DNA from: Candidatus Gallionella acididurans
GTDB lineage: Bacteria; Pseudomonadota; Gammaproteobacteria; Burkholderiales; Gallionellaceae
Length of the DNA stretch: 64,000 bases
NCBI GenBank assembly: GCA_001577345.1
Contig: LSLI01000009.1
Coordinates: 1 to 64,000 of the forward strand
Direction of reading: 5' to 3'
In this document: positions 1 through 64,000 of the stretch, piece by piece
Layout of the letters: every line of letters starts with the position of its first letter
Numbering within the stretch: the stretch's first letter is position 1
Translations under genes and position numbers: made by a program
Notes under the pieces: model-generated
Told to the model about the DNA's origin: nothing
What the model saw: only the letters and a program-made list of their open reading frames with translations
The model's database searches: none

Positions 1-63
1 TGCAAAAGGTAAGCAAGCATCCAACATTCAGGCTCCTTAATCGGTTACTGAGTAGGTATAGAG

Positions 64-91
64 CCCAGCACGCAAATGTTGGGTTTTTTTG
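64..91 (+). terminator. Rho-independent terminator of the gene upstream of the window
   Basis: cccagca-cgcaaa-tgttggg stem followed by a T7 run. Confidence 0.65.
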
Positions 92-190
92 TTTGTGTCG
101 GGTGAATTTCACCAGCGTCAGCCATCGGGCAGCCTTAATAAAATTACCACGCAATCACGCAGCAAAATATCCACTCCACAACCACTCAAA

Positions 191-478
191 ATGATCCGTT
201 CCGAACTAATTTCCCATCTCGCTGACAAGCATCCCCAGTACACCGCTTCTGATGTTGAACTTGCCGTCAAAACCATTGTTGACTCCATCGTTAATCGCTT
301 GGCTAAAGGCGGCAGAGTCGAATTGAAGAGGTTTGGCAGTTTCAGCGTTCGTACCAGGCCACCAAGATTGGGACGCAACCCCGGGACAGGTGAAGAGGTG
401 AAAGTGCCGGAAAAGTCTGTGCTGAATTTCAAGCCGGGAACTGAGTTACGGGAGAGGGTGAACAAGGAATCTGCCTAG
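191..478 (+). CDS. ihfB: Integration host factor subunit beta
   Basis: Translation MIRSELISHLADKHPQYTASDVELAVKTIVDSI...RVELKRFGSFSVRTRPPRLGRNPGTGEEV is a typical IHF-beta; ATG at 191 preferred over the ORF-track start. Confidence 0.95.
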   Translation: MIRSELISHLADKHPQYTASDVELAVKTIVDSIVNRLAKGGRVELKRFGSFSVRTRPPRLGRNPGTGEEVKVPEKSVLNFKPGTELRERVNKESA

Positions 479-720
479 ATAATTTGGCGCATTGATTGTT
501 CGGCATTTGCGGCGTAGGCTGCGATCTGGATTTTTGCTGCCAGTTTGCGGGGGTATGTATTGAGAGCCATGCCGTGCTAGTTGGCTGGGGTTTAATGCCG
601 TTTTATTGGGGGAGAACCCAGGCCATGTCCATGGGCTAACTTACAAGAGAGCAGGATGACATCCGAATACCGGCAAGCAGGCGCATTAATTTGCCATTTT
701 TATCCTCTGGAGAACACATT

Positions 721-1326
721 ATGGAAAACCAATTAGATACTTCTGCATTCGGAAGCCCAACCATGTTGGAAGTAGACGACGAGGCGTCCAATTTGAGGCA
801 TATGGAAAAAAATGCGCTGCCGGTTTCCACCGGACGCCCAACAGTCCTGGTGGTAGACGACGAGCCGTCAAATTTAATTCTCCTGGATAGAATACTGGGC
901 AGGGATTACATCATACAGAAGGCCGGCAATGGCTCAGAAGCTATCGAGCTTGCCTTTGCCAACCCGCCCGACTTGATCCTGGTCGACGTGATGATGCCGA
1001 TTATGGATGGCTTCGAAGTCTGCCGCCGTGTCAGGGAAAACGCTTTGACAATGCATGTGCCGGTGATTTTTATCACCGGCAAAAATGAAATCAAGGACGA
1101 AGAGCTCGGGTTTGCCGTGGGCGCATCGGATTTCATTCACAAGCCCATCAGCGCACCTATCGTCGTTGCACGGGTCAGATTACAACTTAAAATAAAATTC
1201 ATGCATAACTACCTGCGGGGCGAACTGGCCAGGCTGCAGGGAAATGCCGGTGATGTTAAACAGCGTGCAACACTTTCCGGATTGGGGGTGGAAACAGCGC
1301 CCAATAGTTCCCACCTCAGTGTGTAG
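721..1326 (+). CDS. Response regulator with a single REC domain and a duplicated N-terminal segment
   Basis: VLVVDDEPSNLILLDRILGRDY...DLILVDVMMPIMDGFEVCRRVRE...VPVIFITGKNE...GASDFIHKPI REC signature; ATG at 721. Confidence 0.85.
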   Translation: MENQLDTSAFGSPTMLEVDDEASNLRHMEKNALPVSTGRPTVLVVDDEPSNLILLDRILGRDYIIQKAGNGSEAIELAFANPPDLILVDVMMPIMDGFEVCRRVRENALTMHVPVIFITGKNEIKDEELGFAVGASDFIHKPISAPIVVARVRLQLKIKFMHNYLRGELARLQGNAGDVKQRATLSGLGVETAPNSSHLSV

Positions 1327-1733
1327 CCATCCGGCGGTTCAGCCGGTGGTATCTGGAGTGTTTTATATGCGCTTCATTTGCGAAATTCGCAGGCGATACC
1401 CGGTACAAAAGGCCGCCCCGGCTAACCTGGGTGTCCGTGGTTGACCAAATTGAAAGGATGGTTGTAGCAATGGAATAGCCATTTCCCAGTGCCCGGACTT
1501 ATCTTTTCTGGCGCACCAACAATTCAAAGGTTTTCATCACCGGCATTTTATGGGTGTGGTCGAACCAATCGTTCAAGAACTTTGAAGACCTTGAGGAGCG
1601 ACTTCTGGCTGACTGGATTGCATTTGGGAGCAAAAATGTGAATCAGCGTTTTGCATTTGCGATGAAGCAGCGTTGTACTAAAATGACAGTAGTTTAAAAT
1701 TTCAAACTGGTTAACTTGAGAGGTGGAAATAAA

Positions 1734-2309
1734 ATGAAGAATCCTAGCGTTGTTAAAATATTACTATTTCTGGCCATGCTGGCAGCCGGTATTTCAGGTT
1801 GCTCAACCGAGTCCACAAAAGTTGAAAGCAATTTGGGTATCAAGGGCGCTCCGGATTGGGTAAATAAGGGTAGCGCCATTCTTAGCACCAAGGATGGCCG
1901 CCTATTCCAGGGGGTGGGTTCCGCCGCTCCAATGGGGGACATGTCACTGCAGAAATCGGTTGCCGACGACAGGGCCAGAGCCGAAGTTGCTCGTGAATTG
2001 TCCTCTTTTCTTGACGTGGTTTCGAATGACTATTCGGCTTCCGCCAAGTCTGGCGGTGCAGCTGGTGAAAATGAAGAGTCCGTATCTCGCCAGATTAAAA
2101 ATACAACTGCCATTAATATGGCGGGTGCAAAAATCATTGGAAGCTGGCGCGACCCCCAATCAAACACGATCTGGTCTATCGCCGAACTGGACATGGAGCA
2201 TGTAAAGAGCACGGTGGCGGGGGTAAAGGACATGAATCCCGACCTGAAGCGTTACATAGGGACATCTGCAGACAATATATTTGACCGCGTTTCACAGGAG
2301 AAAAAATAA
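1734..2309 (+). CDS. LPP20-family lipoprotein
   Basis: Lipobox MLAAGISGCS; PDWV...FQGVGSA...DDRARAEVARELSSFLDVV pattern. Confidence 0.7.
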   Translation: MKNPSVVKILLFLAMLAAGISGCSTESTKVESNLGIKGAPDWVNKGSAILSTKDGRLFQGVGSAAPMGDMSLQKSVADDRARAEVARELSSFLDVVSNDYSASAKSGGAAGENEESVSRQIKNTTAINMAGAKIIGSWRDPQSNTIWSIAELDMEHVKSTVAGVKDMNPDLKRYIGTSADNIFDRVSQEKK

Positions 2310-2920
2310 TGCGTTTTCAATCTTTATCAAAAACCATGGCCGCCGCCTTGACGGTTCTGGCTTTCTCCCTGGCGGGGTGTTCCACATCAGTCACGCGTAT
2401 GAATGCGTCGGAAGTCAAGGATCTTAGCGGTGCGTGGAACGACACCGATTCGCAGCTGGTTGCGGCCGAAATGATGAAAGACGTGCTAAGCCGTGAATGG
2501 ATAGATGATTTCAAGAACACAAATAATCGCAAGCCGGCAGTGATTGTGGGCGAGGTGCGCAACTTGAGTGATGAGCACATCAGCGTTAGCGCTTTCATTC
2601 AGGAATTGCAGCGTAATCTGATCAATTCAGGGAAGGTCATATTTGTTGCATCCTCCACCGAGCGCAAGGAAATTCGCGGCGAGCGGGCTGACCAGGATAT
2701 CAATGCCAGCGAAGCGACCCGCAAGGCAATGGGCAAGGAAAAGGGCGCTGATTTTATGTTGCAGGGCACGATCAACACCATCATAGATGTCGGCGGCAGT
2801 GATCAGCTGCGTTATTACCAGGTCAACCTGACTTTGATCAGCCTTTCCGACAATGTAATAGTCTGGAACGGCGAAAAGAAAATCAAGAAAATGATTGAAC
2901 GCAGCAGACTCAGGTTCTAA
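2309..2920 (+). CDS. LpoB-like penicillin-binding protein activator lipoprotein
   Basis: Lipobox FSLAGCS; DLSGAWNDTDSQLVAAEMMKDVL...VIVGEVRNLSDEHI...LINSGKVIFV...GADFMLQGTINTI resembles LpoB/YcfM. Confidence 0.8.
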   Translation: MRFQSLSKTMAAALTVLAFSLAGCSTSVTRMNASEVKDLSGAWNDTDSQLVAAEMMKDVLSREWIDDFKNTNNRKPAVIVGEVRNLSDEHISVSAFIQELQRNLINSGKVIFVASSTERKEIRGERADQDINASEATRKAMGKEKGADFMLQGTINTIIDVGGSDQLRYYQVNLTLISLSDNVIVWNGEKKIKKMIERSRLRF

Positions 2921-3076
2921 CAAAAACTTGCGAACTTCGGAACCGGGCTGCGCACGGCATGTAATCTGGCCGTGTGTTGCCTGGTCGGCATCGAATGTTT
3001 ATCCGCCTGGCTCGCAGGCTGTTATTTCAGTGCGGCGGTGAGCAATGAGTGCGCGAATGTTATTTGCAGCGACGAA

Positions 3077-4474
3077 ATGAATATTATTTGCAGTACATTG
3101 CTCAAGGTTCTACGCTCATGGCCGGGGATATTGGCTGTAGCGTTATTTGGTTTGCAGGGATGCGCCACTTACAGTAGCTCTTTCAGGGCGGTTGACCGCG
3201 ACCTTGCGGCGCAGAATTACGATGCGGCTTTATCGGATAATGCAAAGGAATCCAAGTCCCCAAAGGATCGCGTGTTGTACCTCCTTAACAAGGGGATGAT
3301 ACTGCGCATGAAGCGCGATTTTAAGGATTCGAATTTGGCATTCGGGGCGGCCAAGACGGAAATGGATCGCCTGTATGCCGCAAGCGTCACTGAAAATGCG
3401 CTGTCTGTGATGGTTAATGACTCAATGGTCAGTTATTCGGGCGACAACTATGAGCGGATACTGTTGCATCTGTACATGGCACTCAATTACCTGGAGCTGG
3501 GCCAGCCTGATTCGGCACGGGTAGAGGCACTGCAGGTTGACGATGATCTGCGCGAGTTTGCCGAAAAACATCCGAACAGCAAATTTTCGGAGGATGCGTT
3601 TACGCTCTATCTGACCGGCATGATCTATGAGGACAGGGGTGAATGGAGCGATGCCATGATCTCATACCGGAGTGCGTATAACGCCTACATGAAGGACTTT
3701 GCCTATTATCGAGTGGCTTTGCCGTCCACGCTCAAGGACGACTTGATGCGGATGGCAAAGCGGGTGGGGTTGAGGAACGAGCTGCGCAAATATGAAGCCG
3801 AGTTCAATGTTGATCCCCTGGATAACAAAAGGGCGGACCCTGACCGGGGGGAATTGATATTCGTTCTGAATAACGGGCTTGCCCCTGTCAAGCATGAGAG
3901 GACTGCCGCTTTGGTCGATCCCAACAGCGGTATCATGGTCAGGATCTCCTTGCCTTATTATGAATCGCGGAATGACTATAATAACAATGTGGTGGCCGCT
4001 CGCATCACGGTCAGCGACAAGCAGTCGACCACTGAGCTGGTGGAAAATGTCGATGCTATCGCCAGAAAAAACCTGGAAGATCATATGCCCGCAATAATTG
4101 CGCGCTCGATAGCGCGGGCCGTGGTCAAGACCGAGGCAGTCAGGAGGGCACAGGCAGGGGCCATGAATGGCAATAACAACGGCAATAACAATGGAGCCAT
4201 GTTCGGCATGCTGGGGGCATTGGCTTTGCAGGTGGCGGCCGTGGCCTCCGAGCAGGCTGATACGCGCAGCTGGCTGACGCTGCCCTCCAATATCCAGCTG
4301 GCGCGCTTGTCTTTGCCTCCGGGCAGCTATAGTGTCAAAGTGGAATTATTGGGGGCCGATCAGATGGTTGTCGCTACACAAGATTTTCCCAATATTGCAA
4401 TCAGAAAGACCCATAAAACTTTCCTGACCCAACATTGGATACCTCAACAGATTACTACCGGGGAATTAAAATGA
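3077..4474 (+). CDS. COG3014-like TPR-type lipoprotein
   Basis: Lipobox LFGLQGCA; N-terminal helical repeats (LLHLYMALNYLELGQPDSARVEALQVDDDL); start chosen at ATG 3077. Confidence 0.65.
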   Translation: MNIICSTLLKVLRSWPGILAVALFGLQGCATYSSSFRAVDRDLAAQNYDAALSDNAKESKSPKDRVLYLLNKGMILRMKRDFKDSNLAFGAAKTEMDRLYAASVTENALSVMVNDSMVSYSGDNYERILLHLYMALNYLELGQPDSARVEALQVDDDLREFAEKHPNSKFSEDAFTLYLTGMIYEDRGEWSDAMISYRSAYNAYMKDFAYYRVALPSTLKDDLMRMAKRVGLRNELRKYEAEFNVDPLDNKRADPDRGELIFVLNNGLAPVKHERTAALVDPNSGIMVRISLPYYESRNDYNNNVVAARITVSDKQSTTELVENVDAIARKNLEDHMPAIIARSIARAVVKTEAVRRAQAGAMNGNNNGNNNGAMFGMLGALALQVAAVASEQADTRSWLTLPSNIQLARLSLPPGSYSVKVELLGADQMVVATQDFPNIAIRKTHKTFLTQHWIPQQITTGELK

Positions 4475-5487
4475 AGCTACCGTTAACCGTTGTATTTGTG
4501 GCCACTGCATTGATATTCGGCGGATGCGCCACCAAACCGAGCCAGCCGGACTGGGTTGCCGGTGACAGCGCCAAATACACGAACACCCAGTATTTGATCG
4601 GACGGGGCCAGGCGTCCACGATAGAAGATGCCGAAGATCGTGCCCGCGCCGACCTGGCCAAAATTTTCCAGGTGGCAGTGGCGGTGCGCAGTGAAGATGT
4701 GCAGAGTTACAAAAGTGCCCCTGAAAATGCAGCCGGCCCGGGTCAGTATGCCGGTGAATCTTCCCGCCATATCACCACCCGCACCGACCAGATAATCAGC
4801 GGCATACAAATCGCTGAAATCTGGCAGGACCCGGTCAGCAAGACCCGGTATGCACTGGCGATATTGCCGCGAATGCAAACGGCAGCCAGCCTGAGAGAGC
4901 AGATCAACCAGCTGGATGACGCAACCCAGGCCAGCATTGACCAGTCAAAAAACACCCCTGATCTGTTTATCAAGATTGCGGCCGCAAGCAAAGCCGTGGA
5001 GTCACAACTGGAACGCGAGGGGTTGCAGAAAGCTCTGCAAGTGGTGGACATAACGGGCCGCGGTGTAGATCCGAAGTTCAGCAGCGGCAAGCTCAGTGCC
5101 GATATGGACGATCTGTTGAAGCGCGTGCGGATAGCGCCAAGGGTGGCGGAAGGTTCAGCCCCCGGCTTGGATGAAATCGTGGCGGGAGCCCTGTCCCACG
5201 CCGGTTTTATGATCGACACCGGGGATAAGCCGGATTATTTCCTTAAAGCCAGTCTCAAGCTGGCCGATCTGGGCCTAAAGGAAGGATGGTACTGGCAACG
5301 GGGCGATCTGGAAATCACCTTGTCTGAAGCCGTCACAGGACGCGTTCGTGGCACGCAACACTGGTTCGTCAAGGGTGCCGCGCCGGACAAGGAAACTGCG
5401 ATCAGGCGTGCCCTGGATGAGGCAGATGCTGTGCTGAAAAAAGAGCTGAGACCAGCAATTATCAGTATGGCTGTCGGCCAAAAATGA
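4471..5487 (+). CDS. LPP20-family lipoprotein (second copy in operon)
   Basis: Lipobox TALIFGGCA; QPDWVAGDSAKYTNTQYLIGRGQASTIEDAEDRARADLAKIF; ATG overlaps the preceding stop (ATGA). Confidence 0.7.
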   Translation: MKLPLTVVFVATALIFGGCATKPSQPDWVAGDSAKYTNTQYLIGRGQASTIEDAEDRARADLAKIFQVAVAVRSEDVQSYKSAPENAAGPGQYAGESSRHITTRTDQIISGIQIAEIWQDPVSKTRYALAILPRMQTAASLREQINQLDDATQASIDQSKNTPDLFIKIAAASKAVESQLEREGLQKALQVVDITGRGVDPKFSSGKLSADMDDLLKRVRIAPRVAEGSAPGLDEIVAGALSHAGFMIDTGDKPDYFLKASLKLADLGLKEGWYWQRGDLEITLSEAVTGRVRGTQHWFVKGAAPDKETAIRRALDEADAVLKKELRPAIISMAVGQK

Positions 5488-5684
5488 TTTTAAAAATGCT
5501 TCAGGATCATACGGAGCAGAGGTGAATGTCTTAACAAAAGGGAGAGGGCTAAGGCGCACGCCCAGCAGAGAAACATGCAGGGAGATAGTATGGGTTCGCC
5601 GTGGCAACTGGACCATCAGGCAAATCGAATTAAACCTTGCCCATCTCATTCTGTTACAATCCGCACTGTTTTGTAGTATTACCC

Positions 5685-6053
5685 GGGGACGACTTGGCTT
5701 CGACGTGGGTTACAAAGCAGCGTAGGGCATACCGAGGACCCGCCACCTCGTAAATCAGCTGGAAAAAACTAGTCGCAAACGACGAAAAGTACGCTTTAGC
5801 AGCTTAGTCTGCTAGACCTCACACCCTGCTGTCTGTGGAGGGGCTCAAAGCCGCAAGGCTGAGATGAGTGAGGTAATTTACACAGAATCGTGCCGGTCAG
5901 GGTCACTTTGATCGGAGCTAGAAACAAGGTGACTCGTCCTTTACCAGCCCGCCGGTTGGCGTGTACGGGATCAAATTAAATAACATGGCTAAGTATGTAG
6001 AACTATCTGTAGAGGACTTGCGGACGCGGGTTCAATTCCCGCCGTCTCCACCA
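5685..6053 (+). ncRNA. ssrA: tmRNA (transfer-messenger RNA)
   Basis: GGGGACG 5' end pairs with 3' CGTCTCC-A-CCA; tag frame at 5775-5807 gcaaacgacgaaaagtacgctttagcagcttag = ANDEKYALAA*; TTCAATTC T-arm. Confidence 0.97.
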
Positions 6054-6088
6054 ACACCAAGGTGACCAGAAACCACTGGAAACCAACA

Positions 6089-6125
6089 CAGCTAAGCCAT
6101 TTGACCGGCTTGGCTGTTTCTTTTT
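6089..6125 (+). terminator. Terminator downstream of tmRNA
   Basis: cagctaagcc-atttgacc-ggcttggctg stem followed by tttcttttt. Confidence 0.6.
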
Positions 6126-6589
6126 CAAGCGTCGAAATTGTCCAGAATGGGCTGATTCCAGCTTAGTCTGGTCACGGATGGTTTCAGCTAACCACATGTC
6201 CCCGTCCCCTTGTCTTGCTATCGTAAAGCGCAGTCCGCGACAGACACAGAGCGGATAGCCTCATCACAAACTTGCGTCATTCAGGGCAATATTTTGATTG
6301 TGCCGAAACGAACGATACAGGTTTTTTTTGCCCCGGAATTCGCCGCATTGACATTGCTTGCGGTGCGGAGTACTTTGAATCCAGCAGGAACATTGGTTTA
6401 AAGTAATGGGATTCAATTCCCCTCTTTTTAAACCCCCGATCACCGAATGATGTTCTTGCTACATACTTCTCTATGCATTCATTAGATGCTAGTCGCCACC
6501 TGTTTTTAGTGCCGCTGTTATTTTTCCGTCTGGGCAATTTCAGCAGTTGTCTTAAGGTGACCAAGAGCTAATTACAAAGGAGAGTGAAA

Positions 6590-6721
6590 ATGTCAACTTT
6601 AGAACATGGAAAACCTGAAGATGATCCAAATTTAGCAACGCGTGAACTTGTATATGTGGCTTTTTTATTCATTACCGGGACGGTGTTTGCAATTCTGCTT
6701 TTGACAGGGTCGCTATTTTAA
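6590..6721 (+). CDS. Small single-TM protein (43 aa), below the ORF-track cutoff
   Basis: MSTLEHGKPEDDPNLATRELVYVAFLFITGTVFAILLLTGSLF; AAAGGAGAG ribosome-binding-site-like sequence upstream. Confidence 0.5.
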   Translation: MSTLEHGKPEDDPNLATRELVYVAFLFITGTVFAILLLTGSLF

Positions 6722-6741
6722 CGAGTGGTGATGCGTTTGGT

Positions 6742-6779
6742 TATCGGATGGGATAAAACGGCTATTTGGTCCTCGACAG
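6742..6779. repeat. Distal att repeat
   Basis: tatcggatgggataaaacggctatttggt + cctcgacag; first 29 bp identical to 15295-15323. Confidence 0.9.
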
Positions 6780-7067
6780 AGTACGAACAGCAGCCCGCAA
6801 GCCGCTATTCATAAGGGCGTGGCTTGTTTGGTTTTAGCTTTTACCAACACTTTTACCAACAAACTGCGCCGCCTATCGTATGTTGGCATCCTGTTTCAGG
6901 TCAGGTTGTGAACTCTCATAAATCCACGCCGCACAGTTTTCCGCGTAGTTTTGTCTCTTCCTGTGTGGCGTAAGATTTGCCAGCACGCAGCCTTTAATCG
7001 TTCCCTTCAGCTTTAGTAGTGTTCTTATGCCGCCTTTTGAACGCACGTAAATAATTTTGCATTTAAT

Positions 7068-8450
7068 CTATTTAAGTGGTTTGAATGGTTTTATATTACC
7101 CAAGCAAATATTCATCATTTGATCTTGTAACGCATGTCCACCAGCATAAAAAAATCCGGAATCAAGATATACTTGGTTTATTGCATTTTTTATAACTTTA
7201 TCAGAAAAAGTTTTTCCATATACACCTGCTAACAATCTGAATGCTTGTTCTGGCGAGAAGTAATCATCCCTAAATTTTGCTGAATTCTCATAAACACTTC
7301 CCAGATTTGAGCAATAACATAATTTGTTTTTCTTGCAACTTTCGACCTCGGCGTCTTTTGCTCCACTTGCTATAACTTCACCCACCATACTCTTAATTTT
7401 TTGCGCCACTTGACTGACATCGCAGTTGTCGCAATGGGAGATACGGCCAGCGACAATGCCCTTATGTGGGGTGTTGTTTGAACTGTTGAGAATGAATAGA
7501 CTCAGGGAGTATCCTTTTGTGATTTCTACTCTGGCATAAAAATTTGAATGAAGGGATTTCGCTATAGCTCGCGCGACTTTGGTGTCGTCTTGCTTGGCTT
7601 TGAACATTTTTAATAATTTCTCCCGTGAATTTTCTTCAATCTGCACCCCGGATAAAACTTCATACTTTTTGCTTAGCTCTTCTACTAAGGCAGCGTTTAA
7701 TGCTGATTCCAAGCTCTGGTCATTTTCATCAAGTAGCAACGGCATTAAAACAATACGATCTTTATTTATACTGCCCGCTGGTTCTCCTTTACCATTTGAT
7801 ACTATGGTTTCCGAAATATCGGAAGCCGCTGACAAAAGTACTCTCAGATTGACTTGGGCTTTTTCAAGCCCCTGTTTAGCCGCCTTGCGATACCAGTCTA
7901 CGGCTTGTGCATAGTCTTTTGGAACTCCTAGACCATATTCATACATCCGGCCCAAATTGTTTTGAGCCATTGCATTTCCTTGCTCAGCCGACTTGCGATA
8001 CCACTCTACGGCTTGCGCATAGTCTTGCGGAACGCCTTGACCCTTGTAATACATGAAGCCCAAATAATATTGAGCATCTGCATTTTCCTGCTCGGCTGCC
8101 TTGCGAAACAACTCTGCGGCTTTTGCGTAGTCTTGCGGAACGCCTAGACCATTGACATACATTAGGCCTAGGTTTCTTTGAGCACCTGCATGTCCCTGTT
8201 CAGCCGCCTTGCTGAACCATTCAATAGCTTTTGTATAGTCTTTTGGAAGCCCTTGACCGTTAGCATACATTACACCTAGTAATTTTTGTGCATCCGCACT
8301 ACCATGCTGCGCCAATGGCATGGCTTCTTGCAAAGCTTTAGCATAATCGCCTTTATCATAGGCCGCCTTTGCGTCTTCCACTCCTGCATATCCTGCTATA
8401 GCGAAAAACAGGCCAAGCATTGCAGCAAGGGCTACAAGTTTCACTTTCAT
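7068..8450 (-). CDS. Exported Sel1-repeat (SLR) protein with unknown C-terminal domain
   Basis: Signal peptide MKVKLVALAAMLGLFFAIAGYAG; four 36-aa Sel1 repeats (AQ..LG.MY..G.GVP.DYA.A..W..KAAEQG). Confidence 0.8.
   Translation of the reverse strand: MKVKLVALAAMLGLFFAIAGYAGVEDAKAAYDKGDYAKALQEAMPLAQHGSADAQKLLGVMYANGQGLPKDYTKAIEWFSKAAEQGHAGAQRNLGLMYVNGLGVPQDYAKAAELFRKAAEQENADAQYYLGFMYYKGQGVPQDYAQAVEWYRKSAEQGNAMAQNNLGRMYEYGLGVPKDYAQAVDWYRKAAKQGLEKAQVNLRVLLSAASDISETIVSNGKGEPAGSINKDRIVLMPLLLDENDQSLESALNAALVEELSKKYEVLSGVQIEENSREKLLKMFKAKQDDTKVARAIAKSLHSNFYARVEITKGYSLSLFILNSSNNTPHKGIVAGRISHCDNCDVSQVAQKIKSMVGEVIASGAKDAEVESCKKNKLCYCSNLGSVYENSAKFRDDYFSPEQAFRLLAGVYGKTFSDKVIKNAINQVYLDSGFFYAGGHALQDQMMNICLGNIKPFKPLK
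7860..8291 (-). repeat. Four tandem Sel1 repeats (36 codons each) within the CDS
   Basis: AQKLLGVMYANGQGLPKDYTKAIEWFSKAAEQGHAG / AQRNLGLMYVNGLGVPQDY... / AQYYLGFMYYKGQGVPQDY... / AQNNLGRMYEYGLGVPKDY... Confidence 0.8.
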
Positions 8451-8567
8451 AAAAACCTCACTGTAAATTCTAATGTGTCATAGTATTGCCGATTGCACGG
8501 ACTAGCAACAATGTTGCCGCGTTAATAATTCTCCCGCTTATATTTCAGTGCCCGATTCTCACCAGCG

Positions 8568-9077
8568 CTATAACTGAAAAACGCTTTCCCCATTCCACAT
8601 TTTCAAATAATCCAGGTAAAGCCATTCCGTTAAATCTGCATCAGGATCAATGTCTGGCCTATACCCATCCAGTAAGTCATCAAGTTCAAGGTGAAAAGCT
8701 GCCAAAACTTTTGGGGAATCCAAGCCGATTTCATGGCAAAACCTTGCCCATCCTTCACCATACGCTAAAAACTCGGCATGTCGCAATTGGTAGAGCGCGG
8801 CATTCTCTTTATTGCTTGACCCAATCGCAATAAGCGCACGCATCGTGAACATGCACCCACGCGCTTGAAAGAATCGCGCAGCGTGAACATAAGCAATGGT
8901 TTGCAACATCAGCATGCGGTCAGTGAAAGCTGTATCGGCCATTCTGTAGTTTGAGTGTGGGCAGGTCGTCGCAAGGGTTTTCGCCTCTTCAGTGTCACCC
9001 CTCGCCCGTGCCTCAATGAATAGAGCTATGCGCTCAGGTGCGGTCAGGCTTGCGTATTGCTTCGTTAAATCTATCAC
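8568..9077 (-). CDS. Hypothetical protein of the integrative element
   Basis: 169-aa ORF, ATG overlaps stop of 9074-9364. Confidence 0.65.
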   Translation of the reverse strand: MIDLTKQYASLTAPERIALFIEARARGDTEEAKTLATTCPHSNYRMADTAFTDRMLMLQTIAYVHAARFFQARGCMFTMRALIAIGSSNKENAALYQLRHAEFLAYGEGWARFCHEIGLDSPKVLAAFHLELDDLLDGYRPDIDPDADLTEWLYLDYLKMWNGESVFQL

Positions 9078-9364
9078 GGGGATTTTTTCCTTGCGTTGAG
9101 TGTTCTTTCGAGGGCTTCAGTGCGGGCTTCCAGCACTCCGGTTTCGTATGACTTGCGGATCATGTCCAGCACATAGGCCAGTTTCGTGCCATCCGCCGGA
9201 TCAATGCGGCGCGCCCGCATATCCCGATAAACCGCCCCCAACTCGCGCCGGATAGCGTCCGCATCATGCAGGTTGATTTTGGAGGGTGGGGGTGCAAGCT
9301 GGTTTCCATGCTGGTCATAGGTTGCGCCCTGTTGGTTTTCTGCCGGATCGTTGTCAGTGGACAT
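9074..9364 (-). CDS. Hypothetical small charged protein of the integrative element
   Basis: MSTDNDPAENQQGATYDQHGNQLAPPPSKINLHDADAIRRELGAVYRDMRARRIDPADGTKLAYVLDMIRK...; tight spacing with neighbours. Confidence 0.6.
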   Translation of the reverse strand: MSTDNDPAENQQGATYDQHGNQLAPPPSKINLHDADAIRRELGAVYRDMRARRIDPADGTKLAYVLDMIRKSYETGVLEARTEALERTLNARKKSP

Positions 9365-9764
9365 TTTTCGCCCCATGCCGCTCGATCAGCTCAAGCAGTT
9401 GCCACGCATCGCATCCGGCTTTCGATACCAGCATTTCGCACGTTGCGCCTGTTGGGTGTCGCACTGCCACGGTCACTATGATGTTGGCCGGATCACTTGC
9501 ATCGTCAACGTAAATTGCCCGTTGCGTGCCGGGCGTAGCCTCCAGCATGGCAATGACTTTTTGCCGCCGCGCTTCCCGCTGCCTGTCCTGTAGCGTTTCC
9601 GGTTTGGCTATTGCCGTTGTGGTTTTTTCAGAGGTATCATGGGTATCAAAGGTGCAAGCCTGTATTGGTGCGGGCTTCGCTGATACCTCGCCACGGTTGC
9701 ACGGGGTATCTGGGGTATCAGCCGCACGCCGTTCCATTGTTGCCAGCAGATTATCAAGCCCCAT
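9354..9764 (-). CDS. Hypothetical protein of the integrative element
   Basis: 136-aa ORF overlapping the 3' end of the primase gene and the 5' end of the next ORF. Confidence 0.55.
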   Translation of the reverse strand: MGLDNLLATMERRAADTPDTPCNRGEVSAKPAPIQACTFDTHDTSEKTTTAIAKPETLQDRQREARRQKVIAMLEATPGTQRAIYVDDASDPANIIVTVAVRHPTGATCEMLVSKAGCDAWQLLELIERHGAKNVH

Positions 9765-12603
9765 GATCGCCCCCCAGCTTGTCAGCTTGCACGGGGTAGA
9801 GTTTCACGCCGCGCCCGCCGATGCGATAGAACTTAGCCCGCTTGCCGTCCGCCCCCGGTATCGGCAATGCGCCTGCTTCCTGCAAGGCATCAAGCGCCCT
9901 GTTGAAATCAAAGCCCGTCAGTGCTTCGCGCAAGCCTTCCGCCGTGAACAGGTATGCCCGGCCTTCATGGGCATCACGCCACCAGCCAGCCCGATTGACG
10001 CGCATGGTGTCCGATGTTTCGCTGGTGTCGGCATTGGAAAACCGACTATCGCCATGCCGTTCAATGAAGCCTGAAACACGATCAAGTATTTGCCGCCGTT
10101 CATCGTTGCCGCGCCCGCGTGTAGATTGCCAAGCCTTGAAGCCTACCGCCGCCGCTTCGATTGCCGCACCTTCCGGCCAGCCGGTTATGCCGTACTCAGT
10201 CGCCACCTCACCAGCCAGCGCCAGCATGGCGAAACGCCCGGCGGCGCGCTTGGATTGCCCCTCTGCATCATCTGCAGATAGCACCGGAAATGACTTGAAC
10301 CGTTCCAAGTATTCGCAAAAGTCGCGTTTGTCTCGTGTTAGTTTTTCGAGGAATGCGCGCCCGGCGTGTCCGTGGTGCGTTACTGCCGCCCGCTTGATCG
10401 CATCAGAAAATGCCGTACCACTTTGCAAGCCGTGCAGGTTATCCCAAGCCCCGAATTTTCGCGCCGCTGGAATATCCAGCAGCCGCACGGACTGCCCGGC
10501 TTTCGCCTTTGCGCCACCTTCCATCATGGCCGTGGCAATAGTGCGTTCACCACTTGATAAAACGAAACAGCGCCAGCGTGTAACGCCTCGCGCATTGCCC
10601 GTGCGGCTTGCCCGTTGCTTGCCCCGTCCGTTGCCCAGCGCATAAATGATCGCGCCGACTTCGCGGGGATCGCATTCGCTGATTTCGTCAAGTGCCAGTA
10701 AGCCATCATTGAACAGGCTTGCCGCGCCTTCCATGCCGTTTGAAGTTGCGCGCCAGCTTCGGCGGTAGTTTGCCCCGCCCCATGTAGAACATGCGGCTTC
10801 GATAGCAGTAGTCTTCCCGGTGGAACTGTCGCCCACGTAATGAATGCCACCGCTTTCGCCGTTGCACCGCGCCAGCATCGCGCCTGTGAATGAAGCCGCC
10901 AGCGCCAGCGTCAGCAGTGGATTGCCAACAGCCCGCGCCGATATTTCGGACTGCCACCCGGCCAGCGTTCCGGCCTTGGTAAACTCATCATGCCCGCGTT
11001 CGCCGGATTGAAATATCACGCCCGAAGCCGCCGCGCCGATAACGGTATCAGGTAGCACAAATGAATCACCGCACCAGCCAACTTGCAGTGCGCAATGAAT
11101 GCGCCGTTTCGGTGGTTTGGCTTGCAGATATTGAGCCAACAGATTGCGCCCGGCGTGCGGGTCAATCTCTACACCCATCGCCAGCAATTCGCCGCGCAAT
11201 TCATCGCCCGCGCCGCGTAGCAATTCCATCGGCATAGCCCATTCGCGCCACTTGCCAAGGGTGGTTTTGAATCGCAGCATTCGCCCAAAATTATTATCTT
11301 GCCCGTCAGAGGTCACGGCCTCAACATGCACAGGGGAGCATATCCATTGCTGAATCAGCGAGGGTGGAGCTTCGCCTTTGCCGTGCTTGATCGTAAAAAA
11401 CCATACACCCGGTTTCAGCTTGCCGCCGTCAGGCAGCGGTTGCCAGTCGTCAAACACTTTGAAGCATGGCCGCTTGCTTTCGTCGGGGATTATCGGCTCA
11501 GGCGATACCCCTGACACCTCGGCAGTATCGGCAGGGGGATCAGCGGAAAGCCCGTCGTTATTGGCTTGCACCTCTGACACCTCTGATACCCCGTTTTCCG
11601 GCATGACGTCATCGGCTTCTTGTTTTCGTGTTTCCGTGTCACTCAGCGCGGCAGCATCACCCGTAGCAGCGTTTTCAGCTTCGGGTGGTGTGAAGGTATT
11701 GCCCGATTCTAGCGTCGCGCCTATGGTGTTCCTCACAGCTTCCAGCCCTTGCAATGCCGCCATGTCGTTAAAGTCGGTTGCTTTGTCCGGTCGGTTCGCG
11801 CCAAAGTCGGGGATTGCCAGCAGTCCGCCCACGAATCGCGCCGCTTCGGTTGCCTTTGTCAGTCCAGGATTGCCATCCGTTTTGTAATCGTCATCGGCGC
11901 AGAGAATCAGCGGCAGGTCGGGGAATTTATCGCGCATTGCTTTTGCCACCGCCGGCAGATTCCCGGCATTGAAGGCCACCGCCACCGGGTAGCCTGTGGC
12001 TTCATGGATAGATGCGCCTGTTGCGAATCCCTCAGCGATGCACAGCGCCGCCGCGCCCTTCGTGATGCCGATGCTGAAATAGCAGCCTGACACTCGCCCG
12101 CCACTTAAAAACTTCTTGCCACCATCAGCGTCGATGAATTGCAGGGAGTGCAGCACGCCATCGGCACGCATTGGGATCACTAGCGCCCCATTGTGCAACC
12201 TTGCGCCAGCCGGATTGATGCCCTTGCGGGTCAAATAAGAATGATTGTCGGGGGCGGGTTGCGCCGCATTCCATATGGAGGTCGCTTGTGCTTGCGCTTC
12301 GGCTTGCTTGGCCTTGCGATCTGCTTCAGCTTGCGCCTTCGCCTCAGCAACCTGGCGCATGAATGCTTCGCGCTCGGCTGGCGTATATGGACTATCTCGT
12401 TTTTCCTGCCAGTCGGCGGATAGTCCTGTTGAGTAGTCCCCGAATATCCCACCGATTCCATCAGGAAACAACTTGCACCATGCAGCCGTGTTGCGGCTTC
12501 CCTTGCCTTCGCCGGGGAACTTGTGGAACTTGCCCGGTTCGATCACGTTAGGCGGTTGCAGGCCAGCGGCTCGAATTGCATCTAGAAAGGTTGGCGCATT
12601 CAT
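9754..12603 (-). CDS. Toprim / DUF927-type primase-helicase
   Basis: Toprim-like LCIAEGFATGASIHEATGYPVAVAFNAGNL...LILCADDD; Walker A VGDSSTGKTTAIEAAC in DUF927 context; ATG at 12603. Confidence 0.85.
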   Translation of the reverse strand: MNAPTFLDAIRAAGLQPPNVIEPGKFHKFPGEGKGSRNTAAWCKLFPDGIGGIFGDYSTGLSADWQEKRDSPYTPAEREAFMRQVAEAKAQAEADRKAKQAEAQAQATSIWNAAQPAPDNHSYLTRKGINPAGARLHNGALVIPMRADGVLHSLQFIDADGGKKFLSGGRVSGCYFSIGITKGAAALCIAEGFATGASIHEATGYPVAVAFNAGNLPAVAKAMRDKFPDLPLILCADDDYKTDGNPGLTKATEAARFVGGLLAIPDFGANRPDKATDFNDMAALQGLEAVRNTIGATLESGNTFTPPEAENAATGDAAALSDTETRKQEADDVMPENGVSEVSEVQANNDGLSADPPADTAEVSGVSPEPIIPDESKRPCFKVFDDWQPLPDGGKLKPGVWFFTIKHGKGEAPPSLIQQWICSPVHVEAVTSDGQDNNFGRMLRFKTTLGKWREWAMPMELLRGAGDELRGELLAMGVEIDPHAGRNLLAQYLQAKPPKRRIHCALQVGWCGDSFVLPDTVIGAAASGVIFQSGERGHDEFTKAGTLAGWQSEISARAVGNPLLTLALAASFTGAMLARCNGESGGIHYVGDSSTGKTTAIEAACSTWGGANYRRSWRATSNGMEGAASLFNDGLLALDEISECDPREVGAIIYALGNGRGKQRASRTGNARGVTRWRCFVLSSGERTIATAMMEGGAKAKAGQSVRLLDIPAARKFGAWDNLHGLQSGTAFSDAIKRAAVTHHGHAGRAFLEKLTRDKRDFCEYLERFKSFPVLSADDAEGQSKRAAGRFAMLALAGEVATEYGITGWPEGAAIEAAAVGFKAWQSTRGRGNDERRQILDRVSGFIERHGDSRFSNADTSETSDTMRVNRAGWWRDAHEGRAYLFTAEGLREALTGFDFNRALDALQEAGALPIPGADGKRAKFYRIGGRGVKLYPVQADKLGGDHGA

Positions 12604-12827
12604 ACCCGGCCTCCGATCATGCGGAATAATGAAAGGGCAATGCAGCACCCGGCCTGTCGCCATAGATGCCCAGCATCAGCGTGATCTTGACGAGCAAGCT
12701 CCAAGCTGTAGGCAGTTCGCCAAAGCGCAATTGAGAGCTTGTTGAAGCTGCCGGATTGTTTATAATGGGTGCGTGGTGTTGGGGGCGTACCGTTCGAGGG
12801 TGCGCCCTTGTTGTTTGTGGTGTCCAT
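12600..12827 (-). CDS. Hypothetical small protein between AlpA and primase
   Basis: 75-aa ORF, 4-bp overlap with the primase start. Confidence 0.45.
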   Translation of the reverse strand: MDTTNNKGAPSNGTPPTPRTHYKQSGSFNKLSIALWRTAYSLELARQDHADAGHLWRQAGCCIALSLFRMIGGRV

Positions 12828-12836
12828 GATCGCGCC

Positions 12837-13052
12837 TCACTTTCCGGCCTGCGATGCAGCGATGCGCTCAGCCGCCCACACCTCTACATCCGCCGCGTTC
12901 CATGCGGTGCAGTTTTCGGATAGCTTGATAGGCTTCGGGAATTTGCCAGCCTTGACCCAGGCCCAAATGCTTGAGCCGGAAACGCCAAGGCGTTGCTTGA
13001 GGTGGGGGAGTCGGTAGAATTGTTGCGGTGTAGGTTGTGTTGCGTTCGCCAT
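12837..13052 (-). CDS. AlpA-family transcriptional regulator
   Basis: YRLPHLKQRLGVSGSSIWAWVKAGKFPKPIKLSENCTAWNAADVEVWAAERIA is a classic AlpA/MerR-like HTH. Confidence 0.9.
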   Translation of the reverse strand: MANATQPTPQQFYRLPHLKQRLGVSGSSIWAWVKAGKFPKPIKLSENCTAWNAADVEVWAAERIAASQAGK

Positions 13053-13175
13053 GATATACATCTCCGTAGAGTTTTAACGCGTCTAGCCTCATGCATTGCG
13101 CGTCATTGGCGAACTATCAAGCAGAAAACTAAAACTTTTTATCTGTTTAATTACCCTCTGTTTCTTAAGATATGC

Positions 13176-13916
13176 CTAGACTTTGGGGAGCAGGATCGCA
13201 GCCCAAGTACTTGCAGCGGGTCCCGCTGCTGGGCTACCTGCGGTATTGGCGGCAGTTGAACTAGTGAGCGAGTCCGGCGCGATCAGTTTTGCTTTTTTCT
13301 TTGGCGTAGGCGTGTATCTGACTATGGTTGCTTTCAGCCTCTTCGCCACCCAACGTTGAAACTCTATTATTCCTTCCGGAGTCTCCAGCTTTTTACCCGC
13401 TGCTCTCACTCTTGATTCTATTTTTTTTGCTCCCCCGCCTAGTGCGCCTGCAACAGCCGCATACAGTCCCCCGGCTTCGGTGTGCCTCTTTTCGTGCAGG
13501 TGTTTATAGGTTTCATCAAAATTGACCAGCCAGTGGGCTTCCCACATGAGGTCTGGTTTTGATTTGTTGCCTAGCGGTTTCGGCCAAGGACTTTTCCCCT
13601 CAAGGAATCTCTTTATTCCATTGGTCACATATTCAATCGTTTCGTCATTAATTGGTGCGTCCGGCATGATAGGTCTGCGTCTTTCTGCCCATGCCACAAA
13701 TTCGTATAGGTGAAGAAATGGGCCGTGAAAGTTTATCTGCCCCTCTGTTGTCTCCAGCTTTTTACCCGCTGTTCTCACCCTTGGTTCTACTTTTTCTAAT
13801 TCTTCGCGTAGCTGGAGAACGGCCATGTGATTTGCTATGCGTTTCGCTGTTTCAATATCGCCGGGCGTGATCGAGTCAGTGCGCTTGCCCATCTTCTTCA
13901 CTATGCGCTTGGTCAT
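13176..13916 (-). CDS. Hypothetical protein with internal duplicated segment
   Basis: 246-aa ORF just downstream of integrase; EPRVRTAGKKLETTEGQI and ESRVRAAGKKLETPEGII. Confidence 0.6.
   Translation of the reverse strand: MTKRIVKKMGKRTDSITPGDIETAKRIANHMAVLQLREELEKVEPRVRTAGKKLETTEGQINFHGPFLHLYEFVAWAERRRPIMPDAPINDETIEYVTNGIKRFLEGKSPWPKPLGNKSKPDLMWEAHWLVNFDETYKHLHEKRHTEAGGLYAAVAGALGGGAKKIESRVRAAGKKLETPEGIIEFQRWVAKRLKATIVRYTPTPKKKAKLIAPDSLTSSTAANTAGSPAAGPAASTWAAILLPKV
13381..13420. repeat. 40-bp direct repeat, copy 1
   Basis: gtctccagctttttacccgctgctctcactcttgattcta; 37/40 identical to 13751-13790. Confidence 0.85.
13751..13790. repeat. 40-bp direct repeat, copy 2
   Basis: gtctccagctttttacccgctgttctcacccttggttcta. 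Confidence 0.85.
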
Positions 13917-13917
13917 T

Positions 13918-15141
13918 TCAAGCGGCCTTAATTTGCAGTGGTATCACTTCTGCGCCTGCCTTTAGCTTGTCCAGATAGTCCGCCCATTGCTGCATCATGG
14001 CGCGCCGTTCATCCAGATACTCGGCAAAGTTATAGGCCGCTCGGCTTGCGTTTTTTTCAACGTGGGCAAGTTGCACCTCGATTGCGTCCCGATGAATACC
14101 CCACTTGGTTTTGTGTTCGTTCAATGCGGTGGATGCCGCCGAGCGGAAGCCGTGTCCGGTCATCTTGCCTGTGTACCCCATGCGCCCCAGCGCGCGCAGA
14201 ATCACCGCCTTGCTTGCTGGTTTGGTCGGGTCGTTACGGTTCGGGAAAACGTGCTGCCTGTCGCCGGATAGTTTTGCGGCTTCCCTGAATGCGGCCACCG
14301 CCTGAGCGGATAGCGGTACAAGATGGGGGCGGCGCATCTTCATGCGTTCGGCGGGTATCAGCCATTCGGCACGATCAAGGTCAAGCTCCTGCCATTCCGC
14401 CTCTATCAGTTCGCTGGTGCGGGTAAAGGTTAGTGCCATCAGTTGCAGGGCATAGGTAGTAAACGGGCTGCCTTGATACCCGTCAATATCGCGCAGCAAT
14501 TGCGGGAAGCCGCCTTTCTCTATCGTGGTGTAGTGCGTCCGCTTGGGTTTTTTAAGTGCGCCGCGCAGTTCGGTTGCAGGGTTGCTGTTGCATCGACTTG
14601 TAGCGATGCCATAGCGGAATACGGCACTGCTCCGTTGTAGTACGCGGCTGGCGATTTCCAATGCGCCACGCTTTTCAATGATGCGCATCGTTGCCAACAA
14701 TTCGGCAGGGGTTATCTCGGCAATCGGGCGGTGTCCCAACGATGGGAAGGCATCTTGTTCAAGGGTGCGCAATGTCAGGGCTTTGTGCCCCTCTGTCCAA
14801 TCGTTTGAACGATTCTCTATCCACTCCCGCGCTACTGCCTCAAAAGTGTTTGCCGCTGCAACCTTGGCTTGCCGTTTTTGGGTTTGCTTGACTGCGCTGG
14901 GATCAGTGCCGTTCGCTATCAGCTTGCGCGCCTCGTCGCGCCGTTCGCGGGCAAGGGCTAGGCCAACGTCTGGATATACACCAAGTGCAAGGGTCTTTTG
15001 CTTCCCAGCAAAACGGTAGGCCAGTTGCCAGTATTTGCCGCCGTTTGGATGGATCATCACATATAGCCCGCCACCGTCCGTTAGCTTGCGCGGCTTGGCT
15101 TCCGGCTTGGCTTTTCTGATAGCAACATCGTTTAGTTTCAT
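13918..15141 (-). CDS. Tyrosine-type site-specific integrase (DUF4102 N-terminal domain)
   Basis: MKLNDVAIRKAKPEAKPRKLTDGGGLYVMIHPNGGKYWQLAYRFAGKQKTLALGVYP...GHGFRSAASTALNE...QLAHVEKN; next to tRNA-Arg. Confidence 0.95.
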   Translation of the reverse strand: MKLNDVAIRKAKPEAKPRKLTDGGGLYVMIHPNGGKYWQLAYRFAGKQKTLALGVYPDVGLALARERRDEARKLIANGTDPSAVKQTQKRQAKVAAANTFEAVAREWIENRSNDWTEGHKALTLRTLEQDAFPSLGHRPIAEITPAELLATMRIIEKRGALEIASRVLQRSSAVFRYGIATSRCNSNPATELRGALKKPKRTHYTTIEKGGFPQLLRDIDGYQGSPFTTYALQLMALTFTRTSELIEAEWQELDLDRAEWLIPAERMKMRRPHLVPLSAQAVAAFREAAKLSGDRQHVFPNRNDPTKPASKAVILRALGRMGYTGKMTGHGFRSAASTALNEHKTKWGIHRDAIEVQLAHVEKNASRAAYNFAEYLDERRAMMQQWADYLDKLKAGAEVIPLQIKAA

Positions 15142-15294
15142 GGCCGCACCCCTTTTGTTGGTAAAAAATGGTGTTGGTAAATCGTTTACCAACAGATTTA
15201 ACAACAGCTGTTGGTAAATTGCAATAGACGGGGAAGTACGGCATTAAACAGAAAAGCCGCCAATCACTAGGATTTAAGCGGCTTTCGTGGGTGG

Positions 15295-15334
15295 TATCGG
15301 ATGGGATAAAACGGCTATTTGGTGTCCTCGACAG
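15295..15334. repeat. tRNA-proximal att repeat
   Basis: tatcggatgggataaaacggctatttggt + gtcctcgacag, overlapping the tRNA-Arg 3' end. Confidence 0.9.
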
Positions 15335-15394
15335 GAATCGAACCTGTAATTGACCCTTAGGAGGGGCCGGTTATATCCATTTAACTACGGGGAC
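15320..15394 (-). tRNA. tRNA-Arg (anticodon CCT)
   Basis: Reverse complement gtccccgtagttaaatggatataaccggcccctCCTaagggtcaattacaggttcgattcctgtcgaggacacca folds as a cloverleaf. Confidence 0.93.
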
Positions 15395-15463
15395 AGGGTG
15401 CGCTTTGAAAGCCGTGCGCATTCTAGCTCAAACATCCATAAATTGCCGATTCGATATTGTGGC

Positions 15464-16705
15464 TCACGGTGTAAAACGTTTGGCTATCAGCACTGCATTG
15501 CTTCCGCCGAATGCGAACGAATTTGACATCACCGCGTCGAGTTTAATGCCTGTCCGACTCTGGTTGGGAACGTAGTCCAAATCACATTCAGGATCGGGTT
15601 CATGCAGATTGATGGTTGGGGGAACGGAGTTGTGATGCAGTGCCAGCAAGGCGGCCATGAATTCCACCGCACCAGTGGCCCCCATCAAATGACCATGCAT
15701 TGATTTTGTTGAGCTGATTGGAATATTCGCGGCATGCGAGCCAAATACCTTTTTGACAGCTTTGGTTTCTTCGATATCTCCTGCAAGCGTGGCGGTGCCG
15801 TGGGCATTGATGTAATCGATGTCACCGGGTTGCAGCTTTGCATCGTGCAAGGCGTTCAGGATTGCGCGGGCTTGTCCTGAGGCATCCGGCTTGGTGATGT
15901 GGCTGGAATCTGATGAACAATCATAACCCGCCAGTTCCGCATATATCTTCGCGCCACGTTTGACGGCACGCTCTGCATCTTCCAGTACCAGTATCGCAGC
16001 CCCTTCGCCCAGCACCAGTCCGCTGCGATTTTTGGCGAAAGGCTTGCACGATGCCCCGGCATCGTTTGGATCTTCCTTGGCAAGGGTATGCAGCGCTTCC
16101 CAGGCTTTCATCGCTCCCAGCGTGAGCATGGCTTCTGAGCCGCCAGCCAGCATCACATCAGCATAGCCGTGTTTGATCCGGCGGTATGCTTCTCCGATGG
16201 CAATCGCCGATGAAGAGCAGGCGGTAGCATAAGTTATATTGGGACCCTGCAGGTGGTACTTGATAGAAATATGAGAAGCGGCTGCGTTGTTCATGCTTAA
16301 CAACACTGTGAGCGGTTTGACGCGCGGTTCCTTGCGCTGGAGCACCTCGATATAGCCTTCTTCCAGTGTACTGGAACCACCCTGGCATGAGCCCATGCAG
16401 ACTCCCGCGCGCCCTTGCTCTGGCTCGCTTAATTCCAGCCGTGCATCCCGCACGGCTTGATCAGCGGCTATCAGGGCGAACTGGCTGAAGCGTTCGATGC
16501 CGGTTAGCTGTATTTTGCTGAAGTGGTCGCCGGGGTTAAAGTCTTCCACCGGTGCAGCGATACGAATGGAGAGCTTTTCGATGAAATCGGATTGCAGATG
16601 CTTGATGCCGGAATGTCCGGCCATCAGATTGCCGAAAAATTCTTCGGGGGACTTTCCTACCGGAGAGATAATACCCAAGCCGGTAATGACAACGCGCCTG
16701 GCCAT
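15464..16705 (-). CDS. Beta-ketoacyl-ACP synthase II-like (FabF family)
   Basis: RRVVITGLGIISPVG...ITYATACSSSAIAIGEAYRRIKHG...INAHGTATLAGD...SSTKSMHGHLMGATGAVE...SNSFAFGGSNAVLI. Confidence 0.93.
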   Translation of the reverse strand: MARRVVITGLGIISPVGKSPEEFFGNLMAGHSGIKHLQSDFIEKLSIRIAAPVEDFNPGDHFSKIQLTGIERFSQFALIAADQAVRDARLELSEPEQGRAGVCMGSCQGGSSTLEEGYIEVLQRKEPRVKPLTVLLSMNNAAASHISIKYHLQGPNITYATACSSSAIAIGEAYRRIKHGYADVMLAGGSEAMLTLGAMKAWEALHTLAKEDPNDAGASCKPFAKNRSGLVLGEGAAILVLEDAERAVKRGAKIYAELAGYDCSSDSSHITKPDASGQARAILNALHDAKLQPGDIDYINAHGTATLAGDIEETKAVKKVFGSHAANIPISSTKSMHGHLMGATGAVEFMAALLALHHNSVPPTINLHEPDPECDLDYVPNQSRTGIKLDAVMSNSFAFGGSNAVLIAKRFTP

Positions 16706-16712
16706 TTAAAGT

Positions 16713-16961
16713 TTAATGAGCCGAGCCTTTTTGCTCTGCGATGATCCTGTCAACAACCTTGACCACGTCGCCCACTGTTTTAAGTTCAATGCGTTCGTCC
16801 GTCAGTTTGATCTTGAGTTCGTCTTCGAGGTTGAACATGAATTCGATGACCGAGAGTGAGTCCAGCCCCAGGCTATCCAGTTGGGCATCGGGGCTCAAAT
16901 CTTCAAGTTTGAGGTCGAATTGCTCGACCATCATGCGTTGTATGGTTTGCAGAGAGCTCAT
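16713..16961 (-). CDS. Acyl carrier protein
   Basis: 82 aa with LDSLGLDSLSVIEFMFNLEDELKIKLTDERIELKTVGDVV. Confidence 0.93.
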   Translation of the reverse strand: MSSLQTIQRMMVEQFDLKLEDLSPDAQLDSLGLDSLSVIEFMFNLEDELKIKLTDERIELKTVGDVVKVVDRIIAEQKGSAH

Positions 16962-16964
16962 AAG

Positions 16965-17843
16965 TTATAGTGGGTACAGTGAAATCGGACGCATTGTAAC
17001 AGATAGTAACTTTGACTCCATGGTTGGCAGAGTCGGCGCAATTGCAATGCGGGTGGCGTCGAAAAAACGGATGGTGGCGTCTGAGACCTGCTCCCGTTCG
17101 TTGTCGATAGTGAGCATGTGATAGCTGTTGTGCAGCAGGATGCTTTCCACGGTTTTTGAACCGATATGCTCCGCGACGAAGCGAGCGCTGCGGGGCGAGG
17201 AAACATCGTCATCAACAGCATGAATGATCAGAGCCGGCGCGGTGACATGCTGCAGGGATTTTTTTACGGATTTGATCAGCAACTCTGCTTCATGCACGGC
17301 AGGTAGGGAAAGCTTGGCAGCGCCTGCCATCGAAGAATCCTTGTGGCTCATCTCGCGTGCCACCCACTTGCGCAATTGCTCATTCTTGAGGCCAAAAGGT
17401 TCGCGTTCACGATAGCTGTATATGTAGCGGAACGGCGTGTAATAGCCTATCGGCAACAGAAAGCGATACCAGGGGATACTCCAGCCGTCGTAATACAGTG
17501 TGGTAGCGAGCAGCGACAGTGCGGCCACTTCGTCACCCAATTCCGCTGCGACACTGAGAGAAAGTACCGCACCGATGCACAACCCGCCGACTGCAACTGT
17601 CTTGTACTGTTGCTTGAGGGTATGAAACTCGGCTACCACCTTTGCATGCCAGTCTTTCCAGTGGGTAATTGAGTGCGCATCATCACCGTGCTGGTAGCCG
17701 TAGCCGCGAATATGCGGTACATGTACGGTATATCCGGATTGATGCAGCCGCTTGGCCAGAGGAAGCATTTCCGCCGGGCTGCTCTGCAAGCCGTGTATCA
17801 GCAGCACGGCATGCTCGCCGCCAACTAAAGTAACTGGATCCAT
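16965..17843 (-). CDS. Alpha/beta hydrolase (lipase/esterase-like)
   Basis: AVLLIHGLQSSPAEMLPLAKRLHQSGYTVHVPHIRGYGYQHGD; VGGLCIGAVLSL nucleophile-elbow-like region. Confidence 0.8.
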   Translation of the reverse strand: MDPVTLVGGEHAVLLIHGLQSSPAEMLPLAKRLHQSGYTVHVPHIRGYGYQHGDDAHSITHWKDWHAKVVAEFHTLKQQYKTVAVGGLCIGAVLSLSVAAELGDEVAALSLLATTLYYDGWSIPWYRFLLPIGYYTPFRYIYSYREREPFGLKNEQLRKWVAREMSHKDSSMAGAAKLSLPAVHEAELLIKSVKKSLQHVTAPALIIHAVDDDVSSPRSARFVAEHIGSKTVESILLHNSYHMLTIDNEREQVSDATIRFFDATRIAIAPTLPTMESKLLSVTMRPISLYPL

Positions 17844-18004
17844 AATCTCGGGTGGTTGAAAAAGTCGCGCATTCTAGCAAATAGAACAATCCGCGGTTAG
17901 TGCATCAGTAGCGGAATAAGTTCACAACAATAGGCCACCGCAAGATCACGCGGCTGGTTTTGCCGGTTAGGCAATGCCCTGTTCAATGTTTGCCGGGGAC
18001 GGCT

Positions 18005-20157
<2,153 letters not shown>

Positions 20158-20177
<20 letters not shown>

Positions 20178-20841
20178 CCGTTCCCAAACTGTAGCCGAGA
20201 CCACGCACGGTTCTAATGATTGCCCCCGATCCTTCCAGCTTGGCGCGCAACCTGGAGATGACTTTTTCAACTGCGTTTATGGAATTGATGTCGTCTTGCC
20301 AGCCGTAAAGCGCCTCCAATAATTGCTCCTTGGTAACAATACGATTGGCGCGTACGGCAATATACTCAAGGGCAGAGAGTTCCCTGGAACTCAAGTCCAG
20401 CAGTCTGTTCCCTATCAAGGCGCGGCGGCCGACCGTATCGATACGCAATAAGCCCAGGTTCAATTCGGGATCTGCGCTGCCATGGCTGCGGCGTATGAGT
20501 GAGCGAATCCGGGCTTCCAGCTCGTTGAGGGCAATGGGTTTGACTACATAATCGTCTGCGCCCAGGTCAAGCAGGCGTACCCGTTCGTCTACTGCCTCGC
20601 GGGCCGACATGACAAGAACGGGCGTGCGATTGCCTGACGCGCGCAGCTTGCGCAGAACTTCCGCCCCGTCCGCATCAGGCAAACCCAGATCAAGGAGCAC
20701 AACATCATAGTTCTGGCCTAGTAGCCAGATGTCTGCTTCATTGCGGTTTTTGGCCCAATCGGTTACGTATCCCTCTTGTTGGAGCGCCCGACAAATTACA
20801 TCGGCCAGGGGATGGTTGTCTTCAACTAACAGAAGTCGCAT
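20158..20841 (-). CDS. OmpR-family response regulator
   Basis: MRLLLVEDNHPLADVICRALQQEGYVTDWA...DVVLLDLGLPDADGAEVLRKLR...winged-helix C-terminus IRTVRGLGYSL. Confidence 0.93.
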
Positions 20842-20961
20842 GAGTTGTCAGGAAACGGTCAGCAAACGTGATTATGATAGCAACGAAATAAGCCATGGTG
20901 CGCAAACGCCACTGGCTTGTATTTCACCTAAATCCTCTCCCGGGTTAAAACCCGGGTTTAT

Positions 20962-20989
20962 CGGAGCAGATGGCTGCTCCGTTTTTTTT
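20962..20989 (+). terminator. Intrinsic terminator-like hairpin in the divergent leader region
   Basis: cggagcag-atgg-ctgctccg perfect 8-bp stem followed by T8. Confidence 0.75.
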
Positions 20990-21036
20990 GGGCCTTATCC
21001 GGCAGGGCCCGACAAGTGTAGCCGAGTGCCTGAAAT

Positions 21037-21572
21037 TTGGGGGTTGTTATATTGAAACTGGATAGCCATGGTGTTTGCCGCCCGTACAAGTCTGCATCTG
21101 CTTGCGGGCTGTACCTGACATCTCTGCTGGTTTTGCTGGCGTTCACGGGTTGTGCCGCGGGACCCGATTTCAAGCGCCCGTCAGCGCCTGCGGCCAACGG
21201 TTACGCTCCCGGTAACCCGGTACCCAAGGCAACTTCATCCGCACCGGTGCTGGCGGGGGAGTCGCAGCGATTCAACCCCGCAGCAGATATCCCGTTTGAC
21301 TGGTGGACGCTGTTTCAGTCTCAGCAACTCAATACTTTGGTCATACGGGCATTCAAAGCCAATCCTTCTATCGAATCGGCGCAAGCCGCGTTGCGGCAGG
21401 CCCAGGAATATGTGACAGCGCAGCAGGGATTTTTCTATCCTACGGTTGGCGCCAGCTATACGCCCTCGAGAAACAAGCTGGCCGGTAACATGGGTGGCAA
21501 TTCACCGGGCGTGCAGGGCAATCGTTCGGTGATACGACTTTAAATTTACCGGAAAACCTGCCTTTGTCAGAT
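21037..21572 (+). pseudogene. Decayed NodT-family outer-membrane efflux lipoprotein, internally deleted and frameshifted
   Basis: N-terminal ~160 aa nearly match 26251-27885; after the deletion, another frame reads TLNLPENLPLS versus TLHLPQELPLS in the intact paralogue. Confidence 0.8.
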
Positions 21573-21828
21573 TGGCATCGGTTGCGGAATTGAATTCAAG
21601 CTACCCTCGAAGGCATAAAAAAACAGGTCGTTTTGATCGAATTTGTTGCGATAGGCCAAGTGTGAAAGATATAAAACCTTTAGGGAGATGAGCATAGACC
21701 TGCTGAAGGGCGCAGTCGGATTTTTGTCAGCTTGTTGTCGCATAATACAAGAGTTTTTATGCACTTCAAAAAACTTACTCATTGCATAATTTGAATTCTC
21801 AACCGTTTAATAATTAAAGCCAAACAAT

Positions 21829-23073
21829 ATGACTTTGCACACTGAGCATACCGGAATTCCTTCCGCCCAAAGTAAGAATGGGACTCTCGCAATGTCGCGC
21901 AAAACCCAGGTGCTTATTGTTGTGGGTATCGTGTTGGTACTAGGTGCCGGAATCGCGGTCGTCCATTCCATGACCGACAAAACGTATGTGAAACCGGTTC
22001 AAGCGCCACCCCCTGGCACTTTCCGTCCAACCAGGGAACAATTGGCGTCTCTCGGTGTGGCGCCTGTGCAGTTGATGATCTTCCGAAGTGAACAAACGAC
22101 AGATGGCATCATTGCCTACAACGATGACACGACTACGCAGGTTTTTTCTCCTTATTCCGGTCGAGTGACCCGTGTTGTCGCCGAACTCGGGGCCCTGGTG
22201 AAAAAAGGCGACCCCTTGATGGCGGTAGCCGCGTCGGAGTTTGTTCAGGCGAAAAACAACTTGATTACTGCACACGCTCAGGTCACTTTGACTATGGCGA
22301 GTGAGAAGCGGCAGCACGAGCTTTATCTGGCGAAAGCTGGTGCACTCAAGGACTGGCTGCAAAGCAAGGCTGATTTGGCAACGGCACAAGGTAATCTGCA
22401 GGCTGCGCGGAATCAGTTGAGTATCCTGGGCAAATCTGAGCATGCAATCAGCGTCCTTGAACGTGAGGCGAGGTCGCCAGAAACTAACCCGGAAGCTCTG
22501 GTAAGGGCGCCTGTCTCCGGCACGATTATCCAACGTCAAGTGGGACTTGGCCAATTTCTGCAAAGCGCATCAGGCGGCGCCACTATCCCGGTATTTACGA
22601 TAGGGAATTTATCGACAGTCTATCTGATTGCCAATGTGCGCGAAGTAGACGCGCCGCTGATGCGTGTTGGGCAGCCAGTCGAAGTGCGTGTGATGGCTTT
22701 GCCCGAGCGGGTTTTCAAAGCCAAATTGTCCTGGGTTGCGCCGGCGATTGATCCTAACACTCACCGTTTGCAAGTACGCGCGGTAATCGCCAACACTGAC
22801 GGTGCGTTAAAGCCGTTGATGTTTGCCAATTTCAGCATCATTACCAGCGATGAGGCAAACTCGTCGGTAGGGGTGCCCCAAAGTGCTGTGGTATACGAAG
22901 GCAGCGATGCACATGTTTTTGTTGCAAACAGTGACGGTACTCTGGCGATTCGCCCTATCCGCATCGGACGAACTAATGGCAATATGCTCGAGGTGACCTC
23001 TGGTCTCACAGCCGGAGAGAAGATCGTTACCAGCGGCTCGATATTCATTGATCGCGCGACTGAGGGAAGCTGA
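21829..23073 (+). CDS. RND efflux periplasmic adaptor (membrane fusion protein)
   Basis: QVFSPYSGRVTRVVAELGALVKKGDPLMAVAASEF...ALVRAPVSGTIIQRQVGLGQFL...YLIANVREVDAPLMRVGQPVEVRV. Confidence 0.88.
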   Translation: MTLHTEHTGIPSAQSKNGTLAMSRKTQVLIVVGIVLVLGAGIAVVHSMTDKTYVKPVQAPPPGTFRPTREQLASLGVAPVQLMIFRSEQTTDGIIAYNDDTTTQVFSPYSGRVTRVVAELGALVKKGDPLMAVAASEFVQAKNNLITAHAQVTLTMASEKRQHELYLAKAGALKDWLQSKADLATAQGNLQAARNQLSILGKSEHAISVLEREARSPETNPEALVRAPVSGTIIQRQVGLGQFLQSASGGATIPVFTIGNLSTVYLIANVREVDAPLMRVGQPVEVRVMALPERVFKAKLSWVAPAIDPNTHRLQVRAVIANTDGALKPLMFANFSIITSDEANSSVGVPQSAVVYEGSDAHVFVANSDGTLAIRPIRIGRTNGNMLEVTSGLTAGEKIVTSGSIFIDRATEGS

Positions 23074-23075
23074 TC

Positions 23076-26000
23076 ATGGATCGTATAGTTGTATTCGCGC
23101 TCAAGCAGCGCGCCATGGTCGTCATCATGCTGGGAATTTTGATTGTCGCGGGTGTTGTCAGTTTTGTTAAACTCAATATCGAAGCCTATCCGGACCCTGT
23201 TCCGCCCCTGGTCGATATCGTTACCCAGAGCACCGGCCAATCGGCCGAAGAGATCGAACGCTATATCACCATTCCGCTCGAAATTCAGCTGGCCGGTATT
23301 CCACATGTAACCGCGATCCGCACAATTTCGTTGTTTGGCCTGTCCGATGTCAAGGTGCAGTTCACCTACGACGTTACTTATCTGGAGGCCGAACAGCAAG
23401 TCATCAATCGGCTGTCACAACTGTCTCCGCTACCCAACGGGGCGATACCGGGGATTTCGCCGGAAAGTCCGGTAGGCGAGATCTTCCGCTATCGTGTGTA
23501 TGGTCCGCCGGGATACTCGGTACGGGACTTGAAAACTATCGAAGACTGGATGCTGGAAAGGCGCTTCAAGGCTGTGCCCGGTGTAATCGATGTCAACGGA
23601 TGGGGGGGGAAACCAAGGACTATGAGATTGCCATCGACCAGTCCAAACTGACCCATTACGGCCTGACTATCCCTCAAGTGTTGCAGTCGCTCAACAATAG
23701 CAACATCAATGTCGGCGGTCAAACTGTCAATTTTGGGCCGCAAGCTGCGGTAGTTCGCGGTGTCGGGCTTATCCATTCAATGGACGATATTCGCAACACG
23801 ATGCTGGCATCAAACAACGGTACGCCGGTACTGATTCGCGATGTCGCCACCGTCAGTGTCAGCAATTTGCCGCGGCTGGGAATAGCCGGCAATGACGGGG
23901 ATGACGACATTGTGCAAGGAATCGTTCTGATGCGGCGCGGTGAGCAAAGCACGCCCACCATCCAGCGGGTAGAAGCTGAACTGGAAAAGATCAACAAAAT
24001 AGGCGTATTGCCGCCGGGTGTGCATATCGAGAGAATATATGATCGAAGTGAGCTGATTGGCATCACTACCCATACCGTAATAGAAAATCTTATATTCGGT
24101 ATCGTGCTGATCTTTTTTGTGCAGTGGATATTTTTGGGGAATTTGCGCAGTGCGATCATCGTCAGTGCCACGATCCCGTTCGCCATGTTCTTCGCTATCA
24201 TCATCATGACGCTGCGGGGTGAGTCGGCAAATCTGCTATCGGTGGGCGCCATAGACTTTGGGCTGATTGTCGATGCGACGGTGATCATGGTGGAAAATAT
24301 CTTCCGCCACCTTTCGGAAAGCAAAGAGAAAACCCACGCTGAAGCGCCGCTTTTCATGCAGTATGTTCGTCCTGATACTTCGCTACATGGCAAATTGGCC
24401 CACATTGCCTTCGCCGCAACCGAAGTCAACCGTTCTATATTTTTCTCGGCCGCAATCATCATAGCCGGATTCATACCCCTGTTTACCCTGAGCGGGGTTG
24501 AAGGTCACATTTTCGGACCGATGGCATCGACTTATGCGTACGCGATCATCGGTGGTCTGATCGCGACCTTCACGGTTTCCCCTGCCCTAAGCGCACTGCT
24601 GTTGCCATCGCATGTTACCGAAACCGAAACCATTGTGGTGCGCTGGATGCGCCGCGTTTACACTCCGTTGATCGAATTTGCACTGGTTAATCGCATATTG
24701 ATGCTGGGCAGCACGGTACTGTTGGTGATCGTCGCTGGACTGGCCATGCATTCGCTAGGACTTGAGTTTTTGCCAAAACTGGAGGAAGGCAACCTGTGGA
24801 TCAGAGCTTCTATGCCTGCATCGATCTCGCTTGAAGAAAGCAATGCTTATGTTAACCGGATGCGCACACTGATCAAAAGCTATCCGGAAGTACAGACCAT
24901 CATTTCACAAGATGGACGGCCGGATGACGGAACCGATGCCACGGGGTTCTTCAATGCAGAATTTTTTGTACCGCTCAAACCTTTTGATACCTGGCCAAAG
25001 GGTGTCGATAAGGCAAAGCTCACTGAAGAACTAAATTCAAAGATGCAGGAGCAATTCCCCGGTGTGGAATTCAATTTTTCACAATACATCGAAGACAACG
25101 TGGAGGAAGCTTCATCTGGTGTGAAGGGTCAAAACTCGGTCAAGCTTTATGGCAATGATCTGGCCACGCTGGAAAAAACAGCCAAGCAGATTCAGTCGGT
25201 CATGGCAACCGTTCAGGGTATTACCGACCTGTCCATTTTCAATGCGCTTGGCCAGCCGACTGTGAAAATAGATATCGATCGCCCCCGAGCTGCTCGCTTT
25301 GGATTGGCTCCGGGAGATGTTAATGCAACGGTGCAAGCGGCCATCGGCGGGCAGGCAGCGGGGAATTTATACGAGGAAGGCAGTGACCGTAATTTCCCCA
25401 TGATTGTGCGGCTCGCCCCACATGACCGAAATAGCCTGGATTCGATCAAGCGAATCACGATCGGCGCACCCAATCCAAACGGCGGCGGAGTAGTCCAGAT
25501 TCCCTTGGCCGATGTTGCCAGTGTCAACCTGGTCTCCGGCGCATCCTTCATCTATCGGGAAGGTCAGGAGCGCTACATTCCGATAAAGTTCAGCGTCCGT
25601 GGGCGCGATCTGGGCGGGGCTGTCATGGAAGCGCAGCACAAGGTGGTGGAGCAGGTGAAAATCCCGGGTGGCTACCGGATGGAATGGGTGGGTGAATTCG
25701 GACAGTTGGAAGATGCAATAGCGCGCCTGAAAGTGGTAGTGCCCTTGAGTATTGGCCTCATCCTGCTGCTGCTGTTTTTCAACTTCAGCTCGGTTACCGA
25801 TACGTTGCTTGCGGCGAGCGTGATGCCCATGGCATTGATCGGTGGAGTTTTTGCGCTTTTCCTGACTGGCACCCCATTCAGCGTTTCAGCCGCTATCGGA
25901 TTTATCGGACTTTTCGGCATTTCGGTAATGGAAGGCATTATCGTTCTGACGTATTTTAATCAGAAGGTTGAAACAGGCATGGAACGCTCACAAGCGATTA

Positions 26001-26254
26001 TCAATTCTTGCCAAACCCGCTTAAGGCCGGTAATGATGACCTGCAGCGCAGCATGTGTCGGTCTGTTGCCGGCGGCCTTTTCAACCGGAATCGGCTCGCA
26101 GGTGCAAAAACCGCTCGCGCTGGTGGTGGTGGGCGGAATCCTGCTGGCACCGGTACTGGTGCTGATCATTCTGCCTTTGCTGGTTGATCTTTTCTCCAAA
26201 CGTAAATCGCTATTAAAAATTGCGCAGGTCGACGATATAGCGGAATCAAAATGA
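23076..26254 (+). pseudogene. CusA/CzcA-like RND pump gene split by a frameshift at a G8 homopolymer
   Basis: Frame 1 (23076-23651) supplies the N-terminus to ...VNGWGG; frame 2 (23600-26254) continues ETKDYEIAIDQSKL...; t+G8 at 23602-23609, G9 would restore GWGGETKDYEI. Confidence 0.85.
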
Positions 26255-27885
26255 AATCACATCCAGGAAAACCATTTGAATTGACCGTGTGCAACAGGTT
26301 GTCAAGCAGAGCTGGCCGCATCTGCCGTGCCATTTCCGTCATACCTTTCATTTTGATTGCCGGTTGCGCGGTGGGTCCCGATTTCAAGCGGCCGGATGCG
26401 CCTGCTGCCAATGGTTATGCGCCGACTAAAGCGATATCAGAGGCAACCACTTCCGCACCAGTTCTGGCCGGGGAGTCCCAGCGCTTTAATACGACAGCGG
26501 ATATTCCGTTTGACTGGTGGACGTTGTTCCAGTCGCCGCAGATTAATTCTCTTATACAACGTGCATTCAAAGCCAATCCCAGCATAGAAGCCGCTCAGGC
26601 TTCACTGCGGCAGGCACAGCAAAATGTTGTTGCTCAACAAGGATTCTTCTACCCAACTGTCGGGGCAAGCTATACTCCATCACGCAACAAGCTTGCCGGC
26701 AACATGGGCGGGAATTCGCCCGGTGTGCAGGGCAATGGTTCGGTAATACAAACCTATTCCAATCCCGCTGGCCCTGCGCCATTTAATGGTCCCGTTTACT
26801 ACAACTTTCATGTCGCTCAGCTAACGGTTGGCTATGTTCCGGATGTGTTTGGACTCAACCGCCGACAAGTTGAATCTGCCCAATCGCAAATGGATGCGCA
26901 AAAACTCCAACTGGAAGCGACCTATATCACACTGGCATCCAATGTTGTTGCTGCAGCATTGCAGGAGGCATCGGTTCGCGCGCAGCTTGATGCAATGAAA
27001 AGAATTGTTGCCATCAACAAAGAGATGCTTGACCTTTTGCAGGTTCAACTTAAGTTTGGCGACGTGTCCGGCATAGATGTCGCCGCACAGGAATCTTCCT
27101 TAGCTTCGTCAGAGCAGGCCTTGACCCAGCTGCAAAAACAGTTGGATCAAACGCGTGATCTGATTCGCGCGCTGGTGGGCAATTTGCCGAACGAAGATGT
27201 TGATGAAAAGATAGAACTCTCCACCCTGCATTTGCCCCAGGAATTGCCGTTAAGCCTGCCTTCAAAAATCGTTGAGCAACGCCCGGATGTACGTGCCGCT
27301 GAAGAACAACTGCATTTTGCCAGTGCTCAGGCAGGGGTCGCCATTGCCAATAGATTGCCGCAATTTGCTGTTACCGGTGCCATCGGTGGCATGGCTTCCA
27401 CGCCTGCCTGGATGTTCCGCAGCGGCGGCGGATTCTTCGATTTGGCCGCCAATGTCAGTCAAACCATTTTTGATGGTGGTACGTTACGAGCCAGATCGCG
27501 CGCCGCCGAACAAGCTCTGCTTCAGGCTGGAGCGCAGTACCGCAGCACCGTGATTACCGCTTTACAGAATGTCGCCGATACTTTGTATACCATACAGTCC
27601 GATGCTAATGCGCTCAAGGCATCTGCTGCCGCTGCGCAAGCCACACAGACCGCATTAGACCTCACAAGCACCCAATACCGGCTTGGGGCCATCAATCACC
27701 AGACACAGCTCGTCGCAGAACAAAATTATCAATTGTCAGTCATCAATCTGGCCCAGGCTCAAACCAATCGCCTTGGAGACACGGCAGCGCTTTACCAGGC
27801 GCTTGGTGGCGGCTGGTGGAATCGCACTGAAGACACATCGACTCAGGAAACGAAATCGCCAGAGGGTAAGGACAAAGTTAAATAA
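26251..27885 (+). CDS. NodT-family RND outer-membrane efflux lipoprotein
   Basis: Lipobox ILIAGCA; VGPDFKRPDAPAANGY...WWTLFQSPQINSLIQRAFKANPSIEAAQASLRQAQ; OEP repeats to C-terminus. Confidence 0.92.
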   Translation: MKSHPGKPFELTVCNRLSSRAGRICRAISVIPFILIAGCAVGPDFKRPDAPAANGYAPTKAISEATTSAPVLAGESQRFNTTADIPFDWWTLFQSPQINSLIQRAFKANPSIEAAQASLRQAQQNVVAQQGFFYPTVGASYTPSRNKLAGNMGGNSPGVQGNGSVIQTYSNPAGPAPFNGPVYYNFHVAQLTVGYVPDVFGLNRRQVESAQSQMDAQKLQLEATYITLASNVVAAALQEASVRAQLDAMKRIVAINKEMLDLLQVQLKFGDVSGIDVAAQESSLASSEQALTQLQKQLDQTRDLIRALVGNLPNEDVDEKIELSTLHLPQELPLSLPSKIVEQRPDVRAAEEQLHFASAQAGVAIANRLPQFAVTGAIGGMASTPAWMFRSGGGFFDLAANVSQTIFDGGTLRARSRAAEQALLQAGAQYRSTVITALQNVADTLYTIQSDANALKASAAAAQATQTALDLTSTQYRLGAINHQTQLVAEQNYQLSVINLAQAQTNRLGDTAALYQALGGGWWNRTEDTSTQETKSPEGKDKVK

Positions 27886-28117
27886 GTGGAATTGGCAAAG
27901 GCATGGATCGGTGTCAGATGGAATTCAACGCGAAGTCGCCGGCAACGCTTCAAAATACCGACTATATCGAAGCAACATATCTCTTTTTTGAAGTTCGGTT
28001 TTGATCTGGAAATTTTGAAAGTTCATACACAAGCAATTCGAATCCGGTAATAATCCGCTACTGCCAATTTCCCGGAAAAATACTGACGACCCGCACCGGG
28101 GATTTTGAGTTGCCAAA

Positions 28118-28388
28118 ATGAATACAAGCATCAAAACACATAAATGCGGCATTTTTTGCGGCCCTGCCACTGCCATGGCGGGTATGTTTATCCTGACAGG
28201 CTATTTGGTCGCGGATGCAAGCGCGGCGCTGGAGGAAATACAGGTCTATCTTGACGACTTCGCCGAAGTAGGCAAGCCGGGCCTTGATCTGCATGCCAAT
28301 ATGGGAATTTAATGTGGGTGTAGGCCATTCATCCGGGCAAACTACTGACAGAGCTGTCCTGAAAGCGATCATAGGCGTGCCTCTGTGA
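28118..28388 (+). pseudogene. Collapsed outer-membrane beta-barrel-type protein (N- and C-termini retained, centre missing)
   Basis: N-term MNTSIKT...ALEEIQVYLDDFAEVGKPGLDLHANMG stops at 28312; frame +1 then reads EFNVGVGHSSGQTTDRAVLKAIIGVPL* to 28388. Confidence 0.5.
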
Positions 28389-28663
28389 GGCTTGCCTGTC
28401 ATCGGCTTCCAGAATATCCATGCCGCCGTGTTTCGGCGATGGTTGAATTCAACGGATGTTCTCCGGGTTTGTCGATATTGATGGGAAGGTTGCCAAGGCG
28501 GGTTATCATGCCGGGACAAGTCATGCTCTGGCCCGGTTGAGGCGCGCATACATGCCGTATTCCTGAAAATTTTTGAACAGATTATGCAAAACATCCCTAT
28601 CCAGAATCACCATGAATCGTGTTATCCCAGGATAATAGTCGACTGTAACCTGCCGGTACAAAG

Positions 28664-29932
28664 ATGAACATACTTTCCAAGCTCTATTACATATTTCGAA
28701 AGTATTCGAAAGCCGTCCAGCTGTATCTCGTCATCGCGGGCCCCGGCCTGGTGGTCATGATAGCCGACAATGATGCCGGCGGAATTACCACCTACGCTGC
28801 CACCGGCGCAAAGTACGGCTATAACCTGATCTGGTTCCTGCTGATCCTGATCCCGGTTGCCTACTATGTGCAGGAAATGACCGTGCGCTTGGGCGTGGTC
28901 ACCAAGCGCGGCCATGCCGAAGCGATTTTCGACGGTTTCGGCGCGTTCTGGGGCTGGTTCTCGCTGATCGACCTGATGATTCTGGACTGGTTGACGCTGG
29001 TCACCGAGTTCGTCGGCATGACTTCGGCTCTGCACATCTTTGGCGTGCCCGCCTGGGTCACGGTCACCGGCGTTGTGGCCCTGATGGGCATGATCGTGGT
29101 GAATGGCCGTTACTGGACCTGGGAAAAGATAGCAATGCTGTTCTGTGCCCTGAACCTCATATACATTCCCGGCGCATTCATGGTCAACCCGTCGGTTTCT
29201 GAGATACTCAAGGACGGCCTGATTCCGAACTTCCCGGGCGGCTTCAACGGCGAGCTGTTCTTCTACCTGATGGCCAACATCGGCACCACCATCGCGCCCT
29301 GGATGCTGTTCTTCCAGCAGAGTGCCGTGGTCGACAAAGGGATGCAGGAGAAGGATATACCCTGGGGGAAATTCGATACTTTGCTGGGCGCGGTATTGAC
29401 GGTCGTGGTTGCAATCTTCATCGTCATTGTCACCGGCACCGTTTTGAAAGGCGTCAGTATCGACGACGCATCCCAGGCTGCCACACAGCTGATGCATACC
29501 AACCACTATGTCGGAGCGTTCATGGCCATAGGCCTGTTTGACGCCGGTTTGCTGGGCGCAATCTGCATCTCGCTGGCAAGCTCATGGGCCTTTGGCGAAA
29601 TCTTCGGCTGGGCGCATACCCTGAACACAAAAATCAAGGAGGCGCCCTGGTTCTATGCCAGCTACTTCTTTACCCTCGTCACTGCGGGTCTGGTGGTGCT
29701 GATCCCGGGAGCGCCGCTGGTATTGATCACGCTGTTCGTTCAGGTGATTGCCGTGACGCTGTTGCCTGCCGCCCTGGTATTCCTGATTCTGCTGCTGAAT
29801 GACAAAAAACACATGGGCGAATACAGCAATACCTTGAGCCAGAATCTGATCGGCGGGTTTATCGTCATTTCCATCGTGATTCTGTCCACGCTGTACGGGA
29901 TCAGCGTGATGTTCCCCGATCTGTTCAAGTAA
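28664..29932 (+). CDS. NRAMP-family divalent metal transporter
   Basis: LVIAGPGLVVMIADNDAGGITTYAATGAKYGYNLIW...PVAYYVQEMTVRLGVVTKRGHAEAI. Confidence 0.88.
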   Translation: MNILSKLYYIFRKYSKAVQLYLVIAGPGLVVMIADNDAGGITTYAATGAKYGYNLIWFLLILIPVAYYVQEMTVRLGVVTKRGHAEAIFDGFGAFWGWFSLIDLMILDWLTLVTEFVGMTSALHIFGVPAWVTVTGVVALMGMIVVNGRYWTWEKIAMLFCALNLIYIPGAFMVNPSVSEILKDGLIPNFPGGFNGELFFYLMANIGTTIAPWMLFFQQSAVVDKGMQEKDIPWGKFDTLLGAVLTVVVAIFIVIVTGTVLKGVSIDDASQAATQLMHTNHYVGAFMAIGLFDAGLLGAICISLASSWAFGEIFGWAHTLNTKIKEAPWFYASYFFTLVTAGLVVLIPGAPLVLITLFVQVIAVTLLPAALVFLILLLNDKKHMGEYSNTLSQNLIGGFIVISIVILSTLYGISVMFPDLFK

Positions 29933-29946
29933 CCGGAGAAACCGAT

Positions 29947-30120
29947 ATGTTATCGAGCCTGCGCAGTTTTGCCGCAAAAATCCGGGAAATCAACCATCGC
30001 TACAGCAAACCGCATATCGAGATGTCGTTCTGGGTAAAGTTTTCCCTGATGGCCCTGCGGATTTACCTTTTTGTACTGGTGGGCCTGATCCTTTATAAAT
30101 TCGTTGTTATCGTGAACTGA
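29947..30120 (+). CDS. Small single-TM protein (57 aa) between NRAMP and MgtE-like genes
   Basis: MLSSLRSFAAKIREINHRYSKPHIEMSFWVKFSLMALRIYLFVLVGLILYKFVVIVN; 14 bp after the NRAMP stop, 10 bp before the next ATG. Confidence 0.65.
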   Translation: MLSSLRSFAAKIREINHRYSKPHIEMSFWVKFSLMALRIYLFVLVGLILYKFVVIVN

Positions 30121-30130
30121 GGAATCGCAC

Positions 30131-31378
30131 ATGGCCATCGTTCTCGAACACAAGTTCTTTCTCAGTGAAATTATCGGCCGCAAGGTCTATCTGAAAACCC
30201 AGCGGGTCGGCCGTTTGAGCGATATGGTGATCATTGAAACGGGGAAGCTTCCCGAGGTTAGCCACTTCGTCGTCGATCGCCCGTTCGGCTATCCTTCCCT
30301 GTTGCTGCCGTGGGACAAATTGACGATGATTTCAAATACCGAAATCGTGTTTGACGCAAGCGATCCGGCCGGGTATGAGCGCTCGCCTCCCGAGGGGGCA
30401 ATCCTGCTTCGCGCGCACATACTCGACAAGAAGATACTGGATATGGACGATCACGAAGTCGAGGTTGTTTATGACATCAGCCTCAATTTTCAGGGGGGGA
30501 AACTTTACGTCAGCGAAGTCGATTTCAGCAGGCGGCGCCTGCTGCGCCGGATGGGGCTGAAGAAAATCGCCGACTGGATATCAAAGCAAAGCCAGGAGAC
30601 GACAGTTTCCTGGATGTATGTCCAGCAGTTGCCGGAGAAGATCGATACCTTCAAGGGGCACGTCAAACTCAAGGTGCTCAAGGAAAACATCAGCGATATT
30701 CATCCGGTCGATCTGGCAGACATCCTGGAGGAGCTGGATGGCGACCAGAGGCTGGCCATATTCAAGGCGCTTGCGCCGGAGCATGCTTCCGATACCCTGG
30801 AAGAAGTGGAGCCACGGGTTCAGCGTGATCTGATCCATTCGATAGAAAAAAGCCATGCAGCCCAGTTGATCAACGCGATGAGCCCGGCGCAGGCGGCTGT
30901 CATTCTGGCAGTGCTGCCAACCACCGAGGCAGACGAGTTGTTGCAGATGATGAACAAGGACAGCGCGGCCAAGGTGCAGAAAATCATTGAGCAGCATGAT
31001 GAAAACATCCTGCTTTTTTCGACCCAGAAATTCATGAAAATGCCCGAGTCCACAAAAGTCAGTGAGGTCATGACGGATTTTCGGGGAGTCGCACGGGACA
31101 TGGATGTGATCATGTATGTCTATATCACCGACGAACAGGACATCCTGAAGGGGGTTGTCGATTTGCGCGAATTGATCGCTGCCGAACCGGACCAGTCGAT
31201 CGGAGAAGTGATGACCGACAATGTTATCAACTTGAGCCCGGATGACACATTGAGAGATGCTGTGGATATGTTCGATCGCTACAGCTTTCGGGCCATTCCC
31301 GTAACCAACGCTGAAAACAGGATATTGGCTGTGGTTTCTTTCAGCGACATTCGCGGTATCAAGCCACGGCTGGATTGA
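30131..31378 (+). CDS. MgtE N-terminal-domain and CBS-pair protein, lacking the MgtE membrane domain
   Basis: HPVDLADILEELDGDQRLAIFKALAPEHASDTLEEVEP...tandem CBS (VSEVMTDFRGV... / IGEVMTDNVINLSPDDTLRDAVDMFDRY). Confidence 0.85.
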   Translation: MAIVLEHKFFLSEIIGRKVYLKTQRVGRLSDMVIIETGKLPEVSHFVVDRPFGYPSLLLPWDKLTMISNTEIVFDASDPAGYERSPPEGAILLRAHILDKKILDMDDHEVEVVYDISLNFQGGKLYVSEVDFSRRRLLRRMGLKKIADWISKQSQETTVSWMYVQQLPEKIDTFKGHVKLKVLKENISDIHPVDLADILEELDGDQRLAIFKALAPEHASDTLEEVEPRVQRDLIHSIEKSHAAQLINAMSPAQAAVILAVLPTTEADELLQMMNKDSAAKVQKIIEQHDENILLFSTQKFMKMPESTKVSEVMTDFRGVARDMDVIMYVYITDEQDILKGVVDLRELIAAEPDQSIGEVMTDNVINLSPDDTLRDAVDMFDRYSFRAIPVTNAENRILAVVSFSDIRGIKPRLD

Positions 31379-31512
31379 ATCAGGCGATGCCGGTATGGAC
31401 ACCATCCCGGGGGTTTTCGGGCAATTACGGTGCTTCCGCTTAATAATAGGTTCACAGTCACGCCGGAATCCAGTAAAGTACAACCCATTTCCCAACCAAT
31501 AAGAGCAATAAC

Positions 31513-31746
31513 ATGAGTGAAAAAAGCCAACAACTGCAAGACCCGTTTCTCAATGCCCTGCGCAAGGAACATGTGCAGGTCGCCATTTATCTGGTGAACG
31601 GCATCAAGCTGCAAGGCCAGGTCGAGTCGTTCGATCAGTATGTGATTTTGCTGAAGAACACGATCACACAGATGGTCTATAAGCACGCCATTTCGACTAT
31701 CGTTCCGGCACGCTCAGTCAGCCTTCCCCACGACGCTGCCGAGTAA
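31513..31746 (+). CDS. hfq: RNA chaperone Hfq
   Basis: [61 protein letters not shown]. Confidence 0.98.
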
Positions 31747-32894
31747 TGCAGCAGTCTTCCGCCGGTCCTGAGGCCGCGGTTCTGGTCAGCATCGATTTCG
31801 GCAATAGCGATCACAGTGAAAGTTTGCAAGAATTGCGCTTGCTGGCAGAGACCGCTGGCGTGCGTGTTTTGGCTATCGTTGAAGCCAGGCGGCAGCGTCC
31901 TGATGCGGCACTGTTTGCGGGCAGTGGCAAGGTGCAGGAAATCGCCGAGCTGGTGGAACGATTGGAAGCACCGCTGGTGATTTTTAATCATGACCTTTCC
32001 CCCGCGCAGATGCGCAACCTGACTGCCAAACTGAACACGCGCGTGATCGACCGCACTATGTTGATCCTGGACATCTTCGCGCAGCGCGCACAAAGCCATG
32101 AAGGCAAGGTTCAGGTCGAGATTGCACAACTCAAGTATCTGGCCACACGCCTGGTGGGCATGAACCAGGACATGGGGCAGCAGAAACATGCGGTGGGGGC
32201 GCGCGGCCCCGGCGAAACCAGGCTGGAACTGGACAGGCGCAAACTCGACAAGCGCGTTCATTTGTTGAAAGAACGTCTGGAACAACTCACGCGCCAGCGC
32301 GAAGTGCGGCGGCGTGCGCGCAACCGCCATGATGTGCTGTCGGCATCCATTGTCGGCTATACCAATGCCGGCAAGTCGACACTGTTCAACAGGCTGACCC
32401 GCGCCAACGTGTATGTCGCGGACCAGTTGTTCGCCACCCTCGATACTACCTCGCGCCGCATGTTTACTGAGGATTCTGGTGAAATCGTGCTGTCTGACAC
32501 GGTGGGGTTCATCCGCCATCTGCCGCATTCGCTGGTTGCAGCTTTTCGCAGCACGCTGGAGGAAACGATCCAGGCCGATTTGTTGCTGCATGTGGTGGAT
32601 TCCAGCAACCCAAACCACGACGATCAGATCGCCGAAGTCAATAAAGTGCTGGCCGAGATTGATGCCGCGGAGATTCCTCAGGTCATGGTGTTCAACAAGA
32701 TCGACATGGGGGATGTGCCGGCCGGTGTGGAGCGGGATGAATATGGTAGAATCTGCCGCGTTTTTCTGAGTGCCCAAAGCGGTGCTGGTATGGAAGGTTT
32801 GCGGCTGGCATTGACAGAAGCCAAAACTGCCCGCCAAGCCGCCGCTGCAAAAGAGAATCAAACTAATCAAGCGAGTGACGAATTATGGGATTGA
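31746..32894 (+). CDS. hflX: GTPase HflX
   Basis: GARGPGETRLELDRRKLDKRV; SIVGYTNAGKSTLFN; adjacent to hfq. Confidence 0.97.
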   Translation: MQQSSAGPEAAVLVSIDFGNSDHSESLQELRLLAETAGVRVLAIVEARRQRPDAALFAGSGKVQEIAELVERLEAPLVIFNHDLSPAQMRNLTAKLNTRVIDRTMLILDIFAQRAQSHEGKVQVEIAQLKYLATRLVGMNQDMGQQKHAVGARGPGETRLELDRRKLDKRVHLLKERLEQLTRQREVRRRARNRHDVLSASIVGYTNAGKSTLFNRLTRANVYVADQLFATLDTTSRRMFTEDSGEIVLSDTVGFIRHLPHSLVAAFRSTLEETIQADLLLHVVDSSNPNHDDQIAEVNKVLAEIDAAEIPQVMVFNKIDMGDVPAGVERDEYGRICRVFLSAQSGAGMEGLRLALTEAKTARQAAAAKENQTNQASDELWD

Positions 32895-34084
32895 ATGATC
32901 CGCAATGGGGTAACAAGAATGGCAACGGCGGTCCTCCGGACCTGGAAGCACTGTTGCGAAAACTCAATCAAAAGCTAACGGCATTGATGGGGGGCGGCAA
33001 AGGCGGTGCCGGCAAACCCGACGGCGGTGCGCCCGCACAGGGCTTCGGGCCCGGCATCGGCTTGATCGTTGCGATCATTGCCCTGATCTGGATCGGCAGC
33101 GGATTTTACATCGTCGATGCGGGCCAGCGCGGCGCGGTGCTGCGCTTTGGCAAGAACGTGGAGATTACCCAGCCGGGCCCCCATTGGCATTTGCCTTTTC
33201 CGGTCGAGACCGTCGAAATCGTCAATGTGAGTCAGGTCCGGACCGTTGAGATCGGATATCGCGACAACGTCAAAAACAAGATACTGAATGAATCGCTGAT
33301 GCTGACCGACGATGAAAACATCATCGACATCCAGTTTGCAGTGCAGTACTTCGTGAGCGATCCTGCGGCGTACCTGTTCAACAATCGCGCTCCGGATGAA
33401 AATGTACACCAGGTGGCCGAAGCGGCAATACGCGAGGTGGTCGGCAAGAACAAGATGGATTTTGTACTGTATGAAGGGCGCGAGCAGGTGACGGCGGAGA
33501 CCACCAAGCTGATGCAAGCCATTCTTGACCGCTACAAGTCCGGCATCCTGATCAGCAAGGTCACGATGCAGAATGCTCAGCCGCCGGAACAGGTGCAGGC
33601 ATCCTTTGATGATGCGGTGAAGGCCGGGCAGGATCGCGAGCGCCAGAAAAACGAGGGGCAGGCATATGCCAATGACGTGATACCGCGCGCAAGCGGCGCG
33701 GCAGCGCGTTTGATGCAGGAAGCGCAGGGATATCACCAGAGTGTGATCGCAAACGCAGAAGGTGATGCCAGCCGCTTCAAGCAGATACTGGTGGAGTACC
33801 AGAAGGCGCCTGCTGTCACGCGCGAACGCATGTATCTGGACATGATGCAGCAAATGCTGGGCAATGTCAGCAAGGTGTTGATAGATCAAAAGAACGGCAA
33901 CAGCCTGCTTTATCTGCCCCTGGACAAGTTGATGGAAGCCACTCGTGCAGGTGCTGCAGTTTCAACCGAAGCGCAGCCCGCAGCCAAGACCGATGTCGCA
34001 CCGGCGACAACCCAGGGAAGTGATAATACAGCTGCACAGAGCGCGCGCGAGTCCCTGCTTGGCCGCGATCGGGAGACAAGATAA
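32885..34084 (+). CDS. hflK: FtsH protease activity modulator HflK
   Basis: MGLNDPQWGNKNGNGGPPDLEALLRKLNQKL...SPFH domain. Confidence 0.97.
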   Translation: MGLNDPQWGNKNGNGGPPDLEALLRKLNQKLTALMGGGKGGAGKPDGGAPAQGFGPGIGLIVAIIALIWIGSGFYIVDAGQRGAVLRFGKNVEITQPGPHWHLPFPVETVEIVNVSQVRTVEIGYRDNVKNKILNESLMLTDDENIIDIQFAVQYFVSDPAAYLFNNRAPDENVHQVAEAAIREVVGKNKMDFVLYEGREQVTAETTKLMQAILDRYKSGILISKVTMQNAQPPEQVQASFDDAVKAGQDRERQKNEGQAYANDVIPRASGAAARLMQEAQGYHQSVIANAEGDASRFKQILVEYQKAPAVTRERMYLDMMQQMLGNVSKVLIDQKNGNSLLYLPLDKLMEATRAGAAVSTEAQPAAKTDVAPATTQGSDNTAAQSARESLLGRDRETR

Positions 34085-34962
34085 TGAAGATCAATACAGC
34101 TAACATCCTGGTCGGCGCAGTGGTTGTGCTGGTAATTGCCAGCCTGAGCATGTTCGTGGTCGACCAGCGCCAGACTGCCATCGTGTTTCAGCTGGGGGAA
34201 ATGATCAGTGTAAAAACTGCCCCCGGTTTGTACTTCAAGGTGCCGCTGATGCAGAACGTGCGATTCTTTGATTCGCGCCTTCTTACTCTGGATACCGGGG
34301 AGCCGGAGCGCTACATCACGGCTGAAAAGAAAAACGTGATGGTGGATTCTTTCGTCAAGTGGCGCATCGCGGACGTCAAGCAATACTATGTCAGCGTCGG
34401 CGGCGATGAAATGCGCGCGAGGACACGCCTGATGCAGACGATCAATTCCAGCATGCGCGAGGAATTCGGCAAGCGCAGCATTCATGATGTCATTTCCGGC
34501 GAGCGCGACCAGATCATGCAGGCGGTGCTGCAGAAAACCGAGGCGGATGCCAGCAAGATAGGCGTGCAGGTGCTGGACGTGCGCCTCAAGCGCGTCGACT
34601 TCCCGCCCGAGATCAGCGATTCGGTATACCGGCGCATGGAGGCCGAGCGAAAACGCGTCGCCAACGAGCTGCGCGCAACCGGATTTGCCGAGAGCGAGAA
34701 GATCCGCGCCGATGCCGACCGGCAGCGCCAGGTTATCCTGGCGGGCGCCTACCGCGATGCGCAGCGCATCAAGGGTGAAGGCGATGCCAGAGCTTCTGTG
34801 CTGTATGCGGCAGCATTTGGCCGGAACCCTGAGTTCTATGCGTTCTATCGCAGTCTTGAGGCCTACAAGCAAAGCTTCAAGAACAAGGGCGATGTGATGG
34901 TGCTGGACCCGAGCTCGGTCTTCTTCAAATACATGAAGAATCCCGGTATGGGCGGCAAGTAG
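34084..34962 (+). CDS. hflC: Protease modulator HflC
   Basis: SMFVVDQRQTAIVFQLGEMISVKTAPGLYFKVPLMQNVRFFDSRLLTLDT. Confidence 0.97.
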   Translation: MKINTANILVGAVVVLVIASLSMFVVDQRQTAIVFQLGEMISVKTAPGLYFKVPLMQNVRFFDSRLLTLDTGEPERYITAEKKNVMVDSFVKWRIADVKQYYVSVGGDEMRARTRLMQTINSSMREEFGKRSIHDVISGERDQIMQAVLQKTEADASKIGVQVLDVRLKRVDFPPEISDSVYRRMEAERKRVANELRATGFAESEKIRADADRQRQVILAGAYRDAQRIKGEGDARASVLYAAAFGRNPEFYAFYRSLEAYKQSFKNKGDVMVLDPSSVFFKYMKNPGMGGK

Positions 34963-35147
34963 TGCTGCAATACTGGCTGCTTGGACTTGCGATGATGATG
35001 GTGGTGGAAGGTTTGTTGCCCTTTCTGCTGCCCGAAGTGTGGCGTGAGACCTTTCGCAAGCTGGTGGCACTGACAGACGGGCAATTGCGCTTTATCGGGC
35101 TTACCTCGATGCTGGCCGGCCTGCTGATGTTGTATTGGATCAAATAA
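34962..35147 (+). CDS. DUF2065 family membrane protein
   Basis: MLQYWLLGLAMMMVVEGLLPFLLPEVWRETFRKLVALTDGQLRFIGLTSMLAGLLMLYWIK; conserved hflC-hisZ context. Confidence 0.9.
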   Translation: MLQYWLLGLAMMMVVEGLLPFLLPEVWRETFRKLVALTDGQLRFIGLTSMLAGLLMLYWIK

Positions 35148-36304
35148 TGCAAAACTGGCTGCTCCCAGAATACATCCAGGACATGTTGCCGGACGAGGCG
35201 CTGCGTATCGAACAGATGCGCGCCCAGTTCCTCGACTTGCTGCGAAAGTCCGGCTATCAATTGGTGGCTCCGCCGCTGCTGGAATATGCCGAATCATTGT
35301 TGCTTGACGGCGGTGATGACAGGGATTTGCGCAGCTTCAAGCTGGTCGACCAGCTGAGCGGGCGCACCCTGGCATTGCGCGCTGACATCACGCCGCAAGT
35401 GGCACGCATAGACGCGCATTTGCTGAACCGTCAAGGCGTGGTGCGCCTGTGTTACGCGGGCAGCGTGCTGCATACCCAACCGGCGGGACTGACGCGGACC
35501 CGCGAATTGCTGCAAATCGGTGCCGAATTGTACGGGCATCGCGGGCTCGAGAGCGATCTGGAAATCCAGCAATTGATGCTGCAATCCCTGGCTTTGCTGG
35601 GCATCGAAGGCGTGCATCTCGACCTTGGCCATGTGGGTGTGTTTCGCGCGCTGGTGAACCATGCCAAATTGGACCGGAATATCGAGAACGAATTATTTGT
35701 CGCGCTGCAAAACAAGGACGGCACTGCTTTGCAAGCGCTGACGGCATCGCTGGATGCAGCCTTGCGCGATGCCCTGCTTGCGTTGCCGTCGCTGTATGGC
35801 AATTGTGCCGGCGTGCTGGAGAAAGCCCGCAGGCTGTTGCCGGATTACCCCGGGATTCGTGCGGCTCTGGATGACCTGCAAAGCATCTCGGGCAGTTTGC
35901 AACCGCTGGTGGCCGGCGTGGGCATAGACCTCGCCGACTTGCGCGGATACCACTATCACAACGGCATGGTGTTTGCCGCCTACCACGCAGGCAGCCACGA
36001 TGCGATCGCGCTGGGCGGGCGCTACGACGGCCTGGGCAAGAGCTTCGGACGCGCGCGCGCAGCCACCGGATTCAGCATGGACCTGCGGCAGTTGTACAGT
36101 TTGCTGCCGCATCGAACAGCCAGAATGGGCATTTGTGCGCCTTACCTCGACGATGCAACTTTGCGCGACCAGATTGCGCAACTGCGTGATGCCGGGGAAA
36201 TTGTCGTCGTCGACCTGCTCGGTGACGCAAGCCTGCGCAGGGAGTTGCAGTGCGACCGCGAGCTGGTTTTGCGCAACGGTGCTTGGCAGATCGTTGCGCT
36301 TTGA
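35147..36304 (+). CDS. hisZ: ATP phosphoribosyltransferase regulatory subunit
   Basis: NWLLPEYIQDMLPDEALRIEQMRAQFLDLLRKSGYQLVAPPLLEYAESLL...; class II aaRS-like; upstream of purA. Confidence 0.94.
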   Translation: MQNWLLPEYIQDMLPDEALRIEQMRAQFLDLLRKSGYQLVAPPLLEYAESLLLDGGDDRDLRSFKLVDQLSGRTLALRADITPQVARIDAHLLNRQGVVRLCYAGSVLHTQPAGLTRTRELLQIGAELYGHRGLESDLEIQQLMLQSLALLGIEGVHLDLGHVGVFRALVNHAKLDRNIENELFVALQNKDGTALQALTASLDAALRDALLALPSLYGNCAGVLEKARRLLPDYPGIRAALDDLQSISGSLQPLVAGVGIDLADLRGYHYHNGMVFAAYHAGSHDAIALGGRYDGLGKSFGRARAATGFSMDLRQLYSLLPHRTARMGICAPYLDDATLRDQIAQLRDAGEIVVVDLLGDASLRRELQCDRELVLRNGAWQIVAL

Positions 36305-36320
36305 TAATTGAAACTGTTGA

Positions 36321-37655
<1,335 letters not shown>

Positions 37656-37772
37656 CGTGATGAATATGTTGGGCTACACAAGGAACGCGGTGCATGGTTC
37701 GCACTTCGTTCTTGTTTGAGCGTTTGAGATTTGAACTGGTGCCCGGGGCAGGAGCTTCGCTGTTCCGGGCAC

Positions 37773-37799
37773 AAAAAAATGGCCCGCTTGCGCGAGCCA
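37773..37799 (-). terminator. Terminator downstream of tRNA-Leu(CAG)
   Basis: Reverse strand tggctcgc-gcaa-gcgggcca followed by T7. Confidence 0.65.
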
Positions 37800-37809
37800 T
37801 ATTTTGTAC

Positions 37810-37894
37810 TGGTGCCCAGAAGAGGACTCGAACCTCCACACCTTGCGGCACACGGACCTGAACCGTGCGCGTCTACCAATTCCGCCATCTGGGC
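37810..37894 (-). tRNA. tRNA-Leu (anticodon CAG)
   Basis: Reverse complement gcccagatggcggaattggtagacgcgcacggttCAGgtccgtgtgccgcaaggtgtggaggttcgagtcctcttctgggcacca. Confidence 0.97.
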
Positions 37895-37943
37895 TTAGAT
37901 TTGCTGAAGGCGCGCAATTTAATTGTTAAAGGATACATTGTCA

Positions 37944-40223
37944 ATGAAAAATAAAAAGAATATACGTCTGCAAGACCCGTTTCTGGAACGCGAACGCGAG
38001 CAATACGAGCAACCGCTGCCCAGCCGCGAATTTATTTTGCAGATACTTACCGAGCAAGGTGCGCCTGTAGCTGATGAAGAGCTGCTGGGAATGTTGCAGA
38101 TCAACAAGGACGAAGAAGACCTGTTTTCGCGCCGTTTGCGGGCAATGGAGCGCGACGGGCAGATCATGCGCAACCGAAAACGTGACATCTGCGTGGTCGA
38201 CAAGCTCGATCTGGTCAAGGGCAAGGTGCAGGGCCATCCGGATGGTTTCGGCTTCCTGATCCCGGAGGACGGCAGCCCCGACATGTTCCTCAGCGAGAAG
38301 GAAATGCACCAGGTGCTGCACGGCGACGTGGTGATGGTGCGTCAGAGCGGCGTGGACCGGCGCGGGCGTCCCGAGGGGAAGATCGTCGAAGTGCTGGAAC
38401 GCGCCAATAACCGTGTGGTCGGCCGATTGTACGAGGAACATGGCATCCAGTTCGTGGTGGCGGAGAACCGCCGCATCACCCAGGACATACTGGTCGCCCC
38501 CGGCCAGTCGGGTGCGGCCAAGGTAGGGCAGGTGGTGATACTGGAGATCATGCAGCATCCCGACAAACACGCGCAGCCGATAGGCCGCATCGTCGAAGTT
38601 TTGGGCAACTATGCCGATCCGGGCATGGAGATCGAGATCGCGTTGCGCAAGCACGACCTGCCGTACGAGTTTCCCAAGGATGCCGAACGTCAGGCCAAGG
38701 CGATCTCTCCAACAGTTGCCGCAGCCGATTGGGCGGGACGTGAGGATATACGCAGCCTGCCGCTGGTCACGATAGACGGCGAGACCGCGCGCGATTTCGA
38801 CGATGCGGTGTATTGCGCGCCGGAAAAGGGCGGCTACCGGCTGGTGGTGGCGATTGCCGATGTCAGCCACTATGTGCAGACCGGTGACGCGCTTGATCGC
38901 GAGGCGATCCTGCGCGGCAACTCCGTATATTTCCCGCGCAGGGTGATCCCGATGCTGCCGGAAGAATTGTCCAACGGCCTGTGCTCGCTGAATCCGCACG
39001 TGGACCGTTTGTGCATGGTGTGCGACATGCATATCAACAGCAGCGGTGATATCGAGAAATACCGCTTCTATCCATCGGTGATGCATTCCCAGGCGCGGCT
39101 GACCTATACCCAGGTCGCGGAAATGCTCGCCGAACCGGACGGTGATCTGGCCAGGAGCAACGCGGCTATCGTGCCGCACCTGCAAAACCTCTATCAGTTG
39201 TTCCAAAAGCTGTTAAAAGCGCGCGAAAAGCGCGGCGCGATCGATTTCGAGACGGTCGAGACGCAGATGATCTTTACCGACCAGGGCAAGATCGAAAAGA
39301 TCGTGCCGGTGGTGCGCAACGACGCGCACAAGCTGATCGAGGAATGCATGCTGGCGGCCAACGTCTGCGCGGCCGGTTACCTGCACGAAAACGGGCACAC
39401 CGTGCTGTACCGCATCCACCAGGGACCCACACCGGAAAAACTCGAAGCGTTGCGCGAATTCATGAAAGAATTCGGTTTGCAACTGACCGGTGAAGACGAT
39501 CCGCAGGCAGCCGATTACTCCAAACTGCTCAAGCGCATCAAAGGCCGCCCCGATGCCGGTTTACTGCAAACCGTGATGCTGCGTTCCTTGCGCCAGGCCA
39601 AGTATGAGCCGGAAAACATCGGGCACTTCGGTCTGGGCTACGACGCATACACTCATTTCACCTCGCCGATACGCCGCTACCCCGACCTGCTGGTGCATCG
39701 CGCCATCAAGGCCGTATTGCAGGGAAAGAAATACACACCTGCGCAGAAATGGGCCGAGCTGGGGGTGCATTGCTCGATGACCGAGCGCCGCGCCGACGAT
39801 GCGACGCGCGATGTCGAGGCTTGGCTTAAATGCTTTTACATGCGCGACCATTTGGGCAGCGTGTTCACCGGCACGGTTTCGTCGGTCACCAGCTTTGGCA
39901 TGTTCGTGTCGCTGGACGACCTGTATGTCGAAGGGCTGGTGCACATCTCCGAGCTTGGCAAGGATTATTTCCAGTTCGATCCCGCCAAACATCAATTGCT
40001 CGGCGAGCGTACAGGCCAGCGTTATCGTCTTGGCGACCGCGTGCAAGTGCGCGTCGTGAAGGTGGACATGGAAAGCACCAAGATCGACTTCGTGTTGCAT
40101 GAGCTGATCGATGCCTCCGGACACGGGGATGCCGGGCATCGGGACGAAGCTAAAGGACGTTCAAGCAAGGCTGGAAAAACCACAGCCAAGGGCAAGACCA
40201 GGGAAAAAAAGCGCCATGGCTGA
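37944..40223 (+). CDS. rnr: Ribonuclease R
   Basis: [37 protein letters not shown]...RNB and S1 domains; lysine-rich tail. Confidence 0.96.
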
Positions 40224-40959
40224 TTTGCGGCTGATCTACGGCTTTCATGCCGTGACCTCGCGCATTCGCCAGAATCCGGACGGTGTGCTCGAAGTTTATC
40301 TGCAGGCGCAGCGCCAGGATCCGCGCATGCGCGACTTGATCAAGCTCGCCGAAACCAGCGGCGTGCGGGTTATCCCGATAGAAGCAGCGCGCCTGGACGG
40401 CATGGCGGGCAATGCGCGCCATCAGGGCGTTGCGGCGCGCGTCGATGCGGCACAGCGGGTGCAGCATCTGGAGGACGTGCTGGATACGCTCAATGAGCCG
40501 CCCTTGCTGCTGGTGCTGGATGGCGTGCAGGATCCGCACAATCTGGGTGCCTGTCTGCGCAGCGCCGATGCGTTCGGCGTGCACGCTGTGATCGCGCCGA
40601 AGGACCGCGCGGTTGGCATCACCGCGACAGTCGAGAAGGTGGCCTGTGGCGCGGCGGAAACTGTCCCATACATCACCGTCACCAATCTTGCGCGCACTCT
40701 GCGGGAGCTGCAGCAGCGCGACATCTGGGTAGTCGGCGCGGCAGGCGAGGCCGAACAGGATCTGAACGGCTTCAAGCACAGGGGCGCACTTGCGTGGGTG
40801 CTGGGCGCGGAAGGAGAGGGCCTGCGCCGGTTGACCCGCGAAACCTGCGACGAACTGGTGCGCATCCCTATGCTGGGCAGCGTGGAAAGCCTGAATGTAT
40901 CGGTGAGTGCCGGTATCTGCCTGTTCGAGGCAAGAAGGCAACGGAAGGGCGGGGCGTAG
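40216..40959 (+). CDS. rlmB: 23S rRNA (guanosine-2'-O-)-methyltransferase RlmB
   Basis: [33 protein letters not shown]...[28 protein letters not shown]; SpoU family. Confidence 0.95.
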
Positions 40960-40987
40960 CCACTTTACATTTTGGATGACTGGCCTG

Positions 40988-42166
40988 TCAGAAGGGTTCC
41001 GAGCAAATTATCCGGTTTCTTCCGACTGACTTGGCTTCATACAAGGCTATATCGACTAGATTCAAGAGTTTGCCAATTTCCAATTTCTCGCTGCAGGTCA
41101 GCAAGCCGAAGGAAGCTGTCACAGCAAGATCTGGATGACTGCCGACAAGACGGGCATGTTCAATGCCGTTGCGCAATCGCTCCGCGCATATCATTGCCTC
41201 GTTCCGGTTGGTATTTGGCAGCAGGCAAAGAAACTCCTCACCGCCCCAGCGTCCGAATATATCGATCTCGCGCAGATTGTTCGATACGAGAGCAGACAAG
41301 CCTATCAGCACCTGATCCCCGATCAAATGCCCCAGTGTGTCGTTGACTTCCTTGAAATGGTCCAGGTCGATCAGCATGACCGAAAAGATCGTATTGCACC
41401 GGTGCAGTGCCATGCTTTGGCGTTCAAGTTCTTGTGACATGTGACGACGGTTGAACATCCCCGTCAATTCGTCATGCTGAGCCTGCACTGCCAATTGTTC
41501 GCGCAAGGCAAGTTCGCGTCGATGACTTTCGCGCGTATCTTTCAGGGCTATATTCCGCTCAAAACCTTGCTCGAAAGCGACATTGGAGATTTTGTACATC
41601 CTCTTCGCCGTGATCGTTAGCAAGGCAGCATATACGACCACCCCGACAACAAATGTCACTTCGGCCTGACTACGCAAATATAGCTCACCGGAAACGATAT
41701 AAGCGAGCAGTGACAGGATGAGCGGGATGATAAAACCGATATAGGTTGGCAGCGATACACTCATGATATTCATGGTGACACCCAAAACGGCGGTTATCGT
41801 GGCAAATTTGAAGATGAGCAGGAAGTCCAATTGCCGCGTGTTCAGCAGGAACATCATTGCGCCCCATCCGGCACCGTAAAAGACATTGAGAATGACGCGC
41901 CAATTGCGCCAATGAACGAGCGCTTCGTAGCGATCGCCGGAAGTATGGTTCTTCCGGAGTGTCTTGAGGCGAGCCAGCATGATCACGACCATGCAGGTAA
42001 GCCAAACAAGGATATTGGTCATGGGCACTGTTTCAAGATGCGCCCAAGCGACTGTCAGTATCGCGATGCCGGCTATATAGATCGACGTACTCTCCCGCAC
42101 GGACAATTCATTCAGTTGCGCAACCAGCAGTCGCTTCATTGATGCTTGGTCAGTGTTCTCATTCAT
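40988..42166 (-). CDS. Membrane-anchored GGDEF diguanylate cyclase
   Basis: N-terminal TM segments; HDELTGMFNRRHMSQEL...MLIDLDHFKEVNDTLGHLIGDQVL...FGRWGGEEFLCLLPNT. Confidence 0.92.
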   Translation of the reverse strand: MNENTDQASMKRLLVAQLNELSVRESTSIYIAGIAILTVAWAHLETVPMTNILVWLTCMVVIMLARLKTLRKNHTSGDRYEALVHWRNWRVILNVFYGAGWGAMMFLLNTRQLDFLLIFKFATITAVLGVTMNIMSVSLPTYIGFIIPLILSLLAYIVSGELYLRSQAEVTFVVGVVVYAALLTITAKRMYKISNVAFEQGFERNIALKDTRESHRRELALREQLAVQAQHDELTGMFNRRHMSQELERQSMALHRCNTIFSVMLIDLDHFKEVNDTLGHLIGDQVLIGLSALVSNNLREIDIFGRWGGEEFLCLLPNTNRNEAMICAERLRNGIEHARLVGSHPDLAVTASFGLLTCSEKLEIGKLLNLVDIALYEAKSVGRNRIICSEPF

Positions 42167-42452
42167 GCAATCTTTCACGGGTTGATGTTGACCGTTACGA
42201 ACAATTAGGGAGCCAGGGATCAACTTATCCAATCGTAACCTTTTATACATTGGACCGAATGTTTTGCCAAGCGATAATGTGCGACTTGAGTATCGGAAGG
42301 TGACTGCAGAGCGCCGTAAGAAGCGCATAAATCGACCGTTACCCGATCCCTGTTTGGTCAGTATCATGCACCCATGCACAATGTTTTACTTGATGTTTCC
42401 GAATTCATGCCAAGCTTGATAATATGAATATGGATATCAGCAGGAGGTCATC

Positions 42453-43085
42453 TTGGTATTTCTTGATCGTGACGATGCGGCGCGCCGGCTGGCAGAAGCA
42501 CTTGCGCAATATCGAGGACAAAACCCGCTGGTGCTGGCGATCCCGCGCGGAGCGGTGACTATGGCGAAGATCATCGCCAACGAGCTGGGCGGAGAAGTGG
42601 ACGTGGTGCTGGTACGAAAACTTCGCGCGCCGGGCAATCCGGAATTCGCGATCGGTTCGGTGGACGAGACCGGATGGACCTATCTTGGCGACTATGCCGG
42701 GCAGGTGGGTGGCAGTTCGCAATACATCGAAGCAGAAAAGCAGGTGCAACTCAAATTGATGCGCGAGCGGCGCGCCAGCTATACGCCGATACGCCCGCCG
42801 CACAATCCATCGGGGCGCATCGTCATTGTCGTGGACGATGGGCTGGCCACAGGGTCCACGATGATCGCCGCGCTGCACGCGTTGCGCGCAAAATCCCCGA
42901 AAAAACTGATCTGTGCAGTCCCGGTTGCCCCTCCCGATACGCTGGCGAAAGTGGAACCCTATGCCGATCAGGTGGTGTGCCTGGGCGCACCGGAAGTGTT
43001 TTATGCTGTGGGGCAGTTCTACCAATCCTTTCCTCAGGTGAGCGACCAGGAAGTGATCGGGCTGCTCAAGTCGGGCTCAAACTAG
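42453..43085 (+). CDS. Phosphoribosyltransferase family protein
   Basis: LVFLDRDDAARRLAEALAQYRGQNPLVLAIPRGAVTMAKIIANELGGEVDVVLVRKLRAPGNPEFAIG; PRTase loop IVIVVDDGLATGSTMIAAL; TTG start with AGGAGG upstream. Confidence 0.88.
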   Translation: MVFLDRDDAARRLAEALAQYRGQNPLVLAIPRGAVTMAKIIANELGGEVDVVLVRKLRAPGNPEFAIGSVDETGWTYLGDYAGQVGGSSQYIEAEKQVQLKLMRERRASYTPIRPPHNPSGRIVIVVDDGLATGSTMIAALHALRAKSPKKLICAVPVAPPDTLAKVEPYADQVVCLGAPEVFYAVGQFYQSFPQVSDQEVIGLLKSGSN

Positions 43086-43439
43086 CCTTTCCCTGCCATC
43101 CTGCCGCATTGAACATGCGGCCTCTTCCGCCGGACCGACGCAAATTAATATTCATGTAACCTGCCGCGGTTATGATTTGACCGGGTCGCAATTCGGCCGG
43201 GCGTTTGCATTGCAAGGCGATGCCGCTTCACTTGATGAAATTTTATTAACAGAACTTTGATCCAGGAGCGCCATCTTATCCGCGCATCACATCGATGGCC
43301 AAACAAGCGCATTGATGTTTGCAAGGATGCACTGCAGCGGAGCGTCCCTGCAGTTCTGTGGCGCAGGCCAGAATATTGCCGGTTTGATTGCCCGCCGGGC
43401 AAATCAAAATTGACGAACAGATTTAATTCAGGAGAAACC

Positions 43440-43721
43440 ATGAGCAAATTTAGGATATTGCCGGGAGCCGCGGGGATCATCGCCTTGACCGCGACGATGG
43501 GTTTTGTCGATGGGAAACGCGAAATCGAGGCCGAGCTTTTTTCCAGGGAAAGAGCTGTTTTGGTGAGAACCTACTCGGAAATTGGGGCTGACGGGAGCTG
43601 GTCCGGCAATCAGGCCGGGAGCAAGCCGGATATTTCCGCCTATCTGGTCGAAATCAAGCGGGGGGATACGATCAAAAAGGTTTTGGTTGACGCGGCGAGC
43701 GGAAAAATACTGGTGTCGTGA
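43440..43721 (+). CDS. Hypothetical protein
   Basis: MSKFRILPGAAGIIALTATMGFVDGKREIEAELFSRERAVLVRTYSEIGADGSW...; AGGAG ribosome-binding site at 43431. Confidence 0.55.
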   Translation: MSKFRILPGAAGIIALTATMGFVDGKREIEAELFSRERAVLVRTYSEIGADGSWSGNQAGSKPDISAYLVEIKRGDTIKKVLVDAASGKILVS

Positions 43722-44385
43722 GCGTTGCTTCCCGGGCTTGTCTGATCCCGGGCGGGGATGCTTCCAGGACCGCTTCCCACGCGCCCAGTTTATGCTCGTA
43801 CCGCATGGATGCATAGGCAGGGCTGGTCGACGGCAGGCGTCGGCAATCCGGCAGCCGCGGTTCGAGACAAGCTTGCACATGCTTGCAGAAGATGGATTCA
43901 GCCAGAGCGCCGTTGAAAAAAACCCGCGTGATGCCCGGGTGTCTCCCGAAGAACGACACAAAATCGTTGACCCGGATCGAGTCTGCCTCGATATCGGCAT
44001 CCATGCTGGTGTGCCGGGTGCATGAGGCGAGTACATCCCAGAGTGCGATGCCGGCGGATTTCAGCATTTGAATTCGCGCTTCATACGGCAAAGCCGGCGC
44101 TGCTCCGAACAGGTCGCCCATGATGGTCCAGAAGGCGTTGCGTGGATGCGCATAATATTGTCTTGCCCGCAGCGATTCCTTGCCCGGCATGCTGCCGAGG
44201 ATCAGGATGGTTGCGCCGGGATTCTCGACCGGCGGGAAGCTTAGGATGTGCGGCAATCTGTAGATCTCCGGTGATTCGGCGCGAATTGTCTTTCTGCGCC
44301 GGTTATGGTTCGATACCTCGCCGCGAACGGCAATACCGCATTCTGCTACAGATACTGGGCGAACACCGCCACACCCTTTGCGCAC
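43672..44385 (-). CDS. DNA-deoxyinosine glycosylase-like (uracil-DNA glycosylase superfamily); start uncertain
   Basis: LPHILSFPPVENPGATILILGSMPGKESLRARQYYAHPRNAFWTIMGDLFGA...GIALWDVLASCTRHTSMDADI. Confidence 0.8.
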   Translation of the reverse strand: MRKGCGGVRPVSVAECGIAVRGEVSNHNRRRKTIRAESPEIYRLPHILSFPPVENPGATILILGSMPGKESLRARQYYAHPRNAFWTIMGDLFGAAPALPYEARIQMLKSAGIALWDVLASCTRHTSMDADIEADSIRVNDFVSFFGRHPGITRVFFNGALAESIFCKHVQACLEPRLPDCRRLPSTSPAYASMRYEHKLGAWEAVLEASPPGIRQAREATLTTPVFFRSPRQPKPF

Positions 44386-44447
44386 GGCGGGAACAGCAGT
44401 TCGCCATCGAGTTCGACGTTGCCCGCCGGAATATGCACGGTGCTCAT
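44346..44447 (-). pseudogene. Dienelactone-hydrolase-like N-terminal fragment (33 aa)
   Basis: MSTVHIPAGNVELDGELLFPPCAKGVAVFAQYL*; ATG overlaps stop of the radical SAM gene (ATGA); family normally continues ...VFAHGSGSSR. Confidence 0.6.
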
Positions 44448-45541
44448 GTCGATCCTGCCATCACAATTGGAATGCGTTGCCGTCCGAACTGCTTGACGAA
44501 CTGTTCAAAATGTCCGGCCAGTGTCGCGCCGCAGTGCGGACAATTACCCTGCGCGTCCAGCGTGTAGTCGCGGATCGCGTGCCAGTCGCGCACGATCAAT
44601 GGATGCCGGCACGCCGGACAGTGCGTGGTGCCTCCGCTTACATCGTGCACGTTGCCGGTATACACATGCTGCAGTCCGGCGGAATGGGCGATCTGCCGGG
44701 CGCCGGTCAGCGTTTTCGCCGGGGTCGCGGGGATGCCGGTCATCTTGTAGTCGGGATGGAATGCGGTGAAGTGCAGCGGCACGTCGACGCCGAGTTCTTT
44801 TGCGATCCATTCGCTCATCCTGCCGATCTCGTGCGCTGTATCGTTGAGGCCGGGAATCAGCAGCGTGGTGATCTCCAGCCACACACCGGTTTCGTGGCGC
44901 AGATATTTCAGCGTGTCCAGCACCGGTTGCAGGTGCGAGCCGGTCTGTTTGACATAGAACTCGTCGGTGAAGGCTTTCAGGTCGACGTTGGCGGCATCCA
45001 TCTTCGCGTAGAAATCGCGGCGCGGCTGGTCGTGCATGTAGCCCGCGGTGACCGCCACCGCCTTGATGCCGCGCTCGTGACAGGCATCGGCCACGTCCAT
45101 CGCGTATTCGGCGAAGATCACCGGGTCGTTGTAGGTAAACGCGACGCTCTTGCAACCTAGCCGTTCGGCGGTGTGCGCGATGGCTTCCGGCGTGGCCTGG
45201 TCGGCGAGCTTGTCGAAGCTGCGCGATTTGGAAATATCCCAGTTCTGGCAGAATTTGCAGGCCAGGTTGCAGCCCGCCGTGCCGAACGACAGGATGCTGC
45301 TGCCGGGATAAAAATGGTTGAGCGGTTTCTTCTCGATCGGATCGACGCAGAAACCCGAAGAGCGGCCATAGGTGGTCAGCACCATCGCATCATCAACGCG
45401 GCCGCGCACGAAGCATGCGCCGCGCTGGCCTTCGTGAAGCTTGCAGTCGCGCGGGCACAGGTCGCACTGGATGCGCCCGTCATCCAGCCTGTGCCAGTAT
45501 TTTGCAGGATAGCGTTCGGCGATGCTGATCGGCTCATCCAT
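44444..45541 (-). CDS. amrS: AmmeMemoRadiSam system radical SAM enzyme
   Basis: CDLCPRDCKLHEGQRGACFVRG...SFGTAGCNLACKFCQNWDISKSR (CxxxCxxC variant)...; gene order with AMMECR1 and Memo homologues. Confidence 0.93.
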   Translation of the reverse strand: MDEPISIAERYPAKYWHRLDDGRIQCDLCPRDCKLHEGQRGACFVRGRVDDAMVLTTYGRSSGFCVDPIEKKPLNHFYPGSSILSFGTAGCNLACKFCQNWDISKSRSFDKLADQATPEAIAHTAERLGCKSVAFTYNDPVIFAEYAMDVADACHERGIKAVAVTAGYMHDQPRRDFYAKMDAANVDLKAFTDEFYVKQTGSHLQPVLDTLKYLRHETGVWLEITTLLIPGLNDTAHEIGRMSEWIAKELGVDVPLHFTAFHPDYKMTGIPATPAKTLTGARQIAHSAGLQHVYTGNVHDVSGGTTHCPACRHPLIVRDWHAIRDYTLDAQGNCPHCGATLAGHFEQFVKQFGRQRIPIVMAGST

Positions 45542-46121
45542 TCTGGTATTCCTTCGGGTCCCCCGCGATATGCTTTTCGGACTCGCTCCATTTGGTCACG
45601 GTGTAGCGCGACAGTTTTACCTCTGCGGCCCAGAAATCGTCGGGCAGCCCGGCCTTGCGTCTGAGCATTGCAAGAAAATCGCGGGGTCGTGCGAGGTTCT
45701 CCCACACCTGCGGCAGGAAAGTGCTGCGATATTGCCCGTACTCGAACACGATGCCATCCACTTGGGGACGCAATTGCGCCAGTGCGTCCGCCTCGTCCCG
45801 GACAACCATGGCCTGGGTAGCCGAGAGCAGCGAAACCTCGATTGTGGTGATGTCGAACTCATCCGCGCTCAACGGGGTAAAACGCGGATCGTGCAAGGCG
45901 GCGGACACGGCGTTGCCTTTGACATCGTCGAGCAGGGAACGGTGCGCCTGCAGAGATCCGATGCAGCCGCGCAGCTCGCCGGATTGCGTCAGCGTGACGA
46001 AGCACGCGCCATGCTCGGCAAGCCACGGTGCCGATTCATCTGCTGTGCGGGGTACCTGCAATACGCGCGCAATCGCGGCACGCGCGATCGGCAACAGAAT
46101 TTCTCCTTTTTCAATGGACAT
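45534..46121 (-). CDS. amrA: AmmeMemoRadiSam system protein A (AMMECR1 family)
   Basis: ACFVTLTQSGELRGCIGSLQAHRSLLDDVKGNAVSAALHDPRFTPLSADEFDITTIEVSLLS. Confidence 0.93.
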   Translation of the reverse strand: MSIEKGEILLPIARAAIARVLQVPRTADESAPWLAEHGACFVTLTQSGELRGCIGSLQAHRSLLDDVKGNAVSAALHDPRFTPLSADEFDITTIEVSLLSATQAMVVRDEADALAQLRPQVDGIVFEYGQYRSTFLPQVWENLARPRDFLAMLRRKAGLPDDFWAAEVKLSRYTVTKWSESEKHIAGDPKEYQNG

Positions 46122-46929
46122 TGCTTTCCTCCCTGGTGAAGGCGAAGGACGCGTACCCCACCACCCGATCATCTGACCCGGCTGTGTCACCGGAGTTTCG
46201 CAGATCGAGCAAATGAGGCGCGAGACGGTGCTTCTGCGCCGCGATGATCAGGCCGCTGATCGGCGTGCCGCCGCAGGCCTGGTCATGCGGAATCGGCTGC
46301 TGCAGATTCAGGATGGATTGCGCGGTTGCCTGATCCACGCGCTTAGCGGTGGCGTAGGGCAGATAGTGGGACAGGTCGGAGCTGATCACGATCAGCGTTT
46401 CGTCGCCGCCCCACACGGACTCCAGTACCTCCGCGACTTCTTCGGCAGTGGCCATGCCGACTGCCAACGGCAGCAACGTGAAATCCGTCAATATGCTTTG
46501 CAGGAACGGCAGTTGCACTTCCAGCGAGTGTTCCAGTGCGTGCGCGTGTGCGCTGACACCGACCTGCGGCAGGTGGGCGATGGCACGCGCGCCTGCAGCG
46601 TCCAGCGTCACGCGGCCGAGTGGCGTGTCGAAAGCATCCGCGCCGGACAAAGCCAGGCCGCGAACCGCGACACGATGGGTCGGGCCGAGAAGCACAACGC
46701 GGTGGATGCGGGCTGCAATCTTCTGGAGTGACGCATAAGCCGTGGCGGCGATCGCGCCGGAATAAATGTAACCGGCGTGCGGAACGATCAGCGCCTTGGG
46801 CACCAGATCAAGCAGGCGTGGGGTGTCGGCGCGCGCCTTAACCAGCAACTGTTGCACGTCATGCGCCAGCTGCCTGGGTTCGGCGGGGTAGAACATGCCT
46901 GCAACAGCCGCGGGCCGGATATTTTGCAT
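46111..46929 (-). CDS. amrB: AmmeMemoRadiSam system protein B (Memo-like)
   Basis: NIRPAAVAGMFYPAEPRQL...PKALIVPHAGYIYSGAIAATAYASL...VVLLGPTHRV...VISSDLSHYLPY. Confidence 0.94.
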   Translation of the reverse strand: MQNIRPAAVAGMFYPAEPRQLAHDVQQLLVKARADTPRLLDLVPKALIVPHAGYIYSGAIAATAYASLQKIAARIHRVVLLGPTHRVAVRGLALSGADAFDTPLGRVTLDAAGARAIAHLPQVGVSAHAHALEHSLEVQLPFLQSILTDFTLLPLAVGMATAEEVAEVLESVWGGDETLIVISSDLSHYLPYATAKRVDQATAQSILNLQQPIPHDQACGGTPISGLIIAAQKHRLAPHLLDLRNSGDTAGSDDRVVGYASFAFTREESNVH

Positions 46930-47039
46930 GGCAAACCTCGGGATATTCACTGGGTACTATCTGGAGGCGGGCAGGCGAATATCAAGGGAGTGCAGGCGGG
47001 ATGCCGGGGATTTATTGCAGGGGTTTTATGCCCTGAAAT

Positions 47040-47957
47040 TTATGCCCTGGGTTTTGTTGCCTGCTTACTGGCAGTGAGCAGCGCCACTATAGCCGTGTGC
47101 CTGTTTTTGGCGGCTATGCTCAAGGGTGTTGTGCCATCCTGGTATTCCGAGTCGGGGTTGGCTCCCTTGGCAAGCAACAATTTGACTACCTCGGTATGGC
47201 CGTTGGCGGCGGCCTTGTGCAATGGCGTCCAGCCGTCGTTGCTGGCCAGGTTGACATTCGCGCCCCCGGCTATCAGTTGACCGGCAGTAACGAGGTGCCC
47301 GCGCGTGGCCGCTTGCAGAAGCGGGGTCAAGCCATGTTTGCTGGCAGCGTTCACGAAAGCGCGTTTTTCGACGAGCAATTTCACCACTTCGCTGTAACCG
47401 TTGAATGCGGCCCAGTGCAGCGGCCCGTAGCCGGCCGCATCCTTGGCGTTGACATCGGCACCATGGCGAATCAGCAGAATTGCGACTTCTTCCCTGCCAT
47501 TGAAGGTGGATATCATCAGCGGAGTCCAGCCCTGTTCATCGCGTGTATTGATATCCACGCCGCAGTTCAGAAATAGCAAAACGGCTTTATGGTCGCCCTT
47601 TTCGGCCGACTGGGTAAAACCCCTTGGGGAGTAGGCATAGCCTTGCTGCTGGACGGCGAGTTTCTTGGAATTTTCAACGCTCTCCCAGGGATTGCCCCCG
47701 GCCGACATTTTCTTTTTCTTGTCGCGTATGTTTGCATGGGCCATGCTTAACGCAAAGATTTCGGATGCCACCTCGGGCGGAAATCCCTGCCGGGTCCCGC
47801 CGCGGTTGTCGATCATCAGGTCGGAGAAGTAAGCGTCAATCTCGTTTGAATTCCACAGCTCGGTGATAGTGTCCATCACGCGCGGATACCGTTCTTCAAC
47901 ATTCAGCGGATAACACTCTTCATATCCATCCAGCAGGAATAACAGTTTTTCGTTCAT
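47040..47957 (-). CDS. Ankyrin-repeat protein
   Basis: Five or more ANK repeats (DEQGWTPLMISTFNGREEVAILLIRHGADVNAKDAAGYGPLHWAAFNGYSEVVKLLVEKRA...). Confidence 0.92.
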   Translation of the reverse strand: MNEKLLFLLDGYEECYPLNVEERYPRVMDTITELWNSNEIDAYFSDLMIDNRGGTRQGFPPEVASEIFALSMAHANIRDKKKKMSAGGNPWESVENSKKLAVQQQGYAYSPRGFTQSAEKGDHKAVLLFLNCGVDINTRDEQGWTPLMISTFNGREEVAILLIRHGADVNAKDAAGYGPLHWAAFNGYSEVVKLLVEKRAFVNAASKHGLTPLLQAATRGHLVTAGQLIAGGANVNLASNDGWTPLHKAAANGHTEVVKLLLAKGANPDSEYQDGTTPLSIAAKNRHTAIVALLTASKQATKPRA

Positions 47958-48102
47958 GGAAAATTGCGCCGGTTGTCGCCCCAGAAAACACAGGGCAAGT
48001 TTACCCGATATCGGGCCGGCGAGCTAAATACGTGCCTGTTCAATGAAAGCGAATATATCGCACAGCGGGCGCTGGCGACGAAAGGATGCGCCTCATTTTT
48101 TG

Positions 48103-48447
48103 TCAATGCAGAACACAATCGCCAAGCGGTTTGTCGTCACGATAAGGAGAAAGGATTTGCAGCTTCCACTGGCCGGCAAGTTTCATCGCCGATGGTTTTA
48201 TCCTGTTCGCAATATCGGGGCACAGATATATTGCCTTCACATCGTCGGTGTCTATTGCAATGCCAAGCGTGTTGTTAACACTGTTGACCGTGCATTTTCC
48301 GGTGAAACCGGCGTCTTTTAGCGCAGCACACAATTGCCCGGCTTCCTGCGCGGTGTCCGTCTGCGTGTCGTGTTTCCCGCATCCGGATAGTGCTACCGGC
48401 AAGACCAGGGTTATGAATAGCAGGGCGGTATATTTCGGGGCGGCCAT
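48103..48447 (-). CDS. Hypothetical lipoprotein
   Basis: Signal/lipobox MAAPKYTALLFITLVLPVALSGCGKHDTQ. Confidence 0.6.
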   Translation of the reverse strand: MAAPKYTALLFITLVLPVALSGCGKHDTQTDTAQEAGQLCAALKDAGFTGKCTVNSVNNTLGIAIDTDDVKAIYLCPDIANRIKPSAMKLAGQWKLQILSPYRDDKPLGDCVLH

Positions 48448-48469
48448 TACGGGTTACGGTCGCATTCGT

Positions 48470-49453
48470 TTATCCAAGCAGGTGTTTCACATGGTCGCGT
48501 TCTTCCGTCAATTCGCGGTAGCTCTCTTCCATGTGATTACGCCCCAGTTCGCTGATCGGCAATCCCTGTACGATTCTGTAATTGCCGTGCTTGCAGGTAA
48601 CCGGAAAACCGTAGATGACGCCTTCAGGTATGCCGTAGCTGCCGTCGGACGGCACGCTCATGGTTACCCAGTCGTTGTGGTGGGAGCTGAGCATCCAGTC
48701 GTGGATGTGCGAGATGGCCGCATTGGCGGCACTTGCCGCGCTCGATGATCCGCGCGCCTCGATGACTGCCGCACCGCGCTTTTGCACGGTGGGTATGAAT
48801 TCCCGTTCCACCCAATCCTGGTCTGGCAGGATGTCGCGCACCATGCGGCCGCGTATTTCGGCGTGGTCGAGGTCGGGATACTGGGTGCCTGAATGATTGC
48901 CCCATACGATCATTTTATTGATGTCGCGGATAGGCTGGAAAAGTTTGAGTGCGACTTGGGCTATGGCACGGTTGTGATCCAGGCGCATCATTGCGGTGAA
49001 ATTGCTCGGATTCAGATCGGGGGCGTTCTTCATCGTGATCAGCGCGTTGGTGTTGGCGGGGTTGCCCACCACCAGCACCTTGACGTGGCGTGCGGCATGC
49101 TCGTTGAGCAGCTTGCCCTGTGCGGAGAAGATAGCACCGTTGGCCTCGATCAAATCCTTGCGTTCCATGCCTTTGCTGCGCGGGCGGGCACCGATCAACA
49201 GCGCAATCTCGGTATCCATGAAAGCCACCTTGGGATTGTCGGTGATGATGACCTGCTGCAACAATGGAAAGGCGCAATCTTCAAGTTCCATCATCACACC
49301 GCGCAATATTGGCTGCGCCTGCGGCAAATCCAGCAATTGCAGGATGACAGGTTGCTCGCGCCCAAGCATGTCGCCGTTGGCGATGCGGAACAGTGTGGCA
49401 TAGCCGATCTGTCCTGCTGCGCCGGTGATGGTGATGCGGATTGGAGCCTTCAT
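48470..49453 (-). CDS. mdh: Malate dehydrogenase
   Basis: [65 protein letters not shown]. Confidence 0.97.
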
Positions 49454-49568
49454 GCTTTTCTCCCGGGAAATTAAAAGATATTTAATACCAACATGATAAT
49501 CATTCCACCACTTTTTTGTTGGGTAAATTGGTGTAGGATTACGCCTGTCTGTTTTATGCCGATCAGTA

Positions 49569-49943
49569 ATGAACAAGCAACGTCCCAAGCACCTCGCGCT
49601 GCACCTGATAAAACTGCCGCTGCCCGGTATCGTATCCATTCTTCATCGCGTCAGTGGCTTGATGTTGTTCTGTGCGCTTCCATTGCTGCTGCTGATGCTG
49701 CAGTACAGCCTGAAATCCATCGAAACTTACACGCAACTTGTCGAAATCCTGGGTAATCCGTATATCAAGATCATGTTGATCGGACTGCTCTGGGCGTCCC
49801 TGCATCATTTCTGCGCCGGGCTGCGCTATTTGGCGGTCGATCTGCACCTGGTGCGCAATCTCGCCCAGGCACGCAGCAGCAGCAAGGTGGTGATTGTGGC
49901 GAGTCTGGCGTTGACAATATTCCTGGGGATAAAGCTATGGTGA
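49569..49943 (+). CDS. sdhC: Succinate dehydrogenase cytochrome b556 subunit
   Basis: [30 protein letters not shown]...[15 protein letters not shown]. Confidence 0.94.
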
Positions 49944-50284
49944 ATCGCGTTGTTGTCGGCGCGCACTACGGCCTGCGTGACTGGTTGATGCAGCGCATTA
50001 CGGCGGTGCTGATGGCGCTGTATTGCATGGCTATGGTTGGTTATCTGCTGATGCAACCCTATCGGGGATATGACGTTTGGACTGAACTGTTTTCCAGCCA
50101 GACCGTGCGCACATTCAGCTTGTTGTTTTTGCTGGGCCTGTTCTATCACGCGTGGGTCGGCATACGCGACATTGTGATGGATTACGTCAAACCCGCCAGC
50201 GCGCGCCTGGTTATTCATGTGCTGGTGATACTGGCGCTGCTGCTTTATACGATCTGGTCGGTGCAAATTCTGTGGGGAATGTGA
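49937..50284 (+). CDS. sdhD: Succinate dehydrogenase membrane anchor subunit
   Basis: GAHYGLRDWLMQRITAVLMALYCMAMVGYLL...YHAWVGIRDIVMDYVKPASARL. Confidence 0.94.
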   Translation: MVNRVVVGAHYGLRDWLMQRITAVLMALYCMAMVGYLLMQPYRGYDVWTELFSSQTVRTFSLLFLLGLFYHAWVGIRDIVMDYVKPASARLVIHVLVILALLLYTIWSVQILWGM

Positions 50285-50425
50285 TGAAAATTTGTTTGTC
50301 GGGCGCATCGCGGTGTCGCGTGCTCGCTCATTCCTTGCCTATCATGTTTGATATGTCTTCGTCATTCGCTGCGCGGTTCCTTGCGCTGCATCCCGAAAAA
50401 CAAATTTCAAAGGATTCGGTTAACA

Positions 50426-52189
50426 ATGGCAATCGCTAACAGGACATTTGACGTGGTGGTGGTCGGCGCGGGCGGTTCCGGAATGCGCGCGGCGCTGCAG
50501 CTGGCACATGCGGGTCTGAAAGTCGCGGTGTTGTCCAAAGTGTTTCCGACTCGTTCCCACACCGTGGCGGCACAAGGTGGCATCGCCGCCTCGCTGGGGA
50601 ATATCAAGGAGGACAACTGGCACTGGCATATGTACGACACAGTGAAAGGCTCGGATTATCTTGGCGACCAGGATGCCATCGAGTTCATGTGCCGCGCCGC
50701 ACCGGAGGTGGTGTACGAGCTGGAGCATTTCGGCATGCCGTTCGACCGCACCGACAGCGGCAAGATATATCAGCGTCCGTTCGGCGGCCACATGCAGGAA
50801 TATGGCAAGACGCCGGTGGATCGCGCGTGCGCGGCGGCCGACCGCACCGGTCATGCATTGCTGCACACGCTGTACCAGCAGAACGTGAAAGCCAATACGC
50901 ATTTCTTCACCGAATGGATGGCTCTGGATCTGATCCGCGATCAGGACGGCGATGTGCTGGGCGTGACCGCACTGGAGATCGAAACCGGCGAGACGATGAT
51001 CTTTCAGGCGCGCGCAACCCTGTTCGCCACCGGCGGTGCCGGGCGCATCTTTCAGTCCAGCACCAATGCCTTCATCAATACCGGCGACGGTCTGGGCATG
51101 GCGACGCGCGCCGGGATTCCGCTGGAAGACATGGAGTTCTTCCAGTTTCATCCCACCGGCGTGTATGGCGCGGGGGTGCTGATCACCGAAGGGGTGCGCG
51201 GCGAGGGCGGTTACCTGGTCAACAAGGATGGCGAACGCTTCATGCCGAAGTACGCGCCGAACGCGAAAGACCTGGCCAGCCGCGATGTGGTGGCGCGCGC
51301 GATGACGATTGAGATCAACGAGGGGCGCGGTTGCGGGCCGCATGGCGACCACATCATGCTCAAGCTGGATCATCTCGGCGATGATGTGATCAGGCAGCGG
51401 CTGCCCGGGATACGCGAAATTTCGCTGAAATTCGCCCATGTCGATCCGGCCAAGGCCCCGATCCCGGTCGTTCCGACCGCGCATTACATGATGGGAGGCA
51501 TTCCCACCAATTACCACGGTCAGGTCGTCGCACCCTACAAAACCGGGCCGGATGAGGTGGTACATGGCCTGTATGCGGTAGGCGAATGCGCCTGTGTTTC
51601 GGTGCATGGCGCAAACCGCCTAGGCTGCAACTCGCTGCTCGACCTGATTGTGTTCGGCCGTGAAGCGGGCCGGCAGATCATTGAGGACATCAAGAACAAC
51701 CCCCATACCAAACCCCTGCCTGCCGATGCAGCCGAGCGTCCGCTGGCGCGTCTGGCCCGGCTGGAAAATCAGCAGAACGGCGAGAGCGTGTCTGAAGTCG
51801 GCGATGCGATGCGCAAGACCATGCAGAAGCATTGCGGAGTGTTCCGCTTTCCGGGCCTGCTGGCGGAAGGCGTTGAGCAGATCAAGCAGATCGCCGAGCG
51901 CGTCGCACACACCGGGATCCGGGATAAAAGCCGGGTGTTCAATACCGCGCGCATAGAGGCGCTGGAGCTGGACAACCTGATCGAGGTGGCACAGGCGACC
52001 ATGATCTCGGCGGCTGCACGCAAAGAGAGCCGCGGCGCCCATGCGCGCGACGACTTCCAGCAGCGCGACGATGTGAATTGGCTCAAACACAGCCTGTATT
52101 TTCGGGAAGGCAACCGGCTGGATTACAAGCCGGTAAGGTTGAAACCGCTTACAGTGGAATCGTTTCCGCTCAAGGCGCGGGTTTATTGA
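50426..52189 (+). CDS. sdhA: Succinate dehydrogenase flavoprotein subunit
   Basis: [23 protein letters not shown]...[16 protein letters not shown]. Confidence 0.98.
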
Positions 52190-52274
52190 GCCGGTAGTTC
52201 GTGGCACGTAGCGGGTAGCCTAATCAGCCGCCAACTACCCGTTACCAGCTATCCGTACTGGCTAAGGAGCATTC

Positions 52275-52982
52275 ATGAAGTTTCGTATTTACCGTTACAA
52301 CCCGGACACGGACACTGCGCCGTACATGCAGGACTATGAACTGGACATCAGGCTCGACGACAGCACCCAGGGGAAGATGCTGCTCGACGCACTGTTGCTG
52401 ATCAAACAACAGGACGACAGCCTGTCATTGCGCAAGTCATGCCGCGAGGGTGTGTGCGGTTCGGACGCGATGAATATCAACGGACGCAACGGCCTGGCGT
52501 GCATCACGCCGCTGTCTTCACTGAAGGAGCCGGTGGAACTGCGGCCGTTGCCGGGTTTGCCGGTGATACGCGACCTGATCGTGGACATGACGCAGTTTTT
52601 CAAGCAATACCATTCCGTCAAGCCCTACCTGATCAACAACGAACCCCCGCCTGAAACCGAGCGCCTGCAATCGCCCGAGCAGCGCGCGCATCTGAACGGT
52701 TTGTATGAATGCATCCTGTGCGGTTGCTGCACGACGGCATGCCCGTCATTCTGGTGGAACCCGGACAAATTCGTCGGCCCGGCCGGCCTGCTGCAGGCTT
52801 ATCGTTTTATCGCCGACACGCGCGATCAGGCAACCAGCGAGCGTCTTGATGATCTTGAAGATCCTTACCGGTTGTTCCGCTGCCACACCATCATGAATTG
52901 TGTGGATGTGTGCCCCAAGGAATTGAATCCGACCGAGGCCATCGGCAACATCAAGGATCTGATGGTCAGGCGCATGGTGTGA
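52275..52982 (+). CDS. sdhB: Succinate dehydrogenase iron-sulfur subunit
   Basis: [22 protein letters not shown]...[22 protein letters not shown]...[18 protein letters not shown]. Confidence 0.98.
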
Positions 52983-53239
52983 ATGTCGCCCCGAAAAATC
53001 TTGAGAGAGTGCGCTGGCGCTGCCGCCGCGGGTTGCTGGAGCTGGACATCGTGCTGGGACGTTTTATAGATAAGCATTACGCGCAGCTCAATGAAGATGA
53101 GGCGCGGGCATTCGAGGAATTGCTGGATATGCCTGACAACCCGCTCTGGGATATGATTGCGGGGAGAGCGGGGCGAGGGGTGCAGGAAGCAACGCAGGAA
53201 GCCCACAAGGCGCTGCTGGAGAAAATCAGGGCAGTCTAA
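52979..53239 (+). CDS. sdhE: FAD assembly factor SdhE
   Basis: GTG start overlapping sdhB stop; [51 protein letters not shown]. Confidence 0.9.
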
Positions 53240-53270
53240 TATGCCCCACAACCTTTAGGAGTCGTGAAGA

Positions 53271-54557
53271 ATGGAAAAGAACCGTATCGCAACCCTTACC
53301 ATGGATGACGGGCGCAGTGTCGAACTGCCGATCATGTCCGGCACACTCGGGCCGGATGTGATCGATATACATAACCTCGGCAAACTGGGCATATTCACAT
53401 ACGACCCGGCATTCTTCTCGACTGCCAGTTGCACATCGGAAATCACCTTCATCGACGGTGATGCCGGCCTGCTTTATTACCGCGGTTATCCCATCGAGCA
53501 GCTGGCCGAGCAATCCGATTTCCTCGAGGTATGTTATCTGCTGCTGAACGGCGAATTGCCCGATGCCAGACAGAAGGCTGAATTCAACCGCAAGGTGACA
53601 TCTCATACGATGGTGCACGATCAGATAACGCGATTTTTCTCCGGCTTCCGCCGCGACGCGCATCCGATGGCGGTGATGGTCGGCGTGGTGGGTGCGCTGT
53701 CGGCCTTTTACCACGACTCGCTGGACATCAATAATCCCGAACACCGGGATATTTCCGCGTTGCGCATGCTGGCGAAAGTGCCGACCATTGCGGCGATGGC
53801 GCATAAGTACTACACCGGGGCCCCGTTCATGTTCCCGAAGAACAAATTCGGCTACGCGGAAAATCTGATGTACATGATGTTCGCCACGCCGGCTGAAGAA
53901 TACATACCAAACCCGGTGCTGGTTCGCGCGCTGGATCGCATCCTGATTCTGCACGCCGACCATGAACAGAACGCATCTACCTCTACGGTGCGGCTGGCCG
54001 GTTCCAGCGGCGCCAATCCATTCGCCTGCATTTCTTCCGGCATCGCCGCGCTGTGGGGCCCCGCACACGGGGGTGCCAACGAAGCCGCGCTGAATATGCT
54101 GATGGAAATCGGCGATGTGTCGCGGGTGAAGGAATATGTGCAGGGCGTGAAGGACAAGAAATACCGCCTGATGGGTTTTGGCCATCGTGTGTACAAGAAC
54201 ATGGATCCGCGCGCCAGTGTGATGCGCCAGACCTGCCATGAAGTGCTCAAGGAACTGAAGCTGGAAAACAACAAGCTGTTCGAGCTGGCGATGGAACTGG
54301 AGCGCACCGCGCTGAGCGACCCGTATTTCATCGATCACAAGCTGTATCCGAATGTGGATTTTTATTCCGGCATCGTGCTGAGCGCGCTGGGCATCCCGAC
54401 CAACATGTTCACGGTGATCTTTGCCGTGGCGCGCACCATAGGCTGGATTTCGCAATGGAACGAGATGATCGCCTCCGGTGATCACAAGATCGGCCGCCCG
54501 CGCCAGCTGTATCGCGGTGCGGTGAAGCGCGATTATGTTCCGGAGAAAAAACGTTGA
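53271..54557 (+). CDS. gltA: Citrate synthase
   Basis: [62 protein letters not shown]. Confidence 0.98.
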
Positions 54558-57424
54558 ACAACCCCGTCAATTTCATGCAGTTGATGAAGGACAGTTCGCT
54601 GCTGTTCGGTACCAACGCGTCCTTCGTCGAGGAATTGTACGAGCAATACCTGCTTGACCCGAGTGCAGTGTCAGGCGAATGGCGCGCTTATTTCGATGCA
54701 TTGCCGCCATTGGAAAATGGCGCGCACGACGTATCGCACAGCCCTATCCAGCGCGCTTTTGCGGCCTTGCCGAAATCGTCTGCCGGCAGTTCGGTGGCTA
54801 CCGATGTCGAGTTGGAACGCAAGCAGGTTTTCGTGTTGCAGCTCATCAACGCGCACCGCTTCCTGGGCGTGCGTGTCGCCAATCTTGACCCGCTGAATCG
54901 CCATGCCAAGCCGGTGGTCCCCGAACTCGATCCGGCACATTACGGTTTGGGCGAGGCGGACATGGATACCACCTTTGAGACCGGCTCCTTGGTCGGCGGC
55001 GCGCGCATGACTTTGCGCGAGATACTCCAGCTGTTGCGCCAGACTTATTGCGGCAGCATAGGCGCGGAATACATGTATATCAGCGATGTGGCGCAGAAGC
55101 GCTGGATACAGACTCGCCTGGAAAGCGTGCGCGGATCGGCCGGCTACGACGGCGCGAAGCGCCGCCGCACCCTCGAACTGCTCACCGCCGCCGAGACACT
55201 GGAGCGCTACCTGCACACCAAATTCGTCGGGCAGAAACGTTTCTCGCTGGAAGGCGGGGAGACGACGATCCCGTTGCTTGAACATCTGCTGCAGCGCGCC
55301 GGTGCGCAGGGCATACAGGAAACCGTAATCGGCATGGCGCATCGCGGCCGTCTGAACGTGCTGGTCAACATACTCGGCAAACTGCCCTCGATGCTGTTCG
55401 CCGAATTCGAGGGGATCCATGCCGAGCATCTGACTTCCGGCGACGTCAAGTACCACCAGGGATTTTCCGCCGACATCGCCACGCCGGGCGGCGACCTGCA
55501 TATCGCGCTGGCCTTCAATCCCTCGCACCTGGAGATCGTCAACCCGGTGGTGGAGGGGTCGGTGCGCGCACGCCAGCACCGACTCAAGGATTTCGAGGGA
55601 TCCAGGGTGATCCCGATTCTGCTGCACGGCGATGCGGCATTTGCCGGGCAGGGCGTGGTGATGGAAACGCTGGCGATGTCGCAAACGCGCGGCTACCGCA
55701 CCGGTGGCACGGTGCACATCATCACCAATAACCAGATTGGCTTCACCGCATCGGACATACGCGACGTGCGTTCCAGCACTTATTGCAGCGACGTGGCGAA
55801 GATGATCGACGCGCCGATCTTCCATGTGAATGCGGACGATCCCGATGCGGTATTGCTGATCACCGAGATCGCGCTGGATTACCGCATGCAATTCCAAAAG
55901 GATGTCGTGATCGATCTGGTGTGCTTCCGCAAGCTGGGGCACAACGAGCAGGACGAGCCGCTGGTCACGCAACCGTTCATGTATCGTTTCATCCGTCAGC
56001 ATCCCGGCACGCGCGCGCTTTATGCGCAGCGACTGGAACAGCAGGGGGTGATCCAGGCCGGAGAAGCGGACGCGATGATTGCTGTTTACCACCGGGCTAT
56101 GGACGAGGGACGCAACTCCATCCAGCCCACACTGGAAAAAGGCAGCGGCAAAACCACTATTGACTGGTCACCGTTCAAACGTAATGTGCAATGGGATACC
56201 GCGGTGAAGACCGCCGTGCCGCTGGAACGTTTGCAACAACTGGCGATACCATTGACCACAGTCCCGGAAAACTTTGTTCTTCATTCACGCGTGCAGAAGA
56301 TCGTCGATGATCGCACCGCGATGGCGCGCGGCGAACTGCCGCTGGACTGGGGCATGGCGGAAAACCTCGCGTACGCGACGCTGCTCAGTGAAGGCTATCC
56401 GGTGCGGCTCAGCGGGCAGGACAGCCGGCGCGGCACGTTCTTTCACCGCCACGCCACCTGGCATAACCAGAACCGGAAAGAGTGGAACGAAGGGTCCTAT
56501 TCACCGCTGCAGCATTTATCCCCTGATCAGGCGGATTTCGTCGTGATCGATTCGCTGCTGTCCGAAGAAGCGGTACTGGGTTTCGAATACGGTTATGCGA
56601 CTGCCGAACCGAATTCATTGGTGCTGTGGGAAGCACAGTTCGGCGATTTCGCCAACGGGGCGCAAGTGGTGATCGACCAGTTCATCGCCTCCGGCGAGGT
56701 GAAATGGGGAAGGTTGTGCGGACTGGTGATGCTGTTGCCGCACGGTTATGAGGGGCAGGGCCCGGAGCACTCCTCGGGACGCATCGAGCGCTATCTGCAA
56801 TTGTGCGCCGACTACAACATACAGGTGTGCGTTCCATCGAGTGCCGCGCAGATATTCCATCTGCTGCGCCGCCAGATGTTGCGGCCGATGCGCAAACCGC
56901 TGATCGTGTTCACGCCCAAGAGTATGTTGCGCAGCAAGGATGCGGCCTCGCCGCTCAGTGATTTGACGCAGGGCCGCTTCCAGCCGGTGATCGCCGAGGT
57001 CGATACGCTGGACAGCCAAAAAGTGCGCCGCATCATCGCATGCTGCGGCAAGGTTTATTACGATCTGCTTTCGGCACGCCGCACCAGGGGCATTGCGGAT
57101 ATGGCGATCATACGCATCGAACAGCTTTATCCATTCCCGCACGATGACTTCGCCGCGCAGATCGCCGCGTATCCGAATGCGACCGAGGTGGTATGGTGCC
57201 AGGAAGAACCCGGCAACCAGGGCGCGTGGCACCGCATCCAGCATTATCTGCTGCGACATTTGCGCAAGGGGATGCACCTCGACTACGCGCTGCGGCCCTC
57301 GTCCGCAGCACCCGCCGCCGGCTATCTGGCGGTGCACCAGGAACAACAGAAAGCGGTGATCGAGGCGGCGTTCCGCGACGATCTCGACAACAAACCTAAA
57401 CCGGGGACACCACACCATGAGTAA
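54554..57424 (+). CDS. sucA: 2-oxoglutarate dehydrogenase E1 component
   Basis: [28 protein letters not shown]...[21 protein letters not shown]. Confidence 0.98.
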
Positions 57425-58622
57425 CATTAAAAGTAATTTGGTTGAAGTCAAAGTGCCGCAATTGTCAGAATCCGTGTCCGAGGCGACGCTGCTGACCTGG
57501 CACAAGCGTGTCGGCGATGCAGTCAGCGAGGGCGAAAACCTGATCGACGTCGAGACCGACAAGGTGGTGCTGGAACTGCCCGCGAGCAAATCCGGTGTGC
57601 TGGTCAAGATCATCAAGGGCGATGGCGAGAAGGTGGGCAGCGAAGAGTTGATCGCGCAGATCGACACCGCTGCAGCGGCTGCCAAACCGGTTGCCGCCCC
57701 GGCGCATGCGGCCGCTTCCGCCGTGCCGCCTTCGGTGCGCAAACTGGCGCGCGAACATGAAGTCGATGCCGCCAGCCTGCAGGGCAGCGGACGCAGCGGA
57801 CGCGTCACCAAAGAGGACGTGCTGAATGCGATGCAGCAGGTCAAATCTTCCCCCTCTCCCTTCAAGGGAGAGGGTAGGGGAGAGGGTGAGCAGGCGGTAC
57901 CCGCGATCGCACCATCCGGCAATCGTCCCGAACAGCGCGTGGCGATGACGCGCATCCGCCAGCGCATTGCCGAACGCCTGCTGCAATCACAACAGAACGC
58001 CGCGATCCTGACGACCTTCAACGAGGTCAACATGCAACCGGTGATCGACCTGCGCAACCGTTACAAGGATGCGTTCGAGAAAAAGCACGGCGTCAAGCTC
58101 GGTTTCTCGTCGTTCTTCGTCAAGGCGGTGGTGCTGGCGTTGCAGAAATTCCCCATCGTCAATGCCTCGGTGGATGGCAGCGACATCATCTACCACGGCT
58201 ATTTCGACATCGGCATGGCGATAGGCAGCGAGCGCGGCCTGGTCGTGCCCATCATCCGCGACGCGGACAAACTCTCGTTCTCCGACATCGAAAAGCAGAT
58301 CGCCGATTTCGGTGCCAGAGCGAAGGTCGGCAAGCTGACAATGGAGGAACTCACCGGCGGCACGTTTTCTATATCCAACGGCGGCGTGTTCGGCTCTATG
58401 CTCTCCACGCCCATCATCAACCCGCCCCAGGCTGCCATCCTTGGCATCCATGCCACCAAGGACAGGCCGGTGGCGGAGAACGGATCGGTGGTGATACGCC
58501 CGATGAACTATCTGGCAGTTTCCTATGACCACCGCATTATCGACGGGCGGGAAGCGGTGCAGTTCCTCTCCACGATCAAGGAAGCGCTGGAGTATCCGGG
58601 GAGGGTGTTGCTGGATTTGTAG
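57417..58622 (+). CDS. sucB: Dihydrolipoamide succinyltransferase E2 component
   Basis: [47 protein letters not shown] lipoyl domain; catalytic domain [16 protein letters not shown]. Confidence 0.97.
57852..57890. repeat. Palindromic intergenic-type repeat located in frame inside sucB
   Basis: ccctctccc-ttcaa-gggagaggg perfect 9-bp arms + taggggagagggtgag; encodes [11 protein letters not shown](G). Confidence 0.85.
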
Positions 58623-58630
58623 ATTAGGAG

Positions 58631-59028
58631 CCGTTCGCCCTGAGGTATCGAAGGGTGAATGACGAAAGTCAAAACCGCCGGGGGTTGCCCGGCAGCAAGC
58701 TACTTTCTTTTGCTTCGCCAAAAAGAAAGTAATCGGCGTGCGGGGCCGCACCCCGCGACTTTGATTTTGGTTATTTTGGGTTCGACATAACCTGAAGGTT
58801 AGTCGAAGCCAAAAAGTAACTGATGAAACTACTAGCCATCTGACTAACCCAGCAAACTACGCTGGGTAAGTCATTGGTTATAGCTGCCGGGCTACCCCCG
58901 ACGGTTTTGACTTTGCTTTTTACGTACGTCTCAGAGCGCCCGCCGCTTTGCGGCGACCCTTCGACATAGCCATTCGACCAGGCTATCAAACAACGATAGC
59001 CAAGTCGCTGGTTATCAGGGCGAACGGT
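58631..59028. repeat. Nested inverted-repeat region (~400 bp)
   Basis: Outer 13-bp inverted pair ccgttcgccctga / tcagggcgaacgg; inner 33-bp inverted pair 58664-58696 vs 58884-58916 (30/33). Confidence 0.85.
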
Positions 59029-59073
59029 TTTATGATCGGCAACCTCTGGCAGTTTTGACTTTAGGATATTCAC

Positions 59074-60069
59074 ATGAACAAATTCTCTGCTTATAGAATC
59101 TTCGAACAAGACGGCAAATCCTCCGGTCGTTTCGTCGACCTGACGCTGGGCGATCTCGATCAAGGCGAAGTCGTCATCCAAACCCATTACTCCAGCGTCA
59201 ATTACAAGGACGCGCTCGCCGCCACCGGAGCAGGCAAGGTGATACGCCGCTTTCCCTGCGTCGGCGGCATCGATGTCTCGGGCGTGGTGACGAGTTCATC
59301 CGATGCGCGTTTCAAGGCCGGTGACGCGGTGCTGGTGACCGGCTATGACATGGGTGTGGCGCACGACGGCGGTTATGCCGAATATGTGCGCGTTCCGGCC
59401 GACTGGGTGGTGCCGCTGCCTCCGGGATTGACACTGTTCGATGCGATGGCCCTGGGTACGGCGGGATTCACCGCGGCGCTTTCCATCCATCGTCTCGAGC
59501 AGAACGATTTGCGTCCGGAAAACGGCAAGGTGATTGTGACCGGCGCGACCGGCGGGGTGGCGAGCCTGGCTATCGTGATGCTGGCGCAATTGGGTTACCA
59601 GGTGGTCGCGATTACCGGGAAGGATGCCGAACATGAGTATCTGAAATCGCTGGGTGCGGCTGAGGTTTTGTCGCGCAAGGAGGTGCAGATGGGCACACGC
59701 CCGCTGGAGAAATCCCAGTGGGCCGGCGCGCTTGATTCGGTGGGCGGCGAGACGCTGGCATGGCTGACGCGCACGATGCAGCAAAGTGGCGCGATCGCCA
59801 GCTTCGGCAACGCGGGCGGCTTTGAATTGCACACCACGGTGCTGCCGTTCATTTTGCGCGGCGTGCGCCTGATCGGCATCGACTCCTCTGCGACCGTGAT
59901 GCCGGTGCGCAGCCAAATGTGGAAGCGCATGGCAACAGACCTGCGCCCGAAGTTGCTCGCACAGGTGGCACATACCGTTCCATTCGCCGGCTTGCCGGAA
60001 ATATTCCCGCAACTGTTGCAAGGCAAGCTGCGCGGACGTACGGTGATCGAAATAAAAGCGGGACGTTAG
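59074..60069 (+). CDS. YhdH/AcuI-type quinone oxidoreductase (acrylyl-CoA reductase family)
   Basis: FVDLTLGDLDQGEVVIQTHYSSVNYKDALAATGAGKVIRRFPCVGGIDVSGVV...VTGATGGVASLAIVMLAQLGYQVVAITGK. Confidence 0.93.
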   Translation: MNKFSAYRIFEQDGKSSGRFVDLTLGDLDQGEVVIQTHYSSVNYKDALAATGAGKVIRRFPCVGGIDVSGVVTSSSDARFKAGDAVLVTGYDMGVAHDGGYAEYVRVPADWVVPLPPGLTLFDAMALGTAGFTAALSIHRLEQNDLRPENGKVIVTGATGGVASLAIVMLAQLGYQVVAITGKDAEHEYLKSLGAAEVLSRKEVQMGTRPLEKSQWAGALDSVGGETLAWLTRTMQQSGAIASFGNAGGFELHTTVLPFILRGVRLIGIDSSATVMPVRSQMWKRMATDLRPKLLAQVAHTVPFAGLPEIFPQLLQGKLRGRTVIEIKAGR

Positions 60070-60118
60070 TGCTATAATTTGCCGCGAAGCTGGAAACGCA
60101 ACAGTCCGGTATGGCAGC

Positions 60119-60203
60119 GCGAAAGTGGCGGAATTGGTAGACGCACTGGATTTAGGTTCCAGCGCCGCAAGGCGTGAGAGTTCGAGTCTCTCCTTTCGCA
60201 CCA
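60119..60203 (+). tRNA. tRNA-Leu (anticodon TAG)
   Basis: gcgaaagtggcggaattggtagacgcactggattTAGgttccagcgccgcaaggcgtgagagttcgagtctctcctttcgcacca. Confidence 0.97.
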
Positions 60204-60213
60204 GTAAGTAAAA

Positions 60214-60242
60214 ATAAGCCCCTGGGATTAGGGGCTTTTTTC
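60214..60242 (+). terminator. Terminator downstream of tRNA-Leu(TAG)
   Basis: aagcccctgggattaggggcttttttc. Confidence 0.8.
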
Positions 60243-60496
60243 ATGCCTGTCGCCTTTGAAGCCCAATAGGCACGGCACTTCAGTGTTGTCATACGTTAGC
60301 ATACGTTCTCATGTACTAGCATACCATCGCAGTGGCGGAAGGCTCCGAACCAGTTGCGGTAACGCAATCTACGCTTGGTGAGACCGTGGTAAGTCGTGGT
60401 GGTGGTAACACTCCTGCGCTCTGGTCGTTGATCCAAGAAACCCCCACTACAACGCGTTTACGCGCTTAGTGGCGGGAGCTTCATGCTGGCGACCCT

Positions 60497-60892
60497 TCAG
60501 TTTCGCTGGATTTGATCGTACGTGCGATCATCGTAAGCGGCGCAACAACACGCGATATACAGGTAGCCTTTGCGGCAAACGAATGAATGCGGTTTGTCCG
60601 GTGCCTCCAGAGAGTAGAGCCATTCCAAACACCATTCGCAGTTGCGCAAACAATTCCCGGCGTTATACCGTTGAGCGGCGATGTGGGACACTGTGGATGG
60701 GCGCGGGTCGTCAACCCAACGCCGCGCATAGCTCTGCGGTGATCTGATACAGGCCCAGCCGCGCACTATGATCGAAGGCCTGCAACGAGACATCAATTCG
60801 GCCGCCTCGGTTTGTTCGATGAAATCTTTCAATGCACACTTGACGGCCAAGTGCCGGGTGAGTTTTACTTCGGCCACCTGCCCACACTGCAC
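60497..60892 (-). CDS. Hypothetical Cys-rich ORF, uncertain
   Basis: ARRWVDDPRPSTVSHIAAQRYNAGNCLRNCEWCLEWLYSLEAPDKPHSFVCRKGYLYIACCCAAYDDRTYD; only sizeable ORF in this gap. Confidence 0.25.
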   Translation of the reverse strand: MQCGQVAEVKLTRHLAVKCALKDFIEQTEAAELMSRCRPSIIVRGWACIRSPQSYARRWVDDPRPSTVSHIAAQRYNAGNCLRNCEWCLEWLYSLEAPDKPHSFVCRKGYLYIACCCAAYDDRTYDQIQRN

Positions 60893-61006
60893 AAAACAGT
60901 GCGGGCTTTAATCGAGAAAGAGCAAGATGCTTGTTCAATGTATTCCTCAATCCGGTGGTACCGGTTCTTTTCATCGTAGCCGGACGCCGCTGCATGCGGG
61001 CAAGCA

Positions 61007-61954
61007 TTGAAGCCGTTGCGCGATATCCGTAGTCGCGTGTTGTTCTGGCCGCTGTGTGGCGCGATGTTGATGGCGTGGAGCGCGCAGGAAGTCCGGGCTG
61101 AAGCGCTGGCGAGCGCAGCCGCTGACCGGGATGCCGTACCGGTATTTTCGCAGTTTTCCGGCCGGAGCGATGCATACACGGCAACCATCGATAGCAACGG
61201 CAATCTGCTGTTGGCGTCCGGCAGCCAGCCCCAGCCCGGCGCTGCGCCGGGCAACCCCGGTGATGGCGGGCATGCTTCCGTATTCACCACCGCAGACAAG
61301 GACTTGGCTGCATTGGGCCACGCGGCGGCCACGCCGGATTTCTGGCGCACCGCGCTGCAGATAGCCGGCATCAGCCTGGTCTCGGCGATCGCGGACAAGC
61401 CGCTGGACACGCTTGCCGTCAACCATGGCAAAAACTGGGTCATGACGCGCGTCGAGAAGGTCGGCAACAGCCTGCCCTTTATCGCCATCGGCTACTCGGC
61501 CGTGTCATTTCTGGCCAGCGACCAGGACAGTACGCTGGCAAGGGCCAGCTATAGTTCGCTGGCGGCCGGCGGGGTGGGGTTTGCCGGTGTCTTCGGGCTG
61601 AAGTACACGGTCGGCCGCGCACGGCCCAGCAGCGAGCAAGGAGCGGCCAGCTTCACCCCGGTCAGCGCAAGCAACGGCAATACCTCATGGCCTTCGATGC
61701 ATTCCACCGTGATGTGGGCAGTCATCACCCCTTATGCCAAGGCCTATGATGCCCCATGGCTGTATGGCGTGGCCGCCGTGACCAATGTCGCGCGTGTCGG
61801 CGGGCGCGACCACTGGTTCTCCGACACCATAGCAGGCTCTTTGCTGGGCTATGCCCTGGGCAGTTTCATGTGGGAGCAGCACAACACCAACCAGAATGGA
61901 ATGGAGTGGTCGGTCTCGCCCGGCGGAGTCATGTTGAGCTGGAAAATGGAATAG
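61007..61954 (+). CDS. PAP2-superfamily membrane-associated phosphatase
   Basis: KYTVGRARPSSEQG...NTSWPSMHSTVMWAVITPYAKAY...VARVGGRDHWFSDTIAGSLLGYALG. Confidence 0.88.
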   Translation: MKPLRDIRSRVLFWPLCGAMLMAWSAQEVRAEALASAAADRDAVPVFSQFSGRSDAYTATIDSNGNLLLASGSQPQPGAAPGNPGDGGHASVFTTADKDLAALGHAAATPDFWRTALQIAGISLVSAIADKPLDTLAVNHGKNWVMTRVEKVGNSLPFIAIGYSAVSFLASDQDSTLARASYSSLAAGGVGFAGVFGLKYTVGRARPSSEQGAASFTPVSASNGNTSWPSMHSTVMWAVITPYAKAYDAPWLYGVAAVTNVARVGGRDHWFSDTIAGSLLGYALGSFMWEQHNTNQNGMEWSVSPGGVMLSWKME

Positions 61955-62072
61955 CGCTCCCATCTATGTGCTGCCATACCGCATAGAATCAAGGATTGAC
62001 GTCAGCAACTTATTTTGACTTTTAAACGGCTACTCTGTAAATTCGCTGCAATAAAAATGATCGGGGTGTGGG

Positions 62073-64000
62073 ATGTTGGTTTATTTGCGTTATGCTCTGG
62101 CAGTAATGCTGTGTTCGATTTGCGCATCCGGCTGGGCCGAGGGTGATTTTTCAACAGCCCAGGCGCAGACCGACCCCACACTGAATTCCGCTCCACAGGA
62201 AAGCTTGTCTTTAACGCCTTCACGGGGCATTTCGTCGCTGAATCCCCCTCAGGCTGCCCCTTACGCCAAGCCTGCCGACGCATCGTTGAAACCCGCATCA
62301 GCACAGATCCCGCCGGTTAATCAGGCTGTCCCGATCGAAGAGACCGAGTTCCAGAAGTTCATTGCCGCGTCGATCGGCAAGCGTCTGCCGATGTTTGGCT
62401 ACGATACGTTCAGTGCGTCCCCGACTACCTTCGCACCCGTAGACCATGTTCCCGTCACGCCCGATTACACGGTGGGGCCGGGGGACGAGGTGGATATCCG
62501 GGTTTGGGGTCAGATCGATGCGGACCTGCACCTGCAGGTGGACCGCCTCGGGCAGATCTATATTCCGAAAGTGGGGAACCTGAATGTCTCGGGACTCAAG
62601 TACCAGGACCTGAAAAGCTATATCAGAACGGCAGTTGGACGCAATTTCAGGAATTTCAATCTCGAGGTCAATCTCGGCCAGTTGCGCTCCATCCAGATCT
62701 ACGTGGTGGGTCAGGCGCGGCGCCCGGGCAGCTACACCGTGAGCGCGCTCTCCACCCTGGTGAACGCACTGTTCGCTTCCGGCGGACCGTCGGGGGCGGG
62801 TTCGATGCGGCATATCCAGCTGAAACGCCAGGACAAGATCGTCACCGAATTCGACGTGTACGACTTCCTGCTCGAAGGAGACAAATCCAAAGACGCGCAC
62901 CTGCAGGCCGGCGACGTGATCTACATCCCGCCTGTCGGCCAGGTCGCCGCGATCACGGGAAGCATCAATGTCCCTGCGATTTATGAACTGAAGGACAAAA
63001 CGGATCTGGCCCGCCTGATCGCGATGGCGGGCGGACTCACAACCACTGCGGCGGGCCAGAAGGTGGAAGTAGAACGGATCGAAAACCGCAAGGACAGGGT
63101 CGTCGACGATTTTGACCTCGATCAGGCGGGGCTCGCACGGCAGTTGAAGGACGGCGATCTGGTCAAGGTCATCCCGATTTCACCCGAGTTCAAGAATGCG
63201 GTGACCCTGCGCGGGAATGTCGCTTTCCCATTCCGCTACCCCTGGCACCAGGGCATGCGCGTCACGGATATCATCCCGGACAAGGATGTCCTGATTACGG
63301 CCGACTACTGGCGCAGGCAAAACATGACCAACCAGGACAAGGTTTCCGGGGTAGGTGGGATTTTTGGCCAAAATACGACCAACCGGGACAAGATTTTCGG
63401 AGTGGCCGGGGCTTTCGGAGAAATCAGGCGCTCCATTCCCGAAATCAACTGGGATTACGCGGTTGTCGAGCGGCTCGACTGGAGTGATCTGAGGACAAGG
63501 CTCATCCCCTTCAACCTGGGTAAGGCGGTGCTGGATAAAGATCCCTCACAGAATCTCGAACTCCAGCCCGGAGATGTCGTAACCGTATTTTCAAAGGACG
63601 AGATGAAGGTGTCCGTCGAGAAGCAGACGCGCCTCGTCACGATAGAGGGGGAAGTCAAAAATGACGGCGTTTTTGAGGCGAAACCGGGTGAGACCCTGAG
63701 GCAGTTGGTCGCGCGCCTGGGCGGGCTCACCGACAAAGCCTATCTTTTTGGGGCAGAGTTCACGCGCGAATCGACGCGAAAACTGCAACAGCAGCGCCTC
63801 GAGGAATCGATCGACCGCATGGAACGGGATGTCAGGAAAAATGCAGCTACCTCGGCACAGAGCGCAATGGACCAAAAGGGAATGGATGCTGCAAAGCAGC
63901 AGGCCACAAGCCAGCAGGCCGCGCTGGAAAAACTGCGTCAGGCGAAAGCGACGGGCCGGATCGTGCTCGAAATCCCGCCCGAGGCGGATGCGCTCAAGGA
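62073..64000 (+). CDS. Polysaccharide biosynthesis/export SLBB-domain protein (partial, runs off window)
   Basis: Open from ATG 62073 to window end: YTVGPGDEVDIRVWGQIDADLHLQVDRLGQIYIPKVGNLNVSGLKYQDLKSYI...VVGQARRPGSYTVSALSTLVNALFASGG; absent from the ORF track because it has no stop. Confidence 0.88.
   Translation, partial: MLVYLRYALAVMLCSICASGWAEGDFSTAQAQTDPTLNSAPQESLSLTPSRGISSLNPPQAAPYAKPADASLKPASAQIPPVNQAVPIEETEFQKFIAASIGKRLPMFGYDTFSASPTTFAPVDHVPVTPDYTVGPGDEVDIRVWGQIDADLHLQVDRLGQIYIPKVGNLNVSGLKYQDLKSYIRTAVGRNFRNFNLEVNLGQLRSIQIYVVGQARRPGSYTVSALSTLVNALFASGGPSGAGSMRHIQLKRQDKIVTEFDVYDFLLEGDKSKDAHLQAGDVIYIPPVGQVAAITGSINVPAIYELKDKTDLARLIAMAGGLTTTAAGQKVEVERIENRKDRVVDDFDLDQAGLARQLKDGDLVKVIPISPEFKNAVTLRGNVAFPFRYPWHQGMRVTDIIPDKDVLITADYWRRQNMTNQDKVSGVGGIFGQNTTNRDKIFGVAGAFGEIRRSIPEINWDYAVVERLDWSDLRTRLIPFNLGKAVLDKDPSQNLELQPGDVVTVFSKDEMKVSVEKQTRLVTIEGEVKNDGVFEAKPGETLRQLVARLGGLTDKAYLFGAEFTRESTRKLQQQRLEESIDRMERDVRKNAATSAQSAMDQKGMDAAKQQATSQQAALEKLRQAKATGRIVLEIPPEADALK

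Follow-up and report, generated by a model that had tools for sequence, protein, structure and literature searches.

Borders, target gene and surroundings of the island

The window analysed here is the whole stretch of 64,000 nucleotides (64 kb) from Candidatus Gallionella acididurans, in which a 29-bp exact direct repeat occurs at 6742-6770 and again at 15295-15323 in identical copies. No other exact direct repeat in the window is as long: the next two measure 22 and 18 bp, and 20 Markov-2 simulations yielded none above 17. With up to three mismatches allowed, the 3.43-Mb assembly held the repeat at the two island ends only. The extension CCTCGACAG follows it at both ends and is preceded by GT at the right copy, not at the left, so that the repeat blocks are 6742-6779 and 15295-15334, as the first-pass annotation had stated together with the exact repeat itself. 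Its reading that the right copy overlaps the 3′ end of tRNA-Arg was borne out by ARAGORN, which placed tRNA-Arg(CCT) at 15394-15320 on the minus strand; the right repeat thus spans the tRNA 3′ end and 25 bp past it. As in an island targeting a tRNA gene, a direct repeat with the tRNA 3′ end is present at both borders, and the unit from repeat to repeat is 8,553 bp (8.55 kb). Its features, in order of position, are:

6742..6779, plus strand: distal att site (attR), 25 bp of flank, TGGT and CCTCGACAG
6842..6861, plus strand: two TACCAACA octamers (6842-6849 and 6854-6861), putative distal arm
7068..8450, minus strand: Sel1-repeat protein of 460 aa (Sel1, 9.5e-52), G+C 42%
8568..9077, minus strand: o169, orphan ORF in the slot where relatives have a terminase small subunit (TerS)
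9074..9376, minus strand: o100, orphan ORF with distant copies in L126 and L112
9354..9764, minus strand: o136, which comes after the primase in most relatives
9754..12663, minus strand: Toprim-DUF927 primase-helicase, PF13362 (Toprim_3) and PF06048 (DUF927, 5e-101)
12600..12827, minus strand: o75, small ORF that follows alpA and precedes the primase gene, with conserved counterparts in some relatives (64% in L148)
12837..13061, minus strand: AlpA-type regulator/excisionase (PF05930, 1.8e-10)
13176..13916, minus strand: o246, no family, beginning 1 nt past the int stop, where a PICMI has its gene iolg/icg
13918..15204, minus strand: P4-type tyrosine integrase, PF13356 (Arm-DNA-bind_3), PF22022 (Phage_int_M) and PF00589 (Phage_integrase)
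15156..15216, no single strand: four TACCAACA octamers (15156 minus, 15172 minus, 15187 plus, 15209 minus), putative proximal arm
15249..15289, minus strand: hairpin with T-rich tail directly 3′ of the tRNA, weak (z -2.0)
15295..15334, plus strand: proximal att site (attL), 25 bp and the tRNA-Arg CCA end with the 3′ strand of acceptor and T-stem, intact
15320..15394, minus strand: tRNA-Arg(CCT), the target gene (ARAGORN), found as a single copy in the assembly

In tRNA orientation the intact gene reads CTGTCGAGGACACCAAATAGCC. The displaced fragment at the distal end reads CTGTCGAGGACCAAATAGCC and is 2 nt short at the acceptor end. Displaced fragments elsewhere had an acceptor-stem deletion of 1 nt (L118) or none (L105, L127 and L138). 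The 25 bp past the tRNA are identical at both ends of the island, more than restoration of the gene needs. A similar motif lies past the tRNA in the elements that relatives carry at tRNA-Arg(CCT) and is lacking in unoccupied relatives, so the distal 25-bp copy may be the footprint of an earlier related element. When the left flank (6054-6741) was examined for remains of such an element, only about 120 bp beside the tmRNA matched relatives.

The only Rfam matches between 6000 and 16500 were the tRNA, the tmRNA and one sub-threshold match. The tmRNA and about 120 bp past it (5685-6175) are 98% identical to one related genome (G022), and the tmRNA end is the integration site of other P4-type integrases in relatives. 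On the other side (15395-16705) tRNA-Arg adjoins a FabF-like gene, and in 14 relatives with this fabF no tRNA was present in the fetched flanks. A tRNA-Arg between tmRNA and fabF was found in none of the relatives examined, which therefore gave no empty site for comparison at the window's own junction. In relatives tRNA-Arg(CCT) adjoins MFS, peroxiredoxin and uup genes. The native locus, ordered antiporter, tRNA, MFS, peroxiredoxin and uup, holds in the host (contig C13, L159, about 3708-3730) only a 23-nt relic of the tRNA 5′ end (20/23) and the promoter, and the sole intact tRNA-Arg(CCT) found in the assembly is the copy in the window. Misassembly is a very improbable source of the repeat pair or of the junction between tRNA-Arg and fabF, although the assembly is a draft of 316 contigs, the tRNA has different neighbours in relatives (uup/MFS) and host (fabF) and the contigs of several relatives break at tRNA-Arg(CCT), because the 5′ relic on C13 fits biological loss better than a chimera and the island is complete with matching octamers at both ends.

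The composition of the island is foreign, with a delta* of 103 against 21-44 in right-flank windows of the same size. Among 60 related genomes the primase reached at most 53% identity, and the 8.5-kb block is not common to the relatives. At tRNA-Arg(CCT) the integrase of one of them (G016) is 86% identical and is accompanied by different cargo, including two short ORFs that resemble a BrnT/BrnA pair by eye; that of another (G033) is broken; and in others the sequence 3′ of the tRNA is unrelated. Rather than being fixed, the block thus varies and is absent from some relatives, as tRNA-targeting islands are; the syntenic and fixed 8.5 kb that the first-pass annotation had named as speaking against an element was not what the relatives showed.

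Genes of the island and putative integrase sites

All recognisable genes between the repeats are on the minus strand, and the family matches agree with the order previously read from the letters (integrase, ORF, AlpA, ORF, Toprim/DUF927, three ORFs and Sel1). The integrase contains the motifs RTSE and HGFR and, by eye, a tyrosine at the usual C-terminal place; an integrase with Arm-DNA-bind_3 and catalytic motifs thus adjoins the tRNA. The primase has the Walker A motif GDSSTGKT, and its true start is probably about 12603, giving an overlap of a few nucleotides with o75. The primase gene overlaps o136 by 11 nt and o100 overlaps o169 by 4 nt, and because of these overlaps and the single nucleotide between int and o246, alpA through o169 looks like one operon. 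Within o246 an internal repeat was noticed (13357-13442 against 13726-13811, 22 bp exact, 86 bp at 76%). The Sel1 protein has a signal-peptide-like N-terminus (by eye), and its gene, with 42% G+C, looks like later cargo. NCBIfam matches of this protein (MerG, MotX and others) were discarded, their scores lying far under the curated thresholds.

Pfam, PHROG and NCBIfam gave no match to a capsid, terminase or relaxase family in the island, which upholds the earlier statement that such genes are not recognisable there. Psu, Sid and other P4 capsid-size or late genes, by which a P4-like satellite is recognised, were likewise not found with Pfam and PHROG. In 369 genomes of the class the single match to o169 outside the window was weak and covered 56 residues, and viral contigs scanned with o169 and o100 gave none. 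AlphaFold single-sequence folds of o169 (pLDDT 46) and o246 (pLDDT 49) were unusable for structure search. A defence system is not claimed, PADLOC having given only weak matches to PtuA and mad1.

The octamer TACCAACA occurs eight times in the window, where 0.93 are expected, and six of the eight are no more than about 140 bp from one or other core. Clusters of it were also found beside int in L075 and L148, which hold the closest relatives of the integrase. The six are probably arm-type sites of the integrase, and their layout is what would be expected of attP arm sites for its N-terminal domain. The hairpin and T-rich tail 3′ of the tRNA, weak as they are (z -2.0), are probably a tRNA-Arg terminator, which the element may thus supply; the sequence that relatives have at that place is comparable without being the same.

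Relatives of the primase and likeness to known satellites

Relatives of the Toprim-DUF927 primase were found at 56 loci, 53 in genomes and three on viral contigs, many at tRNA or tmRNA genes. They commonly lie downstream of int and AlpA, so the int-AlpA-DUF927 set that the first-pass annotation had proposed to look for does recur in other genomes. The related elements for which repeats were found measure 5.4 to 14 kb. In L108, L110, L111, L138 and L143 (Pfam, above cut-off) and in L126 (PHROG) the primase module is directly followed by TerS. At nine loci (L145, L113, L116, L125, L136, L106, L103, L107 and L152) the TerS position after the primase module is taken by a QVNNG-type protein (about 220-240 aa, ARQANIxxGPQQVNNG), two members of which were scanned and had no Pfam or PHROG match. 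The L138 element (9.4 kb) lies at tRNA-Met and has both repeats. That of Pseudomonas guineae (L143:6509-16486; 28-bp repeat, 9.95 kb) ends before etfA and reads int-DUF6387-AlpA-ORF-Toprim-DUF927-ORF-ORF-TerS-CsrA-Sel1, with no large terminase and no capsid among its recognised genes. At about 10 kb it shares with the island the succession int, ORF, AlpA, ORF, Toprim, DUF927, ORFs and Sel1, and differs from it in TerS (PF03592), CsrA, a two-gene primase and a repeat that lies in a terminator-like hairpin. A related 12.2-kb element (L131:6987-19304) was seen between two complete copies of tRNA-Arg(CCG), as an 86-bp repeat. Plasmid pTAO100 of Candidatus Nitrosoglobus terrae (L161, 6.4 kb) carries Toprim and DUF927 genes (40.8% identical) and repM, and no integrase is among its annotated genes.

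A close parallel in gene order is the Pseudomonas satellite phiAH14b (KU708005; PMC4936722), which likewise has a P4-type int (42% identical), an ORF, AlpA, Toprim and DUF927 in the same order, with 37% identity in DUF927 and 41% in Toprim, and likewise lacks a terminase and a full structural set; an 18-bp att repeat was found in a relative. It was reported to be induced with its helper and was found in virions of the helper's capsid protein (PMC4936722). Whereas phiAH14b measures 16.8 kb, has Toprim and DUF927 as two genes, carries a histidine kinase as cargo and has phiAH14a as helper, the island of 8.55 kb has one fused primase gene and Sel1 cargo, and no helper was found for it.

In the Vibrio PICMI the order is int-iolg-alpA-up1-prim-up2, and in PICMI115 excision depends on the int-overlapping gene and replication on the primase (PMC10803314). 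The island is similarly small and has int, a gene that all but touches it (o246), alpA, a small ORF, the primase and accessory genes, without capsid or TerS; it departs from the PICMI in having Toprim-DUF927 instead of a DUF3987/DUF5906 primase and tRNA-Arg(CCT) instead of a fis site. With Gram-negative PICIs such as EcCICFT073 (PMC6092414) it shares the order int, alpA, primase in one direction and the absence of lysis and full structural genes, and it differs from the EcCICFT073 type in its site and in having neither a capsid gene nor a demonstrated helper. A packaging gene, frequent and not obligatory in this class, was not recognised in the island, and TerS is present in at least six primase relatives. 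Since it takes cultures to establish phage-dependent induction and packaging, we call the element satellite-like and do not file it as a PICI. Also small, with int, AlpA-like regulators, Toprim and DUF927, are pHS87b and vB_Pae_U10 of the P2/P4 type, which differ by ogr and a P2-family capsid gene.

Satellite reading, alternatives and proposed life cycle

Gene order as in Gram-negative PICIs, PICMI and phiAH14b and the TerS genes of sister elements led us to read the island as satellite-type. The P4-type integrase that the 8,553-bp island encodes is likely to insert it at the 3′ end of tRNA-Arg(CCT), and the most likely way in which the island spreads is as a phage satellite. What the sequence itself shows is the two att sites, an integrase of full length that has its motifs, the octamers inside the two ends, the absence from relatives and the gene order. 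Counting against this reading are that no packaging gene is recognisable, that no helper was found, that the 25 bp past the tRNA are identical at both ends, and that P4-type integrases and AlpA also occur on islands that are not satellites. For the first two reasons we infer transfer, helper and packaging. The co-resident helper phage that had been suggested as a check was not found: HK97-type capsid, TerL_ATPase and P2-type capsid families are absent from the host assembly, and since these three, which do not cover all phages, are missing, no resident helper can be named.

The first-pass annotation had left the choice between a satellite-type and a mobilisable element. The satellite part gained from gene order and sister TerS genes, and the conjugative part gained no support. 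As an integrative mobilisable element of the iOriT type the island would have int, replication genes and a short oriT and would use the relaxase of another element; for relaxase-free islands an oriT can suffice for mobilisation (review PMC11389934), and plasmids commonly encode DUF927 proteins (matches in 4,614 plasmid records). We regard this as improbable, given that the island has no relaxase, the T4SS coupling protein is represented in the host genome by a 21-bit fragment match only, a relaxase gene was present in 0/4 annotated relatives inspected and sister elements carry TerS, a packaging gene.

Doubtful as well is the view that the island is what decay has left of a satellite or P4-type prophage, no longer mobile, with int and primase retained, packaging lost and the Sel1 gene as domesticated cargo. 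The lack of a recognisable packaging gene, the orphans in the slot after o136, the failure to find a helper in the host and the deletion in the distal att fragment would suit such decay, but all ORFs are open, the integrase and Walker A motifs are present, starts in the replication operon are coupled and octamers lie at both ends. Packaging is moreover known for satellites that have no packaging gene, namely PICMI (PMC10803314) and EcCICFT073, which is without terS (PMC10111431).

For the island as a satellite the following cycle is proposed. A helper phage would switch on alpA; AlpA and Int, perhaps with o246, would excise the circle, which the Toprim-DUF927 protein would replicate; and the helper would package it by means of a signal in its DNA or of a protein encoded in the o136-o100-o169 slot, with the Sel1 protein as cargo. 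Integration would restore the tRNA 3′ end and leave the displaced fragment with its 2-nt deletion.

Most of the phage satellites described so far come from Enterobacterales, Pasteurellaceae, Vibrio and Gram-positive cocci. The 56 loci with related primases, several of them with TerS, suggest that satellites occur in groups from which few have been reported, and their environmental hosts include Nitrosospira, Nitrosomonas, Thiobacillus and Dechloromonas. A wider proposal, which we advance tentatively and consider possible rather than probable, is that Toprim-DUF927 elements form an undescribed, mostly betaproteobacterial satellite lineage in which the position after the primase is an exchangeable packaging slot (for TerS, a QVNNG-type protein or orphans, among them o100-o169), and that the island, with the sole intact tRNA-Arg(CCT) and a damaged fragment, is addiction-like.

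In one set of elements, acceptor-stem deletions of the attR tRNA fragment were found in PICIs and not in prophages, and Tommasini et al. suggest that such deletions penalise excision (PMC10111431). The 2-nt acceptor-end deletion of the window fits this PICI-type "damage" (PMC10111431), and the new detail is its combination with the 23-nt relic at the native locus, from which it follows that excision might damage the sole tRNA-Arg(CCT) copy found. Should the crossover fall on the anticodon side of this deletion, excision would replace A73 by C and strip the tRNA of the encoded CCA, and the empty site would read GAGGACCAAAT instead of GAGGACACCAAAT; should it fall within the 29-bp block, tRNA-Arg(CCT) would stay intact. 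The damaged fragment and the sole intact copy found make the proposed 'PICI addiction' idea directly testable.
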